A DNA stretch of 64,000 nucleotides, from positions 2,356,001 through 2,420,000 of the forward strand of contig NZ_CP133133.1 in assembly GCF_030908625.1 (NCBI RefSeq), in the 5' to 3' direction. The stretch's first letter is position 1. Every line of letters begins with the position of its first letter. Made by a program: the position numbers and the translations under genes. Source of the stretch: Paludicola sp. MB14-C6 (lineage in GTDB: Bacteria; Bacillota; Clostridia; Oscillospirales; Ruminococcaceae). Shown piece after piece: positions 1 to 64,000 of this stretch. Under the pieces are notes generated by a model that had not been told where the DNA came from, did no database searches, and saw only the letters and a program-made list of their open reading frames with translations.

Positions 1-291
1 TTGTACAGTGTAATCACCGATTACAACGTCGCCTACGTTTAATGCCTTATCAATACCACCCGCAGTACCGCAAAAAATTATCTCATCAACGTTGAAGCGG
101 TCAATTAAAATAGTAGTAGTTAAGGAAGCTGCTACTTTGCCAATTCCAGATTTCACAAGAACAACGTCTTTTCCGTATAAATTTCCTTCTATAAATTCTC
201 TATGTGCAATTGCTTTTTTGTCAGATGCCAAAATATCTTGTAACAAAAGGTTAATTTCGCTTTCCATAGCGCAAATAATTCCGTATTTCAT
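1..291 (-). CDS. mtnN: 5'-methylthioadenosine/S-adenosylhomocysteine nucleosidase, N-terminal part
   Basis: The gene runs off the left edge; 97 N-terminal codons are visible from an ATG at 291. The protein starts MKYGIICAMESEI and continues with a KSGIGKVAASL block and a CGTAGG segment, the typical N-terminal half of the Pfs/MtnN family (PNP-type Rossmann-like fold). Family members hydrolyse the N-glycosidic bond of methylthioadenosine and S-adenosylhomocysteine, in methionine salvage and the activated methyl cycle. The catalytic Asp and the C-terminal half lie outside the window. Other PNP-superfamily nucleosidases are conceivable, but the early ICAMESEI motif favours MtnN. Confidence 0.85.
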   Translation of the reverse strand, partial: MKYGIICAMESEINLLLQDILASDKKAIAHREFIEGNLYGKDVVLVKSGIGKVAASLTTTILIDRFNVDEIIFCGTAGGIDKALNVGDVVIGDYTVQ

Positions 292-343
292 TTTTATTAT
301 CCTCTCGATGTTTTTTTACGATTATATCATTTTTTTTGCTTTT

Positions 344-365
344 TAGCAAATAACTTTATTTGCTT
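344..365. repeat. Left copy of a 22-bp palindromic direct repeat
   Basis: The core GCAAATAACTTTATTTGC is a perfect inverted repeat with a two-base loop. The same 22 bases recur at 766-787, on the far side of a 400-bp non-coding segment. This is the pattern expected if an element duplicated a small hairpin on insertion. Confidence 0.8.
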
Positions 366-765
366 CAGTTTGTAGAAAAAATGAAAACGCAAGTAAAAAC
401 TAAAAGATAGAAGTAATTTAGTTGCGAAAATTGTTTTTTCGAAAATGACATAAAGTAAAAATATACTACTTTATCAATTTTTAATCGCGTGGTATAATTG
501 CTGGTCGCATAACGATTTTAAAAGAATTTATCTAGGGGAATAAATAAAAATAATAAAGCACAAGCTGAAATTTTATCGCTTTGTATAAACATAGTCGCGA
601 TGTCATATAAAAAACAATTTTAAGAAATAAAGCATTTTTTATCCATGCTTTTTGGGGCGATTGCCAAAAAGCATGGTCAGGTTTGGGCGGATAGTCCAAT
701 ATTGATATAGCATTAACCTTATATCTTGCAAATATCAAATAATTATTAACTTTATCGATAGTATA
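366..765. mobile_element. Putative non-autonomous (MITE-like) element, 400 bp
   Basis: I see no credible gene in this stretch. It is bounded exactly by two copies of a 22-bp palindrome. Its left tip, CAGTTTGTAGAAAAA, is close to the right terminal repeat of the IS1182-family element at 44384-45907 (CAGCTTGTAGAAAAA). Sequence just inside the left end recurs near 4550 and 13720, and sequence near its right end (TTATATCTTGCAA, 718-730) recurs near 4780, so it belongs to a dispersed family. I could not show a convincing matching inverted repeat at the right tip, which limits confidence. Confidence 0.5.
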
Positions 766-787
766 TAGCAAATAACTTTATTTGCTT
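766..787. repeat. Right copy of the 22-bp palindromic direct repeat
   Basis: Identical to 344-365 and immediately abutting the right end of the 400-bp element. Confidence 0.8.
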
Positions 788-850
788 TTTTACTGTATTA
801 AGATATAATTATGTTTAGGATGATAATATGTTAAAAAGGAGAAACCTTTT

Positions 851-1513
851 ATGTGGGAATTACCAAATGAATGGAATAACTTGTTACATGAAGAGATGCA
901 TAAACCATATATGCAAAATCTTTATGATTTTATAGAAAATGAATATCATACACAAACGATATATCCTAAAAAAGAAGACTTATTTACTGCATTAAGGTTA
1001 ACACCATTTACAAAAGTAAAGGTAGTTATTATAGGACAAGATCCTTATCATCAGCCGAATCAAGCGCATGGATTGAGCTTTTCTGTAAAAGAGGGGAATA
1101 AGATTCCACCATCATTACGAAATATCTATAAAGAAATAGAAAATAGCATTGGAATAAAATCTTCTGCGTCAGGAGATTTATCACGATGGGCAAAACAAGG
1201 TGTTTTGCTGTTAAATGCTATTTTAACAGTACGTGACAGTAGCCCATTAAGTCACAAGGGGAAGGGTTGGGAACTGTTTACCGATCAAATTATTTCTTTT
1301 TTGAATCAATCAGATAAGTCAATTGTTTTTTTATTGTGGGGAAATGATGCTAAGAAAAAAGTAGAGTTGATTACTAACCCCAATCACCTTATTTTGACTT
1401 CTGTACATCCGAGTCCGCTTTCAGCAAGTAGAGGTTTTTTCGGATGTAATCATTTTCAGTTAGCAAATGAGGCTTTAATTCAAAACGGTTTAGAACCAAT
1501 TGATTGGAGTTAG
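851..1513 (+). CDS. ung: Uracil-DNA glycosylase (family 1)
   Basis: Removes uracil from DNA as the first step of base excision repair. The 220-residue protein has the family length. The water-activating motif GQDPYHQ is at residues 62-68 (catalytic Asp64), followed by the HGLSFSV uracil-binding strand. The C-terminal VHPSPLSASRG segment supplies the catalytic His and the DNA-intercalation loop. AAGGAG lies about 9 bases before the ATG. Transcribed alone or with the small membrane-protein gene that follows about 45 bases later. The assignment is secure. Confidence 0.96.
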   Translation: MWELPNEWNNLLHEEMHKPYMQNLYDFIENEYHTQTIYPKKEDLFTALRLTPFTKVKVVIIGQDPYHQPNQAHGLSFSVKEGNKIPPSLRNIYKEIENSIGIKSSASGDLSRWAKQGVLLLNAILTVRDSSPLSHKGKGWELFTDQIISFLNQSDKSIVFLLWGNDAKKKVELITNPNHLILTSVHPSPLSASRGFFGCNHFQLANEALIQNGLEPIDWS

Positions 1514-1558
1514 CCAATATTACGTTTGTGATAGCACATATGCATGAGGAGAACAAAT

Positions 1559-1798
1559 ATGACAACAAGTAAAATCAAATTATTCCGCAATCTTTCGTTT
1601 GGAGCGTTATTATTGGTGGCAATAACTGCTATTATTCACATTACAATTAGTATAATTGACTTTTTTAATTGTACTATTACAAGTTTTACTTGGTACGATA
1701 TAATCTTTTTAACGGGTATTCGTTATGTATTACCAATTTTAATATTACTGTGTTTAACAATTGTGTTTAGCGTTATCTTGAAGAAACACAAGAAATAA
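1559..1798 (+). CDS. Small two-helix membrane protein, unknown function
   Basis: A 79-residue protein with hydrophobic stretches around residues 11-33 and 49-72 and a basic C-terminus (KKHKK). I chose the ATG at 1559 because AGGAG sits 7 bases upstream; an ATG at 1544 has no such site. It follows ung closely and precedes a terminator, so the two may be cotranscribed. I do not recognise the family. Confidence 0.6.
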   Translation: MTTSKIKLFRNLSFGALLLVAITAIIHITISIIDFFNCTITSFTWYDIIFLTGIRYVLPILILLCLTIVFSVILKKHKK

Positions 1799-1802
1799 GG
1801 AA

Positions 1803-1826
1803 AAGCAGAACAATTTCGTTCTGCTT
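1803..1826. terminator. Intrinsic terminator between convergent genes
   Basis: The hairpin AAGCAGAAC / GTTCTGCTT lies directly after the stop at 1798 and just before the end of the minus-strand gene at 1831. It probably serves both directions. Confidence 0.75.
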
Positions 1827-1830
1827 ATCC

Positions 1831-2397
1831 TTATTTCTTTGTAGATTTAATATAGGAATCTGAGATAGTGGCAATGGGGCATATTGTGCACCATGTGCGA
1901 GGCTTATAGAACAATGCAAGTACTAGTCCTAACGTTGTTGTAGTCATCATCATTGAATAAAATCGATAGGATAAATGCGTAATCCAAGGGGCAAAGTAAT
2001 CCATATGGAACAACTGTGGCATTTCTCCTTTAATCGGTATTGCAATTAAAAATCGTAAGTAAGTCATTGGTTGATTTGCACCAGAATATACTTTTACAGT
2101 AGAAATGATGATAATAGATAAGCTTACAATGAAATAGCCAAGCATAATCCATTTCATATTTCCTTTAATGAAAAAGCTTGGGGTTTTTCTTGAAAATTTA
2201 CTAGTCGTTTTTCCGCATTTCGTATAAAGACTGGCTCTAGGGCAATAACCTTGACACCATGTTTTCTTTTTATCTTTGAACAAAAGAATAAGCGGTAATG
2301 CCATGCAGATAAGTCCTAATAATGCAAAATGGATATTCAAAAAACCTAATCCAAAATACAAAAGTGTAAAAATAAAAAGCAGTTTGTGGTTTTTCAT
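1831..2397 (-). CDS. Membrane-bound 4Fe-4S cysteine-motif protein (NapH/CcoG-like)
   Basis: A 188-residue protein with about four predicted membrane helices (near 7-37, 80-105, 143-165 and a short one before the C-terminus). It has two cysteine clusters facing the same side: CQGYCPRASLYTKC near residue 48 and CTICP near residue 170. This layout resembles the polyferredoxin-type NapH/CcoG/YccM membrane iron-sulfur proteins, in shortened form. It lies 16 bases downstream of a separate ferredoxin gene, which suggests the two form a small membrane electron-transfer unit. Substrate and partner are unknown. Confidence 0.6.
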   Translation of the reverse strand: MKNHKLLFIFTLLYFGLGFLNIHFALLGLICMALPLILLFKDKKKTWCQGYCPRASLYTKCGKTTSKFSRKTPSFFIKGNMKWIMLGYFIVSLSIIIISTVKVYSGANQPMTYLRFLIAIPIKGEMPQLFHMDYFAPWITHLSYRFYSMMMTTTTLGLVLALFYKPRTWCTICPIATISDSYIKSTKK

Positions 2398-2413
2398 TGA
2401 TATCTCCGTTCCG

Positions 2414-2656
2414 TTATTCTAAGACTAATGCACGTTTTGGACAAAATGATACACATTTTCCACATTTGATACATTTATCTTTATCTACGGTTGGCGCAGA
2501 ATATCCTTTTTGTGTAAGTGCACCAACCGGGCAAATCCGAACAGATGGGCAAGTGTGGTTTTGAGGACAACGTTCGATTTTAACAACTAGACTTTTGTCT
2601 ATATTGTTTTGTGGGTTTTTATTTTGATTTGCGAATAAATTAAAAAATTGGCTCAT
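2414..2656 (-). CDS. Ferredoxin-like 4Fe-4S protein
   Basis: An 80-residue cytoplasmic protein. The C-terminal half carries a clear CIKCGKCVSFCPKRA cluster motif. An earlier cysteine set (CPQNHTCPSVRICPVGAL) forms the second half of a 2[4Fe-4S] arrangement with unusual spacing. It directly precedes the membrane iron-sulfur gene on the same strand and probably donates electrons to it. The ATG at 2656 follows a GAGGGA site. Confidence 0.75.
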   Translation of the reverse strand: MSQFFNLFANQNKNPQNNIDKSLVVKIERCPQNHTCPSVRICPVGALTQKGYSAPTVDKDKCIKCGKCVSFCPKRALVLE

Positions 2657-2730
2657 AATATCCCTCTTTCAAATAATATGATGTTAGTATATCATGTTGA
2701 TAGCAGTCATTCTGTGATAAGGTCACAAAA

Positions 2731-2757
2731 AAATATCCTCCCAAAGGGAGGATATTT
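2731..2757 (-). terminator. Intrinsic terminator of the DUF1540 gene
   Basis: AAATATCCTCCC / GGGAGGATATTT with a three-base loop. On the minus strand it is followed by a run of T, directly after the DUF1540 gene. Confidence 0.85.
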
Positions 2758-2775
2758 TAATAAAACCAGTATTAG

Positions 2776-3081
2776 TTATCTTGAGCAAAATGTTGCACAT
2801 TCTGAACCAGAGCTTCCACAGCTAATGCAAACAGAATTAGCACTGCATTTATGAGATCGATTATGTGTACAATTTGTTGCATTACAGCCTATATTTAAAG
2901 ATTGGTTTGGAGAGCTATATTGTACGCTATTGGAAAACTCGTTTGATTTTGGTACGTATGAGCCACAACAAGTTGCAGTAGAATTTTGAGCACCTGCTCC
3001 GGATACGTATATGGATGGTCTGCAGCAACAACCGTTTTGATTGCTTGCGCAAGAGTCAACATTACATTGACAATTTGTCAT
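2776..3081 (-). CDS. DUF1540 cysteine-rich protein, two repeats
   Basis: A 101-residue soluble protein with 17 cysteines. It contains two copies of the DUF1540 pattern (C-x-V-x2-C, then C-containing loop, then A-x-T-x-C), at about residues 3-45 and 66-101. I chose the ATG at 3081 because AAGGAG lies 8 bases upstream; an upstream ATG at 3114 lacks this. DUF1540 proteins are common in spore-forming Clostridia and are thought to bind metal, but no biochemical role is established. It follows a 47-residue gene on the same strand by 63 bases. Confidence 0.85.
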   Translation of the reverse strand: MTNCQCNVDSCASNQNGCCCRPSIYVSGAGAQNSTATCCGSYVPKSNEFSNSVQYSSPNQSLNIGCNATNCTHNRSHKCSANSVCISCGSSGSECATFCSR

Positions 3082-3144
3082 AAAAACAACTCCTTTCTTT
3101 TTCAATTTTCCCAATCACAACGCAAATATTCGTAATTGAAGCAG

Positions 3145-3288
3145 TTATTCTTCAGCAGAAATTTCTTCTAACACTTTAATCAAATCTGCCATTGAGTTCA
3201 GTTGGACATTACGTTCTAATATGACATTTTTTAATTCAATTGGTAATGATTCAAATTGACTTTGTATCATAGGATTTACGTAAGACAT
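3145..3288 (-). CDS. Small 47-residue protein, unknown
   Basis: Starts MSYVNPMIQSQFESLP and ends EEISAEE. The ATG at 3288 has a GAGGTGA site 5 bases upstream, and codon use looks coding. It is acidic, has no membrane segment, and is probably one amphipathic helical unit. It lies 63 bases upstream of the DUF1540 gene and is likely in the same transcript. No family recognised. Confidence 0.65.
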   Translation of the reverse strand: MSYVNPMIQSQFESLPIELKNVILERNVQLNSMADLIKVLEEISAEE

Positions 3289-3550
3289 AAAATCACCTCA
3301 TAAATAGCTTTCTCAAAATAAGTGAATTTATGAATCATATAAGAAAAATGCCACAAGATGAATGAGAACTTCTATTGGTGATTTTGTTTAAGAAATAAGA
3401 TAATATTAATATCATATAATTAGTAATATTTATTTGACTAGTTCATAATCTTGTAATATAATGAAATAAACAAATGCACTCATTATGATAATTGGTATGA
3501 ACAAGTGCATTGGTCTTATAATTTTATTAGATTTAATGGAGGTAAATGAT

Positions 3551-4486
3551 ATGGGTATTCTATATGAAGCAACCAGTTTTGGTGGATGGGCTATTTGGCT
3601 TTTTGTTCTTTTTGCTTTAATGGCATTTAACGAATTTGGTCGTTCAACAAAATGGGGTGGAATCGTATTATTTTTAATTACACCAATCATATTAACAATT
3701 TTCGTTTGGCCAACTACAGCAGCGCCGGGAAATGAATATGGAACCGGTAACTGGTTTAACTGGGTTAAAACGTATTCTGCACTTGCAGGATGTTTATGGT
3801 TTATGGGGCTAAGATATTTCCCAAAATTCGCAAAAAAGAAGTGGGCATTAGCCGTTCCTGCAATTATTTTAGCAGTAAACATTCTTGAAGCAGCTATTCG
3901 TGATTTCCAATGCTTTGGATATGGTCAATGGGATGGCGGTATCGTAAACAATCTTTGGGTTATGTCAGGACCATGGAATATCATGAACGGTATTGCAGGC
4001 TTATTAAATATCGTTACCATTTGTGGTTGGGCAGGTATCTTTATTTCAAAAGATAAAACAAAAGATATGATATGGCCGGATATGATTTGGGCTTGGATTA
4101 TCGCTTATGATTTATGGAACTTTGCTTATACATATAACTGTATTGCAGACCACTCATTCTACTGTGGTTTAGCATTATTACTTTCTTGCACAATCCCTAC
4201 TTTCTTTATAAAAAAGGGTGCTTGGCTGCAACATCGTGCGCATACACTTGCTTTATGGATTATGTTTGTTATGACAGTACCTTCTTTTGCAGATCGTATT
4301 GCACCGGTTGCAACAACACATAACGCAACAGCATTTTTTGTAGTAAGCTTAATTTCTTTACTTGCAAACCTAGCATTGGCAATTTACCAGTTTGTTAGAA
4401 TTTACAAGAATAAACGTAATCCATTGAAAGATGAGATTTATGTAGATACAAAAACATACAAACAAGTTGTTGAAGAAAACGTATAG
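3551..4486 (+). CDS. DUF5692 family polytopic membrane protein
   Basis: A 311-residue protein with about nine membrane helices, many aromatic residues, and conserved-looking polar pieces such as GNWFNWVKTYSAL and DLWNFAYTYNC. I assign it to DUF5692 by recall of the overall pattern; its function is not known. The start is the ATG at 3551, with GGAGG 8 bases upstream; an earlier in-frame ATG at 3485 would add a doubtful 22-residue leader. It is a single gene bounded by a terminator. Confidence 0.65.
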   Translation: MGILYEATSFGGWAIWLFVLFALMAFNEFGRSTKWGGIVLFLITPIILTIFVWPTTAAPGNEYGTGNWFNWVKTYSALAGCLWFMGLRYFPKFAKKKWALAVPAIILAVNILEAAIRDFQCFGYGQWDGGIVNNLWVMSGPWNIMNGIAGLLNIVTICGWAGIFISKDKTKDMIWPDMIWAWIIAYDLWNFAYTYNCIADHSFYCGLALLLSCTIPTFFIKKGAWLQHRAHTLALWIMFVMTVPSFADRIAPVATTHNATAFFVVSLISLLANLALAIYQFVRIYKNKRNPLKDEIYVDTKTYKQVVEENV

Positions 4487-4501
4487 CATATAATGAATGA
4501 G

Positions 4502-4532
4502 AAATCCCCAAATGCTTTGCATTTGGGGATTT
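4502..4532 (+). terminator. Intrinsic terminator after the DUF5692 gene
   Basis: AAATCCCCAAATGC / GCATTTGGGGATTT, a 14-bp perfect stem with a three-base loop, followed by TTGTGTG. Confidence 0.85.
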
Positions 4533-4540
4533 TGTGTGTA

Positions 4541-4805
4541 TGAAGTGAAACTTTAAAACGGAAGTAAAAACTGAAATATAGAAGTAGTTTACTTTCGAAA
4601 ATTGTATTTGTACTTTCTAAACCTCTCCACCACTGCTGTGGTTCCCCTCTCCTAAAGAAGAGGCTACAAGGCTCGCCTTTGGGAGAGCTGTCTGCGTAGC
4701 AGACTGAGAGGGGAGTTAATCACTCGTATAATTTTAGTAACGAATAACTGAATAATAAATAGAAGTAAGAATTAATCTTATATCTTGCAAGTATTTAATA
4801 ATTGG
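4541..4805. repeat. Dispersed repeat, second copy, carrying an internal hairpin repeat
   Basis: The left part (near 4553-4600) matches the inside left end of the element at 366-765: AAGTAAAAACTGAAATATAG against AAGTAAAAACTAAAAGATAG, with GCGAAAATTG against TCGAAAATTG further on. The right part (TTATATCTTGCAA near 4780) matches the right part of that element. The middle differs and contains the hairpin-rich repeat at 4622-4715. No gene is visible in this 337-base intergenic stretch. Confidence 0.55.
4622..4715. repeat. GC-richer palindromic intergenic repeat
   Basis: This roughly 94-base block is clearly richer in GC than its surroundings. It contains several short hairpins (CCACnnnTGTGG, GTCTGCGTAGCAGAC) and ends that are near inverted copies (CCTCTCC at the left, GAGAGGGGAG at the right). 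It looks like a known class of Clostridial interspersed palindromic sequence nested in the dispersed repeat. Confidence 0.55.
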
Positions 4806-4823
4806 ATTCAAACATATTTTTGC

Positions 4824-5315
4824 TTATATTGTGTGAGTGTATTTTAATTCATATTGAGGTTTTGTTATATATTCTAAATATTGAATGTCACCGTTGAATT
4901 GTAAATATGCTTTATATTTTTCAATGAAATCTGGAACTTTTATATAATCTAAAACTTTCTCTTTTGAAACCCAGCATGATTCTGTAGTTTCATTTGAGTC
5001 GCAAAACTCACCGCCAATATAGGTACAAGTGAATCCAAAAACAACTTTTGTAGGTATTATTCCATAACCATTATATCCTTGATATGTACAAGTATTTGAA
5101 GAAATACTAAACAATTTATTCACGGTAATATCCATATTGCTTTCTTCTTTTGCTTCACGTATTAAAGCATCAACTAAGTTTTCACCGATTTCTACTTGAC
5201 CGCCAGGAAACATCCATACAGACTTTTCACGGTGTTTTAATAGTAAAATCTCATGATTTTGATTTTCTACAATACCAAATACAGCAACAATATGAGTTGG
5301 AAATTGCTTTTCCAT
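4824..5315 (-). CDS. NUDIX hydrolase
   Basis: A 163-residue soluble protein with a complete Nudix box at about residues 38-60: GGQVEIGE, then REAKEES, matching Gx5Ex7REUxEExGU. Members hydrolyse nucleoside diphosphates linked to another moiety; the substrate cannot be read from the box. The N-terminal THIVAVFGIVENQNHEILL and the PGGQ context are usual for the family. AAGGAG lies 8 bases before the ATG at 5315. It lies 300 bases downstream of the OLD-type nuclease gene on the same strand, but the spacing argues against a tight operon. Confidence 0.85.
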   Translation of the reverse strand: MEKQFPTHIVAVFGIVENQNHEILLLKHREKSVWMFPGGQVEIGENLVDALIREAKEESNMDITVNKLFSISSNTCTYQGYNGYGIIPTKVVFGFTCTYIGGEFCDSNETTESCWVSKEKVLDYIKVPDFIEKYKAYLQFNGDIQYLEYITKPQYELKYTHTI

Positions 5316-5619
5316 AATACATTCTCCTTATACTTCAAATAAAAATTATCTAAATTAGAATATATAAGTGACAGTTATAAATGTTGTCGCTATGTTTTAA
5401 TTCTTACAAATGGGGGGGTTATAAATATAATGGAAAGTTGTCTTAATAATTGACTTGCACGTAGTGTGCTACCGAAATGTACTAAACAGCTTAACAAGAT
5501 AATTTTGTAGCAGCAAAATATTGATATGAAGATTAATAAACATCCAAGTTACCAAGCAATTGGAACCCCCGATTATCTATAATAACTATTGTAGCATTAT
5601 GCTTTATACATAGAAAACT
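5316..5619. other. Intergenic stretch without visible gene
   Basis: About 300 AT-rich bases with a run of seven G near 5412. I see no convincing reading frame or hairpin here. It holds the upstream region of the NUDIX gene and the 3' end of the OLD-type gene. Confidence 0.5.
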
Positions 5620-7119
5620 TTAATTAAGTTCTATCTTAAGCGATTCATAAAACTTGGAAAAATCAACATTTTGTTTAATTATTGTATATAAACCATTAAC
5701 AAACATCTCTTCAGTTACTTTTCTTTTTTTTAAGTCTTTCAGTAGATAATTGTATAATCGTTTACCATCTGAATCTTCTTTATAATCATCTTTGAGTATT
5801 TGAGCATTTTTCTCCTCATTACTTTTATAATTATTCAATAAAGCATCTATTGAAACAATAGGAAAGAAATTATCATTTATTTGTTTTTTAACTAATAAAA
5901 TTGGAACAGTAAATAATACATTTCTTAAATATTTTTCCACACTACTAACAGGCAAAAATAATTTCTTTAATGCACGAAATTCCTTTCCAACCTTATCAGA
6001 TACATCACCATCTAAAACGCTAAAAACTTGTTTCCCTACACCTAAGACATTATTCGTAATAAGTTCATACTGTAGTTTTAGTACGTTTTGCCAACCACCT
6101 ACTGGTAGTACATTTACCAATCTGCTGTTTTGCAAATTCAATTCCTCTATGGCTTTTTTTACTATTATTTTTGCCAGTTCATCCTCGACTAATAAAAGAT
6201 AATCAAATCCATCATGTATATATACATCTCTTATTGCATAACTTGGATAACAAGGATTAACTATATTAAAATTATTTTCACTATTTACTATTCTTTCAAT
6301 TTTAAAAATATTATTTGGTTTAATATTTCTAATAACTTCAGGTGAATGAGAAGTAAGAATTACTGTAAGATTTTCATATTGTTCTGTTAATTCGTTAAGA
6401 ACGGACAATAAATTATTAATTGCAAGTGGATGTAATGCTAATTCTATTTCGTCCATTAACATTAAAATTGGCTTATTAGTTGGTAATGAACGTCTTATTA
6501 TAGAATTGTAAATAAAATGTAGAAGTGAAATAAGCAGACACTCACCCGAACTCATACGATATTGACTTATTAAGGATGAGCCTACAGTGCGAAAATATGG
6601 AGTATTTTTTAGTCCTAATTTATCTGCAACTGTTTTGTTCCTTACTCGTTTCAATCCTGTATAATAACTCGAATCGTTATGTAATATTTTCCCGAGTGTT
6701 TCCTGAATATAATCATCAGCATTCATCAGATCATCAGTACATATTTTATTATTCTCCATAAGTTCATCGACGTTTTTTGAGTCTCTAAATCTAATGCCAT
6801 AAAATAGACTGCCCTCGTAAGTTCCATTGAAACTAAGAGTATTTGGAAATGTATCTGCTTTCCAAAACTTATTTTCACAGTGCCATTTATCATGATGCTC
6901 TTCATAAAAGAATTCTACACTTGACTCTTGCGTATAGTCGTGTAAACCTAACAATCCAAGATTATGTCGGGATATTAATTGTGCTAAACACGATATAATT
7001 GTACTCTTTCCAACACCATTATTTCCAACTAAACAATAAACACCGTTTTCAATTGGAACATCTATTATACCTCTGGTAATTCCTTTAATATTGTTAATAA
7101 CCATTTTGATATTGCTCAC
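5620..7119 (-). CDS. OLD-family ATPase with C-terminal TOPRIM nuclease domain
   Basis: A 499-residue protein. The N-terminal ABC/SMC-type ATPase has Walker A GNNGVGKST (residues 32-40), signature SSGE (190-193), Walker B ILMLMDEIE (218-226) and an H-loop LTSHSPE. The C-terminal part has TOPRIM hallmarks: LLLVEDE (about 308-314) with the metal-binding Glu, and LDGD (369-372). This order defines the OLD family, several members of which act in phage defence or DNA processing. I chose the GTG at 7119, which has GGAGG 8 bases upstream; the ATG at 7134 would overlap that site. No GajB-like helicase, AriB or reverse transcriptase is adjacent, so it stands alone. Its DNA target and trigger are unknown. 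Confidence 0.8.
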   Translation of the reverse strand: MSNIKMVINNIKGITRGIIDVPIENGVYCLVGNNGVGKSTIISCLAQLISRHNLGLLGLHDYTQESSVEFFYEEHHDKWHCENKFWKADTFPNTLSFNGTYEGSLFYGIRFRDSKNVDELMENNKICTDDLMNADDYIQETLGKILHNDSSYYTGLKRVRNKTVADKLGLKNTPYFRTVGSSLISQYRMSSGECLLISLLHFIYNSIIRRSLPTNKPILMLMDEIELALHPLAINNLLSVLNELTEQYENLTVILTSHSPEVIRNIKPNNIFKIERIVNSENNFNIVNPCYPSYAIRDVYIHDGFDYLLLVEDELAKIIVKKAIEELNLQNSRLVNVLPVGGWQNVLKLQYELITNNVLGVGKQVFSVLDGDVSDKVGKEFRALKKLFLPVSSVEKYLRNVLFTVPILLVKKQINDNFFPIVSIDALLNNYKSNEEKNAQILKDDYKEDSDGKRLYNYLLKDLKKRKVTEEMFVNGLYTIIKQNVDFSKFYESLKIELN

Positions 7120-7279
7120 TTGCCAAACCTCCATTACTTCTATTTTAACTTTGAGTAATTGTTACGAGTCGTAATCATTCCTAAACAACACGTAACCAAA
7201 CCCAAAACCGCACACAAATACTCTGTACGGTCGACTTTATACGTTATTAGTTGACAGGCACTTAGCCAACCGTTAACTA

Positions 7280-7308
7280 ATTATACCAAATATTATGACA
7301 ATTTGCAA
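7280..7308 (-). promoter_or_regulatory. Promoter of the OLD-type gene
   Basis: On the minus strand TTGCAA (7308-7303), a 17-base spacer and TATAAT (7285-7280). It leaves a leader of roughly 150 bases before the GTG, which includes an imperfect hairpin with TTAGTT / AACTAA arms near 7245-7282. Confidence 0.65.
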
Positions 7309-7385
7309 CATAAAAAGGGCTTTTTAAGTAGTAGGGTATCAATGTTATTTTCATATGCAAGAAATAAAACTATCAAATACGAAAA

Positions 7386-7416
7386 AGCCTCAACACACAT
7401 ATTGTGTGTCGAGGCT
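7386..7416 (-). terminator. Intrinsic terminator of the DUF4417 gene
   Basis: Stem AGCCTC-A-ACACACA / TGTGTGT-C-GAGGCT with one mismatch, followed on the minus strand by T-rich sequence. It lies downstream of the stop at 7507. Confidence 0.65.
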
Positions 7417-7506
7417 CTCGACTGAGTTTAACGGTACTATATGATGTCGTTGCATTTTTAGGTGTGTATTTGAACTTGCACGGACGTTATGCTCATAACA
7501 GGATGT

Positions 7507-8919
7507 TTAGATTGTGCGATCTGTTACTTCCACCTTTGTTATAATATCACGCAGACGAACACCATCAATTAAATATTCTAAAGCTTCGTCGGCTGTATTG
7601 TACCATTTTTCTGTTGCTTCTTGATTTTCAACATATTTTTCGCAAATGAGAATTTGGGATGGAGCATTAATAGTTTTCTGTTGAAGTGGAAAAACCCCAA
7701 AAGCTCTTTCACCTACACAAAACTCTACTTCCCCGCCTTGTTTCATACACCACTCAAACTCGCTAATGGTATGAAATCTTAGATCCTGATTGGAATAATC
7801 AATTTTCATATACTCTTTTTCCATTTTCATCATCTCCGTTTGAAAATTTTTAAATTCGGGAGCACCATTCGAATAATTTATTTGTTTACCAAAATACGGG
7901 AATCCCTTATTCCAATCAATATTATGGTCATGCGGATTACTATGAGAATTTGGGTTTCCATGGTCGGAATGATGACGCTCAATCTGAGCTTTTCCGTTAT
8001 CACCAATTTTTGTTTCTCTATCATATTCGTCACCATGTTTATTCTTAGCTTTTGTCCTGTTAATGTTTCCAGGTTTTCCTATTAACCTTTGATCATCAGG
8101 CTTGTTCGGACTTGGTCGCCACTCCCCGCCAAAAGCACTCCCCATTCCCTTAAAAGAAATATCATCTCCCGTAATATAACCGCTTTTGATTACAATCGGG
8201 CTATCATTTGGCAGCGGCTTCTTACCCAAAATGTAATCGACATATTTTGACGGTATGTAGTCATCATTCTGATATTTCCAAGAAGAAAGTTCGTAATCTA
8301 CAAATACAATGTTGCCTCGCATTTCAGGAAACGGATTATTATAGCAGATAATTCGTTCCGGCTCAATCTGTCGGAGCATTTCATTATAGCCTTTCAGAAA
8401 AAATTCTTTTTGATCCGAATGGTTGTTATGTTCCGATACCATATAAGTAGTTACTGCAACCGTACTTCCCTTCGGAACACCCTTAAAGCAAAAATCATAG
8501 GTATTCATATCGCCCCAGCTGATAGTAGGTATGACAGGAATTCCTTTTGAGGCAAAGTACGAGCCACACCAGCGATTACGAAAAGTGTTGTACATCTGCA
8601 TAGTAGGATTCATTTCACGATACATACTAAAATCGGGGGACAAAACAGCCTTGTACCGCTTTAACTTCTCAATAGCATTGTCTGGATTTTTCCATACCCG
8701 TTCAAACTTATAATCATATAGAAAAAAGTGTACCATTCTTTGTAAATGGTTGTTATTTTGAAGGTTGGTACGGTCAAAGCCAATCAGCAATAAATCCAGA
8801 AAATCTTCCTCTGCAAATTCTGCTTTTGAAATAATCGGAATCTTGAATTGCCCTTCCCCATCAAATTGATTTCTTAAAAGGAACGGGCTCGTACGATAGT
8901 TGTAGTTTTCTTCTGTCAT
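7507..8919 (-). CDS. DUF4417-containing protein with His-rich middle segment
   Basis: A 470-residue protein. Its N-terminal 200 residues fit DUF4417 (LSPDFSMYREMN, NRWCGSYFASKGIPVIPTISW, then FLKGYNEMLRQIEPERIICY), a domain of unknown function often seen in phage- or plasmid-linked genes. A glycine-rich linker follows, then a charged segment with ERHHSDHGNP and NPHDHNIDW near residues 310-340, and an unrelated C-terminus. The start is the ATG at 8919, with TAGGAG about 8 bases upstream; an in-frame start at 8991 lacks a site. It is monocistronic. The His/Asp-rich middle could bind metal, but that is inference. Confidence 0.6.
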   Translation of the reverse strand: MTEENYNYRTSPFLLRNQFDGEGQFKIPIISKAEFAEEDFLDLLLIGFDRTNLQNNNHLQRMVHFFLYDYKFERVWKNPDNAIEKLKRYKAVLSPDFSMYREMNPTMQMYNTFRNRWCGSYFASKGIPVIPTISWGDMNTYDFCFKGVPKGSTVAVTTYMVSEHNNHSDQKEFFLKGYNEMLRQIEPERIICYNNPFPEMRGNIVFVDYELSSWKYQNDDYIPSKYVDYILGKKPLPNDSPIVIKSGYITGDDISFKGMGSAFGGEWRPSPNKPDDQRLIGKPGNINRTKAKNKHGDEYDRETKIGDNGKAQIERHHSDHGNPNSHSNPHDHNIDWNKGFPYFGKQINYSNGAPEFKNFQTEMMKMEKEYMKIDYSNQDLRFHTISEFEWCMKQGGEVEFCVGERAFGVFPLQQKTINAPSQILICEKYVENQEATEKWYNTADEALEYLIDGVRLRDIITKVEVTDRTI

Positions 8920-9096
8920 CTTAGCATCTCCTATTTTATGATAAGGAAAAAACCCTCTCACTAATAGGCTGCAATCGGCCCAAAGTTGCATAGTTTAATG
9001 CAACAAAGTTTAATTGTTTGCAAAAAATTCATAAATGGGGTTGTTGGGGGCTATATAAATAATTTTTACTTTATTATTTCACAAGTTTAAGCATAG

Positions 9097-9136
9097 AAAA
9101 AGACATATCTTCCCCTTAGCGGAAGATATGTCTTTT
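9097..9136 (-). terminator. Terminator following tRNA-Leu(CAG)
   Basis: A 16-bp stem (AAAAGACATATCTTCC and its complement) with a seven-base loop, then T-rich on the minus strand. It begins one base beyond the CCA end of the tRNA. Confidence 0.85.
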
Positions 9137-9137
9137 C

Positions 9138-9226
9138 TGGTGCGGATAAGGTGACTTGAACACCCACGATATTTAACTATCACTAGAACCTGAATCTAGC
9201 GCGTCTGCCGATTCCGCCATATCCGC
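9138..9226 (-). tRNA. tRNA-Leu (anticodon CAG)
   Basis: Class II tRNA with a long variable arm. Acceptor GCGGATA pairs with TATCCGC; anticodon stem-loop CTAGATTCAGGTTCTAG gives CAG; the T-arm carries GTTCAAGTC; encoded CCA end. It reads leucine CTG codons. Confidence 0.95.
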
Positions 9227-9339
9227 TTATTCCTTTCATATTATAATCCACCTATGTGGAAAATTCAAGGTGAAAACGAAGAAAAATTTATTCAATTCTT
9301 ATTGTAATACCTGTAGTGCAGATCTGTTATAACAAAAAA

Positions 9340-9368
9340 TCACGCTTTAAGTTAAACTTAAAGCGTGA
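9340..9368 (-). terminator. Terminator following tRNA-Gln
   Basis: Near-perfect palindrome TCACGCTTTAAGTT / AACTTAAAGCGTGA, followed on the minus strand by TTTTTTG. Confidence 0.8.
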
Positions 9369-9390
9369 ACTATCTACGGCAGTTTGCCGT

Positions 9391-9466
9391 TGGTTGGGGT
9401 AGATAGATTCGAACTATCGGAATGCAGGAGTCAAAGTCCTGTGCCTTACCGCTTGGCGATACCCCA
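9391..9466 (-). tRNA. tRNA-Gln (anticodon TTG)
   Basis: Acceptor TGGGGTA pairs with TACCCCA; anticodon arm CAGGACTTTGACTCCTG gives TTG; T-loop GTTCGAATC; encoded CCA end. Confidence 0.95.
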
Positions 9467-9487
9467 ATATTTAGTGTTAGAAAATAA

Positions 9488-9517
9488 GAAGTCGCGTACC
9501 TTTTAGTACGTGACTTT
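9488..9517 (-). terminator. Terminator following tRNA-Leu(GAG)
   Basis: AAGTCGCGTAC / GTACGTGACTT with one wobble position, then T-rich on the minus strand. Confidence 0.7.
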
Positions 9518-9588
9518 TAAGCAACAAAAATCGCCAATTGAAGTCATACGTTCTTAACTGCGTAATGCAACAAATTGGTTTTCATGAC

Positions 9589-9674
9589 TGGTGCGAAGGA
9601 TGGGACTTGAACCCACATGCCGTTTCCAGCACTAGCACCTCAAGCTAGCGCGTCTGCCATTCCGCCACCCTCGC
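9589..9674 (-). tRNA. tRNA-Leu (anticodon GAG)
   Basis: Class II tRNA. Acceptor GCGAGGG pairs with CCTTCGC (one G-T); anticodon arm CTAGCTTGAGGTGCTAG gives GAG; T-loop GTTCAAGTC; encoded CCA end. With the CAG leucine tRNA it makes two leucine isoacceptors within 540 bases, each with its own terminator. Confidence 0.95.
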
Positions 9675-9739
9675 AAAACCTTACCTTGTTGCCTAAAATA
9701 GTATAGCAAAATAGCGCCTTTTTGTCAAGAAGAATTCCT

Positions 9740-11296
9740 TTATTTTTTATAAAAAACATGAATTGCCCATGCCCAATCTCGCTTTGTAATACACCCCATA
9801 AACATCAAAAGAGCCATATAACAAACGCATACCATTATCATACTGAAAAAGATGCCGGTATGAACAAAGAACTTTGTAAAAAGACAAGCCAGTGCAATAG
9901 CGGTACACGGTAAAAGCACCCATTGAACAAAGTGAAATCGTATTTTGCTAACAACAATCAAACGATTGATACTCAATAACGCATTGAATATGGTACCAAA
10001 ATAAAGCATGATAACATAACCTTTCAGCCCAAGCAGGGGAACAAGGAAAAAGATAATCAATGCTCGTAATGCTGAATCAGCAGTATTATATTTCATGGAA
10101 CTCATTTGTTGATTTAAACCTTTTAAGATACTATCCACTACCATATCAAGATACATGAGTGGAACAAGCGGAGCAAAAACCAGCAATAGCGAGCCGACTT
10201 TAGCATCTTTGTAAAAAGCCAATCCGATTTCTTTATAAAAGCATATAAAAATCCCCATGATTAAAAAAGCAAAGATTAATGTGACTTTAAAGCATTTATT
10301 GACAATATAATCAATTCGCTTTTTACTCTTTAGTGCATTAGCTGCTGAAACTTCAGGAACCAGCAGATTGGAAAATGCAGAAAGAATAGCAGAGGGAAAA
10401 TATAAAAGTGGCATAGCCATTCCTTTAATCATACCATATTGAGACAAGGCTTCGCCTGAGGTTTGCCCAAATTGTCTCAAACCTCTAGGAACAAGAATGT
10501 TTTCAATTGAAGTTAATGCAGATCGAATATATGAACTAATTGCAATCGGGATAGCAATAGAAAAAATTTGTTTATTTGTTCCTTTGGCTTTACGCCCTAC
10601 TAAAGGCATTTTCTCTATTTTATAGAGGATTACAGCATAGATACAGGAGAATATTTCTGATATCGTAGCGCCAATGATCAAGCCACAGCAAGCTGCTTCT
10701 AAGCCTTTGGGTACTGCATATATCAAAATAGGAATCGTAGCAATAATTTGAACGAATTGTTCAACAATATCGGTACTAGCTGCTTTTACGCCCTTTTGTA
10801 AACCTAGGAAAAAGCCTCTTATTGCTGAACCGATACTTAAAAATGGAAGTCCAACCGCCAATAACTTTAACGCTGTAATAGTACGAGTATCTTTTACAAC
10901 ATGAATGCTAAGAGGTTCAGCAAGGAAAAATAATAATAACCCTGAAATAATGCTGATGATAATGCTGATTAAAATACATCGCTTAAAAGCACATTTAGCC
11001 GCAATGGTGTTTTTCATGGCGATTTGCTCTGAAACAATACGTGTTACCGCTAAGCTGATACCTGAGGTGGAAAGGGTAATAAATAATAAATAAACAGAGA
11101 AAGTCAATTGGTAAAGACCAATACCTTCTGCACCAATCATGTTCGAAATATAAATCATGAAAGCAGTACCAACCGCTCTCATTGCAATTACGATAACCGT
11201 TAATATTAATGCGTCTTTGATAAATCGCCTTTTTCGTACAGGTATAGATGAATTATTTGAGTTATGATATGTATTATCCAATTGGTCAACCGCCAT
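9740..11296 (-). CDS. spoVB: SpoVB/MurJ-like oligosaccharide flippase (MOP superfamily)
   Basis: A 518-residue polytopic membrane protein with about 14 helices. The motifs IGAEGIGLYQLTFSVY and STSGISLAVTRIVSE near the N-terminus and GSAIRGFFLGLQ near residue 160 fit the SpoVB branch of the MOP flippases. SpoVB is needed for spore cortex peptidoglycan synthesis and moves lipid-linked precursors. The N-terminal 25 residues are polar, then membrane spans begin. Not linked to other sporulation genes here. A vegetative lipid II or polysaccharide flippase of the same superfamily is the alternative. Confidence 0.7.
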   Translation of the reverse strand: MAVDQLDNTYHNSNNSSIPVRKRRFIKDALILTVIVIAMRAVGTAFMIYISNMIGAEGIGLYQLTFSVYLLFITLSTSGISLAVTRIVSEQIAMKNTIAAKCAFKRCILISIIISIISGLLLFFLAEPLSIHVVKDTRTITALKLLAVGLPFLSIGSAIRGFFLGLQKGVKAASTDIVEQFVQIIATIPILIYAVPKGLEAACCGLIIGATISEIFSCIYAVILYKIEKMPLVGRKAKGTNKQIFSIAIPIAISSYIRSALTSIENILVPRGLRQFGQTSGEALSQYGMIKGMAMPLLYFPSAILSAFSNLLVPEVSAANALKSKKRIDYIVNKCFKVTLIFAFLIMGIFICFYKEIGLAFYKDAKVGSLLLVFAPLVPLMYLDMVVDSILKGLNQQMSSMKYNTADSALRALIIFFLVPLLGLKGYVIMLYFGTIFNALLSINRLIVVSKIRFHFVQWVLLPCTAIALACLFTKFFVHTGIFFSMIMVCVCYMALLMFMGCITKRDWAWAIHVFYKK

Positions 11297-11430
11297 TTCT
11301 TTTCAATACAATTTAGCATGATTATGCTTGTATTCAAATATATGCGATAACCAATGGTATCATTCTAATCCTTATTGAAATTAAAATAGCAACTATCTTG
11401 TAATCATTATATTTTAAATGAAGTTCATAC

Positions 11431-11459
11431 TGGATTAATACAGTAAGCTATGCTATACT
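11431..11459 (+). promoter_or_regulatory. Promoter of the flavin reductase-rubredoxin gene
   Basis: TGGATT, 17-base spacer, TATACT, about 50 bases upstream of the start codon, which has AGGAGG 8 bases before it. Confidence 0.55.
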
Positions 11460-11509
11460 GAATATCAAACAATACTTTTTTAGTGTATTTTACTTAGGAG
11501 GTTAAAAAA

Positions 11510-12148
11510 ATGGATGATACAGCAGTTTTCAAATTATCTTATGGCGTGTTTTATTTAGGATGCGAAGATAAAGGGCAAAAGAATGTGTGCGTTGTGAATA
11601 CTGTAATTCAAGTTACACAAGAGCCATTAAAAGTAGCGGTAACGGTTTTGAAAACAAGTAAAACCCACGATATGATTGCAAGTTCAAAAAAATACAGCGT
11701 TGGTATCATGGGCGAAAATGCATCTATGGAAACAATCCGTCATTTTGGTATGCAAAGTGGGCATCAAGTGGACAAATTAAAAGACTTTCCTTATAAAACC
11801 GATATGCTTGGGAATCCTCTTATTGATGAAGGATGCATAGCAACATTATCCTGCAAAGTATACGAAGAGGTCGATTTAGGCACACATACTATGTTTATTG
11901 CAGATTTAGTTGACGCTCATAACGTAAGTAATGAAAAACCACTTACTTATAGTCAATATCGTGAAAATCGAATTAATGGAACGAAAAAAGAAACGCAATC
12001 GAATGAGGCGACGCAACCACAAAAAGAAATATGGCAATGTACAGTCTGTCATTATATTTATGATGGTGATATTCCATTTGAAGACCTTCCTGATGACTAT
12101 GTTTGCCCAATATGTAAGAAACCAAAATCAGTATTTAAAAAGGTATAG
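11510..12148 (+). CDS. Flavin reductase-rubredoxin fusion (high-molecular-weight rubredoxin)
   Basis: A 212-residue soluble protein. Residues 1-150 form an FMN-binding flavin reductase domain ([12 protein letters not shown], then SVGIMGENA and [10 protein letters not shown]). After a polar Gln/Asn/Thr linker, residues 175-212 form a rubredoxin with iron ligands C177, C180, C199 and C202. In the family, such Hrb proteins take electrons from NADH and feed A-type flavoproteins that reduce oxygen or nitric oxide in anaerobes. No flavo-diiron gene is adjacent, but hemerythrin and superoxide dismutase lie within 9 kb, consistent with oxidative-stress defence. Confidence 0.85.
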
Positions 12149-12291
12149 TGAAAATCTATCTGTATAAAATGAATTGTTTATTATAAGTAAAAAAGTATGA
12201 TATATTTACCGTATTATGTAGCTTAAATATTCTATTTGAAAAGAGATGATGTAATGAGACTGGCGATTGTAAAAGCTTTATACAAAGTCAT

Positions 12292-12336
12292 ATAGGGCAA
12301 AAGCCTGTATGAAGCCAAAAAATTATTTTGCCCTAT
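12292..12336 (+). terminator. Hairpin between rubredoxin and nucleotidyltransferase genes
   Basis: Arms ATAGGGCAAAA (12292-12302) and TTTTGCCCTAT (12326-12336) with a 23-base loop, followed by TTGGACTTTATCTTTT. It could be a late terminator of the upstream gene or a leader structure of the downstream one. Confidence 0.45.
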
Positions 12337-12384
12337 TGGACTTTATCTTTTGTTGGGAAAACGAAACATAAAGGAGAAAGTACA

Positions 12385-12942
12385 ATGAACAATAAGAATA
12401 TAAATAATATTAAATATATTGAGAATGAATTCGTAATTAAGAATGCTATTGATTTATCTGTGTTAGGAGTCTGTTTTTCATCAAAACCACTGATAATAGG
12501 TGGTTTGGCAATGGAGTATTATGGCATCAGAAAAAAAGGAAATGATGTTGATTTTATCGTCACAAATGACGATTATGAAGTTTTAGCCGAAAAATATCCT
12601 AATAATAGGGTGGATAGATGGGGCGATTTATATGTTTCGGTAGACAATCTTGAACTACTTAGGAGCATATATAGATTGGATTATGATTTTTATTCAGTGG
12701 AAGCTATTGAATATGAGGAATATAAAGTAATATCTATTGAGAAATTGTTTTTTATGAAAATGCTCGCAAATAGTAATCAGCCTGAAGTCGAAAAGCATGT
12801 AACAGATTTTAGACTTATGTGGAATTACTTTTTAAAAACTTTCCAAAATAGTAATTATGTTGCATATGCAATGGAGCATCAGAATCAATATGTAAATGTG
12901 CCGAATGGTATGATTTATAATGGTAAATATAGTGCTGTATAA
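12385..12942 (+). CDS. Nucleotidyltransferase-like protein (MNT/AbiEii-type fold)
   Basis: A 185-residue soluble protein. The core reads IIGGLAMEYYGIRKKGNDVDF, a polymerase-beta-type nucleotidyltransferase pattern: GG at residues 39-40 and metal-binding D54/D56. A downstream EKLFFMKM segment also fits nucleotidyltransferase substrate-domain proteins. I chose the ATG at 12385, with AAGGAG 8 bases upstream. No HEPN or AbiEi antitoxin gene is next to it, so a toxin-antitoxin role is not supported here. Function unknown. Confidence 0.6.
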   Translation: MNNKNINNIKYIENEFVIKNAIDLSVLGVCFSSKPLIIGGLAMEYYGIRKKGNDVDFIVTNDDYEVLAEKYPNNRVDRWGDLYVSVDNLELLRSIYRLDYDFYSVEAIEYEEYKVISIEKLFFMKMLANSNQPEVEKHVTDFRLMWNYFLKTFQNSNYVAYAMEHQNQYVNVPNGMIYNGKYSAV

Positions 12943-12955
12943 ACATGAATGAAAA

Positions 12956-12986
12956 TAGCCACAGAACAAATCTTGTTCTGTGGCTA
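12956..12986. terminator. Bidirectional terminator
   Basis: Perfect stem TAGCCACAGAACA / TGTTCTGTGGCTA, five-base loop, between the convergent nucleotidyltransferase and superoxide dismutase genes. Confidence 0.85.
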
Positions 12987-12994
12987 ATCGTATA

Positions 12995-13630
12995 TTACCA
13001 CATTTGTGTCTTGCAAGCCATATAGTTTTCTAAAACCTTGTTCCAATTAACAACGTTCCACCAATTATCTATATATTCAGCACGACGATTTTGATATTTT
13101 AAGTAATAAGCGTGTTCCCAAACATCAATAATTAAAATAGGGCACGTGTTTTGTGGTAATGGAGTATCTTGGTTTGGGGTTGGAATAACTTTTAGATTAC
13201 CATAACTATCAACAACTAACCAAGCGTAACCTGATCCAAATTGACCTAACGCAGCAGCTTTTATATGGTTTTTCATTTCATCAAATGAACCAAAGGTATT
13301 ATTGATTGCAATTTCTAATAATCCTTGTGGTGTACTGTTACTTGGCTTATTCATAATATCAAAGTATAGATTGTGATTATAAACTCCGCCAGCATTATTC
13401 CTAACGGCAGTTTGGAGTTTAGTGGGCAACTGCATATAGTTTTTAACAAGTTGTGTTAATGATAGGTTATGATATTCAGGATATGGCTGAAGTGCTTTAT
13501 TCAGATTATCTACGTATGTCTTTAAATGTTTATCATGATGAATGCGTACTGTTTCTTCATCAATATATGGTTCGAGTGCATTATAACTATAATTTAATGG
13601 CTTTAATTGAAATGGATACGTTTCTTGCAT
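12995..13630 (-). CDS. sodA: Fe/Mn superoxide dismutase
   Basis: Converts superoxide to oxygen and peroxide. The 211-residue protein has the family's metal ligands: a His in IHHDKH (31-35), His86, Asp169 and His173 in DVWEHAYY. The PNQDTPL segment around residue 153 places a Gln where Mn-type enzymes carry their active-site Gln, so manganese or cambialistic use is the likelier reading. There is no signal peptide, so it is cytoplasmic. AGGAGG precedes the ATG. Spore-coat-associated SODs exist in Bacilli, but nothing here requires that. Confidence 0.9.
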   Translation of the reverse strand: MQETYPFQLKPLNYSYNALEPYIDEETVRIHHDKHLKTYVDNLNKALQPYPEYHNLSLTQLVKNYMQLPTKLQTAVRNNAGGVYNHNLYFDIMNKPSNSTPQGLLEIAINNTFGSFDEMKNHIKAAALGQFGSGYAWLVVDSYGNLKVIPTPNQDTPLPQNTCPILIIDVWEHAYYLKYQNRRAEYIDNWWNVVNWNKVLENYMACKTQMW

Positions 13631-13713
13631 GAAAAGACCTCCTTAAAGCAAAATGAAATATTAGTATATGTTATGAGGCTATAAGAATTATCGTTACAAA
13701 CTAGAAAGTACAA

Positions 13714-13765
13714 GTCTGTAGAAAACTTAAAACGCAAGTAAAAATTGAAATATAAAATAATAAAT
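13714..13765. repeat. Dispersed repeat, third copy (left end only)
   Basis: AGTCTGTAGAAAACTTAAAACGCAAG and the following bases match the left ends at 366 and about 4545. The copy breaks off after about 50 bases, so it appears truncated. Confidence 0.5.
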
Positions 13766-13779
13766 CTGTGTCAACAAGC

Positions 13780-13938
13780 TAAAACCACAAAAGAGCAGAT
13801 TTCTCTGCTCTTTTGTGGTTCTCAAATATCTTTTCTCTAATCTCTGCTGGTCCAAACATCGTTATGTGTAAGCTTGACGAATCTATCTTTATCTGTTCTA
13901 TTTCATTCGTTATCAGTTCTTCCACAAAACCATGTGTT
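13780..13938 (-). pseudogene. Possible short gene remnant
   Basis: On the minus strand about 50 codons stay open and read plausibly (SSSLHITMFGPAEIREK, ending KSALLWF), with no convincing start or ribosome site. The last codons lie inside the hairpin at 13784-13821. It may be the tail of a lost gene. The upstream limit is uncertain by a base or two. No family recognised. Confidence 0.2.
13784..13821. terminator. Strong hairpin, probable terminator
   Basis: A 17-bp perfect stem, AACCACAAAAGAGCAGA and its complement, with a four-base loop, in the 437-base gap between the glycyl-radical operon and the superoxide dismutase gene. Confidence 0.65.
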
Positions 13939-14067
13939 CAATATATATTATCCCCATTTTCAAAGTAAATACTATGATTGAGGAAAAATATAGCTTTTTG
14001 TTACTTACTTTTTAAAAATAAGCTTTCAACATAATTACCCGTATGTCTTTTGGCTAGATAACAGTAA

Positions 14068-14949
14068 TTATTTTGTAATCAACAACTCCCATTTTTTCTT
14101 TAATGAGGAATCGGGAACAGGAGTATCTTTTAACGTATAGTCCAAACCAATTCCATTCCATTTTGATTGTCCTAAATTATGATATGCCATGATTTCAACA
14201 TCAATAATGTTATTGTAGTTATGCTTTAATCGGTTAATTTCTTCAAAATGCTCTGGGCAATCGTTAATCTGAGGAATAATAGGACATCGTAGAATTACAT
14301 TTTTTTGTAATTCATTTAAAATTGCTAAACTTTCATATACCATTTTATTAGAAACGCCAATATACTTTTTATGCAAATCATCATCATAAAGTTTGAAGTC
14401 AAACAAAAAGAGGTCAATATATTTGCTAAGAGTAACCAATTTTTCTTTTGCGATAGCACCATTCGTTTCTAAACAAGTATGAATATGATTTTCTTTTAGT
14501 TTTTTTGCCAGTTCAAGCAAAAAATCATATTGCAAGGAAGCTTCACCACCTGAAAAGGTCACTCCGCCATCTTGTTTGTAATATATTTCATCCTTTAAAC
14601 ATTCAGCGACTACATCTTCAACTGTCCATTCCTGCCCAATAACACTTAATGCATCATTGGGACAAGATTCTATGCATTGAAAGCAAGAAGTGCAAGCTGA
14701 TTGGGAAAATGAGTGATATTGATTTTGTATTGTATGAGCATGATTTTTACAAGCCGTTAAACATTTGCCACAAAGTGTGCACAAGCTATGATTGATACTC
14801 AGCTGTGGCTTTATTTGAAATGATTCGGGATTATGACACCATGCACATCGCATATTACAGCCTTTAAAGAAAACCGTTGTACGAATTCCAGGCCCATCAT
14901 GAAGAGAAAATCGTTGTATGTTGAATAAAATACCCATAGGATTACTCAT
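14068..14949 (-). CDS. Glycyl radical enzyme activase (radical SAM)
   Basis: Generates the glycyl radical on the enzyme encoded just upstream, using S-adenosylmethionine and a [4Fe-4S] cluster. The 293-residue protein has the radical SAM triad C31, C35, C38 (FFKGCNMRCAWCHN) after the family signature LHDGPGIRT. It carries an inserted ferredoxin-like domain with two cysteine clusters (CTLCGKCLTAC, CTSCFQCIESC), which groups it with activases of dehydratase- and decarboxylase-type enzymes rather than simple PflA. GGEAS follows. The start is the ATG at 14949, one base after the preceding stop, with GAGGAA inside that gene's last codons; this argues for translational coupling. Confidence 0.88.
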   Translation of the reverse strand: MSNPMGILFNIQRFSLHDGPGIRTTVFFKGCNMRCAWCHNPESFQIKPQLSINHSLCTLCGKCLTACKNHAHTIQNQYHSFSQSACTSCFQCIESCPNDALSVIGQEWTVEDVVAECLKDEIYYKQDGGVTFSGGEASLQYDFLLELAKKLKENHIHTCLETNGAIAKEKLVTLSKYIDLFLFDFKLYDDDLHKKYIGVSNKMVYESLAILNELQKNVILRCPIIPQINDCPEHFEEINRLKHNYNNIIDVEIMAYHNLGQSKWNGIGLDYTLKDTPVPDSSLKKKWELLITK

Positions 14950-14950
14950 C

Positions 14951-17167
14951 TTAAAATTCCTCATATGTGGTTCTTAATAAGATTTCATTTTGAACAATTG
15001 GATCAAGCTCAATAAACCTTGCACTAAATCCGCCTATTCGCACAATCAAGTTTTGATATTTTTCAGGATGCAACATTGCTTGTTCTAAATCATATTTGCC
15101 TATAGAAGATAAATTGGTTTGTATACCACCATTTTCATAAAAGATTTGTAGTAACATCTTGATTTTATCTCGGTTGTTTTTCAACATATCTTTATTCATA
15201 CGGATGTTGTGAACAACACCTACGTGCTTGTTAGCCTCAACTTTCCTCATTGAGTTGAGTAAAGCGGTGAGCCCTAGCTTATCAGCACCAATTGATGGAC
15301 TGTTTCCGTTGGATAATGGCGCTCCTCGATGCCTTCCGCAAGGAGTAGCAGCTGTAACTGCACCACGTTCTGCTGATCCTGAGTTGTTAACACTTACAAC
15401 ATGGTATCCATATAAATTAGTTGTTTTGCCTGCATCTCTGTGTAATTTTGAAATATGGTTAAATACTCGAACCACCATTTCATCAGCATAATTATCGTCA
15501 TTGCCGTATTTTGGTGCGTTTAAAAGAATTTTTCTTTCCTTTTCATATCCCTTAAAGTTGCAGTCAAGCATATGGATGAGTTGCGGTAATGAGAATAGTT
15601 TATCTTCATATACACATTTTTTAATAGCTGTAAGCGAATCTGCAAGAGTAACCAAACCAAAAATTTCACTGGTTGCGCATAAAAATCTTGCGCCACCTTC
15701 AAAGATTGGGATATTCTTTTCCATGCAATCATGTGTAAGTAAGCTTAAATGCAAAAAGCATGCATTTTCTCCTGCTACTTGATAATTGCATTGCTCGGAA
15801 TATGCTTCTTCAAGTACTGCTGGCTCTAATAATTTGGAATATGCTTCAAATAAATCTTCGAACGTTAAAAAGTTTGATGGATCTCCAACATCAAATCCAT
15901 ATTGATTACCTGTGAACGAATCACAGCCTCTGTGTAAAACAATATCTAAGGCTTGCGGTAAGGTCATACCGGTATTTGGAGTAGCCGCTCCATATCCTTC
16001 TATAACATATTCTCCACATCCAAAAGGTACCCATCTTTGTGCCATTTCTTCATCAATCTGATAAATTTCCTGCATAGCGGGAATAGTAGCATCATCGCTG
16101 TAAACGATAGGGTATACAGCACCGGCTTCTATATTTACTAATGTTTCGGTTAGTAAACTGTCATTGATACCATGATAGTATCGTAATGTTAGTTGTGGGA
16201 CAACATCGACAACCGTTCTGGAGGTTTTAATTAAAGTGAGCGCCAACTGATCGGCATTATCCGGATTTTTTCTTCCTTTACCACCGATGATAATTCGACT
16301 GTCATGGACTTTACTAACTTTAATAATATTTCTAAAAAGTGAAGATAGTAATTTAACTGCCTCTTCTTCTGTTAGAATTCCGTTTTCAATATCGTGGACA
16401 TACAAATCACTCAAATAATTGTCCATTCTACCGAAATTCATCAAATCGGAACAAACAGCATAAATCCAAATAAGCTGTAGTCCTTCTCTGAAAGTTTTTG
16501 GTGCCGATGTTGTTAAGTTCTCAAATATTTCGGCTATTTTTAATAGCTCTTCTCTTCTCTCTGGCGAAGCAACCTCTAGCTGCGCTCTTGCGTTGTCTGC
16601 ATACATCAAACAAGCATCTATGATAACATCAATTGAAATATCAAGTGCATCATAAAAGCTGGATGAACCGTTTTGTTTTCTGTAATCGTTTACTCTTTCT
16701 TTCAATCCGGATAGTCCGACTTGAACCAGTAAATCAAGATCTACAGTCATACCGGCAATTCGAGCAACACCATAATAATAGTTTGCTTCTTCCATATGCG
16801 TACCATATTTTTGAGCAAAACGATCCAACATTTTTTTCTCTGTGTTTTCCTGTTTCCAAAAATCACGCATATCTTCAACTGAATCAAGATATTCTTGATC
16901 AACTGAATCTTTTACAGCATCAATCGCTTGTTGCACACGATCATCCCAATAATAATAGGTATAACTTCCTCCATATTGCGGAGAAAAGCCTACATATCCA
17001 TGCTTCATATAGCCTACAATTAAATCGCATTCAGTCATAGGCATTAAAACGTATGGGATTTGGAGCTGTAAACATTTTGCTTCACGCATAGCTTTATCAG
17101 TTTCACTTTTATATATTTCTGTGAAATGTAAAGCATAGTCTAAATCTTTTTTATAATTTAAATACAT
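14951..17167 (-). CDS. Glycyl radical enzyme, uncharacterised subtype
   Basis: A 738-residue member of the pyruvate formate-lyase superfamily. The glycyl radical motif is at the C-terminus (VRIGGFSARF, Gly713). The thiyl-radical Cys384 sits in PFGCGEYVIEGYG, with Glu386 two residues on. That C-x-E arrangement is shared with dehydratases, choline TMA-lyase and C-S lyases and differs from the Cys-Cys pair of pyruvate formate-lyase, so a lyase or dehydratase reaction is inferred. The middle Gly of GCGE and the following YVIE are unlike the GCVEP of the well-known groups. The protein is shorter than most (about 790-850). AraC control is suggested by the divergent regulator gene. Substrate unknown. 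Confidence 0.85.
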   Translation of the reverse strand: MYLNYKKDLDYALHFTEIYKSETDKAMREAKCLQLQIPYVLMPMTECDLIVGYMKHGYVGFSPQYGGSYTYYYWDDRVQQAIDAVKDSVDQEYLDSVEDMRDFWKQENTEKKMLDRFAQKYGTHMEEANYYYGVARIAGMTVDLDLLVQVGLSGLKERVNDYRKQNGSSSFYDALDISIDVIIDACLMYADNARAQLEVASPERREELLKIAEIFENLTTSAPKTFREGLQLIWIYAVCSDLMNFGRMDNYLSDLYVHDIENGILTEEEAVKLLSSLFRNIIKVSKVHDSRIIIGGKGRKNPDNADQLALTLIKTSRTVVDVVPQLTLRYYHGINDSLLTETLVNIEAGAVYPIVYSDDATIPAMQEIYQIDEEMAQRWVPFGCGEYVIEGYGAATPNTGMTLPQALDIVLHRGCDSFTGNQYGFDVGDPSNFLTFEDLFEAYSKLLEPAVLEEAYSEQCNYQVAGENACFLHLSLLTHDCMEKNIPIFEGGARFLCATSEIFGLVTLADSLTAIKKCVYEDKLFSLPQLIHMLDCNFKGYEKERKILLNAPKYGNDDNYADEMVVRVFNHISKLHRDAGKTTNLYGYHVVSVNNSGSAERGAVTAATPCGRHRGAPLSNGNSPSIGADKLGLTALLNSMRKVEANKHVGVVHNIRMNKDMLKNNRDKIKMLLQIFYENGGIQTNLSSIGKYDLEQAMLHPEKYQNLIVRIGGFSARFIELDPIVQNEILLRTTYEEF

Positions 17168-17197
17168 AACGTATCCCCTCTAATAACATTGTACAAT

Positions 17198-17219
17198 ATA
17201 TTAAATAAAATTCTACAAT
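17198..17219. promoter_or_regulatory. Candidate shared operator motif, copy 1
   Basis: ATATTAAAT, then TTCTACAAT a few bases later, in the control region between the glycyl radical enzyme and AraC genes. Two related copies lie upstream of galactokinase. A neighbouring ATTGTACAAT palindrome starts at 17189. Confidence 0.3.
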
Positions 17220-17223
17220 AAAA

Positions 17224-17256
17224 TTGACTTGTTTTTATGGTATTTTGATGTATAAT
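17224..17256 (+). promoter_or_regulatory. Promoter of the AraC-type regulator gene
   Basis: TATAAT at 17251-17256. The -35 is either TTGTTT at 17229 with a 16-base spacer or the better TTGACT at 17224 with a long 21-base spacer, which would suit an activator-dependent promoter. Confidence 0.5.
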
Positions 17257-17293
17257 AGATTTACTAAATGTAATAAAAAATGGGAGGAGTTCT

Positions 17294-18142
17294 ATGATAA
17301 AGCTACTTTGTGAGCAAGAGCGTACGAAAAGAGTATCGGGTGCAAAATTAACAAGTGTGCGTCAAACATTTCCGTTGCATACGCATGATTTTTTTGAGTT
17401 TTTTTTAGTAACAAAAGGTCGTGCTATTCATGTCGTAAATAACGTTGCACAGGTGATAGAACGGGGTTCTTTGGTATTTGTAAGGCCGTCAGACGAACAT
17501 TGCTATGACTACTATAAAACCCAAGATTTTGAGTTTTATAACCATGGGTTTGAAACGGAAATATTTGATAAAATTAACATGGTTTATGATACGAAAGCTG
17601 ATGCTTTAGTGAATAGGAGCGTGCCCAAGCACATCAAGGTCAATTTAGCACAATTACACTTTCTTGAGCAGCGTTTTGAAGAGCTTTTAAAGATACCTAC
17701 TTGTGAACAACGACGACTTCCTTTATCATATTTAGCAATGGAAGTTATTTATTTAATGTTAACAACCGAGGATTTCGATCAAAATCATTTACCACCTGAT
17801 TGGTTAATAAAAGTGTTAGATGAAATGAGCGAACCGGAAAACTTTATTGTAGGGCTTCCTCGCTTGCTCGAATTATGCAATTATTCACAAGAACATATCA
17901 ACCGAGAGTTCAAACGTTATTTGAATATTACTCCAACTAAATATATAAATGAGCTGCGTTTACAATATGCAAATGATTTGTTGGAAAAGGGTGACCAAGA
18001 AATAGTTGACGTTTGTGAGAATTGTGGATTTCATAATTTAAGCCATTTTTATTCCGAGTTTAAAAAATATTATGGCTTTTCACCGAATAAAGCGAGAAAA
18101 AACAGTGAAAACAGTTGTCAAAATCATACTATTATAGTATAA
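17294..18142 (+). CDS. AraC-family transcriptional regulator
   Basis: A 282-residue protein. The N-terminal cupin-like sensor (FPLHTHDFFEFFLVTKG, then GSLVFVRPSDEHCY) binds a small ligand in relatives. The C-terminal two helix-turn-helix units occupy about 185-275, ending in the AraC signature CGFHNLSHFYSEFKKYYGFSPNKAR. It is divergent from the glycyl radical enzyme gene with a 126-base shared control region, so it most likely regulates that operon in response to its substrate. GGAGGAG precedes the ATG. Confidence 0.88.
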   Translation: MIKLLCEQERTKRVSGAKLTSVRQTFPLHTHDFFEFFLVTKGRAIHVVNNVAQVIERGSLVFVRPSDEHCYDYYKTQDFEFYNHGFETEIFDKINMVYDTKADALVNRSVPKHIKVNLAQLHFLEQRFEELLKIPTCEQRRLPLSYLAMEVIYLMLTTEDFDQNHLPPDWLIKVLDEMSEPENFIVGLPRLLELCNYSQEHINREFKRYLNITPTKYINELRLQYANDLLEKGDQEIVDVCENCGFHNLSHFYSEFKKYYGFSPNKARKNSENSCQNHTIIV

Positions 18143-18167
18143 TTAGCGCTAAGAAGGAGGGACTTTT

Positions 18168-19268
18168 ATGTATTATAAGAATTACGGTAATACGGATATG
18201 AAAGTATCTGCAATTGGATTAGGCTGTATGCGTTATGACGATAACGATGTGGCGGAGGGTAATTTAGAAAAATGTGCAGAGGTTGCATTATATGCACATG
18301 AATGTGGCATTAACTATTTTGATACTGCTCCATTTTATTGCAACGATAAAAGTGAAACCATAACAGGTATTGCTTTATCTCAATTGAAGCGTGATAGTTA
18401 TTTTGTGTCTTCCAAAACAAATATGAGTACCGTTGGCGACGTAATTAACGCTGATACGTTTCGCAAACGTCTCGAAACAACATTAACACGTCTAAAAGTA
18501 GATTATTTGGATTTTTATCATCTATGGTGTATGCTGGACTTAGAATCATATCAAAAGCAAAGAGAAGCATTATATGGATTTTTTGAACAAGCAAAGGCAG
18601 AAGGTTTAATTCGCAATATTGTATTTTCAGCGCATATGCAAGGCGCTGAAATCGAAAAAGTTGTTGCTGAAAATAAGTTTAAAGGTATGTTAATTGGATA
18701 TAATGCTTTGAATTATCGTTTCCGTCAAAGTGGAATTGAAGCAGCTCATAAAAATGGTATGGGCGTTGTTGTAATGAATCCACTGGGCGGAGGTCTGATT
18801 CCGCAAAACCCAGAAACTTTTAGCTACTTAACAAAGGAAACGGACTTAAACGTAGCGCAAGCAGCACTTCGCTTTGTGGCCTCTCATAAAGAAATTACAA
18901 TTACATTAGCCGGCTGTACAACCAAAGCTCATGTCGATGACGCAGTAAAGGCTGTAGAAAATCTAGTAGAAAAACCTGCAAGTGAAATCAACAAAGAATT
19001 AGAAGGACAAGGACTTTCTTTTAATACATTGTGTACAGGATGCGGTTATTGCAAGAAATGCCCAATGGATATTGATATACCAAAATTCATGGATGCCTAT
19101 AATGAAAAATTATTGGGAAGTTCACCGCTGGCTCGCATTAAATGGCATTGGAATGAAAGCGTTGAAAATGCTGCAAAATGCATTGAATGTGGAAAATGTG
19201 AAAGCTTGTGTACACAGCATCTTCCGATTATTGAAAGATTAAAAGAATTAAGTCTGTTAAAGGACTAA
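18168..19268 (+). CDS. Aldo/keto reductase with C-terminal 4Fe-4S domain
   Basis: A 366-residue protein. The N-terminal TIM barrel carries the family's DTAPFY motif near residue 53. The C-terminal 90 residues hold two iron-sulfur motifs, CTGCGYCKKCP and CIECGKCESLC. Such ferredoxin-tailed reductases probably link carbonyl reduction to ferredoxin or flavin electrons in anaerobes. It begins 25 bases after the regulator gene, with AAGGAGG. An aldehyde product of the neighbouring glycyl radical enzyme could be its substrate; that is inference from position only. Confidence 0.82.
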   Translation: MYYKNYGNTDMKVSAIGLGCMRYDDNDVAEGNLEKCAEVALYAHECGINYFDTAPFYCNDKSETITGIALSQLKRDSYFVSSKTNMSTVGDVINADTFRKRLETTLTRLKVDYLDFYHLWCMLDLESYQKQREALYGFFEQAKAEGLIRNIVFSAHMQGAEIEKVVAENKFKGMLIGYNALNYRFRQSGIEAAHKNGMGVVVMNPLGGGLIPQNPETFSYLTKETDLNVAQAALRFVASHKEITITLAGCTTKAHVDDAVKAVENLVEKPASEINKELEGQGLSFNTLCTGCGYCKKCPMDIDIPKFMDAYNEKLLGSSPLARIKWHWNESVENAAKCIECGKCESLCTQHLPIIERLKELSLLKD

Positions 19269-19384
19269 ATTCTAATGAGCCCTATGTAATATAGTAATCA
19301 AAAAGTGAACTTTCAAAGATAGGGATTAACAATCAGCGAATACGGCTATTATGTCGTTTACATTAAAATTTAAGGGGAAATAGA

Positions 19385-19930
19385 ATGAAGAATAACAAAG
19401 TAAAAAGTTTAGTGTTCAGTGGATTATTACTTGCAATTGGTGTGTTACTACCGCAAGTATTTCATTTTAGTGGTGTTCCAAACGCAGGACCGGTATTTTT
19501 ACCAATGCATATTTCTGTGTTTTTAGCAGGTTTTATGGTAGGTCCGATTTGGGGGCTAGGAGTAGGAGTGTTAACTCCTGTGTTAAGCTTTATCGTAACA
19601 GGTGGAGCAATGCCTCCAATTCCTATTTTATATTTCATGATGATAGAGTTGGCAACCTATGCATTCGTAGCAGGCTTATGCAGTAGAAACTTTAAATTAA
19701 ATCCTTATTTTAGCCAAATTATTGCTATGATATGCGGTAGAGGTGTATACGCACTTGTTTTACTTGTGTTTGGTGTTTTACTTGGAATGAAAGTACCTCC
19801 AGTTACAGCTGTATGGACAGCAATTGTAACTGGATTACCTGGAATTATCATTCAGTTAGTAATCATTCCGCCAATCGTCTATGCGCTCAAAAAGGGAGGC
19901 TTTGTTGTTGCAGCTTCAAAAAGCAATTAA
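19385..19930 (+). CDS. ECF transporter S-component
   Basis: A 181-residue membrane protein with about five or six helices. It starts NKVKSLVFSGLLLAIGVLLP and has a PMHISVFLAGFMVGP segment, both usual in substrate-binding S-components of energy-coupling-factor importers. The vitamin or metal bound cannot be told from sequence. No EcfA or EcfT gene is nearby, so it would share a housekeeping energising module. I see no recognisable riboswitch in the 116-base leader. The DUF1893 gene overlaps its 3' end. Confidence 0.75.
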   Translation: MKNNKVKSLVFSGLLLAIGVLLPQVFHFSGVPNAGPVFLPMHISVFLAGFMVGPIWGLGVGVLTPVLSFIVTGGAMPPIPILYFMMIELATYAFVAGLCSRNFKLNPYFSQIIAMICGRGVYALVLLVFGVLLGMKVPPVTAVWTAIVTGLPGIIIQLVIIPPIVYALKKGGFVVAASKSN

Positions 19931-20333
19931 CATTTTAAAAGAGCAAAACTACAGTTGCGTAGTGATAAAAGATGATCTTGTTCATTGTGCAAATGGTATT
20001 GGCGTTAAGCCAATTATGCAATGGTTAAGAGAAGATGAAGCTTTTTTCGCTAACGCATATGTTGCTGATAAGGTTATTGGAAAAGCAGCAGCACTATTGC
20101 TTGTAATGGCAAAAGCTAAGAGTGTTTATGGCAAGGTTATGAGTGAAAGTGCCATAGCCATTTTAGAAAAATATCATATTCGTTATGAATATGATACAAA
20201 AGTGTCGTTTATCGCAAATCGTACCAATACAGGGATGTGCCCGTTGGAGCAATCGGTTGTAGCGATTGATGCTCCAAATGAAGCATATATTGCGATTCAA
20301 AATAAAATAGCAGAATTAATGAGTAGCAAATAA
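19905..20333 (+). CDS. DUF1893 domain protein
   Basis: About 142 residues. The pattern LKEQNYSCVVIKDDLVHCANGIGVKPIMQWL, with GKAAALLLV and a CPLEQSV motif near the C-terminus, fits DUF1893, a small domain of unknown function. GGGAGG at 19894-19899 points to a TTG start at 19905 (or 19908), inside the end of the S-component gene; an ATG at 19881 lies upstream of that site. The 26-base overlap implies coupling. It may act with the transporter, but there is no direct evidence. Confidence 0.7.
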   Translation: MLQLQKAINILKEQNYSCVVIKDDLVHCANGIGVKPIMQWLREDEAFFANAYVADKVIGKAAALLLVMAKAKSVYGKVMSESAIAILEKYHIRYEYDTKVSFIANRTNTGMCPLEQSVVAIDAPNEAYIAIQNKIAELMSSK

Positions 20334-20351
20334 GAAGGGTCGTTATTTTTT

Positions 20352-20741
20352 ATGATGTGGAAAGACAGTTTAGCAATAGGCGTTAAAGAAATTGATAGTC
20401 AACATAAGGAACTATGTGATAAAATTGATGCATTATTTGATGCTTGTAAACAAGGAAAAGGCAGAGTCGAAATCTTATCTACTATGGATTTTTTACAAAG
20501 CTATACCATCAAACATTTTCATGATGAAGAAATCATTCAGCAAAAATGTGGATATCCAAAATGCAAAGAACATAAAGCTATCCATGAAGCATTTATTAAG
20601 CAAGTTGCAGAGCTAAAAGCAGAGCTTGAAAAAGATGGCGCATCCATTGTGTTGGTTGGTAAAATTAATAGTTTGGTAATTGATTGGTTGATTAAACATA
20701 TTCAAAACGTAGACAAAGAGATTGCACAATATATTAAATAG
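20352..20741 (+). CDS. Bacteriohemerythrin
   Basis: A 129-residue four-helix protein binding a di-iron site. Ligands visible are H18 (SQHKEL), H55 and E59 (KHFHDEE), H74 and H78 (HKAIH), H116 and D121 (HIQNVD), the full hemerythrin set. Stand-alone bacterial hemerythrins bind oxygen and are thought to act in oxygen sensing, storage or iron handling. It lies 18 bases after DUF1893 in the same operon. The ATG at 20352 or 20355 may start it. Confidence 0.9.
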   Translation: MMWKDSLAIGVKEIDSQHKELCDKIDALFDACKQGKGRVEILSTMDFLQSYTIKHFHDEEIIQQKCGYPKCKEHKAIHEAFIKQVAELKAELEKDGASIVLVGKINSLVIDWLIKHIQNVDKEIAQYIK

Positions 20742-20744
20742 TCA

Positions 20745-20757
20745 AAGCGGTAGTATT
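20745..20757. repeat. Left half of a split terminator hairpin
   Basis: AAGCGGTAGTATT. Its exact complement is at 22254-22266, on the other side of the IS256-family element. Joined, the two make a 13-bp perfect stem with a TTTC loop just downstream of the hemerythrin gene. Confidence 0.8.
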
Positions 20758-20863
20758 TTTTCGGGTATACCAAGAATTTTGTGTAAATATAAAAACAATC
20801 AGAACAAGAAATAGGAACAAAATAGTAATTGACATAGTGTATAGGTTAGTTGAAACAAGTTTA

Positions 20864-20901
20864 TTTAATGACAAAAGGGGCATGCCCCTTTTGTCATTAA
20901 A
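20864..20901 (-). terminator. Perfect 38-bp palindrome after the transposase gene
   Basis: Arms of 19 bases (TTTAATGACAAAAGGGGCA and complement) without a loop, 22 bases downstream of the transposase stop. It probably terminates transposase transcription and shields the hemerythrin gene. Confidence 0.7.
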
Positions 20902-20922
20902 TTTTGGCGGATGAACATAGAA

Positions 20923-22149
20923 TCATCCAGCGATTCTGTCCGAAAACATGATGTTTAATTGGTTTAAAACAACGTCCCAATTTCGACAACGTTGTGTCCA
21001 TCGTTCGACAATTTTTTTTGAAGCTAAATACAGTATCCTTTTTAAACTATCATCATTTTGAAATGATGGTTTATTCTTGGTTATTTGTCTGAACTGCCTG
21101 TTTAATCCCTCAATAATATTAGTTGTGTATATTATTTTCCTTACATCAGTTGGATATGCAAAAAAGGTTGATAGTATATCCCAGTTATCCTCCCAACTCT
21201 TTATGCAAGAAGGATAACTTTTACCCCATTTTTCTTTGAATGATATTAGATTATTCAATGCTTCTTCCTCTGTAACAGCTTGATATACTAGTTTTAGATC
21301 TGCCATTAACTTCTTGATATCTTTGTATCCTACATATCGTGTTGAATATCGAATTTGATGTATAATACAACGTTGAATGTGCGCTTTGGGATATGCTGCA
21401 TTGATTGCTTCTTTAAAACCTTTTAAACCGTCAACACAAAATAGGTATACATCTTGCAAACCCCTTGATTTCAAGTCATTCATAACGCTCAACCAGAATT
21501 TTGAGCTCTCGTTTTCTCCAATCCAAATGCCCAATATATCTTTATTTCCTTCAAGTGTAATTCCTAAAACCACATATGCTGCTTTCGTTACAAACTGATT
21601 GTTTTCTTTTACTTTGTAGTGTATTGCATCCATGAACACAAATGGGTATACACTATCTAGTGGACGGTTTTGCCATGCTGTTACTTCCGGCATTATTTTT
21701 TCTGTTATCTTGCTTACTAGTCCATCTGAAATTTCTACATCATAAAGATTTTTTACTTGTTCAGCAATATCTCGTTGAGACATGCCACAAGAGTAAAGTG
21801 CAATAATTTTTTCTTCCATCCCGTCAGCATTACGATTATATTTACCAATAATTTGTGGTTCAAATTCACCGTTTCTATCACGAGGAACATTAATATCCAC
21901 TTCGCCAAGTTGTGTTTTAACTGTTTTCTTTGAATATCCATTTCGATAATTTTTCGACATGCTTTTTCCGTCATCGTTCGCTATTCTTTGACTTTTTTGG
22001 TAACCCAATTCTTCGTCTAATTCACTATCCATAACTTGCTGAAGAACATCTTTGAACATCTCTTTCATTGCCTGCATAACCTCTGTTGTGCTTGTGAAGT
22101 TTTGGCTGTTCACATACTCTTTTAATAACTCTTTCGGTTGCTTTTCCAT
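20923..22149 (-). CDS. IS256-family transposase
   Basis: A 408-residue mutator-type DDE transposase. Catalytic blocks: FVFMDAIHYK, FCVDGLKGFKEAI and IIEGLNRQFR (first Asp, second Asp and Glu). AHIQRCIIHQIR is the conserved C-x2-H segment between the second Asp and the Glu. Length is normal and no frameshift is seen, so the copy may be active. AGGAAG lies upstream of the ATG. Confidence 0.95.
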   Translation of the reverse strand: MEKQPKELLKEYVNSQNFTSTTEVMQAMKEMFKDVLQQVMDSELDEELGYQKSQRIANDDGKSMSKNYRNGYSKKTVKTQLGEVDINVPRDRNGEFEPQIIGKYNRNADGMEEKIIALYSCGMSQRDIAEQVKNLYDVEISDGLVSKITEKIMPEVTAWQNRPLDSVYPFVFMDAIHYKVKENNQFVTKAAYVVLGITLEGNKDILGIWIGENESSKFWLSVMNDLKSRGLQDVYLFCVDGLKGFKEAINAAYPKAHIQRCIIHQIRYSTRYVGYKDIKKLMADLKLVYQAVTEEEALNNLISFKEKWGKSYPSCIKSWEDNWDILSTFFAYPTDVRKIIYTTNIIEGLNRQFRQITKNKPSFQNDDSLKRILYLASKKIVERWTQRCRNWDVVLNQLNIMFSDRIAG

Positions 22150-22253
22150 AAAAAAATACTTCCTTTCATACTTGAATTTATTATCTTAATTCTTGTCTGA
22201 TTGGAAGTACCTTATTCACTTTTACACAAAATTTTCGGGAGTCTCTATTTTTC

Positions 22254-22266
22254 AATACTACCGCTT
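22254..22266. repeat. Right half of the split terminator hairpin
   Basis: AATACTACCGCTT, complement of 20745-20757, lying just before the end of the convergent DUF5131 gene. Confidence 0.8.
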
Positions 22267-22281
22267 GTCTATTTGTACGTA

Positions 22282-23001
22282 TTATTCTCTTGTAAAATCA
22301 ATTTGGGCTTTTCTGGCTTGTGCACAAAGATATTGCCGTTGTATTAAATAAGGCTTATCATCTTTTATAAAGTGGGTAGCAACTTGCCTAAATTGAAACG
22401 AAACGTTTGCAGCAATACATTGGCGCCGAATATCTAATACCCAGTTATAATCTAAAGGACGCGTATCTTTCCCCGATTCACCGCCAACTATTACACATTC
22501 AATCGTATCATCCAAGTAGTTTGAAATGTCCATTTTTTCAAGCATAGGTTGAATAACAATCTGTTTGTGTTTAATCGGTAATGCTTTGAATATTGGTAAT
22601 CGTTCATCTGCACGTTGTTGGTTTTCTATAGTACAACACACAACCACATTATCAAAATTCTCTTTAAAATCATTTGGTAACCCAATACGAAACCCCTCAA
22701 TTCGCTTAGTCAGAAAGAGAAAAGTAAGATCTTTTCGTGTACGAATGATTTTCCAAATCTCATTTCGCCATTTATCCGCATCTTCAACAAGAAAATCGGC
22801 ATTAAAACATAAGTATACAAGTTGACCTGATTTCATTTTATAGTTGCCTTTACTGTCTTTCACAATCGGTTTATAAAATTCATCTGTTTTATAAACAACA
22901 TTGGTATCTATATTTTTGCGTTCATTTGCCCTAAAGATATAACAATTTTTACAGCCTTCGCTTTTTCTATGACATCCTTTCCAAGGATTCCAAGTAGCCA
23001 T
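22282..23001 (-). CDS. DUF5131 (Gp37/Gp68-like) protein
   Basis: A 239-residue protein. It starts MATWNPWKGCHRKSEGCKNCY, the cysteine-rich opening of the DUF5131/Gp37-Gp68 family, related to spore-photoproduct-lyase-like radical SAM proteins and common in phages. Later pieces LFLTKR, GGESG and the C-terminal FQFRQ also fit. The function is unknown. I chose the ATG at 23001 (GGTGG 8 bases upstream) over a GTG at 23013. It lies 20 bases after the winged-helix protein gene, suggesting a joint transcript. Confidence 0.78.
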   Translation of the reverse strand: MATWNPWKGCHRKSEGCKNCYIFRANERKNIDTNVVYKTDEFYKPIVKDSKGNYKMKSGQLVYLCFNADFLVEDADKWRNEIWKIIRTRKDLTFLFLTKRIEGFRIGLPNDFKENFDNVVVCCTIENQQRADERLPIFKALPIKHKQIVIQPMLEKMDISNYLDDTIECVIVGGESGKDTRPLDYNWVLDIRRQCIAANVSFQFRQVATHFIKDDKPYLIQRQYLCAQARKAQIDFTRE

Positions 23002-23021
23002 ATGCAAAACCACCTTTATTG

Positions 23022-23765
23022 CTAACTAACATCAATTATTTGATATAAATTTAGTCTTCCTTGCTTTCCAACTTGCTCAATGAGTCCTACTTTACGTAAT
23101 ACACTCATTCCTGATTGGATCGCCCTAGGACTCACTTTCATTAAATTTTTCAAATCTTTTGTAGTAAATTGCGTTGGTAAATTAGGGGGTAATAAAATAT
23201 CATAATCGGCTGGGCAACGTAAATAGATTTCTTGCATAATATCAATCGGTATGCGGTCAAAACGGGATGAACCCTTCTTTTTGTCCTTGCTCCATCCATC
23301 TAAGTTTCGATATTCGTCTACATCAATCATTGCTATGCAAAAGCTGATGTTCGGATGATTTAGCAAATCTTTGATTTTATATAGTTCCCATACAATTTCA
23401 AATGGCAGTCCGATTTTGGGCGATTTGCGCTTTACTGTTGTTTCACCCGTTTCTTGGTTAATCCAATAGAGCCACTTTGTTTGCGCAATAGGATAAACGA
23501 CAGTAACTGTTGTTACTTCTAAAAACGCAGCAAGCTTTTTGCGTAACTTTTCAAAGTTTCTGGTTTGAATTTCTATAATTCCATTTTCGCCTACAATATC
23601 AGCAACGTATCCACCAACCTTGATTTCATGGTTATCCTCATACGGCTCAAAATAGTGCTTTAATACTGCATGAAGTGTTTTTTCACCCAATGTACCTATC
23701 CCTTTAGAATTTCGTTGTACATCGATTACTTTTTCACAAGCATCTTGAAATTGTAGTTTATTCAT
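23022..23765 (-). CDS. Protein with nuclease-like core and C-terminal winged helix, unknown
   Basis: A 247-residue soluble protein. The N-terminal half has KTLHAVLKHYFEPY, then EIKVGGYVADIVGE and IIEIQTRNF. An E, D, then E-x-Q spacing of this kind is reminiscent of PD-(D/E)XK nucleases (inference). The C-terminal 70 residues look like a winged helix (TTKDLKNLMKVSPRAIQSGM, then LRKVGLIEQVG). It sits between the RACo-like gene (9 bases upstream) and DUF5131 (20 bases downstream), so the three are likely cotranscribed. Family not recognised. Confidence 0.5.
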   Translation of the reverse strand: MNKLQFQDACEKVIDVQRNSKGIGTLGEKTLHAVLKHYFEPYEDNHEIKVGGYVADIVGENGIIEIQTRNFEKLRKKLAAFLEVTTVTVVYPIAQTKWLYWINQETGETTVKRKSPKIGLPFEIVWELYKIKDLLNHPNISFCIAMIDVDEYRNLDGWSKDKKKGSSRFDRIPIDIMQEIYLRCPADYDILLPPNLPTQFTTKDLKNLMKVSPRAIQSGMSVLRKVGLIEQVGKQGRLNLYQIIDVS

Positions 23766-23773
23766 AGTTGTTA

Positions 23774-25359
23774 TTAAAATCCCATCTGTTCAATATATTC
23801 ATTCTGGAAAAAAGCATCTCCGGAAAGCTCATAATAGCTAAACTTGTTCGTGATAGAATGTAATTCTTCAATTGCTTTTTCATTTAGCAAAACTTCAATA
23901 GCACCCATACCGGCAGCATTACAACGGTAGTAATTTTATCAAGTAAGGAAGGAGGTAGCAATCCAATTTCGCAAGCACTCTTCTTGTCAATATAAGAACC
24001 GAATCCTCCTGCCAAAATGACTTTATGAATATCTTGCTCTGTTAAGCCTTTTGCATGAATTAAGGTTTGAATACCTGCACAAATAGCGGCTTTTGCAAGC
24101 TGAACTTCACGTATATCTTTTTGAGTTAAATAGATATTGTTATCTATATCAAGAACAAAAACAGGCTCGTCTTCTTCACGATAACGATAGAGTAATGAAG
24201 TTGGTATTTCATCTTCGTCAATTCGTCCTGTTTCATCAATTACTCCGAGTTTTAATAAACAAGCAATTGTATCAACCAAACCAGAGCCACATATGCCAAT
24301 TGCAGGTTGATTTCCTATCGTTTCGATTTTGATATCATTATTTTTAATTGTAACTTTACTAATTGCACCTGTAATACCGCCGACTCCACATTGAATCGTA
24401 GCACCTTCAAAAGCGGGACCGGCTGCCGTAGCACAGCAAATAAATCCGTTTTGATTGCCAATTGCCATTTCGCCATTTGTTCCGATATCAATATAAATGC
24501 AATTTTCTTTTTCTTCATGAACTTTTGCGCTTAATACGCCAACTGTAATATCGCCGCCAACGTAGCCGGAAACACAATCGGTTAAGAATACTTTTGCAGT
24601 ATCGTTTGTAGTTATTCCAATTTCTTTTGCGTTTAAATCAAAGCCAAATAGAGAAGTTGGGGTGAATGGTGCAACAGCAATTCCACTTGCATCGTAACCC
24701 GTTAATAAGTGGAGCATAACAGTATTTCCTGCAATTGTAATATCCATAATATCATGATAGGAATAGCTTTTTTTACTGCAAAAGGAATCGATGGCATTGT
24801 TGAGTTGTTTTACAATGGTTTGCTTTAGTAACTGCTTGCCATCATCTTTTTCTATACAACTGTTAATTCTTGAAATGACATCAGCACCAAAGCTGCGTTG
24901 TTCGTTTAGCCCACTAACAGTGTCCAAACGTTTACCTGAATTCAGATCATAAAAGTAACAAGCAACCGTTGTTGTTCCAATGTCAACAGCAAGTCCAATA
25001 GCAGCTTTTGTGCTATCCTTTGCTCTTGGTGAAATAACAAAATCAGATTTCATACCACTTTCTTGTACTGTGTAGTTTTGTTGATTTAGTATTGTAATAC
25101 TGCAATCGCCAATTGGCTTGGTTAAGCAAGCTAATCGAATATCATTCATTTGTTCTTGTAAAGAAAGCAGTTTTTGCTCTTCTGCAGTAATTGGTGTCAC
25201 TTGTCCGTTTACTTGTACCTTACATTTTCCGCATTTACCGTTTGCATTACAAGGTGCATCAATGTAAATATGGTTTTCTTGTAATAGCTTTAGTATTGAT
25301 TTATTTCCATCCGTAATAATTTCGGTAACGGAATTTTCTTTTTGTATTGTCAATTTCAT
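23774..25359 (-). pseudogene. RACo-like corrinoid-protein reductive activator, frameshifted near its C-terminus
   Basis: Residues 1-90 form a 2Fe-2S ferredoxin domain (C37, C43, C46, C78). The rest is an ASKHA-type ATPase region as in DUF4445/RACo proteins (AIGLAVDIGTTTVACY, then IYIDIGTNGEMAIGN and GICGSGLVD). RACo-type proteins re-reduce cob(II)alamin in corrinoid methyltransferase systems using ATP. The reading frame ends early at 23884. Moving one base at about 23921-23925 restores AAGMGAIEVLL and continues another 46 residues to a stop at 23774. A lost G (GTTGTAAT for GTTGGTAAT) explains it. A true mutation or a sequencing error are both possible. Confidence 0.82.
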
Positions 25360-25465
25360 ATGCTTAGTCCTCCGTATAAAATGGTTAACTCTTATTGTAT
25401 CATATATAAAAAAAGATAAAAGGTATTTTTATATGATTATTTGTAGAATTCTTATCTTTATATTG

Positions 25466-25500
25466 AAAACACCTACCCATTATAATGAGCAGGTGCTTTT
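25466..25500. terminator. Hairpin terminator after the cardiolipin synthase region
   Basis: CACCTACCCAT / ATGAGCAGGTG with two mismatches and A/T-rich flanks, between the cardiolipin synthase and RACo-like genes. Confidence 0.55.
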
Positions 25501-25542
25501 ATGCTTTTGATTCAATTATAAATTGTAAGCAAAGGTCGATTA

Positions 25543-27066
25543 CTACATCAAAGGCGCAAAAATATTTAATAATTTTTGCATAAAGCGGGTAAAAAATTTC
25601 GTTTCATTGCAGACTTCTTGCGTAATATGCTCGGATTGCATTAGCGTGTTAAGATGGTCTTTTCTGACATCAGCAATGGATGATGTTTTGTATAAAAATG
25701 CACCACATTCGTAATGCAAATAAAAGCTTCTAAAGTCAAAATTTTGGGTTCCGACAATTGCAATTTCATCGTCAGCAACAATTGTTTTAGCATGAACAAA
25801 TCCCGGAGTATATTCATATACTTGAACTCCTGCTGTAATCAGTTTGATGTAATTGTAGCGAGTAACCATATGAACATACCATTTATCTGCAACATGGGGC
25901 GTGATAATTGTAACTTCAACGCCGCTGTTTGCTGCAAGGCAAAGCGCAGTCATCATTTCATTGTCTAATATGAGGTATGGAGTGGTAATGCTCACATATT
26001 TTTTTGCACGAGAAATGATATTAATATATGCCATTTCGCCAATTAAGTGTTGATCCAAAGGTCCATCACCGTATGGCATTACATAGCCATCTGATTCATA
26101 ATGTTCCGTTGGGCGATAGTAAGAAAAGTCAATTTTATGTCTTTCGTAATATTGCCACATTTGTAAGAACATAATGCTTAAATTCCATACCGCATCACCT
26201 TTTAACATAATAGAGGAATCTTTCCAATGCCCATGCTTTACAAATGCATTAATATACTCATCAGCTAGGTTGTTACCTCCAGTAAAGCCAACATTTCCAT
26301 CAATAACAGTAATTTTTCTATGGTCACGGTAATTCATGAAAACGTCAATACTAGGCTTAAAGACATTAAATACATGTACTTCAATGCCGAGTGCTTGCAA
26401 TTTTTTATAGTATTTAGTAGGGACAGTTCGAATACAACCAAGGTCATCATACATTACTTTAACTTCGACGCCCTCTTTAACCTTTTGAGCCATGATGTCT
26501 AATATTTCATCCCACATAGTACCTTCTTGAATAATAAAATATTCCATAAAAATAAATTTCTTTGCTTTTTTTAGTTCTGCGCAAAGAACATCAAAAAACT
26601 CTTCACCGGGGGATAAATATTGAGTCTGTGTGTTTTTATAAATTGGAAAAGAAGATGTTTTGTTTATGTAATTTACATGATTTATTATTTGCCCATCATA
26701 TTCTTTTAGTTCTTCCAAAATAGATTCATCTTGTTTAGAGAGTTCTTTGGTTGACTCATAAACATATTGTATTCTTTTTTTCATTTTCTTTGATACATTT
26801 CCTCTGCCGGCAACGTAATAGAAAAACCAACCTAATATAGGAAACATAGCAATTGGAATTGTCCATGCCAGTTTGTATATGGGATTATCATCTTTTGAGA
26901 TAATATATAGAATAGTGATTACGCTTAAAATAGTAAACACAATATACATATATAAACCGTAGTTAGATAAGAATAAAACCATTAACACTAATACTAAAAC
27001 TTGAGCAAAAATGGATAATCCAAAAATAAATAATCTGCTCGTAAAAAATTTAAATAATTGTTTCAT
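25543..27066 (-). CDS. cls: Cardiolipin synthase (phospholipase D type)
   Basis: Joins two phosphatidylglycerol molecules into cardiolipin at the membrane. The 507-residue protein has two or three N-terminal membrane helices (to residue 90), then two PLD domains with the HKD motifs HRKITVIDGNVGFTGGNN (around 250) and HAKTIVADDEIAIVGTQN (around 428). The PLDNxxx-type N-terminus is usual for Cls. It is monocistronic, with AGGAGG close to the ATG. Confidence 0.93.
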   Translation of the reverse strand: MKQLFKFFTSRLFIFGLSIFAQVLVLVLMVLFLSNYGLYMYIVFTILSVITILYIISKDDNPIYKLAWTIPIAMFPILGWFFYYVAGRGNVSKKMKKRIQYVYESTKELSKQDESILEELKEYDGQIINHVNYINKTSSFPIYKNTQTQYLSPGEEFFDVLCAELKKAKKFIFMEYFIIQEGTMWDEILDIMAQKVKEGVEVKVMYDDLGCIRTVPTKYYKKLQALGIEVHVFNVFKPSIDVFMNYRDHRKITVIDGNVGFTGGNNLADEYINAFVKHGHWKDSSIMLKGDAVWNLSIMFLQMWQYYERHKIDFSYYRPTEHYESDGYVMPYGDGPLDQHLIGEMAYINIISRAKKYVSITTPYLILDNEMMTALCLAANSGVEVTIITPHVADKWYVHMVTRYNYIKLITAGVQVYEYTPGFVHAKTIVADDEIAIVGTQNFDFRSFYLHYECGAFLYKTSSIADVRKDHLNTLMQSEHITQEVCNETKFFTRFMQKLLNIFAPLM

Positions 27067-27171
27067 AATACCTCCTGATATGATTAAAGCTGAATGAAAC
27101 GAAATCTAAAATCGATATTATGTAAAATACAAATTACCTTTATTTTAGCATAATATCGATTGGTTTACAAA

Positions 27172-27381
27172 TTATTTATGATTTTCATCTACGTATTCTT
27201 TGGCTAAAATTACGTTGTCTTCAATAACGGGAGTTACAGGATCCTTGCTGTTTTCTGTACTGGTTTGTTTTGAAGTCAATGTAAGCGTTTGATATACTGG
27301 ATTAATTTTTTTCTTTGGGTCTATTCGTGCATGATTGCCATGCAAGTCAGCTTGATTATTGTTTTTGCTTTTTATATTCAT
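27172..27381 (-). CDS. Small DUF3787-like protein
   Basis: A 69-residue polar protein. Its C-terminal part, PVTPVIEDNVILAKEYVDEN, resembles the end of DUF3787 proteins (variable linker, then A-K-x-W/Y-V-D-E-N), a small family of spore formers sometimes described as spore-surface proteins. AAGGTG precedes the ATG. The N-terminal half is not conserved in my reading. Confidence 0.5.
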   Translation of the reverse strand: MNIKSKNNNQADLHGNHARIDPKKKINPVYQTLTLTSKQTSTENSKDPVTPVIEDNVILAKEYVDENHK

Positions 27382-27732
27382 AAAACTTCACCTTTCTAAT
27401 TTAAGCTTAAATTTTCGCAGTGTGAATTATCGTAATATTATTGTTGCTATTTTATTATTGGTTTTGAAATCGAAAAATATTCTTTCTACGTAAAAGCAAT
27501 CTCATTTATTATCTAATGATTGCCTTAATTTTAAGTTAACAATGTCGAATATAATTGACTTCACGTGATTTTTTGTGTATAATTATGTAAATACAAGTGC
27601 TGATTTACGTTGCATAATAATGATATGTTTAAAATTTTTCAATACAGGGTAGATAGTGGCTACTCTATCTGTTATAATTACAAATTGTTATCTCAGGCAA
27701 TGAATATGAAAAACTAAGGGGATTACCAATTT
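27382..27732. other. Control region of the polysaccharide operon
   Basis: This 351-base stretch has no gene. It holds an imperfect hairpin (GCAATC / GATTGC arms, about 27503-27530), the promoter at 27555, and a short palindrome AGATAG / CTATCT near 27650-27670 within the leader. The leader is about 140 bases, long enough for post-initiation control, but I recognise no known element. Confidence 0.5.
27555..27583 (+). promoter_or_regulatory. Near-consensus promoter of the polysaccharide operon
   Basis: TTGACT, 17-base spacer, TATAAT. This is among the best sigma-A-type promoters in the window, about 140 bases upstream of the first gene. Confidence 0.75.
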
Positions 27733-29619
27733 ATGATATCGCTTAAAAGAAACAAAAAAATCAATCTATTGGTTTTAGTGTGTTGGGATATTCTTTCCGT
27801 TTATTTAGCAATTATTTTAGGATTTAAATTTAGATTTGGCTTTGTTGGAGCAATACCAAAACGATATGATGAAGATATGATTTTCTATGTTCTTATCATG
27901 ATCTTAGTTGCAATCATGTCAAACACTTTATTGCGCTGTTATAGTGCTGTGTGGAGATATTTAAGCTACAAAGATTTGATAAGGCAGTTGCTTTCCTCAT
28001 TATTATCCGCTGTATTTGTAATTTTAATCGACAATTTCATTGGTTTAGAGATGCCGTTTGAATTGTTCGTTATGATTCCATCTTTAATGTTCTTATTTAT
28101 GTTGATTGGGCGTAGTTCGCCTCGTGCATATGTTGTAATAAAAAGCTTTTATCAAAAAAGATTAAAATCAGCGGCACAAGTAAAAACATTGATTTATGGA
28201 GCAGGCGAAGCAGGAAACTACTTGATGACGAAGTTGGCACAAAAGCAAAACAATAATACAATACCTGTTGGCTTTATTGATGATGATAAAGCTCTTTGGG
28301 GGCTAAAAATCGGACAAGTTCCTGTTTTAGGCGGAGAAGATATCTTAGAATTTGTTATTAAAGATTTAAATGTAAAAGAACTAATTATTGCAATACCATC
28401 TGCTGATGTAGACTTTATTAAGCAGATTTATATGCGTTGTCAAAAATGTGGAGTAATCGTAAAACGTTATGGAACTTTAGCTGATGTTACGGTTGAAGAT
28501 TTTAGACAAGCACCTATTAAGCAAATTAACTTTGAAGAATTATTACGTCGTGATAGTGTTAAGCTTAATATGGATATCGTGAATAAATTTATCAAAGGTA
28601 AGGTTGTGCTTGTAACCGGAGGAGTGGGTTCCATCGGTTCAGAAATTTGCCGTCAAGTTTTAAAATTTGGCGCAAAGAAACTATTGGTATTTGATATCAA
28701 TGAAAATGGCCTTTTTTATATGAAAAATGAGTTGGACGAAGCAGGATATCAAGGAAGATTTGAAGTGCTTGTTGGTTCCATTCGAGACAGAAATCGTTTA
28801 AGAGAAGTCTTTTTTGAATATGAGCCTAGTGTTGTTTTTCATGCTGCTGCACATAAACACGTGCCAATGATGGAGGGGAATCCAAAAGAGGCTATTAAGA
28901 ATAATGTACTTGGAACCATTAACGTTGCCAATGAGGCAATCTTTCATGATGTAGAGAAATTTATCTTAATTTCAACGGATAAAGCAGTTAATCCAACCAA
29001 TATTATGGGTGCTTCTAAGCGTATTGCAGAAATTGCAATCCAAATTATGAATAGTGCAGGAAACACTGACTTTGCTGCTGTGCGTTTTGGTAACGTATTA
29101 GGCAGTAATGGTAGTGTTGTGCCGTTTTTTAATAAACAAATAGAATCCGGTGGACCTGTAACGGTTACACATCCGGAAATGAAACGTTATTTTATGACAA
29201 TTCCTGAAGCTGTGCAATTGGTTCTAGAAGCCGGCGCTATGGCAACGGGTGGCGAGATATTCGTATTGGAAATGGGCGAACCGGTATTGATTTATGATTT
29301 AGCATGTGATTTAATTCGACTACATGGGTATGAGCCAAACAAAGATATTGAAATTAAATTTACAGGTTTAAGACCAGGCGAAAAGTTGTTTGAAGAAATT
29401 TCATTAGCTGATGAAGATACAACCAAAACCGTTAACAATAAAATTTATATTTGTAAACCAACTGAGCATAACCCACAAGAATTTTCTCGCAACATCAAAC
29501 GTTTAGAGAATGTTGTAAAGCAACCGGATATTGATAAAATGTTTGCTATTATAAAAGAAATGGTAGTAACATTTAACCATAATAATCCGAATGGAAACAG
29601 TGGAGGACAAGATGCATAG
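27733..29619 (+). CDS. Membrane-anchored nucleotide-sugar 4,6-dehydratase (CapD/PglF-like)
   Basis: A 628-residue protein. Four N-terminal membrane helices (to about 130), a first Rossmann segment (LIYGAGEAGNYL), then a catalytic SDR domain with VTGGVGSIGSEIC near 294, HAAAHKHVPMME, STDKAVNPTNIMGASKR and RFGNVLGSNGSVVP. It matches the PglF/CapD/FlaA1 family, which converts UDP-N-acetylglucosamine to a 4-keto-6-deoxy sugar. First gene of the operon. No aminotransferase for the keto sugar is in the cluster, so the final sugar is not predictable. Its last 8 bases overlap the next gene. Confidence 0.9.
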   Translation: MISLKRNKKINLLVLVCWDILSVYLAIILGFKFRFGFVGAIPKRYDEDMIFYVLIMILVAIMSNTLLRCYSAVWRYLSYKDLIRQLLSSLLSAVFVILIDNFIGLEMPFELFVMIPSLMFLFMLIGRSSPRAYVVIKSFYQKRLKSAAQVKTLIYGAGEAGNYLMTKLAQKQNNNTIPVGFIDDDKALWGLKIGQVPVLGGEDILEFVIKDLNVKELIIAIPSADVDFIKQIYMRCQKCGVIVKRYGTLADVTVEDFRQAPIKQINFEELLRRDSVKLNMDIVNKFIKGKVVLVTGGVGSIGSEICRQVLKFGAKKLLVFDINENGLFYMKNELDEAGYQGRFEVLVGSIRDRNRLREVFFEYEPSVVFHAAAHKHVPMMEGNPKEAIKNNVLGTINVANEAIFHDVEKFILISTDKAVNPTNIMGASKRIAEIAIQIMNSAGNTDFAAVRFGNVLGSNGSVVPFFNKQIESGGPVTVTHPEMKRYFMTIPEAVQLVLEAGAMATGGEIFVLEMGEPVLIYDLACDLIRLHGYEPNKDIEIKFTGLRPGEKLFEEISLADEDTTKTVNNKIYICKPTEHNPQEFSRNIKRLENVVKQPDIDKMFAIIKEMVVTFNHNNPNGNSGGQDA

Positions 29620-30346
29620 TTCAACTGCAAACATTGATGCAACTTGCGAAATCGGGGAATATTGTGTTATTGAAAACAATGTTACAATTGGTAAAGGTTG
29701 CGTAATCGGACATCATGTAGTAATCAGAGAAGGCACTTGTATCGCTGATAATGTGCGAATTGATGATTTTGCATGTGTTGGAAAAAAACAAATGAAAGCC
29801 GCAAATAGTGCGGTTACTACAGAAAAAGAGTTACCAGCAGCACAAATTGGCAATAATACTATTATCGGAACGCATTCTGTTATTTATCGAGGATGTGAAA
29901 TTGGTAAAGGATGCTTAATTGCTGATTTTGCTTGCATTCGAGAAGAAGTAACAATTGGTGAAAAAACGATAATTGGTAAAGGTGCAACGATTGAAAACCA
30001 AACAAGCGTTGGAAGTTATGTAAAAATTCAAACGAATGCATATATTACTGCTTATTCTAAAATAGAAGACAATTGCTTTATTGCTCCATGTGTTGTAACA
30101 TCAAATGATAATTATGCAGGTCGCTCTCAAGAGCGATTTAGCCACTTTAAAGGGGTAACTGTTAAAAAAGGCGGCAGAATTGGAGCTGGTTCAGTTATAT
30201 TACCCGGTAAAGTAATTCATGAAGATGGTTTTGTTGCAGCAGGCAGTGTTGTAACAAAAGATGTTGATTCTGAAACTATTGTTGCAGGAGTGCCGTCAAA
30301 AACATTTGGAAAAGTATCTGAAAATCAACTTTTAAAAAATCAATGA
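29612..30346 (+). CDS. Left-handed beta-helix (hexapeptide repeat) acyltransferase
   Basis: A 244-residue protein built of hexapeptide repeats (IGEYCVIENNVTIGKGC and onward). It ends with the common VVAGVPSK-type tail (TIVAGVPSKTFG). Members acetylate sugars or sugar nucleotides; a WbpD-like UDP-sugar N-acetyltransferase is one option. GGAGG lies 5 bases before the ATG at 29612; an ATG at 29591 overlaps the preceding gene more and has no site. Coupled to the dehydratase gene. Confidence 0.82.
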   Translation: MHSSTANIDATCEIGEYCVIENNVTIGKGCVIGHHVVIREGTCIADNVRIDDFACVGKKQMKAANSAVTTEKELPAAQIGNNTIIGTHSVIYRGCEIGKGCLIADFACIREEVTIGEKTIIGKGATIENQTSVGSYVKIQTNAYITAYSKIEDNCFIAPCVVTSNDNYAGRSQERFSHFKGVTVKKGGRIGAGSVILPGKVIHEDGFVAAGSVVTKDVDSETIVAGVPSKTFGKVSENQLLKNQ

Positions 30347-30359
30347 TTTGAATTTTTAA

Positions 30360-31637
30360 ATGAGCAGAAAGATTATATTTATGAAATTATTATCACGATT
30401 TAAAAAAAGTGAATATGCCAAAAACTCTGCAATCCTTATGACGGGAACTGTGCTTTCGCAGGTATTAAAAGCATTAACCCAAGTTGTGTTAGCATTGTTT
30501 TTGGGAGATGTAGTACTCGGCGATTATGGAAAATATTTAGCTTGGTACTCTATTTTAATAGGTGTTTTTACCGGACGTTATGAATTGGCAATTATGTTGC
30601 CTAAAGATGATAATGATGGATTTATGATAACCATGTTATCGTCGGGACTTTCCGTTATATTAGCTTCGGTAATGGGCGTTGTTTTAATGGTTTTACAATT
30701 TGGATTTCAAGTTGATGTTGGATGGATACGCTTTTTACCGATTACCTTAGCTATTTTGGGCGTATATTTTTCTATTAATTATTGGCTGAATCGAAAGAAA
30801 AAATATAAAAGACTTGCTATAAATCGTACCATTCAAGGTTTTTTAGTTGCTTTATTCAGCGCCTTTTTCTATTGGTTCAAGCCAACTCGTCAAGATAGTA
30901 TGATTTGGGGCTATATTGCTTCTCAAGCAATTGTTTTGGTAATTTTATTAGTCTATGCAATAAACGATTACAAATCATATCAAATTAAAATTGATTTCAA
31001 ACGCATGAAGGAACTTGCATTAGAACACATCAATTTTCCTAAATTTTCAGTAATATCAAGCGTTGTAAATAATTTAACAATGAAATTACCTATTTTATTG
31101 CTCGGCTTTTTTGAAAACACAAGTATTGTTGGGCAATATACGATGATGGAAAGCATACTGGCAGCACCGATTGCGTTAGTTTCAGAGGCAGTTCGTGATG
31201 TTTTTCGTCAAAAAGCAAGCCGAGATTATGTAGATGACCATGAATGCTATCAAACATATAAAGTTACATTTAAAACATTAGCGTTAGCAGCAATTATTCC
31301 GTTTATTTTAATTATGTTTGGTGGAAAGCCTGTATTAGATATAATCTATAAAAAAGAATTTGCAATGGCTGGCTATTTTATTATGATAATGGCTCCATTT
31401 TTCTATATTCGATTTGTTGCAGCTCCGCTGACTTTTATGACTTTCATAGCAGGAAAGCAAGCATTTGACATGAAATGGCAGATTGCATTTTGCATATCAT
31501 CTTCAGTTGCATTTTTGCTTGGCTTTGCTCTTACTCATAATCCATATATCATGGTTTTACTATACGGTATTTCCAACGGAGTAATGTATACTATTAGTTT
31601 GCTTTATACAAGAAAGCTTGCTAAGGGACAAACTTAA
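30360..31637 (+). CDS. wzx: Wzx-type polysaccharide flippase
   Basis: A 425-residue protein with about 12 membrane helices, starting in the family manner (SEYAKNSAILMTGTVLSQ). It moves lipid-linked repeat units across the membrane. No clear ribosome site precedes the ATG at 30360; the ATG at 30381 is an alternative start, and translation may depend on the upstream gene. Gene order (flippase then polymerase) supports the role. Confidence 0.82.
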   Translation: MSRKIIFMKLLSRFKKSEYAKNSAILMTGTVLSQVLKALTQVVLALFLGDVVLGDYGKYLAWYSILIGVFTGRYELAIMLPKDDNDGFMITMLSSGLSVILASVMGVVLMVLQFGFQVDVGWIRFLPITLAILGVYFSINYWLNRKKKYKRLAINRTIQGFLVALFSAFFYWFKPTRQDSMIWGYIASQAIVLVILLVYAINDYKSYQIKIDFKRMKELALEHINFPKFSVISSVVNNLTMKLPILLLGFFENTSIVGQYTMMESILAAPIALVSEAVRDVFRQKASRDYVDDHECYQTYKVTFKTLALAAIIPFILIMFGGKPVLDIIYKKEFAMAGYFIMIMAPFFYIRFVAAPLTFMTFIAGKQAFDMKWQIAFCISSSVAFLLGFALTHNPYIMVLLYGISNGVMYTISLLYTRKLAKGQT

Positions 31638-31663
31638 ACGATTTAAGTTAGGAGGAAAATAAA

Positions 31664-33088
31664 ATGACAAAGAGTGAAAATAGACATCGTCTTTTAGGGA
31701 TTGCTTTATGTTTAACAATTATTGGTTGCGTAGGCGTTTTGTCATTTTCCGTTTCCACTTTTTTTGATAAGCTTATGTTCTTGATTATGCTGACTATATT
31801 TGTGTTTTGCGTTATTTTGGATCTAAAAGAGGATAAAAAAGCGGTATTAGCGAGAATGAAGGGAATTTTTCAATCTGCAAAAATTCTATATATCGTATTA
31901 GCACTCTATTTCATATGGGATGTTATTACCATACTTTATACACGAGATTTATTATTATCGGTAAAGAAATTTCCCTATATGATTGAATATGTTGGGATAT
32001 TTTTAGCAAGCGTTTACTATTGTAAGATAACGAATAAAATAGTCCATATTATTATCAGTGTGGCACTTACAGGCACTCTTGTTTCTATTGGAACTTATTT
32101 ATATTACTTTTTATCTCAAAAGCCAATCTACTTTCAAAGGTTAAGTACAGCTAGAGATTACAATGTATATGCTTCTATTATTATTTTTGGAATCATTTTT
32201 GCAAGTGTCTACTTAATGAATTATTGTAAGCTTTCTTTTTTCAAGAGAATTTTAATCTACACAGCAGTTTGCGTTGTAAATATGCCTACATTTTATTTTG
32301 CAGGCTCACGAAGAATGGCAATCATGGTTCCATATTTCTTTTTGTTTGCAGTTTTATTTGAAGTGATTCGTTTGATGGTTTCTAAAACAGCAACAAAACG
32401 AATTTTGTTCGAAAATCTTGCTTTTTTGAGTATAATTGTTGTGATATTCTTTATTACATCATCTTCCTTACCGATTTTCAGCAAGTTTGGTGCAGAAAAA
32501 GAAGCTGCATACAAAGCTTGGCTTGCTAATGAGCAAAGCAATGGAATTGATGTACCAACGAAAGAAGAAACGAAAGATGAAAAAACAATTAGCGCAGTTT
32601 TGGAAACGATTAGCGATAAATCAATGTATAGCAAACGTTCTTTAATATATTCTGTTGCTTTTAATGAATTAAAAGATTATAACGTAACAGAATGGATTTT
32701 TGGAAGAGGTGCTGCTTACGATTTATATATGTATGATACAACAACCGATGAAGCATTATTAAAAGCATATTCAATCGATAAAGATCATCCACGTCCAAAA
32801 GGTTGGCTGAGCGTTCATAACTTTACATTAGCCGATTTATTAAACGGCGGATTGATTAAGCTGATTTTAGGTTTAACGTTAGTTGGAACAATTATCGCTT
32901 ACATGATACGTGCAATTCAATACAAAAAGAGAATCGGTATTGCACTTGTTATTCCGTTTGCTTTGGTATTTGTTAATAACTTTATATCCGGAGCATATGG
33001 AATGATGAATGATGTGTTCTTCCAGATTATGTTGGCCGTTTTATGCGGTATCATATATGTCAACCAAAAGGAGAAAGCAAATGTCTAA
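31664..33088 (+). CDS. wzy: O-antigen ligase/polymerase-like membrane protein (Wzy)
   Basis: A 474-residue polytopic protein with about 10-12 helices and a large extracytoplasmic loop (about 280-385), the architecture of Wzy polymerases and WaaL-type ligases. RDYNVYASI and the SVHNFTLADLLNGG segment in the loop region fit the Wzy_C/O-antigen-ligase family. AGGAGG precedes the ATG. Its stop overlaps the next gene by 8 bases. Confidence 0.75.
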   Translation: MTKSENRHRLLGIALCLTIIGCVGVLSFSVSTFFDKLMFLIMLTIFVFCVILDLKEDKKAVLARMKGIFQSAKILYIVLALYFIWDVITILYTRDLLLSVKKFPYMIEYVGIFLASVYYCKITNKIVHIIISVALTGTLVSIGTYLYYFLSQKPIYFQRLSTARDYNVYASIIIFGIIFASVYLMNYCKLSFFKRILIYTAVCVVNMPTFYFAGSRRMAIMVPYFFLFAVLFEVIRLMVSKTATKRILFENLAFLSIIVVIFFITSSSLPIFSKFGAEKEAAYKAWLANEQSNGIDVPTKEETKDEKTISAVLETISDKSMYSKRSLIYSVAFNELKDYNVTEWIFGRGAAYDLYMYDTTTDEALLKAYSIDKDHPRPKGWLSVHNFTLADLLNGGLIKLILGLTLVGTIIAYMIRAIQYKKRIGIALVIPFALVFVNNFISGAYGMMNDVFFQIMLAVLCGIIYVNQKEKANV

Positions 33089-34208
33089 AACAAAATCAGT
33101 TTGTATTATGACGAGTGTACATCGTTTCGATGATGTACGCATTTATCATAAAGAAGCAAAAGCATTTAAAAAAGCTGGATATGATGTAACGATATTGTGT
33201 TCAAACTTAAAGAGTCCAGAACAAACAGAATGGACAGATGAATTTGGCATTCATTTTATTAAGGTAAACATACCATCAGGAAGAACAAAACGTATTCTTT
33301 CTGCTACATCTTGTTTTTATAAAGCCGCAAAGTCACTGCAATGTGACTATTATCATTTTCATGATCCTGAGCTCATTAAAGCAGGATTAAAATTGCAGAA
33401 ATTTGCAAAAGTAATTTATGACATTCACGAGGATGTTCCAAGACAAATTCTGACTAAGCCGTATTTAAAACCTTTTATTGCAAAAGTAGCTTCTCAATTA
33501 TTTGAAAAACATGAAGTAAAAGCAGCAAAAAAGCTATATGGAATCGTTGCCGCTGAGCCTGTCATTTATGATAGAATGGCTCCATTAAATCCGAATACAA
33601 TTATGGTTTGCAATTATCCTAAGCTTGAAGAATTTGAACTAACTGATAATGATAATAATGACCGAAAAAACGAAATCTGTTATATTGGCGGAATTACTAA
33701 AATCAGAGGGATTTTTGAAATGCTTGATGCAATTCAAGGAACAGATATTAAGTTGATATTAGCAGGTGAATTTGAAACTCAGGAATTAAAGCAAGAGGTT
33801 CAAAATCATCCCGGATATAAGAATGTGGATTATCGTGGCTTTATTGGAAGAGAAGAAGTAAAAGAAGTTTTATCTAGGGTAAAAGCAGGATTAGTAACCC
33901 TTCACCCAATTCCTAAATATTTAACGGCTCTACCGGTTAAAATGTTTGAATATATGATAGCTGAAGTACCGGTTATATCTTCTGATTTTCCATATTGGAA
34001 GGCAATCGTAGATGATGCTCAATGCGGAATTTGCGTAGATCCAATGAATTCGGGTGATATAAAAGATGCAATTCTCTATCTTTTTAACCATCAAAAAGAA
34101 GCTTCGCAAATGGGCGAGAGTGGACGAAAAAAGGTATTGGAAAAATACAATTGGGAAATCGAACAACAAAAATTATTAGCATTTTATAATAACAGAAAGG
34201 AAAACTGA
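33081..34208 (+). CDS. Glycosyltransferase family 4-like protein
   Basis: A 375-residue GT-B protein. The N-terminal acceptor domain has YDVTILCSN, HDPELI and YDIHEDVPRQI; the C-terminal donor domain has YIGGITKIRGI and a weak E-x7-E site around KMFEYMIAEVPVISSD. It adds one sugar to the lipid-linked repeat. I chose the ATG at 33081 (AAGGAG 8 bases upstream) over one at 33009 that overlaps the polymerase gene by 80 bases. Confidence 0.85.
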   Translation: MSKTKSVCIMTSVHRFDDVRIYHKEAKAFKKAGYDVTILCSNLKSPEQTEWTDEFGIHFIKVNIPSGRTKRILSATSCFYKAAKSLQCDYYHFHDPELIKAGLKLQKFAKVIYDIHEDVPRQILTKPYLKPFIAKVASQLFEKHEVKAAKKLYGIVAAEPVIYDRMAPLNPNTIMVCNYPKLEEFELTDNDNNDRKNEICYIGGITKIRGIFEMLDAIQGTDIKLILAGEFETQELKQEVQNHPGYKNVDYRGFIGREEVKEVLSRVKAGLVTLHPIPKYLTALPVKMFEYMIAEVPVISSDFPYWKAIVDDAQCGICVDPMNSGDIKDAILYLFNHQKEASQMGESGRKKVLEKYNWEIEQQKLLAFYNNRKEN

Positions 34209-34212
34209 TACC

Positions 34213-35433
34213 ATGAATATTATGATTATTAATCATTACGCAGGAAGCGACGAATATGGTATGGAATTCAGACCTTTCTATATGGGACGAGAGCTTGTTA
34301 AATTAGGGCATGATGTAACGGTTATTGCTGCGGATTGTTCCCATTTACGCAAAAAGAATCCGTCTATTCAAAAAAGCTTTCAAGAAGAATATATAGATGG
34401 TGTAAGGTATGTTTTCATTAAGACAACACCCTATGTTAGAAATGATTTAAAACGTTTGTTAAATGTCAAAAGCTTTTTAAAAACATTAAAACGGAATCGA
34501 AAAGCAATCTATGAAAAATACCGTCCCAATGTGATTGTAGCTTCATCAACGTATCCATATGATGTTAAGGTTGCAAAACAAATTGCCGAGTATGACGCAA
34601 ATATCAAGGTCTGCTTTGAAATTCACGATATTTGGCCGCTTTCATTAATTGAGCTTTATCATATCAGTCCTAAAAATTTTGCAATGCGACATATTCAACG
34701 TGCTGCAAACTATGCTTATGAAAACGTGGATGCAGTTATTTCAATCCTACCTCATGTAGATAGACATATTAAAGAGCTTGGCTATCATGATGTTAACTAT
34801 ACTTATATTCCAAATGGAGTTATTGTTGACAATGCGGATGAACAACAGCCACCCGTTGAAATAGTTGATGCAGTTTCTAAATTGAAAGAGCAAGGAAAGT
34901 TTGTCTTAATGTATTTAGGTGGATTTTCTAAAGCGAATGCATTAGATGATTTAATGGCTAGTGCTGAATACATGAATGAAAACATTCAGATTGTCATGGT
35001 CGGGGGCGGCCCGTTAAAAGAAATGTACACACAAGAAATTAGTGATAAACAAATTAAAAATATAGCAATACTTCCAAGCGTATTAAAAACGCAAGTAAAT
35101 CAGACTTTAAAATTAGCAGATGCATTATATATCGGTGCTAAGAAAACGCCTTTATATCGTTTTGGTGTCGGAATGAATAAGATATTTGATTATATGTTAT
35201 CAAAACGACCAATGATTTATGCAATAGAATCCTCCAATGATTATGCAAAGGAAGCAAACTGCGGTATTTCCATTCCTTCTGAGGATTCAAAGGCAATAGC
35301 GGAAGCTGCTTTACAACTTTCAAAAATGGCAAAAGAGCAATTGGATAAATTGGGTATAAACGGATATGAATATGTTCTTGAAAATCACAATTATGAAAAA
35401 TTAGCAAAACGTTTTTTAAATGTTTTACAATAA
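34213..35433 (+). CDS. Glycosyltransferase family 4 protein (WbuB-like)
   Basis: A 406-residue GT-B enzyme. It starts MNIMIINHYAGSDEYGMEFRPF as in the WbuB/WcaI-like group, with CFEIHDIWPLSLIEL in the middle and VMVGGGPLKEMY in the donor domain. The second glycosyltransferase of the cluster, it begins 4 bases after the first and probably acts next in repeat-unit assembly. Confidence 0.85.
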   Translation: MNIMIINHYAGSDEYGMEFRPFYMGRELVKLGHDVTVIAADCSHLRKKNPSIQKSFQEEYIDGVRYVFIKTTPYVRNDLKRLLNVKSFLKTLKRNRKAIYEKYRPNVIVASSTYPYDVKVAKQIAEYDANIKVCFEIHDIWPLSLIELYHISPKNFAMRHIQRAANYAYENVDAVISILPHVDRHIKELGYHDVNYTYIPNGVIVDNADEQQPPVEIVDAVSKLKEQGKFVLMYLGGFSKANALDDLMASAEYMNENIQIVMVGGGPLKEMYTQEISDKQIKNIAILPSVLKTQVNQTLKLADALYIGAKKTPLYRFGVGMNKIFDYMLSKRPMIYAIESSNDYAKEANCGISIPSEDSKAIAEAALQLSKMAKEQLDKLGINGYEYVLENHNYEKLAKRFLNVLQ

Positions 35434-35447
35434 CATCAGGAGGCACT

Positions 35448-36134
35448 ATGCATATTACCGAATTTGAAAAACTTCCCGTTAAAATGCAAACAGATTCTGT
35501 GAAAGTATATCATGAAATATTGATTAATAAAAAAGCAAGTCTGTTTTGGAAACGCTTTTTAGAAGTGATTTTATGTAGTTTCCTATTTTTATTAGTTTCA
35601 CCTTTCTTTCTTATCTTTGCTTTATTAATTAAACTGACCTCAAGAGGCCCAATTCTTTTCAAACAAGAACGTGTTGGAAAAGATATGAGACTGTTTTACA
35701 TTTTAAAGTTTCGAACTATGGTTCAAGATGCCGATAAAAAAGGTGTGCAGCTTACGACTAATAATGATTCAAGAATTACTCCATTTGGCCGTTTTTTACG
35801 TGCAATCAACATGGACGAAATGCCACAGCTTTTGAATGTAATAAAAGGCGATATGTCTATTATTGGAACTCGCCCTGAAGTAAAAAGGTACGTGGATGTT
35901 TATACAGACGAAATGTATGCTACGCTTCTATTGCCACCGGGTATGTTGAGCCTTGCAAGTGTGAAGTATAAAGATGAAAATTCTTTATTGTCTGGAAAAG
36001 AAGATCCTCAAAAAGTATATATTGAACAAATTTTACCGGATAAAATGAAATATAATTTAGAGTATTTAAAAAAGCTTAGTGTGAAAGAAGATATGAAGTT
36101 AATTGGAAAATCAATTGCATGTGTATTCCAATAA
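35448..36134 (+). CDS. Initiating sugar-phosphate transferase (bacterial sugar transferase family)
   Basis: A 228-residue single-pass enzyme that puts the first sugar phosphate on undecaprenyl phosphate. One membrane helix lies near residues 37-63, followed by the conserved core: GPILFKQERVGKDMRLFYI, KFRTM, NMDEMPQLLNV and SIIGTRPE. It lacks the long multi-helix N-terminus of WbaP/WcaJ, as in short EpsL-type enzymes. AGGAGG precedes the ATG. Despite being late in the operon it acts first in the pathway. Confidence 0.9.
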   Translation: MHITEFEKLPVKMQTDSVKVYHEILINKKASLFWKRFLEVILCSFLFLLVSPFFLIFALLIKLTSRGPILFKQERVGKDMRLFYILKFRTMVQDADKKGVQLTTNNDSRITPFGRFLRAINMDEMPQLLNVIKGDMSIIGTRPEVKRYVDVYTDEMYATLLLPPGMLSLASVKYKDENSLLSGKEDPQKVYIEQILPDKMKYNLEYLKKLSVKEDMKLIGKSIACVFQ

Positions 36135-36324
36135 CATTAATGTAACTGATTTGTAACTACTTATTATCTAATTTGGAATTGTCTTTTGAGTATTGTTATA
36201 TTATACTATAACCTGTACCGTATAATGTGACATTATTCGTTCATTTTAGTATATCTCGTTATCATCCAGCAACGGTAAATGAGGTTAATAAAATAAATAT
36301 GCTGGAGAAATGGAATAGATAAGT

Positions 36325-37236
36325 ATGAGTAGAAAAATTATAAGACAAACAAGAAAAACCAAAGCTCCATTATTTGTCTTATTATCGCTGATAATCATTG
36401 TAGTAATTATTATTGCTACTATCTTTACCTTATTTCTAAAAGACGATTTAAACAAAGATAACAAAGTGCAAATAGGTAAAATTTCAAATACAAGTAGCCA
36501 AGTAACGTCTGGGGCTGATTCCAAAGAAGCTAGTAAAAATTCGAGTAAAGAACAGCCAAAGCCTGTACAAGTTCCTATCAATTATGTTCGGGTTCCAAAA
36601 TCGGATCAAGTTGCTGTAGAATATTTTAAAGATGCTGTATTTATTGGTGACTCTATTTCAGTTGGGTTTCGTAACAGTCAAGCATTGGTACCACAAAATG
36701 TAATCGCTGCACAAAATATCGGATTCAATCAGATTGCATCAGACAAGCCTGTTTTTGATGTGCAATCAAAAAAATACACGTTATTCGATGCTATTAAAAC
36801 CTTAGGTTTCGAACCGAAAAAGATATATATTCTATTAGGAACAAATGGATTACCATGGTATGATAATTCAGCACATATTGAATATTACGAGACGGTACTA
36901 GATCGTATCAAAAGCACATATCCAAAATCCACTATATATCTTGAATCTGTTCCGCCAATTACCAATGAAGCCGAACTTCGATATAAAAGGGATGGAAAGA
37001 CTTTTACAAATGAAAAAATTAACGAATTTAATAAAATGGTTGAAGCTTTAGCAGAAAAAAAGAAAGTTTTCTATTTGAATATTCATGAAGCATTGGTAAA
37101 TAAAGACGGAGTTTTATCTGATGATTACGATGCGAAAGATGGAGTACATTTAATGAGAAATGGATATCAAGCGATGGCGGATTATTATAGAACCCATACT
37201 GTTGGCGGTGTTTTAACACCTGAAGCAAGTGAATAA
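36325..37236 (+). CDS. Membrane-anchored SGNH/GDSL hydrolase
   Basis: A 303-residue protein. A single N-terminal helix (about 14-38) anchors it, with a Ser/Lys-rich linker, then an SGNH hydrolase domain: FIGDSISVGF (nucleophile Ser), LLGTNG (block III) and DGVHLMRNGY (catalytic Asp and His). It acts outside the membrane, probably removing or transferring acyl groups on the polysaccharide or cell wall. It follows the polysaccharide operon after 190 bases, with TTGAGT and TATACT-like promoter pieces between. Confidence 0.85.
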   Translation: MSRKIIRQTRKTKAPLFVLLSLIIIVVIIIATIFTLFLKDDLNKDNKVQIGKISNTSSQVTSGADSKEASKNSSKEQPKPVQVPINYVRVPKSDQVAVEYFKDAVFIGDSISVGFRNSQALVPQNVIAAQNIGFNQIASDKPVFDVQSKKYTLFDAIKTLGFEPKKIYILLGTNGLPWYDNSAHIEYYETVLDRIKSTYPKSTIYLESVPPITNEAELRYKRDGKTFTNEKINEFNKMVEALAEKKKVFYLNIHEALVNKDGVLSDDYDAKDGVHLMRNGYQAMADYYRTHTVGGVLTPEASE

Positions 37237-37248
37237 AGGAGAATAAAT

Positions 37249-37710
37249 ATGAAGAGAATTATTACAATTTTAATGGTAGCTGCAATTATGCTAACGATGA
37301 CAGCTTGCGGTGCAGGAGGAAAGCAACCGAATACAAGTGATGTTATGAAGAAAATAACAAGCGAAACAAAGCTTCCTGAAATGGCTGAAGTTACAAAAGA
37401 AAATTTATCAATTTATTTAGATCTCGACACTAAAAAAATAGACCAATTATCTTACTCTGTAGCGAGCAGCGGTGTTGATGGGGAAGAGGTTTTCATTTCT
37501 AAAATGGCAAGCGGAACTGATATGAACGCTATTAAAACAAAATTAGAAGCAAGAAGAGATGCACAAAGTGAATTATTTTCTTCTTATAATCCTGAAGCTG
37601 CTGCAATGATTAAGAAAGCAGCAATTGAAATTAAAGGCGACTACGCTTTTTATGCAGTAACCAGTGATTCCACAAAAGCAAAGAAAGTTTTCTTAGATTC
37701 TTTTAAATAA
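37249..37710 (+). CDS. DUF4358 lipoprotein
   Basis: A 153-residue exported lipoprotein. The signal peptide MKRIITILMVAAIMLTMTAC ends in a lipobox with the lipidated Cys at position 20. The remainder (VFISKMASGTDMNAIKTKLE, then AQSELFSSYNPEAAAMI) fits DUF4358. It starts 12 bases after the SGNH gene and is clearly cotranscribed. Function unknown; from recall, DUF4358 genes often sit near SGNH/DHHW and O-acyltransferase genes, so a role in polymer acylation is possible. Confidence 0.8.
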   Translation: MKRIITILMVAAIMLTMTACGAGGKQPNTSDVMKKITSETKLPEMAEVTKENLSIYLDLDTKKIDQLSYSVASSGVDGEEVFISKMASGTDMNAIKTKLEARRDAQSELFSSYNPEAAAMIKKAAIEIKGDYAFYAVTSDSTKAKKVFLDSFK

Positions 37711-37731
37711 GGAAAGAATATATAGTAAATT

Positions 37732-37783
37732 AAAAACGCAAGCAATGTTTTAAGAATTTATTAAAATAAGCGCTTGCGTTTAA
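37732..37783 (+). terminator. Terminator of the SGNH-DUF4358 operon
   Basis: Arms AAACGCAAGC and GCTTGCGTTT enclose a 28-base loop, followed by AAAATTTG. Confidence 0.6.
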
Positions 37784-37842
37784 AATTTGTTTACTTTTTT
37801 TATGATGAAGTATGCTATACTTTTTAAACAAGGAGTGATACT

Positions 37843-38184
37843 ATGATAGTTGAATCTATAGCAATTATTATAATTTTTACTGTTATGTCGATTCTTTTTA
37901 TTCGTGTTAAAAAAAAGAACTACGCAGCAGCGACAGCACCGTTAATTATTGTGCCTTTTTTTCAACTTATTGCTAATATTTTAAATGAGTATTTAGGCAA
38001 GGTTGTAACAGCTGATATTCAATCATTAATCGTAATTATTGGTTTGGCTATTGGAGTAGTACTAATTGGGGTTGCGTCTAACTATTTAGTAGGTAAAAAG
38101 CCTAAGATCGCTTATATATTACTTTGCGGAAGTTTTACTACTATTTTGACAATCGTATTCTTGTGCAATAATTATCAAATGTGA
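37843..38184 (+). CDS. Small four-helix membrane protein, unknown
   Basis: A 113-residue protein with hydrophobic stretches around 2-20, 29-48, 60-83 and 88-107. AAGGAG precedes the ATG. It ends 13 bases before the next membrane protein gene, so the two are probably one transcript and may form a complex. No family recognised. Confidence 0.6.
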   Translation: MIVESIAIIIIFTVMSILFIRVKKKNYAAATAPLIIVPFFQLIANILNEYLGKVVTADIQSLIVIIGLAIGVVLIGVASNYLVGKKPKIAYILLCGSFTTILTIVFLCNNYQM

Positions 38185-38197
38185 AAGAGGTATACAA

Positions 38198-39856
38198 ATG
38201 ATAACAAATATTTCAGCTCCAAAGAAAAAAATATGGCTTATTCTCGTAGCAGTTTTGTTAATTGGGTTATATGTGTTTTTTGCAGCACCAAACTTGAATC
38301 CGCTATATGCTGATGGAGCTATCTTTTGGCTAGTATTGATCACAGCTTTTACTGTAATCATGAACATTTCATCTTTTAAGTTAATTCATTATACAGATGA
38401 TCGTGGAAAGCCAGCTATAAAATTTGATAAAGGGCAAAAGATTAACAAAAGTGCAATTATTATTGTTGTGACTTTATGGGCATTGTTCATTCTTGCTAAC
38501 ATTATCTTCAATCCTATCTTTTTTTGGAAAAGCTATCGTGACCAAATGGTAGAGCCGGAAGCGAAAAAGTTTACTGAAGAAGTTGCACCAATTGATTTAA
38601 GCCAAATTCCTGTAGTTGATAAAGAACTAGCAAGAACGTTAGCTGATAAAAAACTTGGCGAAAAGCCATCACTAGGTAGCCAAGTTGAATTAGGGGAGCC
38701 AACAATACAATCTGTTGACGGTAAGCTGATTTGGGCTGTTCCATTACGTCATTCAGGTTTCTTCAAATGGATTTCTAATATGAGTGGATCAGCAGGCTAT
38801 ATTACAGTATCTGCAACAAATTTAAAAGATGTTAAATATATTGCAGATTATAAAATTAAAATTCAACCAGACTCCTATTTTTTACATGACTTAGCTCGTA
38901 AAGTTCGTTTTAGCAGTGGTATCTTCTCCGGTATTACCGATTATTCTTTTGAACTTAATGATGAAGGTAAACCTTTCTGGGTAGTGACTACCTATAAGAA
39001 TACAATTGGTTACTCGCTTCCTGAAGCGAATGGTGTAATCATTGTTGATGCACAAACCGGTTCTTCACAAAAATATACTTTAGATAATATTCCAAAATGG
39101 GTTGATAGAGTACAGCCGGAAGATTATATCATGAACCAAATTAACAATAAGGGTAAATATGTTCATGGCATCTTTAACTTCTCTAATAAAGATAAATATA
39201 AAACTTCAGCAGGTAGTAACATTGTATATAACGATGGAAACTGTTATTTGTTTACCGGAATTACCAGTGTTGGTGTAGATGAAAGCGCAACAGGGTTTAT
39301 CATGGTTGATATGGTTACAAAACAACCAATTCTATATCGTATGAGTGGCGCTACTGAACACTCTGCAATGCAATCTGCACAAGGTAAAGTACAAGATTTA
39401 GGCTATACAGCAACCATGCCGCTTATTTTGAACTTGTATAACGAGCCAACTTACTTTATGACATTGAAAGACTCAGCAAAGCTGATTAAAAAATATGCAT
39501 TTGTTTCAGTAAAGGATTATATGATTGTTGGTGTTGGCGATACCATGAATGAAGCAAAAGCTGATTACGCAAAGACAATGAATGATATTTCCGATAAACC
39601 GAACTTAGGTAAAGGGGAAGAAAAGGTTCAATTAGAAGCGATCGGAACCGTTGACCGAATTAACTTCACAATCAAAGGCGACCAAACTTTCTATAGCTTT
39701 ACTATGACAGAGAAACCGGGGGTTATATTTAGAGCAAACCTTACATCCAGTGCAAAGCTGCCTTTAACGATGAAAGGTGACAATATTAAAATTAAATATA
39801 CCGTTTTAGATGATACACTAATGGATGTAAGTGAATTTAATAATTTAAGTATGTAA
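38198..39856 (+). CDS. Large membrane-anchored extracytoplasmic protein, unknown
   Basis: A 552-residue protein. Three N-terminal helices (about 11-31, 44-65, 86-106) precede a roughly 440-residue soluble part that should face outward. That part contains repeat-like units with DKELARTLADKKLG, YITVSATNLKDVKYIADYK and VIIVDAQTGSSQKYTL. The last piece resembles PepSY-type beta strands (inference). No catalytic signature is visible. It is cotranscribed with the small membrane protein before it and ends at a clear terminator. Confidence 0.6.
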   Translation: MITNISAPKKKIWLILVAVLLIGLYVFFAAPNLNPLYADGAIFWLVLITAFTVIMNISSFKLIHYTDDRGKPAIKFDKGQKINKSAIIIVVTLWALFILANIIFNPIFFWKSYRDQMVEPEAKKFTEEVAPIDLSQIPVVDKELARTLADKKLGEKPSLGSQVELGEPTIQSVDGKLIWAVPLRHSGFFKWISNMSGSAGYITVSATNLKDVKYIADYKIKIQPDSYFLHDLARKVRFSSGIFSGITDYSFELNDEGKPFWVVTTYKNTIGYSLPEANGVIIVDAQTGSSQKYTLDNIPKWVDRVQPEDYIMNQINNKGKYVHGIFNFSNKDKYKTSAGSNIVYNDGNCYLFTGITSVGVDESATGFIMVDMVTKQPILYRMSGATEHSAMQSAQGKVQDLGYTATMPLILNLYNEPTYFMTLKDSAKLIKKYAFVSVKDYMIVGVGDTMNEAKADYAKTMNDISDKPNLGKGEEKVQLEAIGTVDRINFTIKGDQTFYSFTMTEKPGVIFRANLTSSAKLPLTMKGDNIKIKYTVLDDTLMDVSEFNNLSM

Positions 39857-39861
39857 TATTC

Positions 39862-39887
39862 AACCCTGCTTAGTTTTAAGCAGGGTT
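39862..39887 (+). terminator. Terminator after the large membrane protein gene
   Basis: Perfect stem AACCCTGCTT / AAGCAGGGTT with a six-base loop directly after the stop. Confidence 0.8.
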
Positions 39888-39910
39888 AAATGATTGTTGA
39901 AAAACCAAAA

Positions 39911-39932
39911 CCTCTCAGAAAAGTCTGAGAGG
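39911..39932 (-). terminator. Terminator of the small lipoprotein gene
   Basis: CCTCTCAGA / TCTGAGAGG, followed on the minus strand by TTTTGGTTTTT. It fits the end of the minus-strand gene at 40026. Confidence 0.65.
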
Positions 39933-40025
39933 TAATAGAAATACTATTTATAATAATTTTTACGAATGAAAAGTAGTTTATTTATATGTTTGATAAAGAA
40001 TCAGTATTGTTGCTGTTTCGTACGA

Positions 40026-40166
40026 TTATACAGTTGCATAGTAATCAGTAGTTGAGAGATTTTCTTGTGAATTTGGAATAGATTCATTCTGAGTATTATT
40101 GCTGCAAGAAGAAAAAGAAAGAACAACGATAGCCAAAACGATTAACAAAAATAATAATTTTTTCAT
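40026..40166 (-). CDS. Small putative lipoprotein, 46 residues
   Basis: Starts MKKLLFLLIVLAIVVLSFSS followed by Cys21, a signal peptide with a weak lipobox, and ends in a short Asn/Gln/Ser-rich mature part (about 26 residues). AGAGGTG lies 6 bases before the ATG. A minus-strand terminator follows. The mature part is too short to fold alone; it may be a surface peptide precursor or a minor lipoprotein. Confidence 0.55.
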   Translation of the reverse strand: MKKLLFLLIVLAIVVLSFSSCSNNTQNESIPNSQENLSTTDYYATV

Positions 40167-40265
40167 ATACAACACCTCTTATACACATTGTAATATATTA
40201 AATCAACAATGTCGATTACGTAATATTTACAAATTAATTATTTTTTGTTACTTCAAATCACAAAC

Positions 40266-40294
40266 TTGACATTATTAACATATTGTGATACGAT
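40266..40294 (+). promoter_or_regulatory. Promoter of tyrS
   Basis: TTGACA, 17-base spacer, TACGAT, immediately upstream of the T-box leader. Confidence 0.75.
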
Positions 40295-40299
40295 AAGTG

Positions 40300-40577
40300 C
40301 AATGGCATTGATAAGAACAAGTAACAATCCGATGTTACCTTAAGAGAGCGTTTGGTTGGTGTGAAAACGTGGAACAAGGAATTGTGAATACCTCTTTGAG
40401 CTGTGAGGAAGAAAAGCAAAGCCTAAAGTAAGCCTCATCGGGTACACCCGTTATAGTGTCGTGCATCTCTCAGAAGTGTCTGGTAGATGGTGAGGTTATC
40501 ATTGTGAAGTGATAACAAATTGAGGTGGTAACGCGATTAATTCGCCCTCTATTCGGTTTACGAATAGAGGGCTTTTA
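40300..40577 (+). promoter_or_regulatory. Tyrosine T-box leader
   Basis: The leader contains the T-box core TTGAGGTGGTAACGCG at 40520-40535 and a terminator (GCCCTCTATTCG and its complement, 40544-40572, then TTTT). A TAC triplet lies at 40389-40391 in the expected GAATACC specifier-loop context and pairs with the tyrosine anticodon. Uncharged tRNA-Tyr should stabilise the antiterminator and switch on tyrS. Confidence 0.93.
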
Positions 40578-40631
40578 TAATGCCTAAAATATTCGTAACA
40601 AGAGTATTAACTAGGAAAAGGAGAATGAACC

Positions 40632-41855
40632 ATGACTGTGTTCGAAGAACTAAGAAGACGTGGGTTGATTGCTCAAGCAACCCATGAAGACCAAATTGAA
40701 GAATTATTTAATAAGGAGAAAGTAACTTTCTATATCGGCTTTGATGCAACTGCAGATAGCTTACATGTAGGACACTTTCTACAATTAGTAGTTATGCGTC
40801 ATTTGCAAAATGCTGGACATCGTCCTGTTGCACTATTAGGAACAGGTACGACTATGATTGGCGATCCAACAGGAAAAACTGATATGAGAAAAATGCTTAC
40901 AGTGGAAGAAATCGACCATAATGCTGAATGCTTTAGAAAACAAATGTCTAAATTTATTGATTTTTCTGATGGTAAAGCTTTAATTGTGAGAAATGGTGAT
41001 TGGCTGAAGAATATGAACTACATTGAATTTTTAAGAGATGTAGGCGTTCATTTCTCAGTAAATAGAATGTTAACTGCGGAATGTTTTAAATCTCGATTGG
41101 AAAAAGGATTAAGCTTCTTGGAGTTTAACTACATGTTAATGCAAAGCTACGATTTCTTGCATTTAAACAATGAATTAGGATGTAAAGTTGAGTTGGGCGG
41201 AGACGATCAATGGTCTAATATCCTAGGTGGTGTAGATTTAGTTAGACGTGTAAATAATGAGCAAGTATTTGGTATGACATTTACGCTTTTGACAACAAAA
41301 GAAGGCAAAAAAATGGGCAAAACTGAAAAAGGCGCATTATGGCTTGATCCTGAAAAAACAACACCATATGAGTTCTTCCAATACTGGAGAAATGTTGATG
41401 ACCAAGATGTTATCAATTGCTTGAAACTCATTACTTTTGTTCCAATTGAAGAAATTGAAGCAATGGAACATTTAGAAGGCAGTGCATTAAATCCAGTAAA
41501 AGAATTACTAGCATTTGAAGTTACTAAAATGGTTCATGGCGAAGAAGAAGCAAAAAAAGCAATGGATACTGCAAAATCACTGTTTACTCAGAATGCAAAC
41601 CATGCTGATATGCCAAGTACACAAATTACAGAAGCGGATTTCCAAGAGGATGCAATTGGTATTTTGAATTTGCTTGTAAAAACAAAACTTGCACCATCCA
41701 ATGGTGAAGCAAGAAGATTGGTTCAAGGTGGGGGTATTTCAATTGATGATGAAAAAGTATCAGACCCTACTATGAAAGTATCAAAAGATCACTTTGAAAA
41801 AGGATATATTGTAATTAAAAAAGGTAAAAAAGTATATCATAAAGTAACGCTATAA
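40632..41855 (+). CDS. tyrS: Tyrosyl-tRNA synthetase
   Basis: Charges tRNA-Tyr with tyrosine in the cytoplasm. The 407-residue class I enzyme has HVGH at residues 45-48 (HIGH-type motif), [11 protein letters not shown] in the active site, KKMGKTEKG as the KMSKS-type loop near 228, and a C-terminal S4 RNA-binding domain ([19 protein letters not shown] onward). AAGGAG precedes the ATG. Expression is T-box controlled. Confidence 0.97.
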
Positions 41856-41861
41856 TATCAA

Positions 41862-41889
41862 AAAGCCAGGTCAATTTTGCCCTGGCTTT
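41862..41889 (+). terminator. Terminator of tyrS
   Basis: AAAGCCAGG / CCTGGCTTT with a ten-base loop, six bases after the stop. Confidence 0.8.
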
Positions 41890-41947
41890 ATACTTTCAAA
41901 AGTTGAATAATGTAATAAAAAAATACAAGAGAATATTAAAAATTAAC

Positions 41948-41976
41948 TTGCAAAGCGTAGTCGAAATGGGTATAAT
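41948..41976 (+). promoter_or_regulatory. Promoter of the DUF1858 gene
   Basis: TTGCAA, 17-base spacer, TATAAT, about 70 bases before the ATG. Confidence 0.7.
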
Positions 41977-42047
41977 AACATTACGAATATGCGCTTATTG
42001 TTCATGATATGAAACGGGCATATATCATAATAAAGGAGTAATGAAAA

Positions 42048-42251
42048 ATGGCATATACAATAACAAAAGATAGCATTATTGGTGATATTTTAGATCACGA
42101 CAGCACAACTGCAGAGTACTTTTTTGAAATGGGGATGCATTGTTTAGGTTGTCCATCATCTCGTGGAGAAACGCTTGAGCAAGCTTGTGAAGTACATGGA
42201 GTCTCAGTTGACGAATTAGTTGGAAAATTAAATGCACATATCAATAAATAG
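42048..42251 (+). CDS. DUF1858 (ScdA/RIC N-terminal-like) small disulfide protein
   Basis: A 67-residue protein with the DUF1858 layout: ITKDSIIGDILDHD at the start, then GMHCLGCPSSRGETLEQAC. The C-x2-C pair is the putative redox or metal site. Such proteins are linked with iron-sulfur and nitrosative-stress proteins and hybrid-cluster genes, but the stand-alone form has no defined activity. It has its own promoter and terminator. Confidence 0.85.
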   Translation: MAYTITKDSIIGDILDHDSTTAEYFFEMGMHCLGCPSSRGETLEQACEVHGVSVDELVGKLNAHINK

Positions 42252-42259
42252 ATAGAAAA

Positions 42260-42284
42260 AGGCTATCGTTTTTAACGATAGCCT
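42260..42284 (+). terminator. Terminator of the DUF1858 gene
   Basis: AGGCTATCGTT / AACGATAGCCT with a three-base loop. Confidence 0.8.
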
Positions 42285-42384
42285 AATGTATGCAATCAAT
42301 TATTTTAAATGACATAATATTGAGAATAATAGTATTAGCTAAAATAAATACATAAATTACATATAGGGGATGGAGTGCATATAT

Positions 42385-43677
42385 TTGAAAAATTTCTTTC
42401 ATTCTATGAAATTAATTTTAAATCGAATGAAAACAAAAGTGTCTTTTGCTGTGGGAGCTGATAGATTAAATAAAGAGTTTTTGCAGTTTTCTGGAATGCA
42501 TTTAATGTACTTGTTAGCAACAAGTATTACGATGGTATTTGTTAATACCTTGCTTATGCGTGTTGCCGCAGATCCAAATACAATTGCATTAAAATATAAT
42601 ATGGTTCACTTCGTCTTTGTAGGACTTTCTATGACTTGGGCAGCTATGTTCATGAAAAAGTTCAATAATAAAGTAATTATCGTAATAGGTGTGTCGTTAT
42701 CAATGCTTACCTACTTGTTAACCTTTATTTTCATGGAGAATTTAGACCAAGTATATGCAATTGTAGCAATGGTTCATGGTATTGCTACAGGTTTTTATTG
42801 GATTATTTATTTTGATTCGTTGTTAATATATTCAAATGATGATACAAGAGATCTTGCAATGTCCTTTTTAGGTATATTTGCAGGTATTATTTCATTGGTA
42901 ATGCCTCTCGTATCGGGGGCTGCAATTCAAAATTTACCGGGCTTTCTTGGATATTACGTTGTATTCGGCATTTGTTTTGCTATAGCAACATATGCTGTTT
43001 ACTTAGTTACAAAATTACCGGTCGTTGCGCCAACAGGCGGAAAAACCAAGTTTCGTTTGTTATTAAAAAACATATATACAAAGAAAGTATGGTTTTTTGT
43101 TATTCATATGGATTTCTTTAAAGGAATTCGTGAAGGTGCATTTAGCTTTTTCTTAAATGTTTTATTATTTAAGATAGTTCAAAGCGAGGGCTTGGTAGGA
43201 TTAAATACAACTTTAGTAGGAGTAACATCTATGATTTCCTGCATTGTTGCGGGAAAGATTATGCGGCCGAATAACCGCATGAAGTTAATGTTGCTTGGTA
43301 CTACCATTTTAACATCATTAGCTTGTATTCTTTTCTTCCAGCTCAATACAATTACCATTTTGATGTTATCTATTGCAAATTCATTTTTAGGATTTTTTGT
43401 AGTGAATCCAACTACAACAACGATGTATACTGTTTTAGAGCTTGTGCCAAATGCAAATGAATTAAAAACAGAGTTAATTTCTACATCCGAATGCTACAAG
43501 AATTTCGGTCGTATTTTAGGCGTATTGCTAATTATGGTATTACCACAAACGAATTTTTATTATGTTTTATCATTAGTAATATTAACAGTAACTCAATATG
43601 TTACAGTTTTGTTTGCAAAAATAACTTTAAAGAGTGCGAAAAATTACGCAGTCGTTAAGGAGAATAGCGAATGTTAG
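42385..43677 (+). CDS. MFS-like multi-pass transporter
   Basis: A 430-residue protein with about 12 helices and a long central hydrophilic loop after helix 6 (VVAPTGGKTKFRLLLKNIY). The substrate is unknown. I prefer the TTG at 42385, with GGAG about 10 bases upstream; the ATG at 42370 has its G-rich bases directly abutting and is less likely. The last 7 bases overlap trmK. The fold assignment rests on hydropathy and loop pattern. Confidence 0.65.
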   Translation: MKNFFHSMKLILNRMKTKVSFAVGADRLNKEFLQFSGMHLMYLLATSITMVFVNTLLMRVAADPNTIALKYNMVHFVFVGLSMTWAAMFMKKFNNKVIIVIGVSLSMLTYLLTFIFMENLDQVYAIVAMVHGIATGFYWIIYFDSLLIYSNDDTRDLAMSFLGIFAGIISLVMPLVSGAAIQNLPGFLGYYVVFGICFAIATYAVYLVTKLPVVAPTGGKTKFRLLLKNIYTKKVWFFVIHMDFFKGIREGAFSFFLNVLLFKIVQSEGLVGLNTTLVGVTSMISCIVAGKIMRPNNRMKLMLLGTTILTSLACILFFQLNTITILMLSIANSFLGFFVVNPTTTTMYTVLELVPNANELKTELISTSECYKNFGRILGVLLIMVLPQTNFYYVLSLVILTVTQYVTVLFAKITLKSAKNYAVVKENSEC

Positions 43678-44357
43678 ACAAACGATTATTGGCAATCGCA
43701 AATTTAATCCGAAAAGGCAGCTATGTATGCGATGTAGGAACAGATCATGCATATCTCCCTTGTTATTTAGTAAAAGAGGGTATTACAAAGCAATGTGTTG
43801 CTTGTGATATAAATGAGATGCCATTACAAAGTGCTAAGGAACATATTCAAAGCTATGGCTTTGAAGCACAAATTGAAACAATTCTTTCAGATGGGCTTAA
43901 AAATGTTCCGTCAGCAAAAGCACAAGATATTGTAATTGCTGGTATGGGTGGAGAGTTGATAGCGAAAATATTGCAAGGTGTATCTTATACCAAAGAGAAA
44001 GACAAACGCTTTTTGTTACAGCCAATGACATTTGTTCCATACCTACGAAAATATCTTTGTGAAAATGGGTATGAAATTTTAAGCGAAATGCCCGTTATTG
44101 ATAAAAATAAAACTTATACGATATTGTGTGTAGCATATACAGGTGTGGTAAAAGAACCATCTGCATTGTTTTTATTAGTCGGTAAAATACCTGAGAACCA
44201 ATCAGAGGAAGCCAAAATTTATATACAACGTCAATATCAAAAACAAATAAAAATTGCGAAAAGTATTGAAGAATCATCAGAGAAAAAAGATAAAGCACAA
44301 CAATATTATCAAATTGCTTTTGAGTTGAAAGACTTATTAAACAAAAAGGAGGGCTAA
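43671..44357 (+). CDS. trmK: tRNA (adenine-22-N1)-methyltransferase
   Basis: Methylates A22 of tRNA with SAM. The 228-residue protein has VCDVGTDHAYLPCYLV (SAM-binding motif I with the family's DHAYLP) and VIAGMGGELI near residue 87, both diagnostic for TrmK. C-terminal coiled-coil-like tail. AAGGAG precedes the ATG. Its final codons are inside the 54-bp palindromic terminator. Confidence 0.93.
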   Translation: MLDKRLLAIANLIRKGSYVCDVGTDHAYLPCYLVKEGITKQCVACDINEMPLQSAKEHIQSYGFEAQIETILSDGLKNVPSAKAQDIVIAGMGGELIAKILQGVSYTKEKDKRFLLQPMTFVPYLRKYLCENGYEILSEMPVIDKNKTYTILCVAYTGVVKEPSALFLLVGKIPENQSEEAKIYIQRQYQKQIKIAKSIEESSEKKDKAQQYYQIAFELKDLLNKKEG

Positions 44358-44383
44358 TGCCCTCCTTTTTGTTTAATAAGTCT
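44330..44383. repeat. 54-bp palindromic terminator, left copy (target duplication)
   Basis: A perfect inverted repeat: two 25-base arms (AGACTTATTAAACAAAAAGG onward) and a TAAT loop. It spans the trmK stop codon and acts as trmK's terminator. An exact second copy is at 45908-45961 on the other side of the IS element. Confidence 0.92.
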
Positions 44384-45824
44384 CAGTCTGAAGAAAAAGC
44401 CCGATTTTGGCGTAACCAAAGTCGGGCTTTTGAATATATGGTTGAAAATTTGAAAAAAGTGCAAAGGATACAAAAAGGAGAGTTCACCCTCCACTTATGT
44501 ATTGCCAGCTTTTTAAGGTTCATGCACGCAAATTTAAGCCTAACCCAGTTTGTTACTTGGCAAGACCTCGATAAGGTGTATAACGCATTGCGTATTTTTC
44601 TTTCGCATCAGCAAAAACTCGCTCAATCGTTTCTTTTCGCTGTGCATAAAGATCTTTGTATTTTATTGCATAACGAATATCTGAAACTTGCTCTAAGTAC
44701 TCATGCCAAACATGAACTGTGTATTGTTTCTGGAATTCTTTACTTTCAGTGCATTTGTAACGAAACCCACAGATTTTACAGTCGTTTGGATTGCTTTTAA
44801 ATTCTTTGTATCCTTCTCTATTCGTGGTGGAATAGTGTAAAACTTTATTGTTTGGACATACTACACAGTCAAAATATTCATCATATGAAAAATCATATTT
44901 CTTAAAAAAGCCTTGTTTTGTCATTGGTCTACGATATGGTACTAATAAATCTTTTCCATCATCTATAAGTCTTTTTGCAATATAGGGAGTATTGTAGGCA
45001 CTATCTGCCACTATTGTTTGGATTTCGGGGTGGTTTTCTTTTAATTTATCATACAAATCATCGAATGCTACGCTGTCATGTACATTGCCTGCTGTTACAT
45101 GAACATCTACAATGTAGCCTTTTTTGTCACAAGCTGTATGTGCTTCATAAGCAAGGCATTTCTTATGCTCTCCTTTATGAAATACACCGCTTTCAGGGTC
45201 AGTGGTTGATTCATTGATGATTTTTTCTTCTATTTTAGGTGGCTTTGTATCGTCAAATGGCTTTTTTTTATGTTCTTCTCTATCTTTATTGATTTCGTCC
45301 ATTAGTTGTTTCTCATAATGTTTTGCTGCTACGGGGATTGATTTCTTTACAACCTTTTTTATATTTGCATTTGCTTTTATATGGGTTCCATCTACAAATA
45401 CCACCTCTGGGTCAAGATATCCCATATCATTGATTTCATTCAATATCCAGTTGAAAATGCATGCAATAGTATTCTCGTTAAATCTATGTTTAAAGGCATA
45501 ACTTATTGTTGTAAAGTGAGGTATTTGTTCTGTCATTAAATATCCTAAAAACCAACGATATGCACAGTTCATTTGTACTTCTTCTACCAATTTGCGCAAC
45601 GAACTTATTCCATACAAATGTTGTATTAAGACCATTTTGATTAGTACTACTGGGTCTATGCTTGGTCTTCCATTATCTTTACAATACAAATCCTCTACGA
45701 AATCATATATATGACAGAAATCCACTGCACTATCTATTTTTCTAAGCAAATGTTCTGCTGGAATAAATTCTTCTAAGCACAAAAACTCTACTTGTGTTCG
45801 GTCTTTTTTAGCTTTAACTAACAT
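44383..45824 (-). pseudogene. IS1182-family transposase, frameshifted
   Basis: The 423 readable codons carry the IS1182 pattern: RTQVEFLCLEEFIPAEHLLR, DNGRPSIDPVVLIKM, FVDGTHIKANAN (catalytic Asp), IVADSAYNT, and ETIERVFADAKEKYAMRY (catalytic Glu). The frame stops at 44553 after YRGLAK. A one-base shift at about 44556 restores VTNWVRLKFACMNLKKLA, the normal family C-terminus, to a stop at 44383, giving about 480 residues. A missing G (AAGTAAC for AAGGTAAC) explains it. The final stop codon borrows one base of the target repeat. Confidence 0.88.
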
Positions 45825-45907
45825 TTAATCACCCTATTTAATTATACCATTTTTCGCGTCAAAAGTCCCCTAAATCATCGAATTTAGGAGACTTTTTCTA
45901 CAAGCTG
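44384..45907 (-). mobile_element. IS1182-family insertion sequence
   Basis: 1524 bp. Terminal inverted repeats CAGTCTGAAGAAAAAG (44384-44399) and CAGCTTGTAGAAAAAG (complement of 45892-45907), 13 of 16 matching. It is flanked exactly by 54-bp direct repeats. Long, variable duplications and palindromic targets are known for this family. Confidence 0.93.
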
Positions 45908-45961
45908 AGACTTATTAAACAAAAAGGAGGGCTAATGCCCTCCTTTTTGTTTAATAAGTCT
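45908..45961. repeat. 54-bp palindromic terminator, right copy
   Basis: Identical to 44330-44383. It lies 21 bases beyond the stop of the minus-strand PBP gene and serves as its terminator. Confidence 0.92.
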
Positions 45962-45982
45962 TTGTAGTAGCTTTTGATAAAA

Positions 45983-48205
45983 TTATGGAGCTGTAGAGCC
46001 ATGAAGGCTACAAACATCAGGTAAACTATTTTTCTTATAATAACCTGTTTCTTTTTTAGGACATCCGGATTGAGCTAACAATCCTGTTTCCTTACAGAAT
46101 TCAAGTTCAACAACGTTTGAGCCATCCAATTCGAAATCAGCTTTATTACGTCCTTTATGAACCTGTTCCATAACATTCTTCCAAGTTTTTAAATGATGTC
46201 CATACCCACCACTGCGGTCTTGGTTGATTTCTAATTTGTTATCATCAAATCCATAACGAATACCAGCAACATAATAAGGTGTTAAGCCCATAAACAATAG
46301 GTCTTTTCTGTCGTTGGAAGTACCTGTTTTTCCTACGGTTTCCCAATTGCTTAGTTTTGCATATTTACCAGTACCATTGTCTACAACATTCCATAAGCCC
46401 TTATTCATAATATAAGCTGTATCACCGGAAATAACTTGTTTTCTTTCACGTGTAGTCGTGTCTAAAATAACTTTTCCTTCGCCATCTTTTACTTTGGTAT
46501 ACATCTTAGGTTGAATATAGTAACCACCATTACCGAAAATCTGATAAGCAGCTACTAATTCATTTACAGTAATACCACCATCGCCTAAAGCCAAGCTAGC
46601 TGGGTTGACATTGTTGATTTTGCCTGTAGGGATAAGTGATTTTAAATTTAACTTATTATAAACAAAGTCAAATGAATTTTGAGGAGTCAAAGCATTTACA
46701 ATGCGCACCGGAATTGTATTTTTAGAAACTCTCAATGCGTCAATGATAGTAACTGGACCTTCGTATCGTTTTTCATAGTTGCTAGGCCAATCACGTTCTT
46801 CACCTGTTTCAGGATCTTTTACTTTTTGAACAGCACTATCCTCCATAACAGTGGACCAGTTAATTAAGTTTTGTTCAAAAGCAGGCGCATATACACCTAG
46901 TGGTTTCATTGTTGAACCGGCAGGTCGTTTTGAGGATACTGCTCTGTTTAAAATACGGTTGCCTTCTTTTTTACCTCTTCCGCCTACTGTTGCAACGATA
47001 TTACCATCATAATTCATAATGGACATATATGCTTGTAGTGATTTTGCTTCTTCGCCTTTGAATTTAAAGTTCGCCGGGTTTTCAAAATAGTTTTCTAGTA
47101 TTTTTTGAGTTTCAATTTCCATTGAAGTGTAGATTTTAAAGCCTTGTGAATACAATTTTTGTGTTGCATTACTCTTGTTATAGCCTTTTTCTACCATTAA
47201 ATCATTAACAACTTCATCAATAACGCTATCAATAAAGTAGCTTTGAACTTTTTGAACAGGACCTGTTGTCTTGACGTTATCATCCTTTACATGATCATTG
47301 TTTTTATCACCAGCAAGCTTTAAGTCCGCATTATATGCTTTATCAAATTCTTCTTGCGTTATAGCACCATACTTAAGCATCTGTTTAAGCGCATATTGTC
47401 TACGTTCTTTGTTTCTTGCAGGATTTTGAATTGGATTACAAGTAGCAGGGCTTTTTGAAATAACCGCTAAAGCTGCACATTCCTCTAAATTCAATTCAGA
47501 TACATCTTTATTAAAGTATAGTTTTGCACCCGCTTGCACACCATAAGTGTTATAGTGTAAAGCAATATAGTTCATGTATGCTTCTAAGATAGTTTCCTTT
47601 GGATTATTTTTATCAAGATTCATAGCGGTGATAATTTCTTTAATTTTAACTTCAATTGTACGGTTGTTAATATCACCATTATAGTTTTTGATAAGCTGTT
47701 GGGCTATGGTTGAACCACCACCAAAGCCTTTTTCGCCAATTAGTAATCCAAAAAATGCACCAAATGTACGTTTAAAGTCCACACCGGAGTGCGTCCAAAA
47801 TCTTGCATCTTCTGCATATACAATTGCATCTTTTAAATCTTGTGGAACCTTTTCATAGTCCACCCACACACGATTTTCGCCGTTGCTGATATTTTGAACT
47901 TCTACATCTTTTCCATCTTTATCTTTTGCAAAGATCGTACCAGTAAAGCTTAATTTTAATGTTGATAAATCAATAACAGAACCAGAATCAATAAACTTGG
48001 TTACATAAATCGTTAATGCAGTACCGACAATGCATCCGGTTATTGTTAAAACAAGTATAGTAGTTAGTAAAACTTTGCCTATGACAGCAAATGCTCTTTT
48101 CATTTTTTTAACAGTAGGAGATGATGGCTTTTTCCTACTTCTTTTATTGGTTGTCTTTGGGCCTGTTCTTACTACCCTTGGAGTTGTCGAGTTGTTATTA
48201 TTCAT
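45983..48205 (-). CDS. ponA: Class A penicillin-binding protein (PBP1A-type)
   Basis: Builds peptidoglycan at the outer face of the membrane. The 740-residue protein has a basic cytoplasmic tail, one membrane helix (about 42-68), a glycosyltransferase domain (EDARFWTHSGVDF at 132, catalytic Glu132; GGSTIAQQLIKN), and a transpeptidase domain with STMK (nucleophile Ser near 430), SKN and KTGT. A Cys-containing tail (CKETGLLAQSGCPKKE) is usual in Firmicutes. AAGGAGG precedes the ATG. Confidence 0.93.
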   Translation of the reverse strand: MNNNNSTTPRVVRTGPKTTNKRSRKKPSSPTVKKMKRAFAVIGKVLLTTILVLTITGCIVGTALTIYVTKFIDSGSVIDLSTLKLSFTGTIFAKDKDGKDVEVQNISNGENRVWVDYEKVPQDLKDAIVYAEDARFWTHSGVDFKRTFGAFFGLLIGEKGFGGGSTIAQQLIKNYNGDINNRTIEVKIKEIITAMNLDKNNPKETILEAYMNYIALHYNTYGVQAGAKLYFNKDVSELNLEECAALAVISKSPATCNPIQNPARNKERRQYALKQMLKYGAITQEEFDKAYNADLKLAGDKNNDHVKDDNVKTTGPVQKVQSYFIDSVIDEVVNDLMVEKGYNKSNATQKLYSQGFKIYTSMEIETQKILENYFENPANFKFKGEEAKSLQAYMSIMNYDGNIVATVGGRGKKEGNRILNRAVSSKRPAGSTMKPLGVYAPAFEQNLINWSTVMEDSAVQKVKDPETGEERDWPSNYEKRYEGPVTIIDALRVSKNTIPVRIVNALTPQNSFDFVYNKLNLKSLIPTGKINNVNPASLALGDGGITVNELVAAYQIFGNGGYYIQPKMYTKVKDGEGKVILDTTTRERKQVISGDTAYIMNKGLWNVVDNGTGKYAKLSNWETVGKTGTSNDRKDLLFMGLTPYYVAGIRYGFDDNKLEINQDRSGGYGHHLKTWKNVMEQVHKGRNKADFELDGSNVVELEFCKETGLLAQSGCPKKETGYYKKNSLPDVCSLHGSTAP

Positions 48206-48230
48206 ATAAGAACCCTCCTTACTTACAGTA

Positions 48231-48341
48231 TTATATCAAAGAAGCGTAAGCGTTGATATAATCGGCGATATGCGGCTTTGGCAAAGCCAAATTTCGCATC
48301 GCCAATAAAATATATAATAATTGCTTTAGCAATTATTATAT
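48231..48341. repeat. Three consecutive hairpins upstream of the PBP gene
   Basis: Hairpin 1: TTATATCAA / TTGATATAA (48231-48261). Hairpin 2: GGCGATATGCGGCTTTGGC with its near complement (48264-48303). Hairpin 3: ATATAATAATTGCT / AGCAATTATTATAT (48312-48341). The middle one is GC-richer than the surroundings. Together they look like a compact interspersed palindromic repeat unit. Confidence 0.7.
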
Positions 48342-48474
48342 CACACAATAGGCAATATTTAAAGTTAAATATTTGTAACCAAAAAATCACAATCCTTTAT
48401 AATTGCATATAATAAGGTAGTTTTGGTAATACTAGAGCATATACATTCCATTTAGAAAGTGTTGGTGACCTTAT

Positions 48475-48792
48475 TTGAATGCAAAGCGTTATCGTATTAC
48501 TCTTGTTGGAATCATTGTTTTAGTTATTATTACCAGTTTGATTGCTATTTATTATTATTCAAATAAAAACAACTCAGAACAAGCACAAACAAATACTGTT
48601 GAATATAAATATTACTTAAAGGAATATAATAACCAAATTGGTGTTTATAAAACAAATGAGAATAAACCGTTTCGAACAATAGATGTTTTTGTTTATACAT
48701 TACCTTCCGTAGACCAACATGAGTTAAAAACAGGTATACTTGTTCAAGATGATGAAAAGCTTAGAATGATTATTGAGGATTACGAAAGTTAA
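48475..48792 (+). CDS. Small membrane-anchored protein, unknown
   Basis: A 105-residue protein with a TTG start, an N-terminal helix (about 8-27), then an extracytoplasmic domain (YYLKEYNNQIGVYKTN, then VYTLPSVDQHELKTGI, ending IIEDYES). The pattern is familiar from small Clostridial proteins sometimes linked to sporulation (BofC-like), but I cannot name it. A clean terminator follows. Confidence 0.6.
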   Translation: MNAKRYRITLVGIIVLVIITSLIAIYYYSNKNNSEQAQTNTVEYKYYLKEYNNQIGVYKTNENKPFRTIDVFVYTLPSVDQHELKTGILVQDDEKLRMIIEDYES

Positions 48793-48794
48793 AA

Positions 48795-48822
48795 AAAGAA
48801 CCGCTTCATGCGGTTCTTTTTT
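48795..48822 (+). terminator. Terminator of the small membrane-anchored protein gene
   Basis: AAAGAACCGC / GCGGTTCTTT with a five-base loop and a T run. Confidence 0.85.
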
Positions 48823-48842
48823 TTATGATAATATGATTGCTA

Positions 48843-49799
48843 TTATCTATAAATGCCTTCTTCACGCCAAATTTGATTCATCATTTCGTAACGTTTTAAA
48901 TCTAGTCCAGTATATACGCAGTTGGATGTTGAGAATATATATCCATATCCGTTTGCCATACCTTCTTTAAGGGTTCTTCTTACATCTGCAGCAGCTTCTT
49001 CATCAGTTCCAGTTTGTAATAAACCACAGTTTACATTACCAATTGTACAAATCTTATCGCCATATTTTTGGCGTACTTCAGTTAGGCTCATTCCGCCTTG
49101 AGGGTCGATAGAATGTAATGCATCCGGTCCACAAGCAACAATTTGATCCAAAATAGGGTTAATGTTACCGTCAGTGTGTTTAATAGAGTAGAAGCCAAGC
49201 TTACGATAAGTGTCGATAGTTTCTTTTAAGTTTGGTGCAATTAACTCACCAAAGATATCAGGTGAGAAAAATGGGTTTACATTAAAGCTATAGTCAGAAC
49301 ATAGTGCAAAGCCGTCTAGTAGACCGGTTTTAGATAATGCATTTGCAGTTTTAAAAGCATTTTCCTGCCAAGATTTTTGTTGTTCTAATATTTTCTCTGG
49401 CTCTTCGTACATTTGTGTTGTAAATTCCATCATGGATTCACCATCAGGAATACCACAAGTTGTATCACCATGCATTAGTAAAAAGTATTGATCACCAGTT
49501 TTTTCACGAATAGTTTCTAGTAACCATTTTACATTTTCTAAATCCCATGGGTTAGGGTGAACGAAAATAGCATCGTGATGATATTTCTCTGCAATTTTGA
49601 TATAGCAATCAGCCATATCTTCCATTTGTAATTTTTTTTCGGTATGGGACATTTGATTCCATTGCTCATAAAAACGATGAGAAGGATGAACTTTTCCCAA
49701 TACTTCCATTGTTAAGAAAAACACTAATTCAAAGTGTGGTACATGTCCTTCAATTTTTTCTCGTCTTAACGCTTTTGCAAAACGTTCTTTTCCAGTCAT
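48843..49799 (-). CDS. Uroporphyrinogen decarboxylase-family protein (corrinoid methyltransferase type)
   Basis: A 318-residue TIM-barrel protein of the UroD/MtaA/CmuA superfamily (MTGKERFAKALRREKIEG; DGFALCSDYSFNVNPFFSP; HTDGNINPILD; ALHSIDPQGGMSL). The MtaA-like branch moves methyl groups between corrinoid proteins or coenzymes; HemE itself is unlikely because the N-terminal RQAGR motif is absent. The RACo-like gene 23 kb away would suit such a corrinoid system, but no corrinoid protein gene is in the window. GGAGG precedes the ATG. Confidence 0.8.
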   Translation of the reverse strand: MTGKERFAKALRREKIEGHVPHFELVFFLTMEVLGKVHPSHRFYEQWNQMSHTEKKLQMEDMADCYIKIAEKYHHDAIFVHPNPWDLENVKWLLETIREKTGDQYFLLMHGDTTCGIPDGESMMEFTTQMYEEPEKILEQQKSWQENAFKTANALSKTGLLDGFALCSDYSFNVNPFFSPDIFGELIAPNLKETIDTYRKLGFYSIKHTDGNINPILDQIVACGPDALHSIDPQGGMSLTEVRQKYGDKICTIGNVNCGLLQTGTDEEAAADVRRTLKEGMANGYGYIFSTSNCVYTGLDLKRYEMMNQIWREEGIYR

Positions 49800-49908
49800 A
49801 GTGAGTTGCCTCCATATATATTTTATACAATTATTATACTGTATATTGTGAATAAAGTAAATAACATAATGTAATTTTGGAATAAATCATGTTATCTATT
49901 AACAACAA

Positions 49909-49937
49909 ATATAAAATTAAATTCTACAATTTTACAT
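49909..49937. promoter_or_regulatory. Candidate shared operator motif, copy 2
   Basis: ATATAAAATTAAA, then TTCTACAATTTTACAT. It matches 50007-50035 in most positions and 17198-17219 in part. It lies between the divergent methyltransferase and galactokinase genes. Confidence 0.35.
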
Positions 49938-50006
49938 CATGATGTGAAAGAAGTAAACGATTTATCAGATAAATCATATCATATTAGTTTTCTAATTTAG
50001 CAACAT

Positions 50007-50035
50007 ATATTAAATTACGTTCTACAATCTTACAT
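50007..50035. promoter_or_regulatory. Candidate shared operator motif, copy 3
   Basis: ATATTAAATTACG, then TTCTACAATCTTACAT, 98 bases from copy 2 and 65 bases before the galactokinase start. Confidence 0.35.
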
Positions 50036-50099
50036 TGTATTTTAATGAAAAAGTATTATGATATGAATTATGATAGCAAGAATGAGTGGAGGAATGAAA

Positions 50100-51374
50100 A
50101 TGAATATAGAGCAACTTAAGGATAGTATTGTTAGTGGTGCATATAATAGCGTATTGCAAAACATATATAGTGATAATATCAATACAGTAAAAGCACGTTA
50201 TTTATCTTGTATAGAAGGTTATCAACAACAATTTCAAAAAGGAGATAATATATCTGTATTTAGTGCACCTGGTAGAACAGAAGTAGGTGGTAACCATACA
50301 GATCATCAGCACGGGCGTGTTATCGCAGGTGCAGTTGATTTAGATATTATTGCAGTTGTGAATAAAACAAATGCAAATGTAATTCGTGTTTTTTCTGAAG
50401 GATTCGGATTAACTGAAGTAGTATTAGATAATTTTAATGTGGTTGAAAATGAAAAAGAAACATCAGCTGCGTTAATTCGGGGGATCGTATCAAGGCTAAA
50501 GGAACGTGGATACCCTGTATCCGGTTTTGATGCCTATACAATGTCTGACGTTTTATGTGGTTCAGGGCTTTCTTCATCTGCAGCATTTGAAGTGTTGATA
50601 GGTACAGTTTTAAATGACCTTTATTGCAATAGTGAGCTTAAGGCAATAGAAATTGCGCAAATTGCACAATATGCAGAGAATGTTTATTTTGGAAAGCCTA
50701 GTGGGCTGATGGATCAAACCGCAAGCGCAGTAGGCGGTTTTGTTTCAATTGATTTTGCTTGTATCAAAAAGCCTATTATAAATCCAATTACATTTGATTT
50801 AAAAAAACATGGCTATCAATTAGTAATTGTGAATACAGGTGCAAATCATTCAGATTTAACGGATGATTATGCAAGTATACCACATGAGATGAAAGATATT
50901 GCAAGCTGCTTTGATAAAGAACATTTAAATGAAGTAGAAACTACTGTATTTTATCAAAATATTCCTAAGTTAAGAGGTCAAGTAAGTGATAGAGCAATTC
51001 TTAGGGCAATTCATTTCTTTGAAGACACAAATCGTGTTACTCGGCAAGCCGATGCTTTAATACATCAAGATATTGACACATTTTTAAAAGAAGTCAATGC
51101 ATCAGGGCAATCATCTTACGATTATCTACAAAATGTGTATAGTCCACATAATCCTACTGAACAGAGTATTGCATTGGCATTATGCCTTACAAAACAGTTT
51201 TTGAAAGGACAGGGAGCCTGTAGAGTACATGGTGGAGGATTTGCAGGTACGATTCAAGTTTATCTACCAATTTCAGTAACAGATGATTATATTAAGCATA
51301 TGAAGTTAGTTTTTGGAGAAAATTGTTGCTATCGTATTAATATACGTAAGCAAGGTGGGGTAAAAGTAATATAA
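50100..51374 (+). CDS. galK: Galactokinase
   Basis: Phosphorylates galactose with ATP (Leloir pathway). The 424-residue GHMP kinase has the galactokinase signature FSAPGRTEVGGNHTDHQHG, then LCGSGLSSSAAFEVL (ATP loop), and KPSGLMDQTASAVGG (catalytic Asp). The C-terminal GACRVHGGGFAGTIQ is also diagnostic. I chose the ATG at 50100, with GGAGG 7 bases upstream. No galT or galE follows in the window. Confidence 0.95.
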   Translation: MNIEQLKDSIVSGAYNSVLQNIYSDNINTVKARYLSCIEGYQQQFQKGDNISVFSAPGRTEVGGNHTDHQHGRVIAGAVDLDIIAVVNKTNANVIRVFSEGFGLTEVVLDNFNVVENEKETSAALIRGIVSRLKERGYPVSGFDAYTMSDVLCGSGLSSSAAFEVLIGTVLNDLYCNSELKAIEIAQIAQYAENVYFGKPSGLMDQTASAVGGFVSIDFACIKKPIINPITFDLKKHGYQLVIVNTGANHSDLTDDYASIPHEMKDIASCFDKEHLNEVETTVFYQNIPKLRGQVSDRAILRAIHFFEDTNRVTRQADALIHQDIDTFLKEVNASGQSSYDYLQNVYSPHNPTEQSIALALCLTKQFLKGQGACRVHGGGFAGTIQVYLPISVTDDYIKHMKLVFGENCCYRINIRKQGGVKVI

Positions 51375-51478
51375 TTGATTGTATAATTTTTGTCGATTAA
51401 AAAAAGTATTGCATTTTTCTCAATGTTATAGTAGAATGTCTTTAGTAAAGAACTTTAACAAATGATTGGAGAAAAAGG

Positions 51479-52501
51479 ATGCCAAAACATATATTAGCAC
51501 CATATCTTATGGAAAACTCAGTTCATGAGATCAGAGTTAGTGATCTACAACGAATGACACATTTAAATATTGCATTTGCTCATGTAAAAAATAGTATAGT
51601 AACTGTAAAACATCTAAAACACTTAAATCGGATTGCTGTTTATAAGAGTGTTAATCCCGAATTGAAGGTAATTTTATCAGTCGGCGGATGGGGTGCAGAT
51701 GGTTTTAACCAAGCTGCAAAAACGAAAGAGGGTAGAGAAAGCTTTGCCAAAACTGCAATGGATATCGTTTTAAAATGGGATTTTGATGGAATTGATATTG
51801 ACTGGGAATATCCATGTAGCGATCAAGCAGGCATTGCTTATGGTCCTGAAGATAAGGTGAATTTCACCTTACTATTAGAAGAACTTAGAAAAACACTCGA
51901 TGAAAAAGGCAAAATGAACGGTAAAAAGTACTTGTTAACTGCCGCTGTTGGCGGTGAATCATATTTCATTGAAGGCACAGAAATGGATAAAGTCGCTCAA
52001 ATCCTTGATTATGTAAACCTAATGACATATGACTTGCGTGGAGGATTTACTCATGTAGCAGGACACCATGCAAGTTTAGGACCTCAAACTGGCGATGAGA
52101 ACGGACCATGTAGTATGAGAACGGTTCAAATCTATCACGATGCTGGTGTACCATACGAGAAAATGGTATTGGGAGCAGCATTTTACGGTAGAGTGTGGGA
52201 AAACGTAACTTCAACTGAGAATAATGGTTTAGGTCAAGTTGCAAAAACTACTGGAAGCGGTCATGTCCGTTTTAATCTTCAAGATGAAGAGCAAATCAAG
52301 TTACATGGCTACACAAAATACTTTGATGAAAAAGCGCAAGCACCATACTTATTTAATGGTAAAAACTTTGTTTCTTTTGAAGATAAAGCTTCTATTAAAG
52401 CTAAATGCGACTTTGTAAAGGAAAAAGGTCTTGCCGGTATGATGTACTGGGCGTATGGTAATCATCAGTTATTTGAAGCAATGTCAGAGAATTTAGACTA
52501 A
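51479..52501 (+). CDS. Glycoside hydrolase family 18 protein
   Basis: A 340-residue TIM barrel with the GH18 active site FDGIDIDWEYP (D103, D106, D108, E110; Glu is the acid) and LSVGGWGADGF upstream. YVNLMTYDLRGG and GMMYWAYGNH also fit. No signal peptide and no chitin- or peptidoglycan-binding module, so it may act on cytosolic chito-oligosaccharides, or leave the cell at sporulation like spore lytic GH18 enzymes. Good site GGAGAAAAAGG before the ATG. Confidence 0.9.
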   Translation: MPKHILAPYLMENSVHEIRVSDLQRMTHLNIAFAHVKNSIVTVKHLKHLNRIAVYKSVNPELKVILSVGGWGADGFNQAAKTKEGRESFAKTAMDIVLKWDFDGIDIDWEYPCSDQAGIAYGPEDKVNFTLLLEELRKTLDEKGKMNGKKYLLTAAVGGESYFIEGTEMDKVAQILDYVNLMTYDLRGGFTHVAGHHASLGPQTGDENGPCSMRTVQIYHDAGVPYEKMVLGAAFYGRVWENVTSTENNGLGQVAKTTGSGHVRFNLQDEEQIKLHGYTKYFDEKAQAPYLFNGKNFVSFEDKASIKAKCDFVKEKGLAGMMYWAYGNHQLFEAMSENLD

Positions 52502-52510
52502 TACACAAAG

Positions 52511-52538
52511 AAAGCGGCACGAATTTTCGTGCCGCTTT
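52511..52538 (+). terminator. Terminator of the GH18 gene
   Basis: AAAGCGGCACGAA / TTCGTGCCGCTTT with a two-base loop. Confidence 0.88.
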
Positions 52539-52593
52539 TATAGTAGTAAAGCCAGCGTGGTTGCCCGTCGTTGTATAATATAAATGGTATGCT

Positions 52594-52700
52594 ACACCGG
52601 TGCGTCAAGGATGCCGCACCCTACAAGTAGATAAGATTAATTCTATCGGTCAGCTATCGCTACCAGCTTTTTCAAAGAGAGATTTAGGTATTAGGAAAGC
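52594..52700. repeat. Direct repeat R1, upstream of the PP2C gene
   Basis: Shares with 53565-53756 the block from ACACCGGTG through GCCGCACCCTACAAG, GATAAGATTAATTCTATC and CAGCTATCGCTACCAGCTT, and the end TTAGGTATTAGGAAA. It contains a GGTGCG / CGCACC hairpin. Confidence 0.85.
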
Positions 52701-52802
52701 TACACTTCACAGGTTATGTATATTATACTTAGCAATATTTTCATTTTGTAGAAGTTGTGTTATAATGAACAAATAAGTTAAATTAATGAATGGAGCATAA
52801 CT

Positions 52803-53543
52803 ATGGATATCGATTTTTATGGAAATACATGTGTTGGTAGCTCAAATGTGAATGGCGATGTGTTTTATATTTCATCTGACCACAAAGTGTATCTTTTAGC
52901 TGATGGTGCTTCAGGTGCAGGAAATGACGGAAAAGTTTTGATGGGAAAGATATGCATTGAAATTATTGAAAATTTTGAATACGATTCAACCAAATTAAAT
53001 GCAAAAGAATATATTGACCAATTATTCTGGAAGATTAACAATCGCCTAATTGAAACATCACAATATTTTAAGAAGCTTGTATTCGGTACATTGAATTTGG
53101 CTGTAGTGGATGACGATATTCTAACAATAACAACTTTAGGGGATTCTCCAGCATTTTATTACAATGGTGTAGAAATCAATAGAGTTGCTAAAAATAAAAA
53201 GCAATATGAATGGATGATTGATGCAGGATATATTACAAAACAACAATATGAAGGTTATATAAGCCAGATGCATGAGATGATGCAGTGTTGTTTTGATTAC
53301 TATGTCCCTCAAATTGTGCCTAACAATGTAATCGAACAGTACCCTATAAAACCAAACAATATTCTTGTTTTATGTAGTGATGGGCTGAGTGATTATATAT
53401 CCTCAAATGATATTATTAGGTCAATTCAGACTAAAGGACTAAAAGATGGAATAGATGATTTAATATTGAAGGCAAAAGATATCGCGCTTGGCAAACAAAA
53501 TTATTTTGACGATATAACTGTTGTAGCAATAAAAATTGTGTGA
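52803..53543 (+). CDS. PP2C-type protein phosphatase domain protein
   Basis: A 246-residue protein with a compact PP2C fold: VYLLADGASGAGNDG (metal-binding Asp), LGDSPAFYYNG, VLCSDGLSDYI (second Asp) and YFDDITVVAIKI (third). It probably dephosphorylates Ser/Thr on an unknown partner; no kinase gene is adjacent. AATGGAG and a TATAAT at 52761 lie upstream. It lies between two copies of a repeat, as if part of a small transferred cassette. Confidence 0.82.
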   Translation: MDIDFYGNTCVGSSNVNGDVFYISSDHKVYLLADGASGAGNDGKVLMGKICIEIIENFEYDSTKLNAKEYIDQLFWKINNRLIETSQYFKKLVFGTLNLAVVDDDILTITTLGDSPAFYYNGVEINRVAKNKKQYEWMIDAGYITKQQYEGYISQMHEMMQCCFDYYVPQIVPNNVIEQYPIKPNNILVLCSDGLSDYISSNDIIRSIQTKGLKDGIDDLILKAKDIALGKQNYFDDITVVAIKIV

Positions 53544-53564
53544 ATGAATGGATAGGCATAAATA

Positions 53565-53756
53565 ACACCGGTGTGTCAAGGATACCGCACCCTACAAGTA
53601 GTAGATAAGATTAATTCTATCAGTCAGCTATCGCTACCAGCTTAAGCCTTTTTGCTTTCCTCTAAAGTTTTGCATAGCAATACTTTTATGAAGAGTGGCG
53701 ACCGAGGTCGGCGGATACAGTTACATTTTTATATCATCTTAGGTATTAGGAAAAGC
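53565..53756. repeat. Direct repeat R2, downstream of the PP2C gene
   Basis: Same family and orientation as R1 but with about 90 extra bases before the TTAGGTATTAGGAAA end, including a GC-rich CGACCGAGGTCGGCGG hairpin. Confidence 0.85.
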
Positions 53757-53802
53757 CCATTGCTATATCAAGACGACTAAAGAATTTTACCCAAATAACA
53801 AA

Positions 53803-53825
53803 TCCCTCCCCATATTGGGGAGGGA
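53803..53825 (-). terminator. Terminator of the V/A-ATPase operon
   Basis: TCCCTCCCCA / TGGGGAGGGA around a short ATA-T loop, eight bases beyond the last stop. Confidence 0.85.
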
Positions 53826-53832
53826 CATTTTA

Positions 53833-54480
53833 TTATACCGCTTTCTTTTCAGCAGCTTTTTTAGCTTTGTCTTTGGTATGACGAATTACTTTTAGTCTTG
53901 TAAACTCTTCACGTTCTTTTTCCTCTAAAGCATCTGTAATAAACTTAACAGTCGCCTCAAAACGAGGGATATTAACGTTTTTTAAAGCATTCGCACGACG
54001 TTGTGTTTTCTTAATTGCATCAGCAAGACGATAAACACTATTTTCAACTTCAGCCAAAATAACGGTAAGTTCTTTTGCTTTATTAAAATTCAAATAAGCA
54101 ACATCATATTGTGAGTTTGACTCAGATAAAGGGTATTGAACAGTAGTAATGGTCGTTTCCAACGATACTTCAGGAATATCTACACCCATAACACTACGAT
54201 ATGTGATATGCACACCATTTTCTATGCTTGTGTCTTTGGTAAGACCTTCACATAAACCTAACGTAATATTAGCACGTTGTAAAGCAGCATAAGCTTTTTC
54301 ATAAGTAGTCTCAATTTCACCACGAAGTGACTTAGCTTTTTCAACAAGCATCATCATCTCACGTATTAGAATATTTCTTTTACGGTCTAAAAGATCATAT
54401 CCTAAATTTGCAAGAACAAGTGATTTTTTTGTTGCTATCAAATTTCCTTTGGTAGGGAATATTGTATTAGCCAAATTCAT
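53833..54480 (-). CDS. ntpD: V/A-type ATPase subunit D
   Basis: Central rotor shaft. The 215-residue protein has a long helical coiled-coil design and the conserved start PTKGNLIATKKSL, then LLDRKRNIL, and a basic C-terminus. AAGGAGG lies only two bases before the ATG at 54480; an in-frame TTG at 54474 with an 8-base spacing may be the real start. Last gene of the operon. Confidence 0.9.
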   Translation of the reverse strand: MNLANTIFPTKGNLIATKKSLVLANLGYDLLDRKRNILIREMMMLVEKAKSLRGEIETTYEKAYAALQRANITLGLCEGLTKDTSIENGVHITYRSVMGVDIPEVSLETTITTVQYPLSESNSQYDVAYLNFNKAKELTVILAEVENSVYRLADAIKKTQRRANALKNVNIPRFEATVKFITDALEEKEREEFTRLKVIRHTKDKAKKAAEKKAV

Positions 54481-54515
54481 ACCCTCCTTCCAACGAAATG
54501 TCGGATGATTTTTGC

Positions 54516-55919
54516 CTAATCTTTAAATCTCTCTGTACGTTTTGGATCAAAGTTTGCTTCAACCAGTTTAGCATCCATGCGGCTTAATTCTGATTTCGGC
54601 AATAAACTTAATAGATCCCAGCCAAGCTCAAGAGTTTGTTCAATTGTTCTTGCTTCATTAAATTCTTGTGAAATAAAATGCTTTTCAAACATCTTACCGA
54701 ACTCCAAATAAGCTTTATCGCTCTTGGATAACTCTTCTTCACCGATAACGGAAGCTAAAGCTCTAGCATCTTGTACACGAGCATAAGACGCAAATAATTG
54801 GTTTGCAACGGCACTATGGTCGCCACGAGTATAGCCCTCACCAATACCATCTTTCATTAAACGAGATAGGGAAGGAAGAATTGCAACAGGAGGATAAATA
54901 CCAATTTGGTTCAAGTTACGATCCAAAACGATTTGACCTTCTGTAATATATCCTGTTAAGTCAGGAACCGGATGGGTAATATCATCATTAGGCATTGTTA
55001 AAATTGGAATTTGAGTAACAGAACCCTTACCGCCTTTTACAATACCGGCTCTTTCATATAAAGATGCTAGGTCAGAATAAAGGTATCCAGGATAACCTTT
55101 TCTACCAGGAATTTCACCTTTAGAAGAAGAGAATTCACGTAGTGCTTCTGCATAAGATGTCATATCTGTCATTATAACAAGGATATTCATATCATGCTCA
55201 TAAGCTAGATATTCAGCAGCAGTTAATGCACAACGAGGAGCAAGGATACGTTCAATGATTGGGTCGTTAGATAAGTTTAAGAACATAACAACGTTTTCCA
55301 ATACACCTGATTCTTCAAATGAACGTTTGAAATAATCTGCAACGTCATTGTTAACGCCCATTGCGGCGAAAACGATACCGAATTTCTCGTCGCTATCTTT
55401 ATTGTCATTTAATTGAGATTGACAAACAAGTTGAACAGCAAGCTTATTGTGGCTCATACCGGAACCAGAGAAGATTGGCAGCTTTTGACCACGGATTAGA
55501 GTAGTCAAACCGTCAATAGACGAAATACCGGTACGAATATAGTTTCTTGGGTATTCACGAGCAACGGGATTTAGAGGTTGACCGTTAATATCCGCATATT
55601 TATCAGCGAAAATTTCGCCAAGACCATCAATCGGTGTACCTGCACCATTAAAGATTCTGCCTAGCATTTCTTTTGAAAGTGCTAATTCCATAGGTTTACC
55701 GGTTAGTCTGGTTCTTGTATTTGTAAGGGAAAGTCCATTGGTGCCTTCGAAAACTTGAATAATAACTCTTTCACCTTGAATTTCAACAATACGACCTAGT
55801 CGTTTTGTTCCATCTTCAAGATAAAGTTCAGCCATTTCTTCAAAGCTAGCATTCGGAACATTATCAAGCACCACTAATGGACCGTTGATTTCTTTTAATC
55901 CAATAAATTGTAGGCTCAT
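54516..55919 (-). CDS. ntpB: V/A-type ATPase subunit B
   Basis: Non-catalytic nucleotide-site subunit of the V1 hexamer. The 467-residue protein has the family's [17 protein letters not shown] in place of a Walker A, and [20 protein letters not shown]. Its ATG overlaps the stop of subunit A by four bases (ATGA), so the two are coupled. Confidence 0.95.
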
Positions 55920-57691
55920 TTTGTTTCCTCCACGCGGTTATTGTTTTTGAATGCTTCAAGTTTTTCGTTAATTTCAGCATACAACCTATCAAAAGCACTA
56001 AGGTCATTATTCGGAATTTGATATTTCATACCTGCAAGGATATCAAATAGACCAAGGTCAATCATTTCTGATAAAGCATAGTTGCGTTTGATATATTTTG
56101 AACATTGATCATTTACATAAAGAATGATTTGCATCATTTTTAATTGTTTTTCCAAGGATACATAAGTATCATCAACGTGGAATGCATTTTGTTGTAAATA
56201 ACCTAAACGAATTGCTTTTGCAGTTTCGATAACAAGTTTTTGATCATCAGGTAAAACATCAGAACCAATCAATTTAACGATTTCCATTAATGATGCTTCA
56301 TCTGCTAAAATGTTTGCAAAACGTCGTCTGCATTTTAAGAAGTCTTCTGAAACATATTGGTTATAATATTTTGTTAAATCATCAATATAGTCGCTATAGC
56401 TCTCTGTCCAGTTAATTGCAGGATAGTGACGAGCATAAGCCAATGATTTATCTAATGCCCAGAATGTACGAACGAAACGCTTTGTATTTTGCGTAACCGG
56501 CTCAGAGAAGTCAGCACCTTGAGGAGAAACAGCTCCGATAATCGTTACAGAACCTTGTGTACCATTTAAGTTGTTCATATAACCTGCACGTTCATAGAAC
56601 TGAGCCAAACGAGAAGGTAAGTATGCTGGGAACCCTTCCTCAGCAGGCATTTCTTCCAAACGTCCGGAGATTTCACGAAGTGCTTCAGCCCAACGAGAAG
56701 TTGAGTCAGCCATAATAGCAACGTGGTAACCCATATCACGATAATATTCAGCAAGAGTAATACCTGTATAAATAGATGCCTCACGTGCAGCAACCGGCAT
56801 GTTAGAAGTATTTGCAATCAATGTAGTACGGTCAGTCATTTTGTTGCCTGTTTTCGGGTCGATCAGTTCAGAGAATTCATCAAGTACTTGAGTCATCTCG
56901 TTACCACGCTCACCACAACCAACATACACGATAATATCCGCATCACACCATTTTGCAATTTGGTGCTGTGTCATTGTTTTACCGGTACCAAATCCGCCAG
57001 GAACAGCAGCAGCGCCGCCTTTGGCAATAGGGAATAGAGTATCAATAACACGTTGACCGGTTACTAGCGGCATGGAAATTGGTTTACGTTCAATTGCCGG
57101 ACGTGGCTGACGAATCGGCCATTTTTGGCAAAGTGTCAATTCAATTTCTTCGCATTTTTCTGTTTTAATTTTTGCAACTACATCGTTTACTTTGTAATTG
57201 CCATTTGGAGCAACATAGCTCACAGTACCACTTAATAGTGGAGATAACATACATTTATGTTCAATTACAGGAGTTTCAGGACAAGTAGCGTAAATATCGC
57301 CACCTTTTAAGAAATCGCCAACTTTAGCTACCATAGTAATGTTGAATTCACGTTCAATATCCAATGAAGGAAGATTACATCCCTTATCAATAAAAGAACC
57401 TGAAAGCTCACTGATTTTTTTTAGTGGTCTTTCGATACCGTCAAAAATGTTAGATAAGATACCAGGACCTAAGGTTGCACAAATAGGTGCACCGGTTTTG
57501 AACACAGGTTCTTCCGGTTTCAACCCAGTAGTAACCTCATATACCTGAATGGTAGTGAATTCGTCATTGATTCCGATTACTTCACCAATCAACCTTTTTT
57601 CACCTACATATACCATCTCTAGCATAGAAAAGTCCTTTGTGTCTTTTACAGTAACAACTGGACCATTTATAGAGTATATTTTGTTAATCAA
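55916..57691 (-). CDS. ntpA: V/A-type ATPase catalytic subunit A
   Basis: Catalytic ATPase subunit. The 591-residue protein has Walker [10 protein letters not shown] near 233, the long non-homologous insertion typical of V/A types ([20 protein letters not shown]), GERGNEM and [21 protein letters not shown] prefer the TTG at 57691, with GAGGTG 6 bases upstream, over the GTG at 57700 that overlaps that site. Confidence 0.95.
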
Positions 57692-57833
57692 TAGTTTCAC
57701 CTCATAGTTTATGATTGTAACGATCTAATGGATATTACTAATGCTCGTTTCAAATATCAATTAAGAATTATTAAAAAACACATATATCAAAGCTTTTTAA
57801 AAATAGTTTGGTTGATTTTAAACAATATTAGTA

Positions 57834-58427
57834 TTAGATGTCAAGCTGACTGTGCTCAATGAAGTATTTCTTTTGTTCAGCTAACTTTTGCTCAAGGGTT
57901 TCATCAAAATAGATTCCTTGTTCTGTGTTACAAGCAATAAACCCACCAAGTTCAATCGTTTTGCTTTCTTTCACATTGCAATCTTTTCCAAAAGCTTTTT
58001 TGATTTCATCAGCAAAAGCCAAATCTTTGCTTGTTACCATAATATCTAAGTTTTCGTAACTTGCATCCTTTGCAAAATGAGAGATAGAAGACAGTAAATA
58101 CTCTTTATACTCTGAAGTGTTTGTATAATCAACAATTTGTTGTTTTACATTTGCAAAGATATTGTTTGTCAATTCATTTCGTTTCATTAAAACGGCATGT
58201 TTTTGCTCTAAACTATATTTTGCAACTTCATGTTTATATTCTTTTTTTATTTCTTCTGTTTTTTGTTGAATTAAATAAAATGATTTTGTTAATTGTTCAT
58301 CTTTTGTTTTTTCAAGCTCTTGTTCTTTCAACTCTTCGGCTTCGCGCTCTAATTGAGCAGCTTTTGCATCTATTTCAGCGAAAACAGCAGCTTGAAATTT
58401 TGCTAGTTTATATTCTTCGTTAGCCAT
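57834..58427 (-). CDS. ntpE: V/A-type ATPase subunit E
   Basis: Peripheral stalk subunit. The 197-residue protein has a long charged coiled coil (about 20-105; LEREAEELKEQELEK) and a C-terminal globular part. The ATG at 58427 has GGAGG 5 bases upstream; the ATG at 58439 overlaps that site. Confidence 0.85.
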   Translation of the reverse strand: MANEEYKLAKFQAAVFAEIDAKAAQLEREAEELKEQELEKTKDEQLTKSFYLIQQKTEEIKKEYKHEVAKYSLEQKHAVLMKRNELTNNIFANVKQQIVDYTNTSEYKEYLLSSISHFAKDASYENLDIMVTSKDLAFADEIKKAFGKDCNVKESKTIELGGFIACNTEQGIYFDETLEQKLAEQKKYFIEHSQLDI

Positions 58428-58470
58428 AGCTACCTCCATTAACTTGAAATTTGATTAGTAAGGGAAATGC

Positions 58471-58779
58471 CTAAATGTGTATGCCGACAGCCTCACTAAT
58501 ATAGCGAGAAATTGTATCGCTAATTTTAGAAGTAGCATGTCTGTCAGGAATTTCAACAATTAAAGGACGTTTGTTATTTAATTTGTATTGAAAAACAGTA
58601 TCATGGCATAAATCAATTAATTTTTTTGTCATAAGAACAATACCGATTTCTGAGTTGGAAAAAGCGTCTTTTAAAGCATCTTGAACTTCTTGTTCTTCAT
58701 GAGCAACGATACCCTCAATGCCTGACATACGCATGCCAATACAAGTATCAATATTGTCACTAATAACATAAAACTTCAT
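58471..58779 (-). CDS. ntpG: V/A-type ATPase subunit F
   Basis: A 102-residue regulatory subunit of the central stalk. VISDNIDTCIGMRMSGIEG at the start, IGIVLMTKKL in the middle and PLIVEIPD near the end are diagnostic for the F subunit. Confidence 0.9.
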   Translation of the reverse strand: MKFYVISDNIDTCIGMRMSGIEGIVAHEEQEVQDALKDAFSNSEIGIVLMTKKLIDLCHDTVFQYKLNNKRPLIVEIPDRHATSKISDTISRYISEAVGIHI

Positions 58780-58872
58780 AAATCTCGTCCTTTCTTATAC
58801 TGATCTCATTCAAAACAATTAAATATCGTTTTGAATGAGAATTCGTATTCCGGAGTACTTGCTACGGGTTGA

Positions 58873-59304
58873 TTATAATCTGTTTAGAATTAAGATAGAA
58901 ATTAATAGACCGTAAATAGCAACACCTTCACCAAGTACAACGAAAATCATTGCTTTACCGAATGATTTAGGATCTTCACTAACAGCACCAATAGCAGCAG
59001 GAGCAGCAGCAGCAACGGCAATACCGGCACCAACACAAGAAAGTCCTGTAACAACAGCGGCAGCAATAAAGCCCATACCAACAGCAGAACCAGGAAGAGC
59101 AGCAGCAGTTTCAGCAGCGGAAACAATACCACCAACAGGAAGGATGAATGCTAATACGCAAACACCTGCGAATGCAGCTAAGTTAGTAATAACATATTTT
59201 TTTGCTTTTTTACCGGATGTAACACCTTTGTATGCAGGGATTAGTGGGCTAGCGATAAGAACGATTGCTAAAAGTGGAAGTAATAATAGTTGTAGTAATG
59301 ACAT
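58873..59304 (-). CDS. ntpK: V/A-type ATPase proteolipid subunit K (c ring)
   Basis: A 143-residue protein with four membrane helices (about 4-22, 33-56, 68-96, 112-142), forming a duplicated hairpin. Only the second hairpin has a membrane carboxylate (LGEGVAIYG, Glu near 126); the first has none, so the ring should have one ion site per four helices. Ala/Gly-rich third helix. The ATG at 59304 has GGAGG 8 bases upstream, preferred over the ATG at 59319. H+ or Na+ use cannot be settled by eye. Confidence 0.92.
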   Translation of the reverse strand: MSLLQLLLLPLLAIVLIASPLIPAYKGVTSGKKAKKYVITNLAAFAGVCVLAFILPVGGIVSAAETAAALPGSAVGMGFIAAAVVTGLSCVGAGIAVAAAAPAAIGAVSEDPKSFGKAMIFVVLGEGVAIYGLLISILILNRL

Positions 59305-59383
59305 AAATAGATCCTCCAAAATAATTTGTAGTTGTTTATAGTATGCTTAAAGTGTTTTGCATTAAGCGTAAAATGACGAATTT

Positions 59384-61327
59384 TTATTCATCAATTTTAT
59401 AAGATATTGTTGCAGGCTCAAATGGTTTACCATTTCCTTCGTAGTGACGGCTAAACATCTCATAGAATTCAAGACGTAATACCTGAATTCCAACGATTAG
59501 GCCTTCTAGACACATAACGAATAGGTTACCGATAACCATAACAATTGGGCTTGCAGCTCCTCCTGCCATTTCAGAAAGTGACATAACAACGGCCATCATA
59601 CCTGCATGGCTTAAAATAAAACCGCCGACTCTGAGGAATGACATAGTATTTGAAAGGTAGCTAAGTACATATTCAAATAATTCAAAGAAATTTTCAATAG
59701 CGTATTCGCCAAAATGTTTCGGCCAAAAATCTTTGTTGCCTGAAACTAATTTCGTTAATGGTTCCTTAAAGAAGATGACCAGTAGAGGAAGAACGATTAA
59801 GCCTAAAACATAAGCAAGATTTAATACGTGTAAATCCAATAATAGTGCGCCAACAGCAGCAAAACCTACTGAAATATAAAAGACTGCACCTGCAATACCG
59901 TTATGGCTGAACAATGCTCTTCCTAAATCTTTGTTTCTGAAACCAAGGTAAATGTTAATTCCAATTGAGATTAAGATTAACAATGCACCAATACCGATTG
60001 CAGCACCAAGTAAAAGATTTGTTGTATCGTTATCAAAAACATGGATAGGTTTTGATTTTAAACCGAATACGGCTTGATAGAACGGATCCAATACATCTTC
60101 ATATCCAAATACGGAACCGTATAAAATGCCGAATAACGAACTTGAAAATCCAATTCGTGTTAAAATCTTACCAAATTCCATTTTCTTAAATTTTGATAAG
60201 AATAAACCTAATAATACAATGACAAGTCCTTGACCTAAATCGCCAAACATGATACCAAATAATAAGGTATAGGAAATTGCAAAAAAGTTTGTCGGGTCAA
60301 TATCTTTATAAGATGGTAGACTGTACATATTAACAAACGTAGTAAATGGTTGGGCAAAACGATTATTTCGCAGCTTAACCGGTGGCTCAAGCGTTGGGTC
60401 TGCATCATGTGGTTGTACTACACACGAAACTGTTTCAAGACAATCTAATGAATTTGTAAAATCGTCTGCTTTACACGCCGGAATAAAACCAATAGCGTAA
60501 AATCGTCCATGAATGGTAGCAACATTTTTCTTCAATAATTGAATTTCATTTGCATATTTCAACAAACTGAATACTTTGTTAATTCTTTCAGAATGTTTTT
60601 CTCTCATAGCTTCAAGATCTTTGTAGACTTGATCTAAGTCTTTATGTTCTGTTTCCAATAATGCGTTTATGTTATTCTCGGCTAGTTCAGGAGTACCATG
60701 AGCATAATCTGGAACATGCATACGTTCAAAGTATAAAGAAGAGAAAATGTCATCAATTACTTCAATTTTAGTTTCAGGGGCAAAATATACGCCCCAGTAA
60801 TAGTCACTGTCGTGATCAAAAGGGAAGAAAAAGAATGTTTTATTTACATAGTAATTCAATTTTTCAAAGCTATCGAATGGAAGCTTACCAAAACGAACTT
60901 TAACGTATTTACAACTAAAAATGTCGTCAAAACTTACGTTTAATCCCGCTAAGTGTCGAATTTGAATTAAAGCTTGTTCATGCTGAGCAATACTTTCTTT
61001 CAATTCGTGTTTCTTTTTATCAAGAAGAGAAACAGATTCGTTTAATTCTTTGATAAAGTTTTGAATATCCTCTAAATTCAACTGATTGAAATCAAATTCA
61101 TCCTTGTGAATTTGAACTTTCAATTTAGCAGCTAAATTTGAAAGATTATTAAGTGGGACTGTATATGGATTAGCCTCATCAAAGGTTGTTAATCCTTTCG
61201 AGGGCTCTGAAGAGTGAATTGACATTTCGGGATGAAAATATCCACAGTTAAGACATCTTAGTAGAGTTTTATCCATTTCATCTACATTGCCTACAATGTT
61301 AATTAAGGACATTTTTTCAATAGCCAA
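59384..61327 (-). CDS. ntpI: V/A-type ATPase subunit I (a subunit)
   Basis: Membrane stator that carries the ion half-channels. The 647-residue protein has a cytoplasmic N-terminal half with coiled coil (about 75-130 and 220-260), then about eight helices from residue 340. RVGGFILSHAGM near 565 carries the conserved Arg and LRLEFYEMFSRHYEG at the end is diagnostic. The TTG at 61327 (GGTGG 9 bases upstream) is the likely start; an ATG follows five codons later. Confidence 0.92.
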   Translation of the reverse strand: MAIEKMSLINIVGNVDEMDKTLLRCLNCGYFHPEMSIHSSEPSKGLTTFDEANPYTVPLNNLSNLAAKLKVQIHKDEFDFNQLNLEDIQNFIKELNESVSLLDKKKHELKESIAQHEQALIQIRHLAGLNVSFDDIFSCKYVKVRFGKLPFDSFEKLNYYVNKTFFFFPFDHDSDYYWGVYFAPETKIEVIDDIFSSLYFERMHVPDYAHGTPELAENNINALLETEHKDLDQVYKDLEAMREKHSERINKVFSLLKYANEIQLLKKNVATIHGRFYAIGFIPACKADDFTNSLDCLETVSCVVQPHDADPTLEPPVKLRNNRFAQPFTTFVNMYSLPSYKDIDPTNFFAISYTLLFGIMFGDLGQGLVIVLLGLFLSKFKKMEFGKILTRIGFSSSLFGILYGSVFGYEDVLDPFYQAVFGLKSKPIHVFDNDTTNLLLGAAIGIGALLILISIGINIYLGFRNKDLGRALFSHNGIAGAVFYISVGFAAVGALLLDLHVLNLAYVLGLIVLPLLVIFFKEPLTKLVSGNKDFWPKHFGEYAIENFFELFEYVLSYLSNTMSFLRVGGFILSHAGMMAVVMSLSEMAGGAASPIVMVIGNLFVMCLEGLIVGIQVLRLEFYEMFSRHYEGNGKPFEPATISYKIDE

Positions 61328-61346
61328 AATGGAGCACCACCTTTAT

Positions 61347-62387
61347 TTATTCTAGAATTAGTAATTTTTGAATTTGAGAGCTTTCATTTTGATAACGAAT
61401 ACCCTCAATAATTTTAATGATGTTATCAACTTCAATTTCTGTCAATAACGATAGTGCATAAAAAGGAATAGGGGCATGTGTTGAAAAGCGCATCATCTTT
61501 CGACTTAGAAGATTTTTTAATCGTTTTGTATAATCCTCAATATAGTTAAAATTCACTGATTGCATTTTAACGGTGTAAGCATTTAATCTCATTTTTTGAA
61601 TAAAATCTTCTTTTGAAGTCGTTGATAATAAGTCTTCAATTGTTTTTGGGTTTAACTTATAGTAAAAAGGAAGAAGATAGCGTTTTACCTCTTCTGGCGG
61701 GGCATTAAAATATTTCCGCAATCGATAAATAATGCCAAGATTCGTTATATCGACTTCTGTTTTTACCATTTGAAGTAGAGTCGCTCTTGTTTTACCTGTA
61801 TAACTTTTTTCAATTGTGTCAATCAAGTTATTATAGTAAAAGGTTTTTAAAGAATGTTCGCAATCTCGATAGTTTATTTCATCGTTAGAATTCATAAACG
61901 ATTTTAAAATATTGCGATACGGGGTATGCTCAAGAACTTTAATTAAATCATCATAGCTTTTTACATTTGCAATTTCTTTAAAGTCTAAACATGAATAATC
62001 CTGTAAATAAGATGGAATCTTAGAAATAATTTCAGTTGTGTTATGAGATCCCAACAGGATAATTGTGTTTAGAATAATGTGGATTTCTGCGTTAGTAATA
62101 GCAAATTGATAAAAGCTATTATTGCTGCTAAAGTCATATTGACATAGGCTTAAATATTTTTCAATACGAGAGCGCTTTAAAAGATTTTCAAGTTGTCCTC
62201 TGTGAATTGTGGATTCATCAATACCTTTAAGATATTTTGAATAGCTTGTATTATTTTTAAGATAAGCACACACATCGGCAACGGTAGATAATCTTAACAG
62301 GTCATTATAATTGTTGACAGTTAGTCGCTTACCGTAAATTGCCCTCGCCTTTGCAGCTATTGCATTGCTTGAGAAAGACGTTAGCAT
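61347..62387 (-). CDS. ntpC: V/A-type ATPase subunit C
   Basis: A 346-residue soluble subunit (V0 d/AC39-like) that links the central stalk to the rotor ring. AKARAIYGKRLT at the start, EVDITNLGIIYRLRKYF near 210 and the C-terminal LSLLTEIEVDNIIKIIEGI are family marks. Confidence 0.85.
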   Translation of the reverse strand: MLTSFSSNAIAAKARAIYGKRLTVNNYNDLLRLSTVADVCAYLKNNTSYSKYLKGIDESTIHRGQLENLLKRSRIEKYLSLCQYDFSSNNSFYQFAITNAEIHIILNTIILLGSHNTTEIISKIPSYLQDYSCLDFKEIANVKSYDDLIKVLEHTPYRNILKSFMNSNDEINYRDCEHSLKTFYYNNLIDTIEKSYTGKTRATLLQMVKTEVDITNLGIIYRLRKYFNAPPEEVKRYLLPFYYKLNPKTIEDLLSTTSKEDFIQKMRLNAYTVKMQSVNFNYIEDYTKRLKNLLSRKMMRFSTHAPIPFYALSLLTEIEVDNIIKIIEGIRYQNESSQIQKLLILE

Positions 62388-62434
62388 ATTTTGTTCTCCA
62401 TTCTATCCAAAAAGGTTTCATTTAAAAAAGAAAT

Positions 62435-62746
62435 TCATATAGCAATAATGTTATTAAAAATATCTTTTTCGATTTGCTTATGAGACTCTGCATACGTTTG
62501 CTCAAGCTTTTGAATAATTTTATCATTCTCAGCTTTAATTTCGGCCATTTTTTCTTCTGCGCATTGTTTTTCAACAACATTTATTTTCTGAATACGGTCT
62601 TCGCATTTCTTCATAATTTTCATTTTGATTTCTTGCGTTTTAGCTTCAATTTGCTCTTTCATTGTAAGGCTGATTTCGTTTGCTGCTGCTAGTCTTTGTT
62701 GAGCAACAGAATCAATTTCGATAATTTGATTAATGATATTTGACAA
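62435..62746 (-). CDS. V/A-type ATPase subunit G/H (peripheral stalk)
   Basis: A 103-residue coiled-coil protein (KTQEIKMKIMKKCEDRI) that pairs with subunit E in the stalk. First gene of the operon. TTG start at 62746, with GGGAGGG 6 bases upstream. Poorly conserved; the call rests on position and coiled-coil character. Confidence 0.75.
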   Translation of the reverse strand: MSNIINQIIEIDSVAQQRLAAANEISLTMKEQIEAKTQEIKMKIMKKCEDRIQKINVVEKQCAEEKMAEIKAENDKIIQKLEQTYAESHKQIEKDIFNNIIAI

Positions 62747-62821
62747 TTTAATCCCTCCCCATTTATTATTTACATAAATACAGAAATATTGCGCAATTGT
62801 TGTTTTCTAAGAAAACGTAAA

Positions 62822-62872
62822 AAACCCCCACAAATAATGTCACAGCTAAGTGAAATCAGTTGTGGCGGTTTT
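62822..62872 (-). terminator. Terminator between UPF0210 and the V/A-ATPase operon
   Basis: On the minus strand AACCGCCACAA pairs with TTTGTGGGGGTT, then TTTTT. It ends the UPF0210 transcript, so the ATPase promoter must lie between here and 62746 or be fed by readthrough. Confidence 0.65.
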
Positions 62873-63082
62873 ATCTTTGTAGGACTTTTTTCTTAAAAAA
62901 TATGTCGTTTTATGCAAAAAAATCAGAGCGAAATGCTACTTTAATAATATACTCCTCCATTTTAATAAAAGCAATAGCATTAACGGAAAATTAACGATTG
63001 TTTACAGTAGTATTTTGTGCATAATGCCAAAAACTGTTCATTAAAAATTCACTAAGTCAATTTGTGCTAAAAAACATACCAT

Positions 63083-64000
63083 CTAGTTTTTCAAGCTTTG
63101 TAGTGGTGCTGGAATTTGACCACCACGATTGATAAACTTAGAAGGAGATTTATAGTTGATTTTCATAACAGGCCCACTTCCGAATAGGCCGCCAAATTCA
63201 AGCTCATCGCCAATTTTACTGCCGATTGCAGGAATAACTCTAACAGCGGTCGTTTTAAAGTTGACCATTCCGATTGCAGCTTCATCAGCAATAATAGCAG
63301 CGATTGTATCTTCGGTAATATCGCCAGGAACAACTATCATATCCAAACCAACTGAACAAACAGCAGTCATTGCTTCTAATTTTTCAATAGAGATTGCGCC
63401 GCTTCTTGCCGCTTCAATCATACCCGCATCTTCTGATACCGGAATAAATGCGCCGGATAAACCACCGATTTTAGAGGAAGCCATAACGCCACCTTTTTTA
63501 ACTGCATCATTTAATAGTGCAAGTGTTGCGGTTGTACCATGAGTACCGCATTGCTCTAAACCGATTTCTTCTAGGATATAAGCAACTGAGTCACCAACAG
63601 CAGGAGTAGGAGCAAGGGATAAGTCAACGATTCCAAATGGAACGCCAAGACGTTTAGAAGCTTCAGTTCCAACTAATTGACCTACTCTAGTGATTTTAAA
63701 TGCAATTTTCTTGATAACATCAGCAATTTCAGTAATGTCGGCATCTGGACATTTTGCAACAGCAGCTCTTACAACGCCAGGGCCGGAAACACCTACATTA
63801 ATAATGCAATCGGGTTCACCTACACCATGGAATGCGCCTGCCATAAATGGATTATCTTCGGGAGCATTACAAAAAACAACTAGCTTTGCAGCACCAAAAC
63901 AGTTTTGATCTTTGGTTTTTTCAGCACATTGCTTTACAACTTTGCCCATAATCTTGCAAGCATCTAAGTTGATACCGGTTTTTGTGCTACCAACGTTTAC
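63083..64000 (-). CDS. UPF0210 / DUF711 family protein, C-terminal part
   Basis: Runs off the right edge; about 305 C-terminal residues are visible. The frame is open upstream ([16 protein letters not shown]). [45 protein letters not shown] (one conserved tract), [16 protein letters not shown] and SSKI fit UPF0210, a widespread PFL-like-fold family without a glycyl motif. Function unknown; often paired with an ACT-domain protein. Confidence 0.88.

Follow-up and report, generated by a model that had tools for sequence, protein, structure and literature searches.

An IS1182-family insertion sequence at terminator-like hairpins, and a group of related elements that duplicates the hairpin whole

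DDE transposases are usually described as cutting with a near-fixed stagger, which gives target duplications of nearly fixed length. Members of the IS1182 family, however, are recorded in ISfinder with direct repeats of 2–60 bp (PMC7335449), and 4-bp repeats are described for ISCaa15, one such member (PMC3196728). That IS1182 elements can target hairpins at gene ends is already known. ISCbo5 of Clostridium botulinum group III is a multi-copy element whose sites, all but one, are hairpin-forming inverted repeats at gene ends that are thought to act as transcription stop signals (PMC3098183), and IS1272 and TnSha1 of staphylococci insert at hairpins that share no sequence and several of which are terminators (PMC5678879, PMC4923244). 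Duplication of the whole stem-loop was drawn by Wan et al. (2017) as an alternative to the replacement observed for IS1272 (Fig. 13, pathway b; PMC5678879). The original prediction for this locus likewise named palindromic targets and long, variable duplications as known traits of IS1182-type elements.

We analysed a 64,000-nucleotide stretch of the Paludicola sp. MB14-C6 genome, hereafter the window, which contains a 1,524-bp IS1182-family insertion sequence with CAG...CTG tips at positions 44384–45907, its transposase on the minus strand, as delimited by a profile match and by the borders of its many copies. The IS lies between two 54-bp hairpins, a left one at 44330–44383, defined by sequence identity and folding, and a right one of the same sequence at 45908–45961. 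Direct comparison confirmed that these flanks are identical, abut the IS tips and form a perfect palindrome with 25-bp arms and a TAAT loop, as predicted. As RNA, the palindrome folded at −39.9 kcal/mol (z −12.9), a stability equalled by none of 200 shuffles, and a simple terminator scan scored the right copy as terminator-like on the plus strand but not the left copy. The prediction had placed the repeat borders both at the IS tips and at the outer ends of the arms; the former is correct, but the latter is not, because in the reconstructed empty site the stem continues for two further A-T pairs past each border, leaving the borders 2 bp inside the outermost foot. The terminal inverted repeats agree at 13 of the 16 outer bases, and the ends taken together with the palindromes form inverted arms of 72 nt (90%).

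The transposase gene (44553–45824, minus strand) encodes a DDE-type IS1182 transposase, called from its open reading frame and from NCBIfam NF033551, whose score of 383.8 bits against a cut-off of 270 bears out the predicted family identity; a 480-aa copy reaches 406 bits. The copy in the window has one base fewer than most, and its reading frame stops early, giving 423 aa rather than the 480 aa of the intact copies, many of which are present in the genome. Residues D145, D274 and E401, invariant across a 19-sequence alignment and all contained in the 423 aa, presumably constitute the DDE catalytic triad.

On the left lies trmK (43671–44357, plus strand; PF04816), encoding tRNA (adenine-22-N1) methyltransferase, and convergent with it is a class A penicillin-binding protein (PBP) gene (45983–48205, minus strand; PF00912, PF00905), whose stop codon is 21 bp from the right hairpin copy. 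The 3′ end of trmK falls inside the left copy, the left arm containing its last codons and the loop its TAA stop, so that the gene would have been shortened had the insertion removed the hairpin. trmK was instead left whole, since its stop lies in the loop, and both neighbouring genes retain the T-rich arm, since it belongs to the repeat. Duplication at this site therefore fits the idea, put forward in the original prediction, that termination of both trmK and the PBP gene would be preserved and the insertion thereby harmless. The idea does not generalise, as the T-tract is usually left uncopied elsewhere: hairpin tails facing an IS tip had at least five T in eight bases in 0 of 128 cases, against 69 of 136 in reconstructed empty sites. 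All seven other genomes of the genus encode TrmK (40–49% identity), but six have no PBP within 1.5 kb of it, a result repeated with a positive control, and in the seventh (G005) the contig stops ~165 bases past the trmK match. An empty counterpart of the window insertion was not found in these seven genomes, their flanking DNA being too diverged.

The Paludicola genome, a single contig of 2.94 Mb, carries 23 insertions of this IS (40 of 81 candidates scored): 19 of them full copies, three interrupted by another IS and one internally deleted. Exact matches to one IS tip also number 23; the other tip has 16, and we assume that the remaining copies carry at least one base difference at that tip. 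The 19 full copies vary at just 8 of 1,526 alignment columns, pointing to recent spread. Hairpins stood at both borders of all 23 insertions, none of which had non-palindromic flanks, and 22 carried exact direct repeats of 22–54 bp, each a centred hairpin of a different sequence. The proposal that the element recognises a hairpin and copies all of it is thus strongly supported by 22 of 23 insertions. In the exception (L014, C1:1674166–1675690) the two flanking hairpins differ, which is what recombination between two copies would be expected to leave after deleting the intervening DNA. The three split copies (C1:1745763–1748778, 2290065–2293234 and 2841230–2844245) were interrupted near the same position by an IS of ~1.48 kb, IS256-like in appearance, which is itself represented by ~19 nearly complete copies and whose repeats are often 8 bp long. 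We also observed that the first 1.0 Mb of the contig holds just two of the 23 insertions.

Gene context was assessed by simple frame calling (at least 70 aa). None of the 22 repeat-bearing sites interrupted a called frame; 12 lay between convergent genes, 10 between tandem genes and none between divergent genes. Every one of the 22 hairpins was at one or more gene 3′ ends, either within 84 bp or in slight overlap. The sense of the IS at the tandem sites was 8 versus 2, too few (n = 10) to tell.

A second IS resident in the same genome served as a control. This 1,483-bp element, which we take to be IS256-like from reading its protein by eye, is represented by ~19 nearly complete copies in the set of scored candidates. 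Its repeats measured 2–9 bp, exactly 8 bp in 6 of 11 copies; none of the 11 copies located among 12 fetched had a hairpin repeat, and only one of 22 borders touched a hairpin.

The relation between repeat and hairpin extends well beyond this genome. A contig scan with the alignment of 19 relatives yielded 185 loci, the best 80 of which, mostly from Clostridia, showed 48–68% identity in their best segment. At 49 of the 80, both IS ends, flanked by 60 nt or more, were called blind to the flank sequence, the other 31 being set aside for unrecognised ends or short flanks. Together with the 23 Paludicola insertions and 14 copies belonging to four multi-copy elements found in other genomes of the phylum, these gave a set of 86 copies. 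Repeats of at least 15 bp were present in 68 of the 86 (67 distinct insertions, as L084 and L085 are the same one), and 64 of the 68 passed a strict hairpin test at both borders, a detector that fired at only 18 of 2,020 flank positions away from the borders. At least six of the eight outer base pairs were Watson-Crick in 67 of 68 repeats, compared with 136 of 20,400 random segments.

Pairing fell away within ~2 bp of the repeat border. The outermost base was paired in 49 of 68 repeats and the next seven positions inward in 65–68 of 67–68; outside the repeat, pairing dropped from 40 of 68 at one base and 38 at two to 22 at three, and ranged over 17–31 further out, in flanks that are A/T-rich. 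Because the outermost pair was not Watson-Crick in 19 of 68 repeats and many stems extend outward by a few more A-T pairs, the hairpin foot is not read exactly. Repeats were 17–54 bp long (median 28 bp across the 68 copies), inside the 2–60 bp range reported for IS1182, and their length follows that of the hairpin. Apart from A/T-rich feet the hairpins share no sequence. The first base of the repeat was A in 52 of 68 and the last was T in 59, with left flanks A-rich and right flanks T-rich, a pattern to be expected of terminators that are read from either side; a weak sequence preference may also be at work. An orientation bias of the IS toward the T-tract, apparent by eye, disappeared on counting (24 versus 26; sign test p 0.89).

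The 18 copies without such a repeat comprised 13 with a hairpin at both borders, four with a hairpin at one and a single copy (L114, 8-bp repeat) with a hairpin at neither. Two of the 13, L140 and L150, are flanked by mutated or inverted copies of one hairpin; those of L150, in Pseudoflavonifractor sp. An44, are exact inverse complements over 32 nt and 94% identical in direct alignment, with the loop flipped. Three of six plasmid elements double a hairpin, in Sutcliffiella (L190, 30 bp), Cetobacterium (L192, 22 bp) and Peribacillus (L191, 24 bp), whereas L189 sits between two unlike hairpins, L188 (ISEfa7) lacks a repeat and the record of L187 includes a single flank.

The state of a site before insertion could be seen in relatives of other hosts, where queries made by joining the flanks of an occupied site around a single hairpin were matched against related genomes. 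Five sites of sister elements were empty with one hairpin: L203, L204 and L205, in the genus of G260, and L208 and L210, in G371, a sister genome of G159. The best match was 98% identical without a gap, and L208 matched at 79% identity with small gaps. A sixth site, L207, was matched in G371 through one hairpin and ~22 bases beyond it, but relative to the query the next matching stretch was displaced outward by ~440 bases, so that the site is not plainly empty, though it holds a single hairpin before the extra DNA. No empty site that already had two hairpins was seen among the sister-element sites matched in relatives. Recombination between copies as the source of elements flanked by two different hairpins was checked for one such copy, L209 of G159, which matched G371 on its right flank (C12:330–780, 78%) and had no match on its left.

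Some of these hairpins carried further insertions in relatives. At the L203 site, G437 carries a ~175-bp element that has IS tips, and G449 and G442 carry it in the opposite orientation; the L205 site holds a full IS in G440, oriented opposite to that of G260, and a shortened one in G449. The hairpin stood on both sides every time, which we read as repeated and independent targeting of the same hairpins. The ~175-bp element (L283 in G437, L291 in G449 and L286 in G442), found at the same orthologous hairpin in three species, has IS tips but no room for a transposase, and we read it as a short non-autonomous relative. Pieces of ~50 bp, consisting of one IS tip and an inner hairpin, were also observed inside target hairpins (L288 in G441, L289 in G437 and L290 in G442); they are either what is left of insertions since lost or elements of very small size.

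Duplication is confined to part of the family. Seventeen multi-copy IS1182 groups, drawn from the sixty matches listed in a survey of 299 genomes of the phylum, were aligned to fix their borders, and four of them duplicated a hairpin while 13 did not. No border hairpin was found at 82 borders of 12 of the 13 non-duplicating groups (all but G355). Eight groups with GGGG tips (28 copies) nevertheless showed left-right flank pairing of 4.36 against 3.52 expected, a value reached in 0 of 2,000 within-group shuffles, as though a hairpin had been removed and its foot left behind. The remaining groups tested, G210, G302, G358 and G143b (13 copies), gave 2.23 against 1.91, reached in 211 of 2,000 within-group shuffles and hence no signal; earlier shuffles across groups had given 0 of 2,000 but mixed base compositions and were therefore repeated within groups. 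Some G210 copies and both G143b copies carry 5–6-bp repeats. Among the non-duplicating sets tested, only the GGGG-tipped groups thus appear to resemble the hairpin-replacing IS1272.

A transposase tree separated the two behaviours: a group of 94 (SH-aLRT 98) contained all 45 duplicating and all 10 two-hairpin rows, and the 12 non-duplicating rows all fell outside it, together with the named IS1182 and a Staphylococcus haemolyticus element. The tree was built by a quick method with SH-aLRT as its only support and a midpoint root for drawing, and the non-duplicating rows have long branches. It has 115 rows, 48 of them without a label, after 17 that came from an element already represented were removed manually, and the non-duplicating group G325 gave no row; the labels rest partly on CAG-type tips, those of L080, L140, L150, L097, L165, L189 and the plasmid rows having been set by hand.

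In these data, insertion occurs at the feet of a hairpin (to within ~2 bp), the whole hairpin is doubled and, where the earlier state is visible, one hairpin was there beforehand. Taking these observations together, we propose, with a probability of roughly 80%, that a group of IS1182 elements targets DNA secondary structure, mostly terminator-like hairpins past gene 3′ ends. Insertion might begin with extrusion of the palindrome as a cruciform; the transposase would then, most likely, join the IS ends to the two 5′ feet of the extruded hairpin, leaving a gap one hairpin long, and repair synthesis copying this gap would produce a full hairpin on each side. The stagger of a DDE transposase would thus be set by the shape of the target and not by a fixed ruler, and hairpin replacement by IS1272 would follow from the same reaction if the ends were joined to the opposite feet instead. 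Extending this to the family, we are inclined to think that one IS1182 clade measures its cut by the hairpin, with joins at the 5′ feet setting the duplication length, and that sister clades use the opposite feet and delete the hairpin.

The structure recognised could instead be a hairpin in single-stranded DNA, on the lagging-strand template or in the RNA polymerase bubble at a terminator, and not a double-stranded cruciform. The sites do lie at gene ends, where RNA polymerase pauses, and any extruded hairpin would give similar products. We nonetheless consider this rather unlikely: by our reasoning, duplication needs joins on both strands, and cutting both feet within one strand would rather delete the hairpin, the outcome described for IS1272 in the relevant part of that report (PMC5678879), while the even split of orientations relative to the T-tract (24 versus 26) shows no bias. 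A host factor such as RNA polymerase or a termination factor might bring the transposase to terminators, with variable staggers and the hairpin merely marking the place. Adjacency to a called gene 3′ end at 22 of 22 repeat-bearing Paludicola sites would suit such recruitment, but a random stagger would not make borders track hairpin feet to ~2 bp over lengths of 17–54 bp, and we regard this explanation as improbable.

Random insertion, with selection leaving only the harmless events at gene ends, accounts for the absence of all 22 sites from called frames, yet it is very improbable, since selection cannot place repeat borders at hairpin feet and the second IS living in the same genome had hairpin repeats in 0 of 11 copies. 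The paired hairpins could, finally, have pre-existed in tandem, or the second could have come from later recombination. This is scarcely credible given a single hairpin in five empty sites of sister elements, and in the match running through a sixth, together with 22 different hairpins that are each exactly doubled. Targeting of hairpins by their structure, with duplication of the whole, thus remains our preferred reading.

The IS also brings hairpins of its own. One end contains an inner hairpin at 44395–44431 (−24.8 kcal/mol, z −6.6), with A-rich sequence before it and T-rich sequence after it, terminator-like by eye, and the other contains one at 45861–45896 (−19.9 kcal/mol, z −4.5), each beginning 12 nt from the tip and identified by folding. 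A strong hairpin 5–30 nt inside at least one end was found in 42 of 54 elements, compared with 0.4% of shuffled ends. Such hairpins may make up for a T-tract missing from the copied hairpin and so restore termination. Earlier work has described terminators, those of ISBma2 among them, upstream of IS transposases (PMC2965389); ISBma2 is listed in the IS1182 family (PMC8370563), and hairpins were predicted near the start of ISCaa15 (PMC3196728), according to the sections of these papers that bear on them.

If the proposal is true, a single structure-guided reaction would have two outcomes, each tied to its own branch of one transposase family, and the duplicating and replacing groups would offer a ready contrast for finding what decides the outcome. 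DNA shape, and not sequence, appears to set both the landing place and the length copied, and repeats of 17–54 bp equal to the hairpin point to structure-guided integration. Terminators would then be recurrent and relatively safe landing sites for mobile DNA, and these elements natural examples of insertion at gene ends with little demand on sequence.

What seems to be new is a sharper description, namely that repeat length equals hairpin length and that a duplicating group exists; in the open literature searched, which is distinct from one main review and ISfinder, we found no statement of either. Hairpin length would offer a simple account of much of the family's odd repeat range of 2–60 bp, a spread for which the relevant part of PMC7335449 gives no reason. 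IS elements that target REP sequences likewise use palindromic chromosomal targets, but those targets are repetitive (PMC1525189, in the part concerned), whereas the hairpins here have no common sequence. Like ISCbo5, the window IS inserts at hairpins at gene 3′ ends, as at 22 of 22 repeat-bearing sites; duplication of the whole hairpin, and its equality with the repeat, are found here and go unstated in the description of ISCbo5 on which this comparison is based (PMC3098183). Like IS1272 and TnSha1, the window IS belongs to the IS1182 family and targets hairpins without a shared sequence. By contrast with IS1272, which in the published account consulted deletes or replaces the hairpin without duplicating its target, the window IS keeps the hairpin and doubles it in 22 of 23 insertions.
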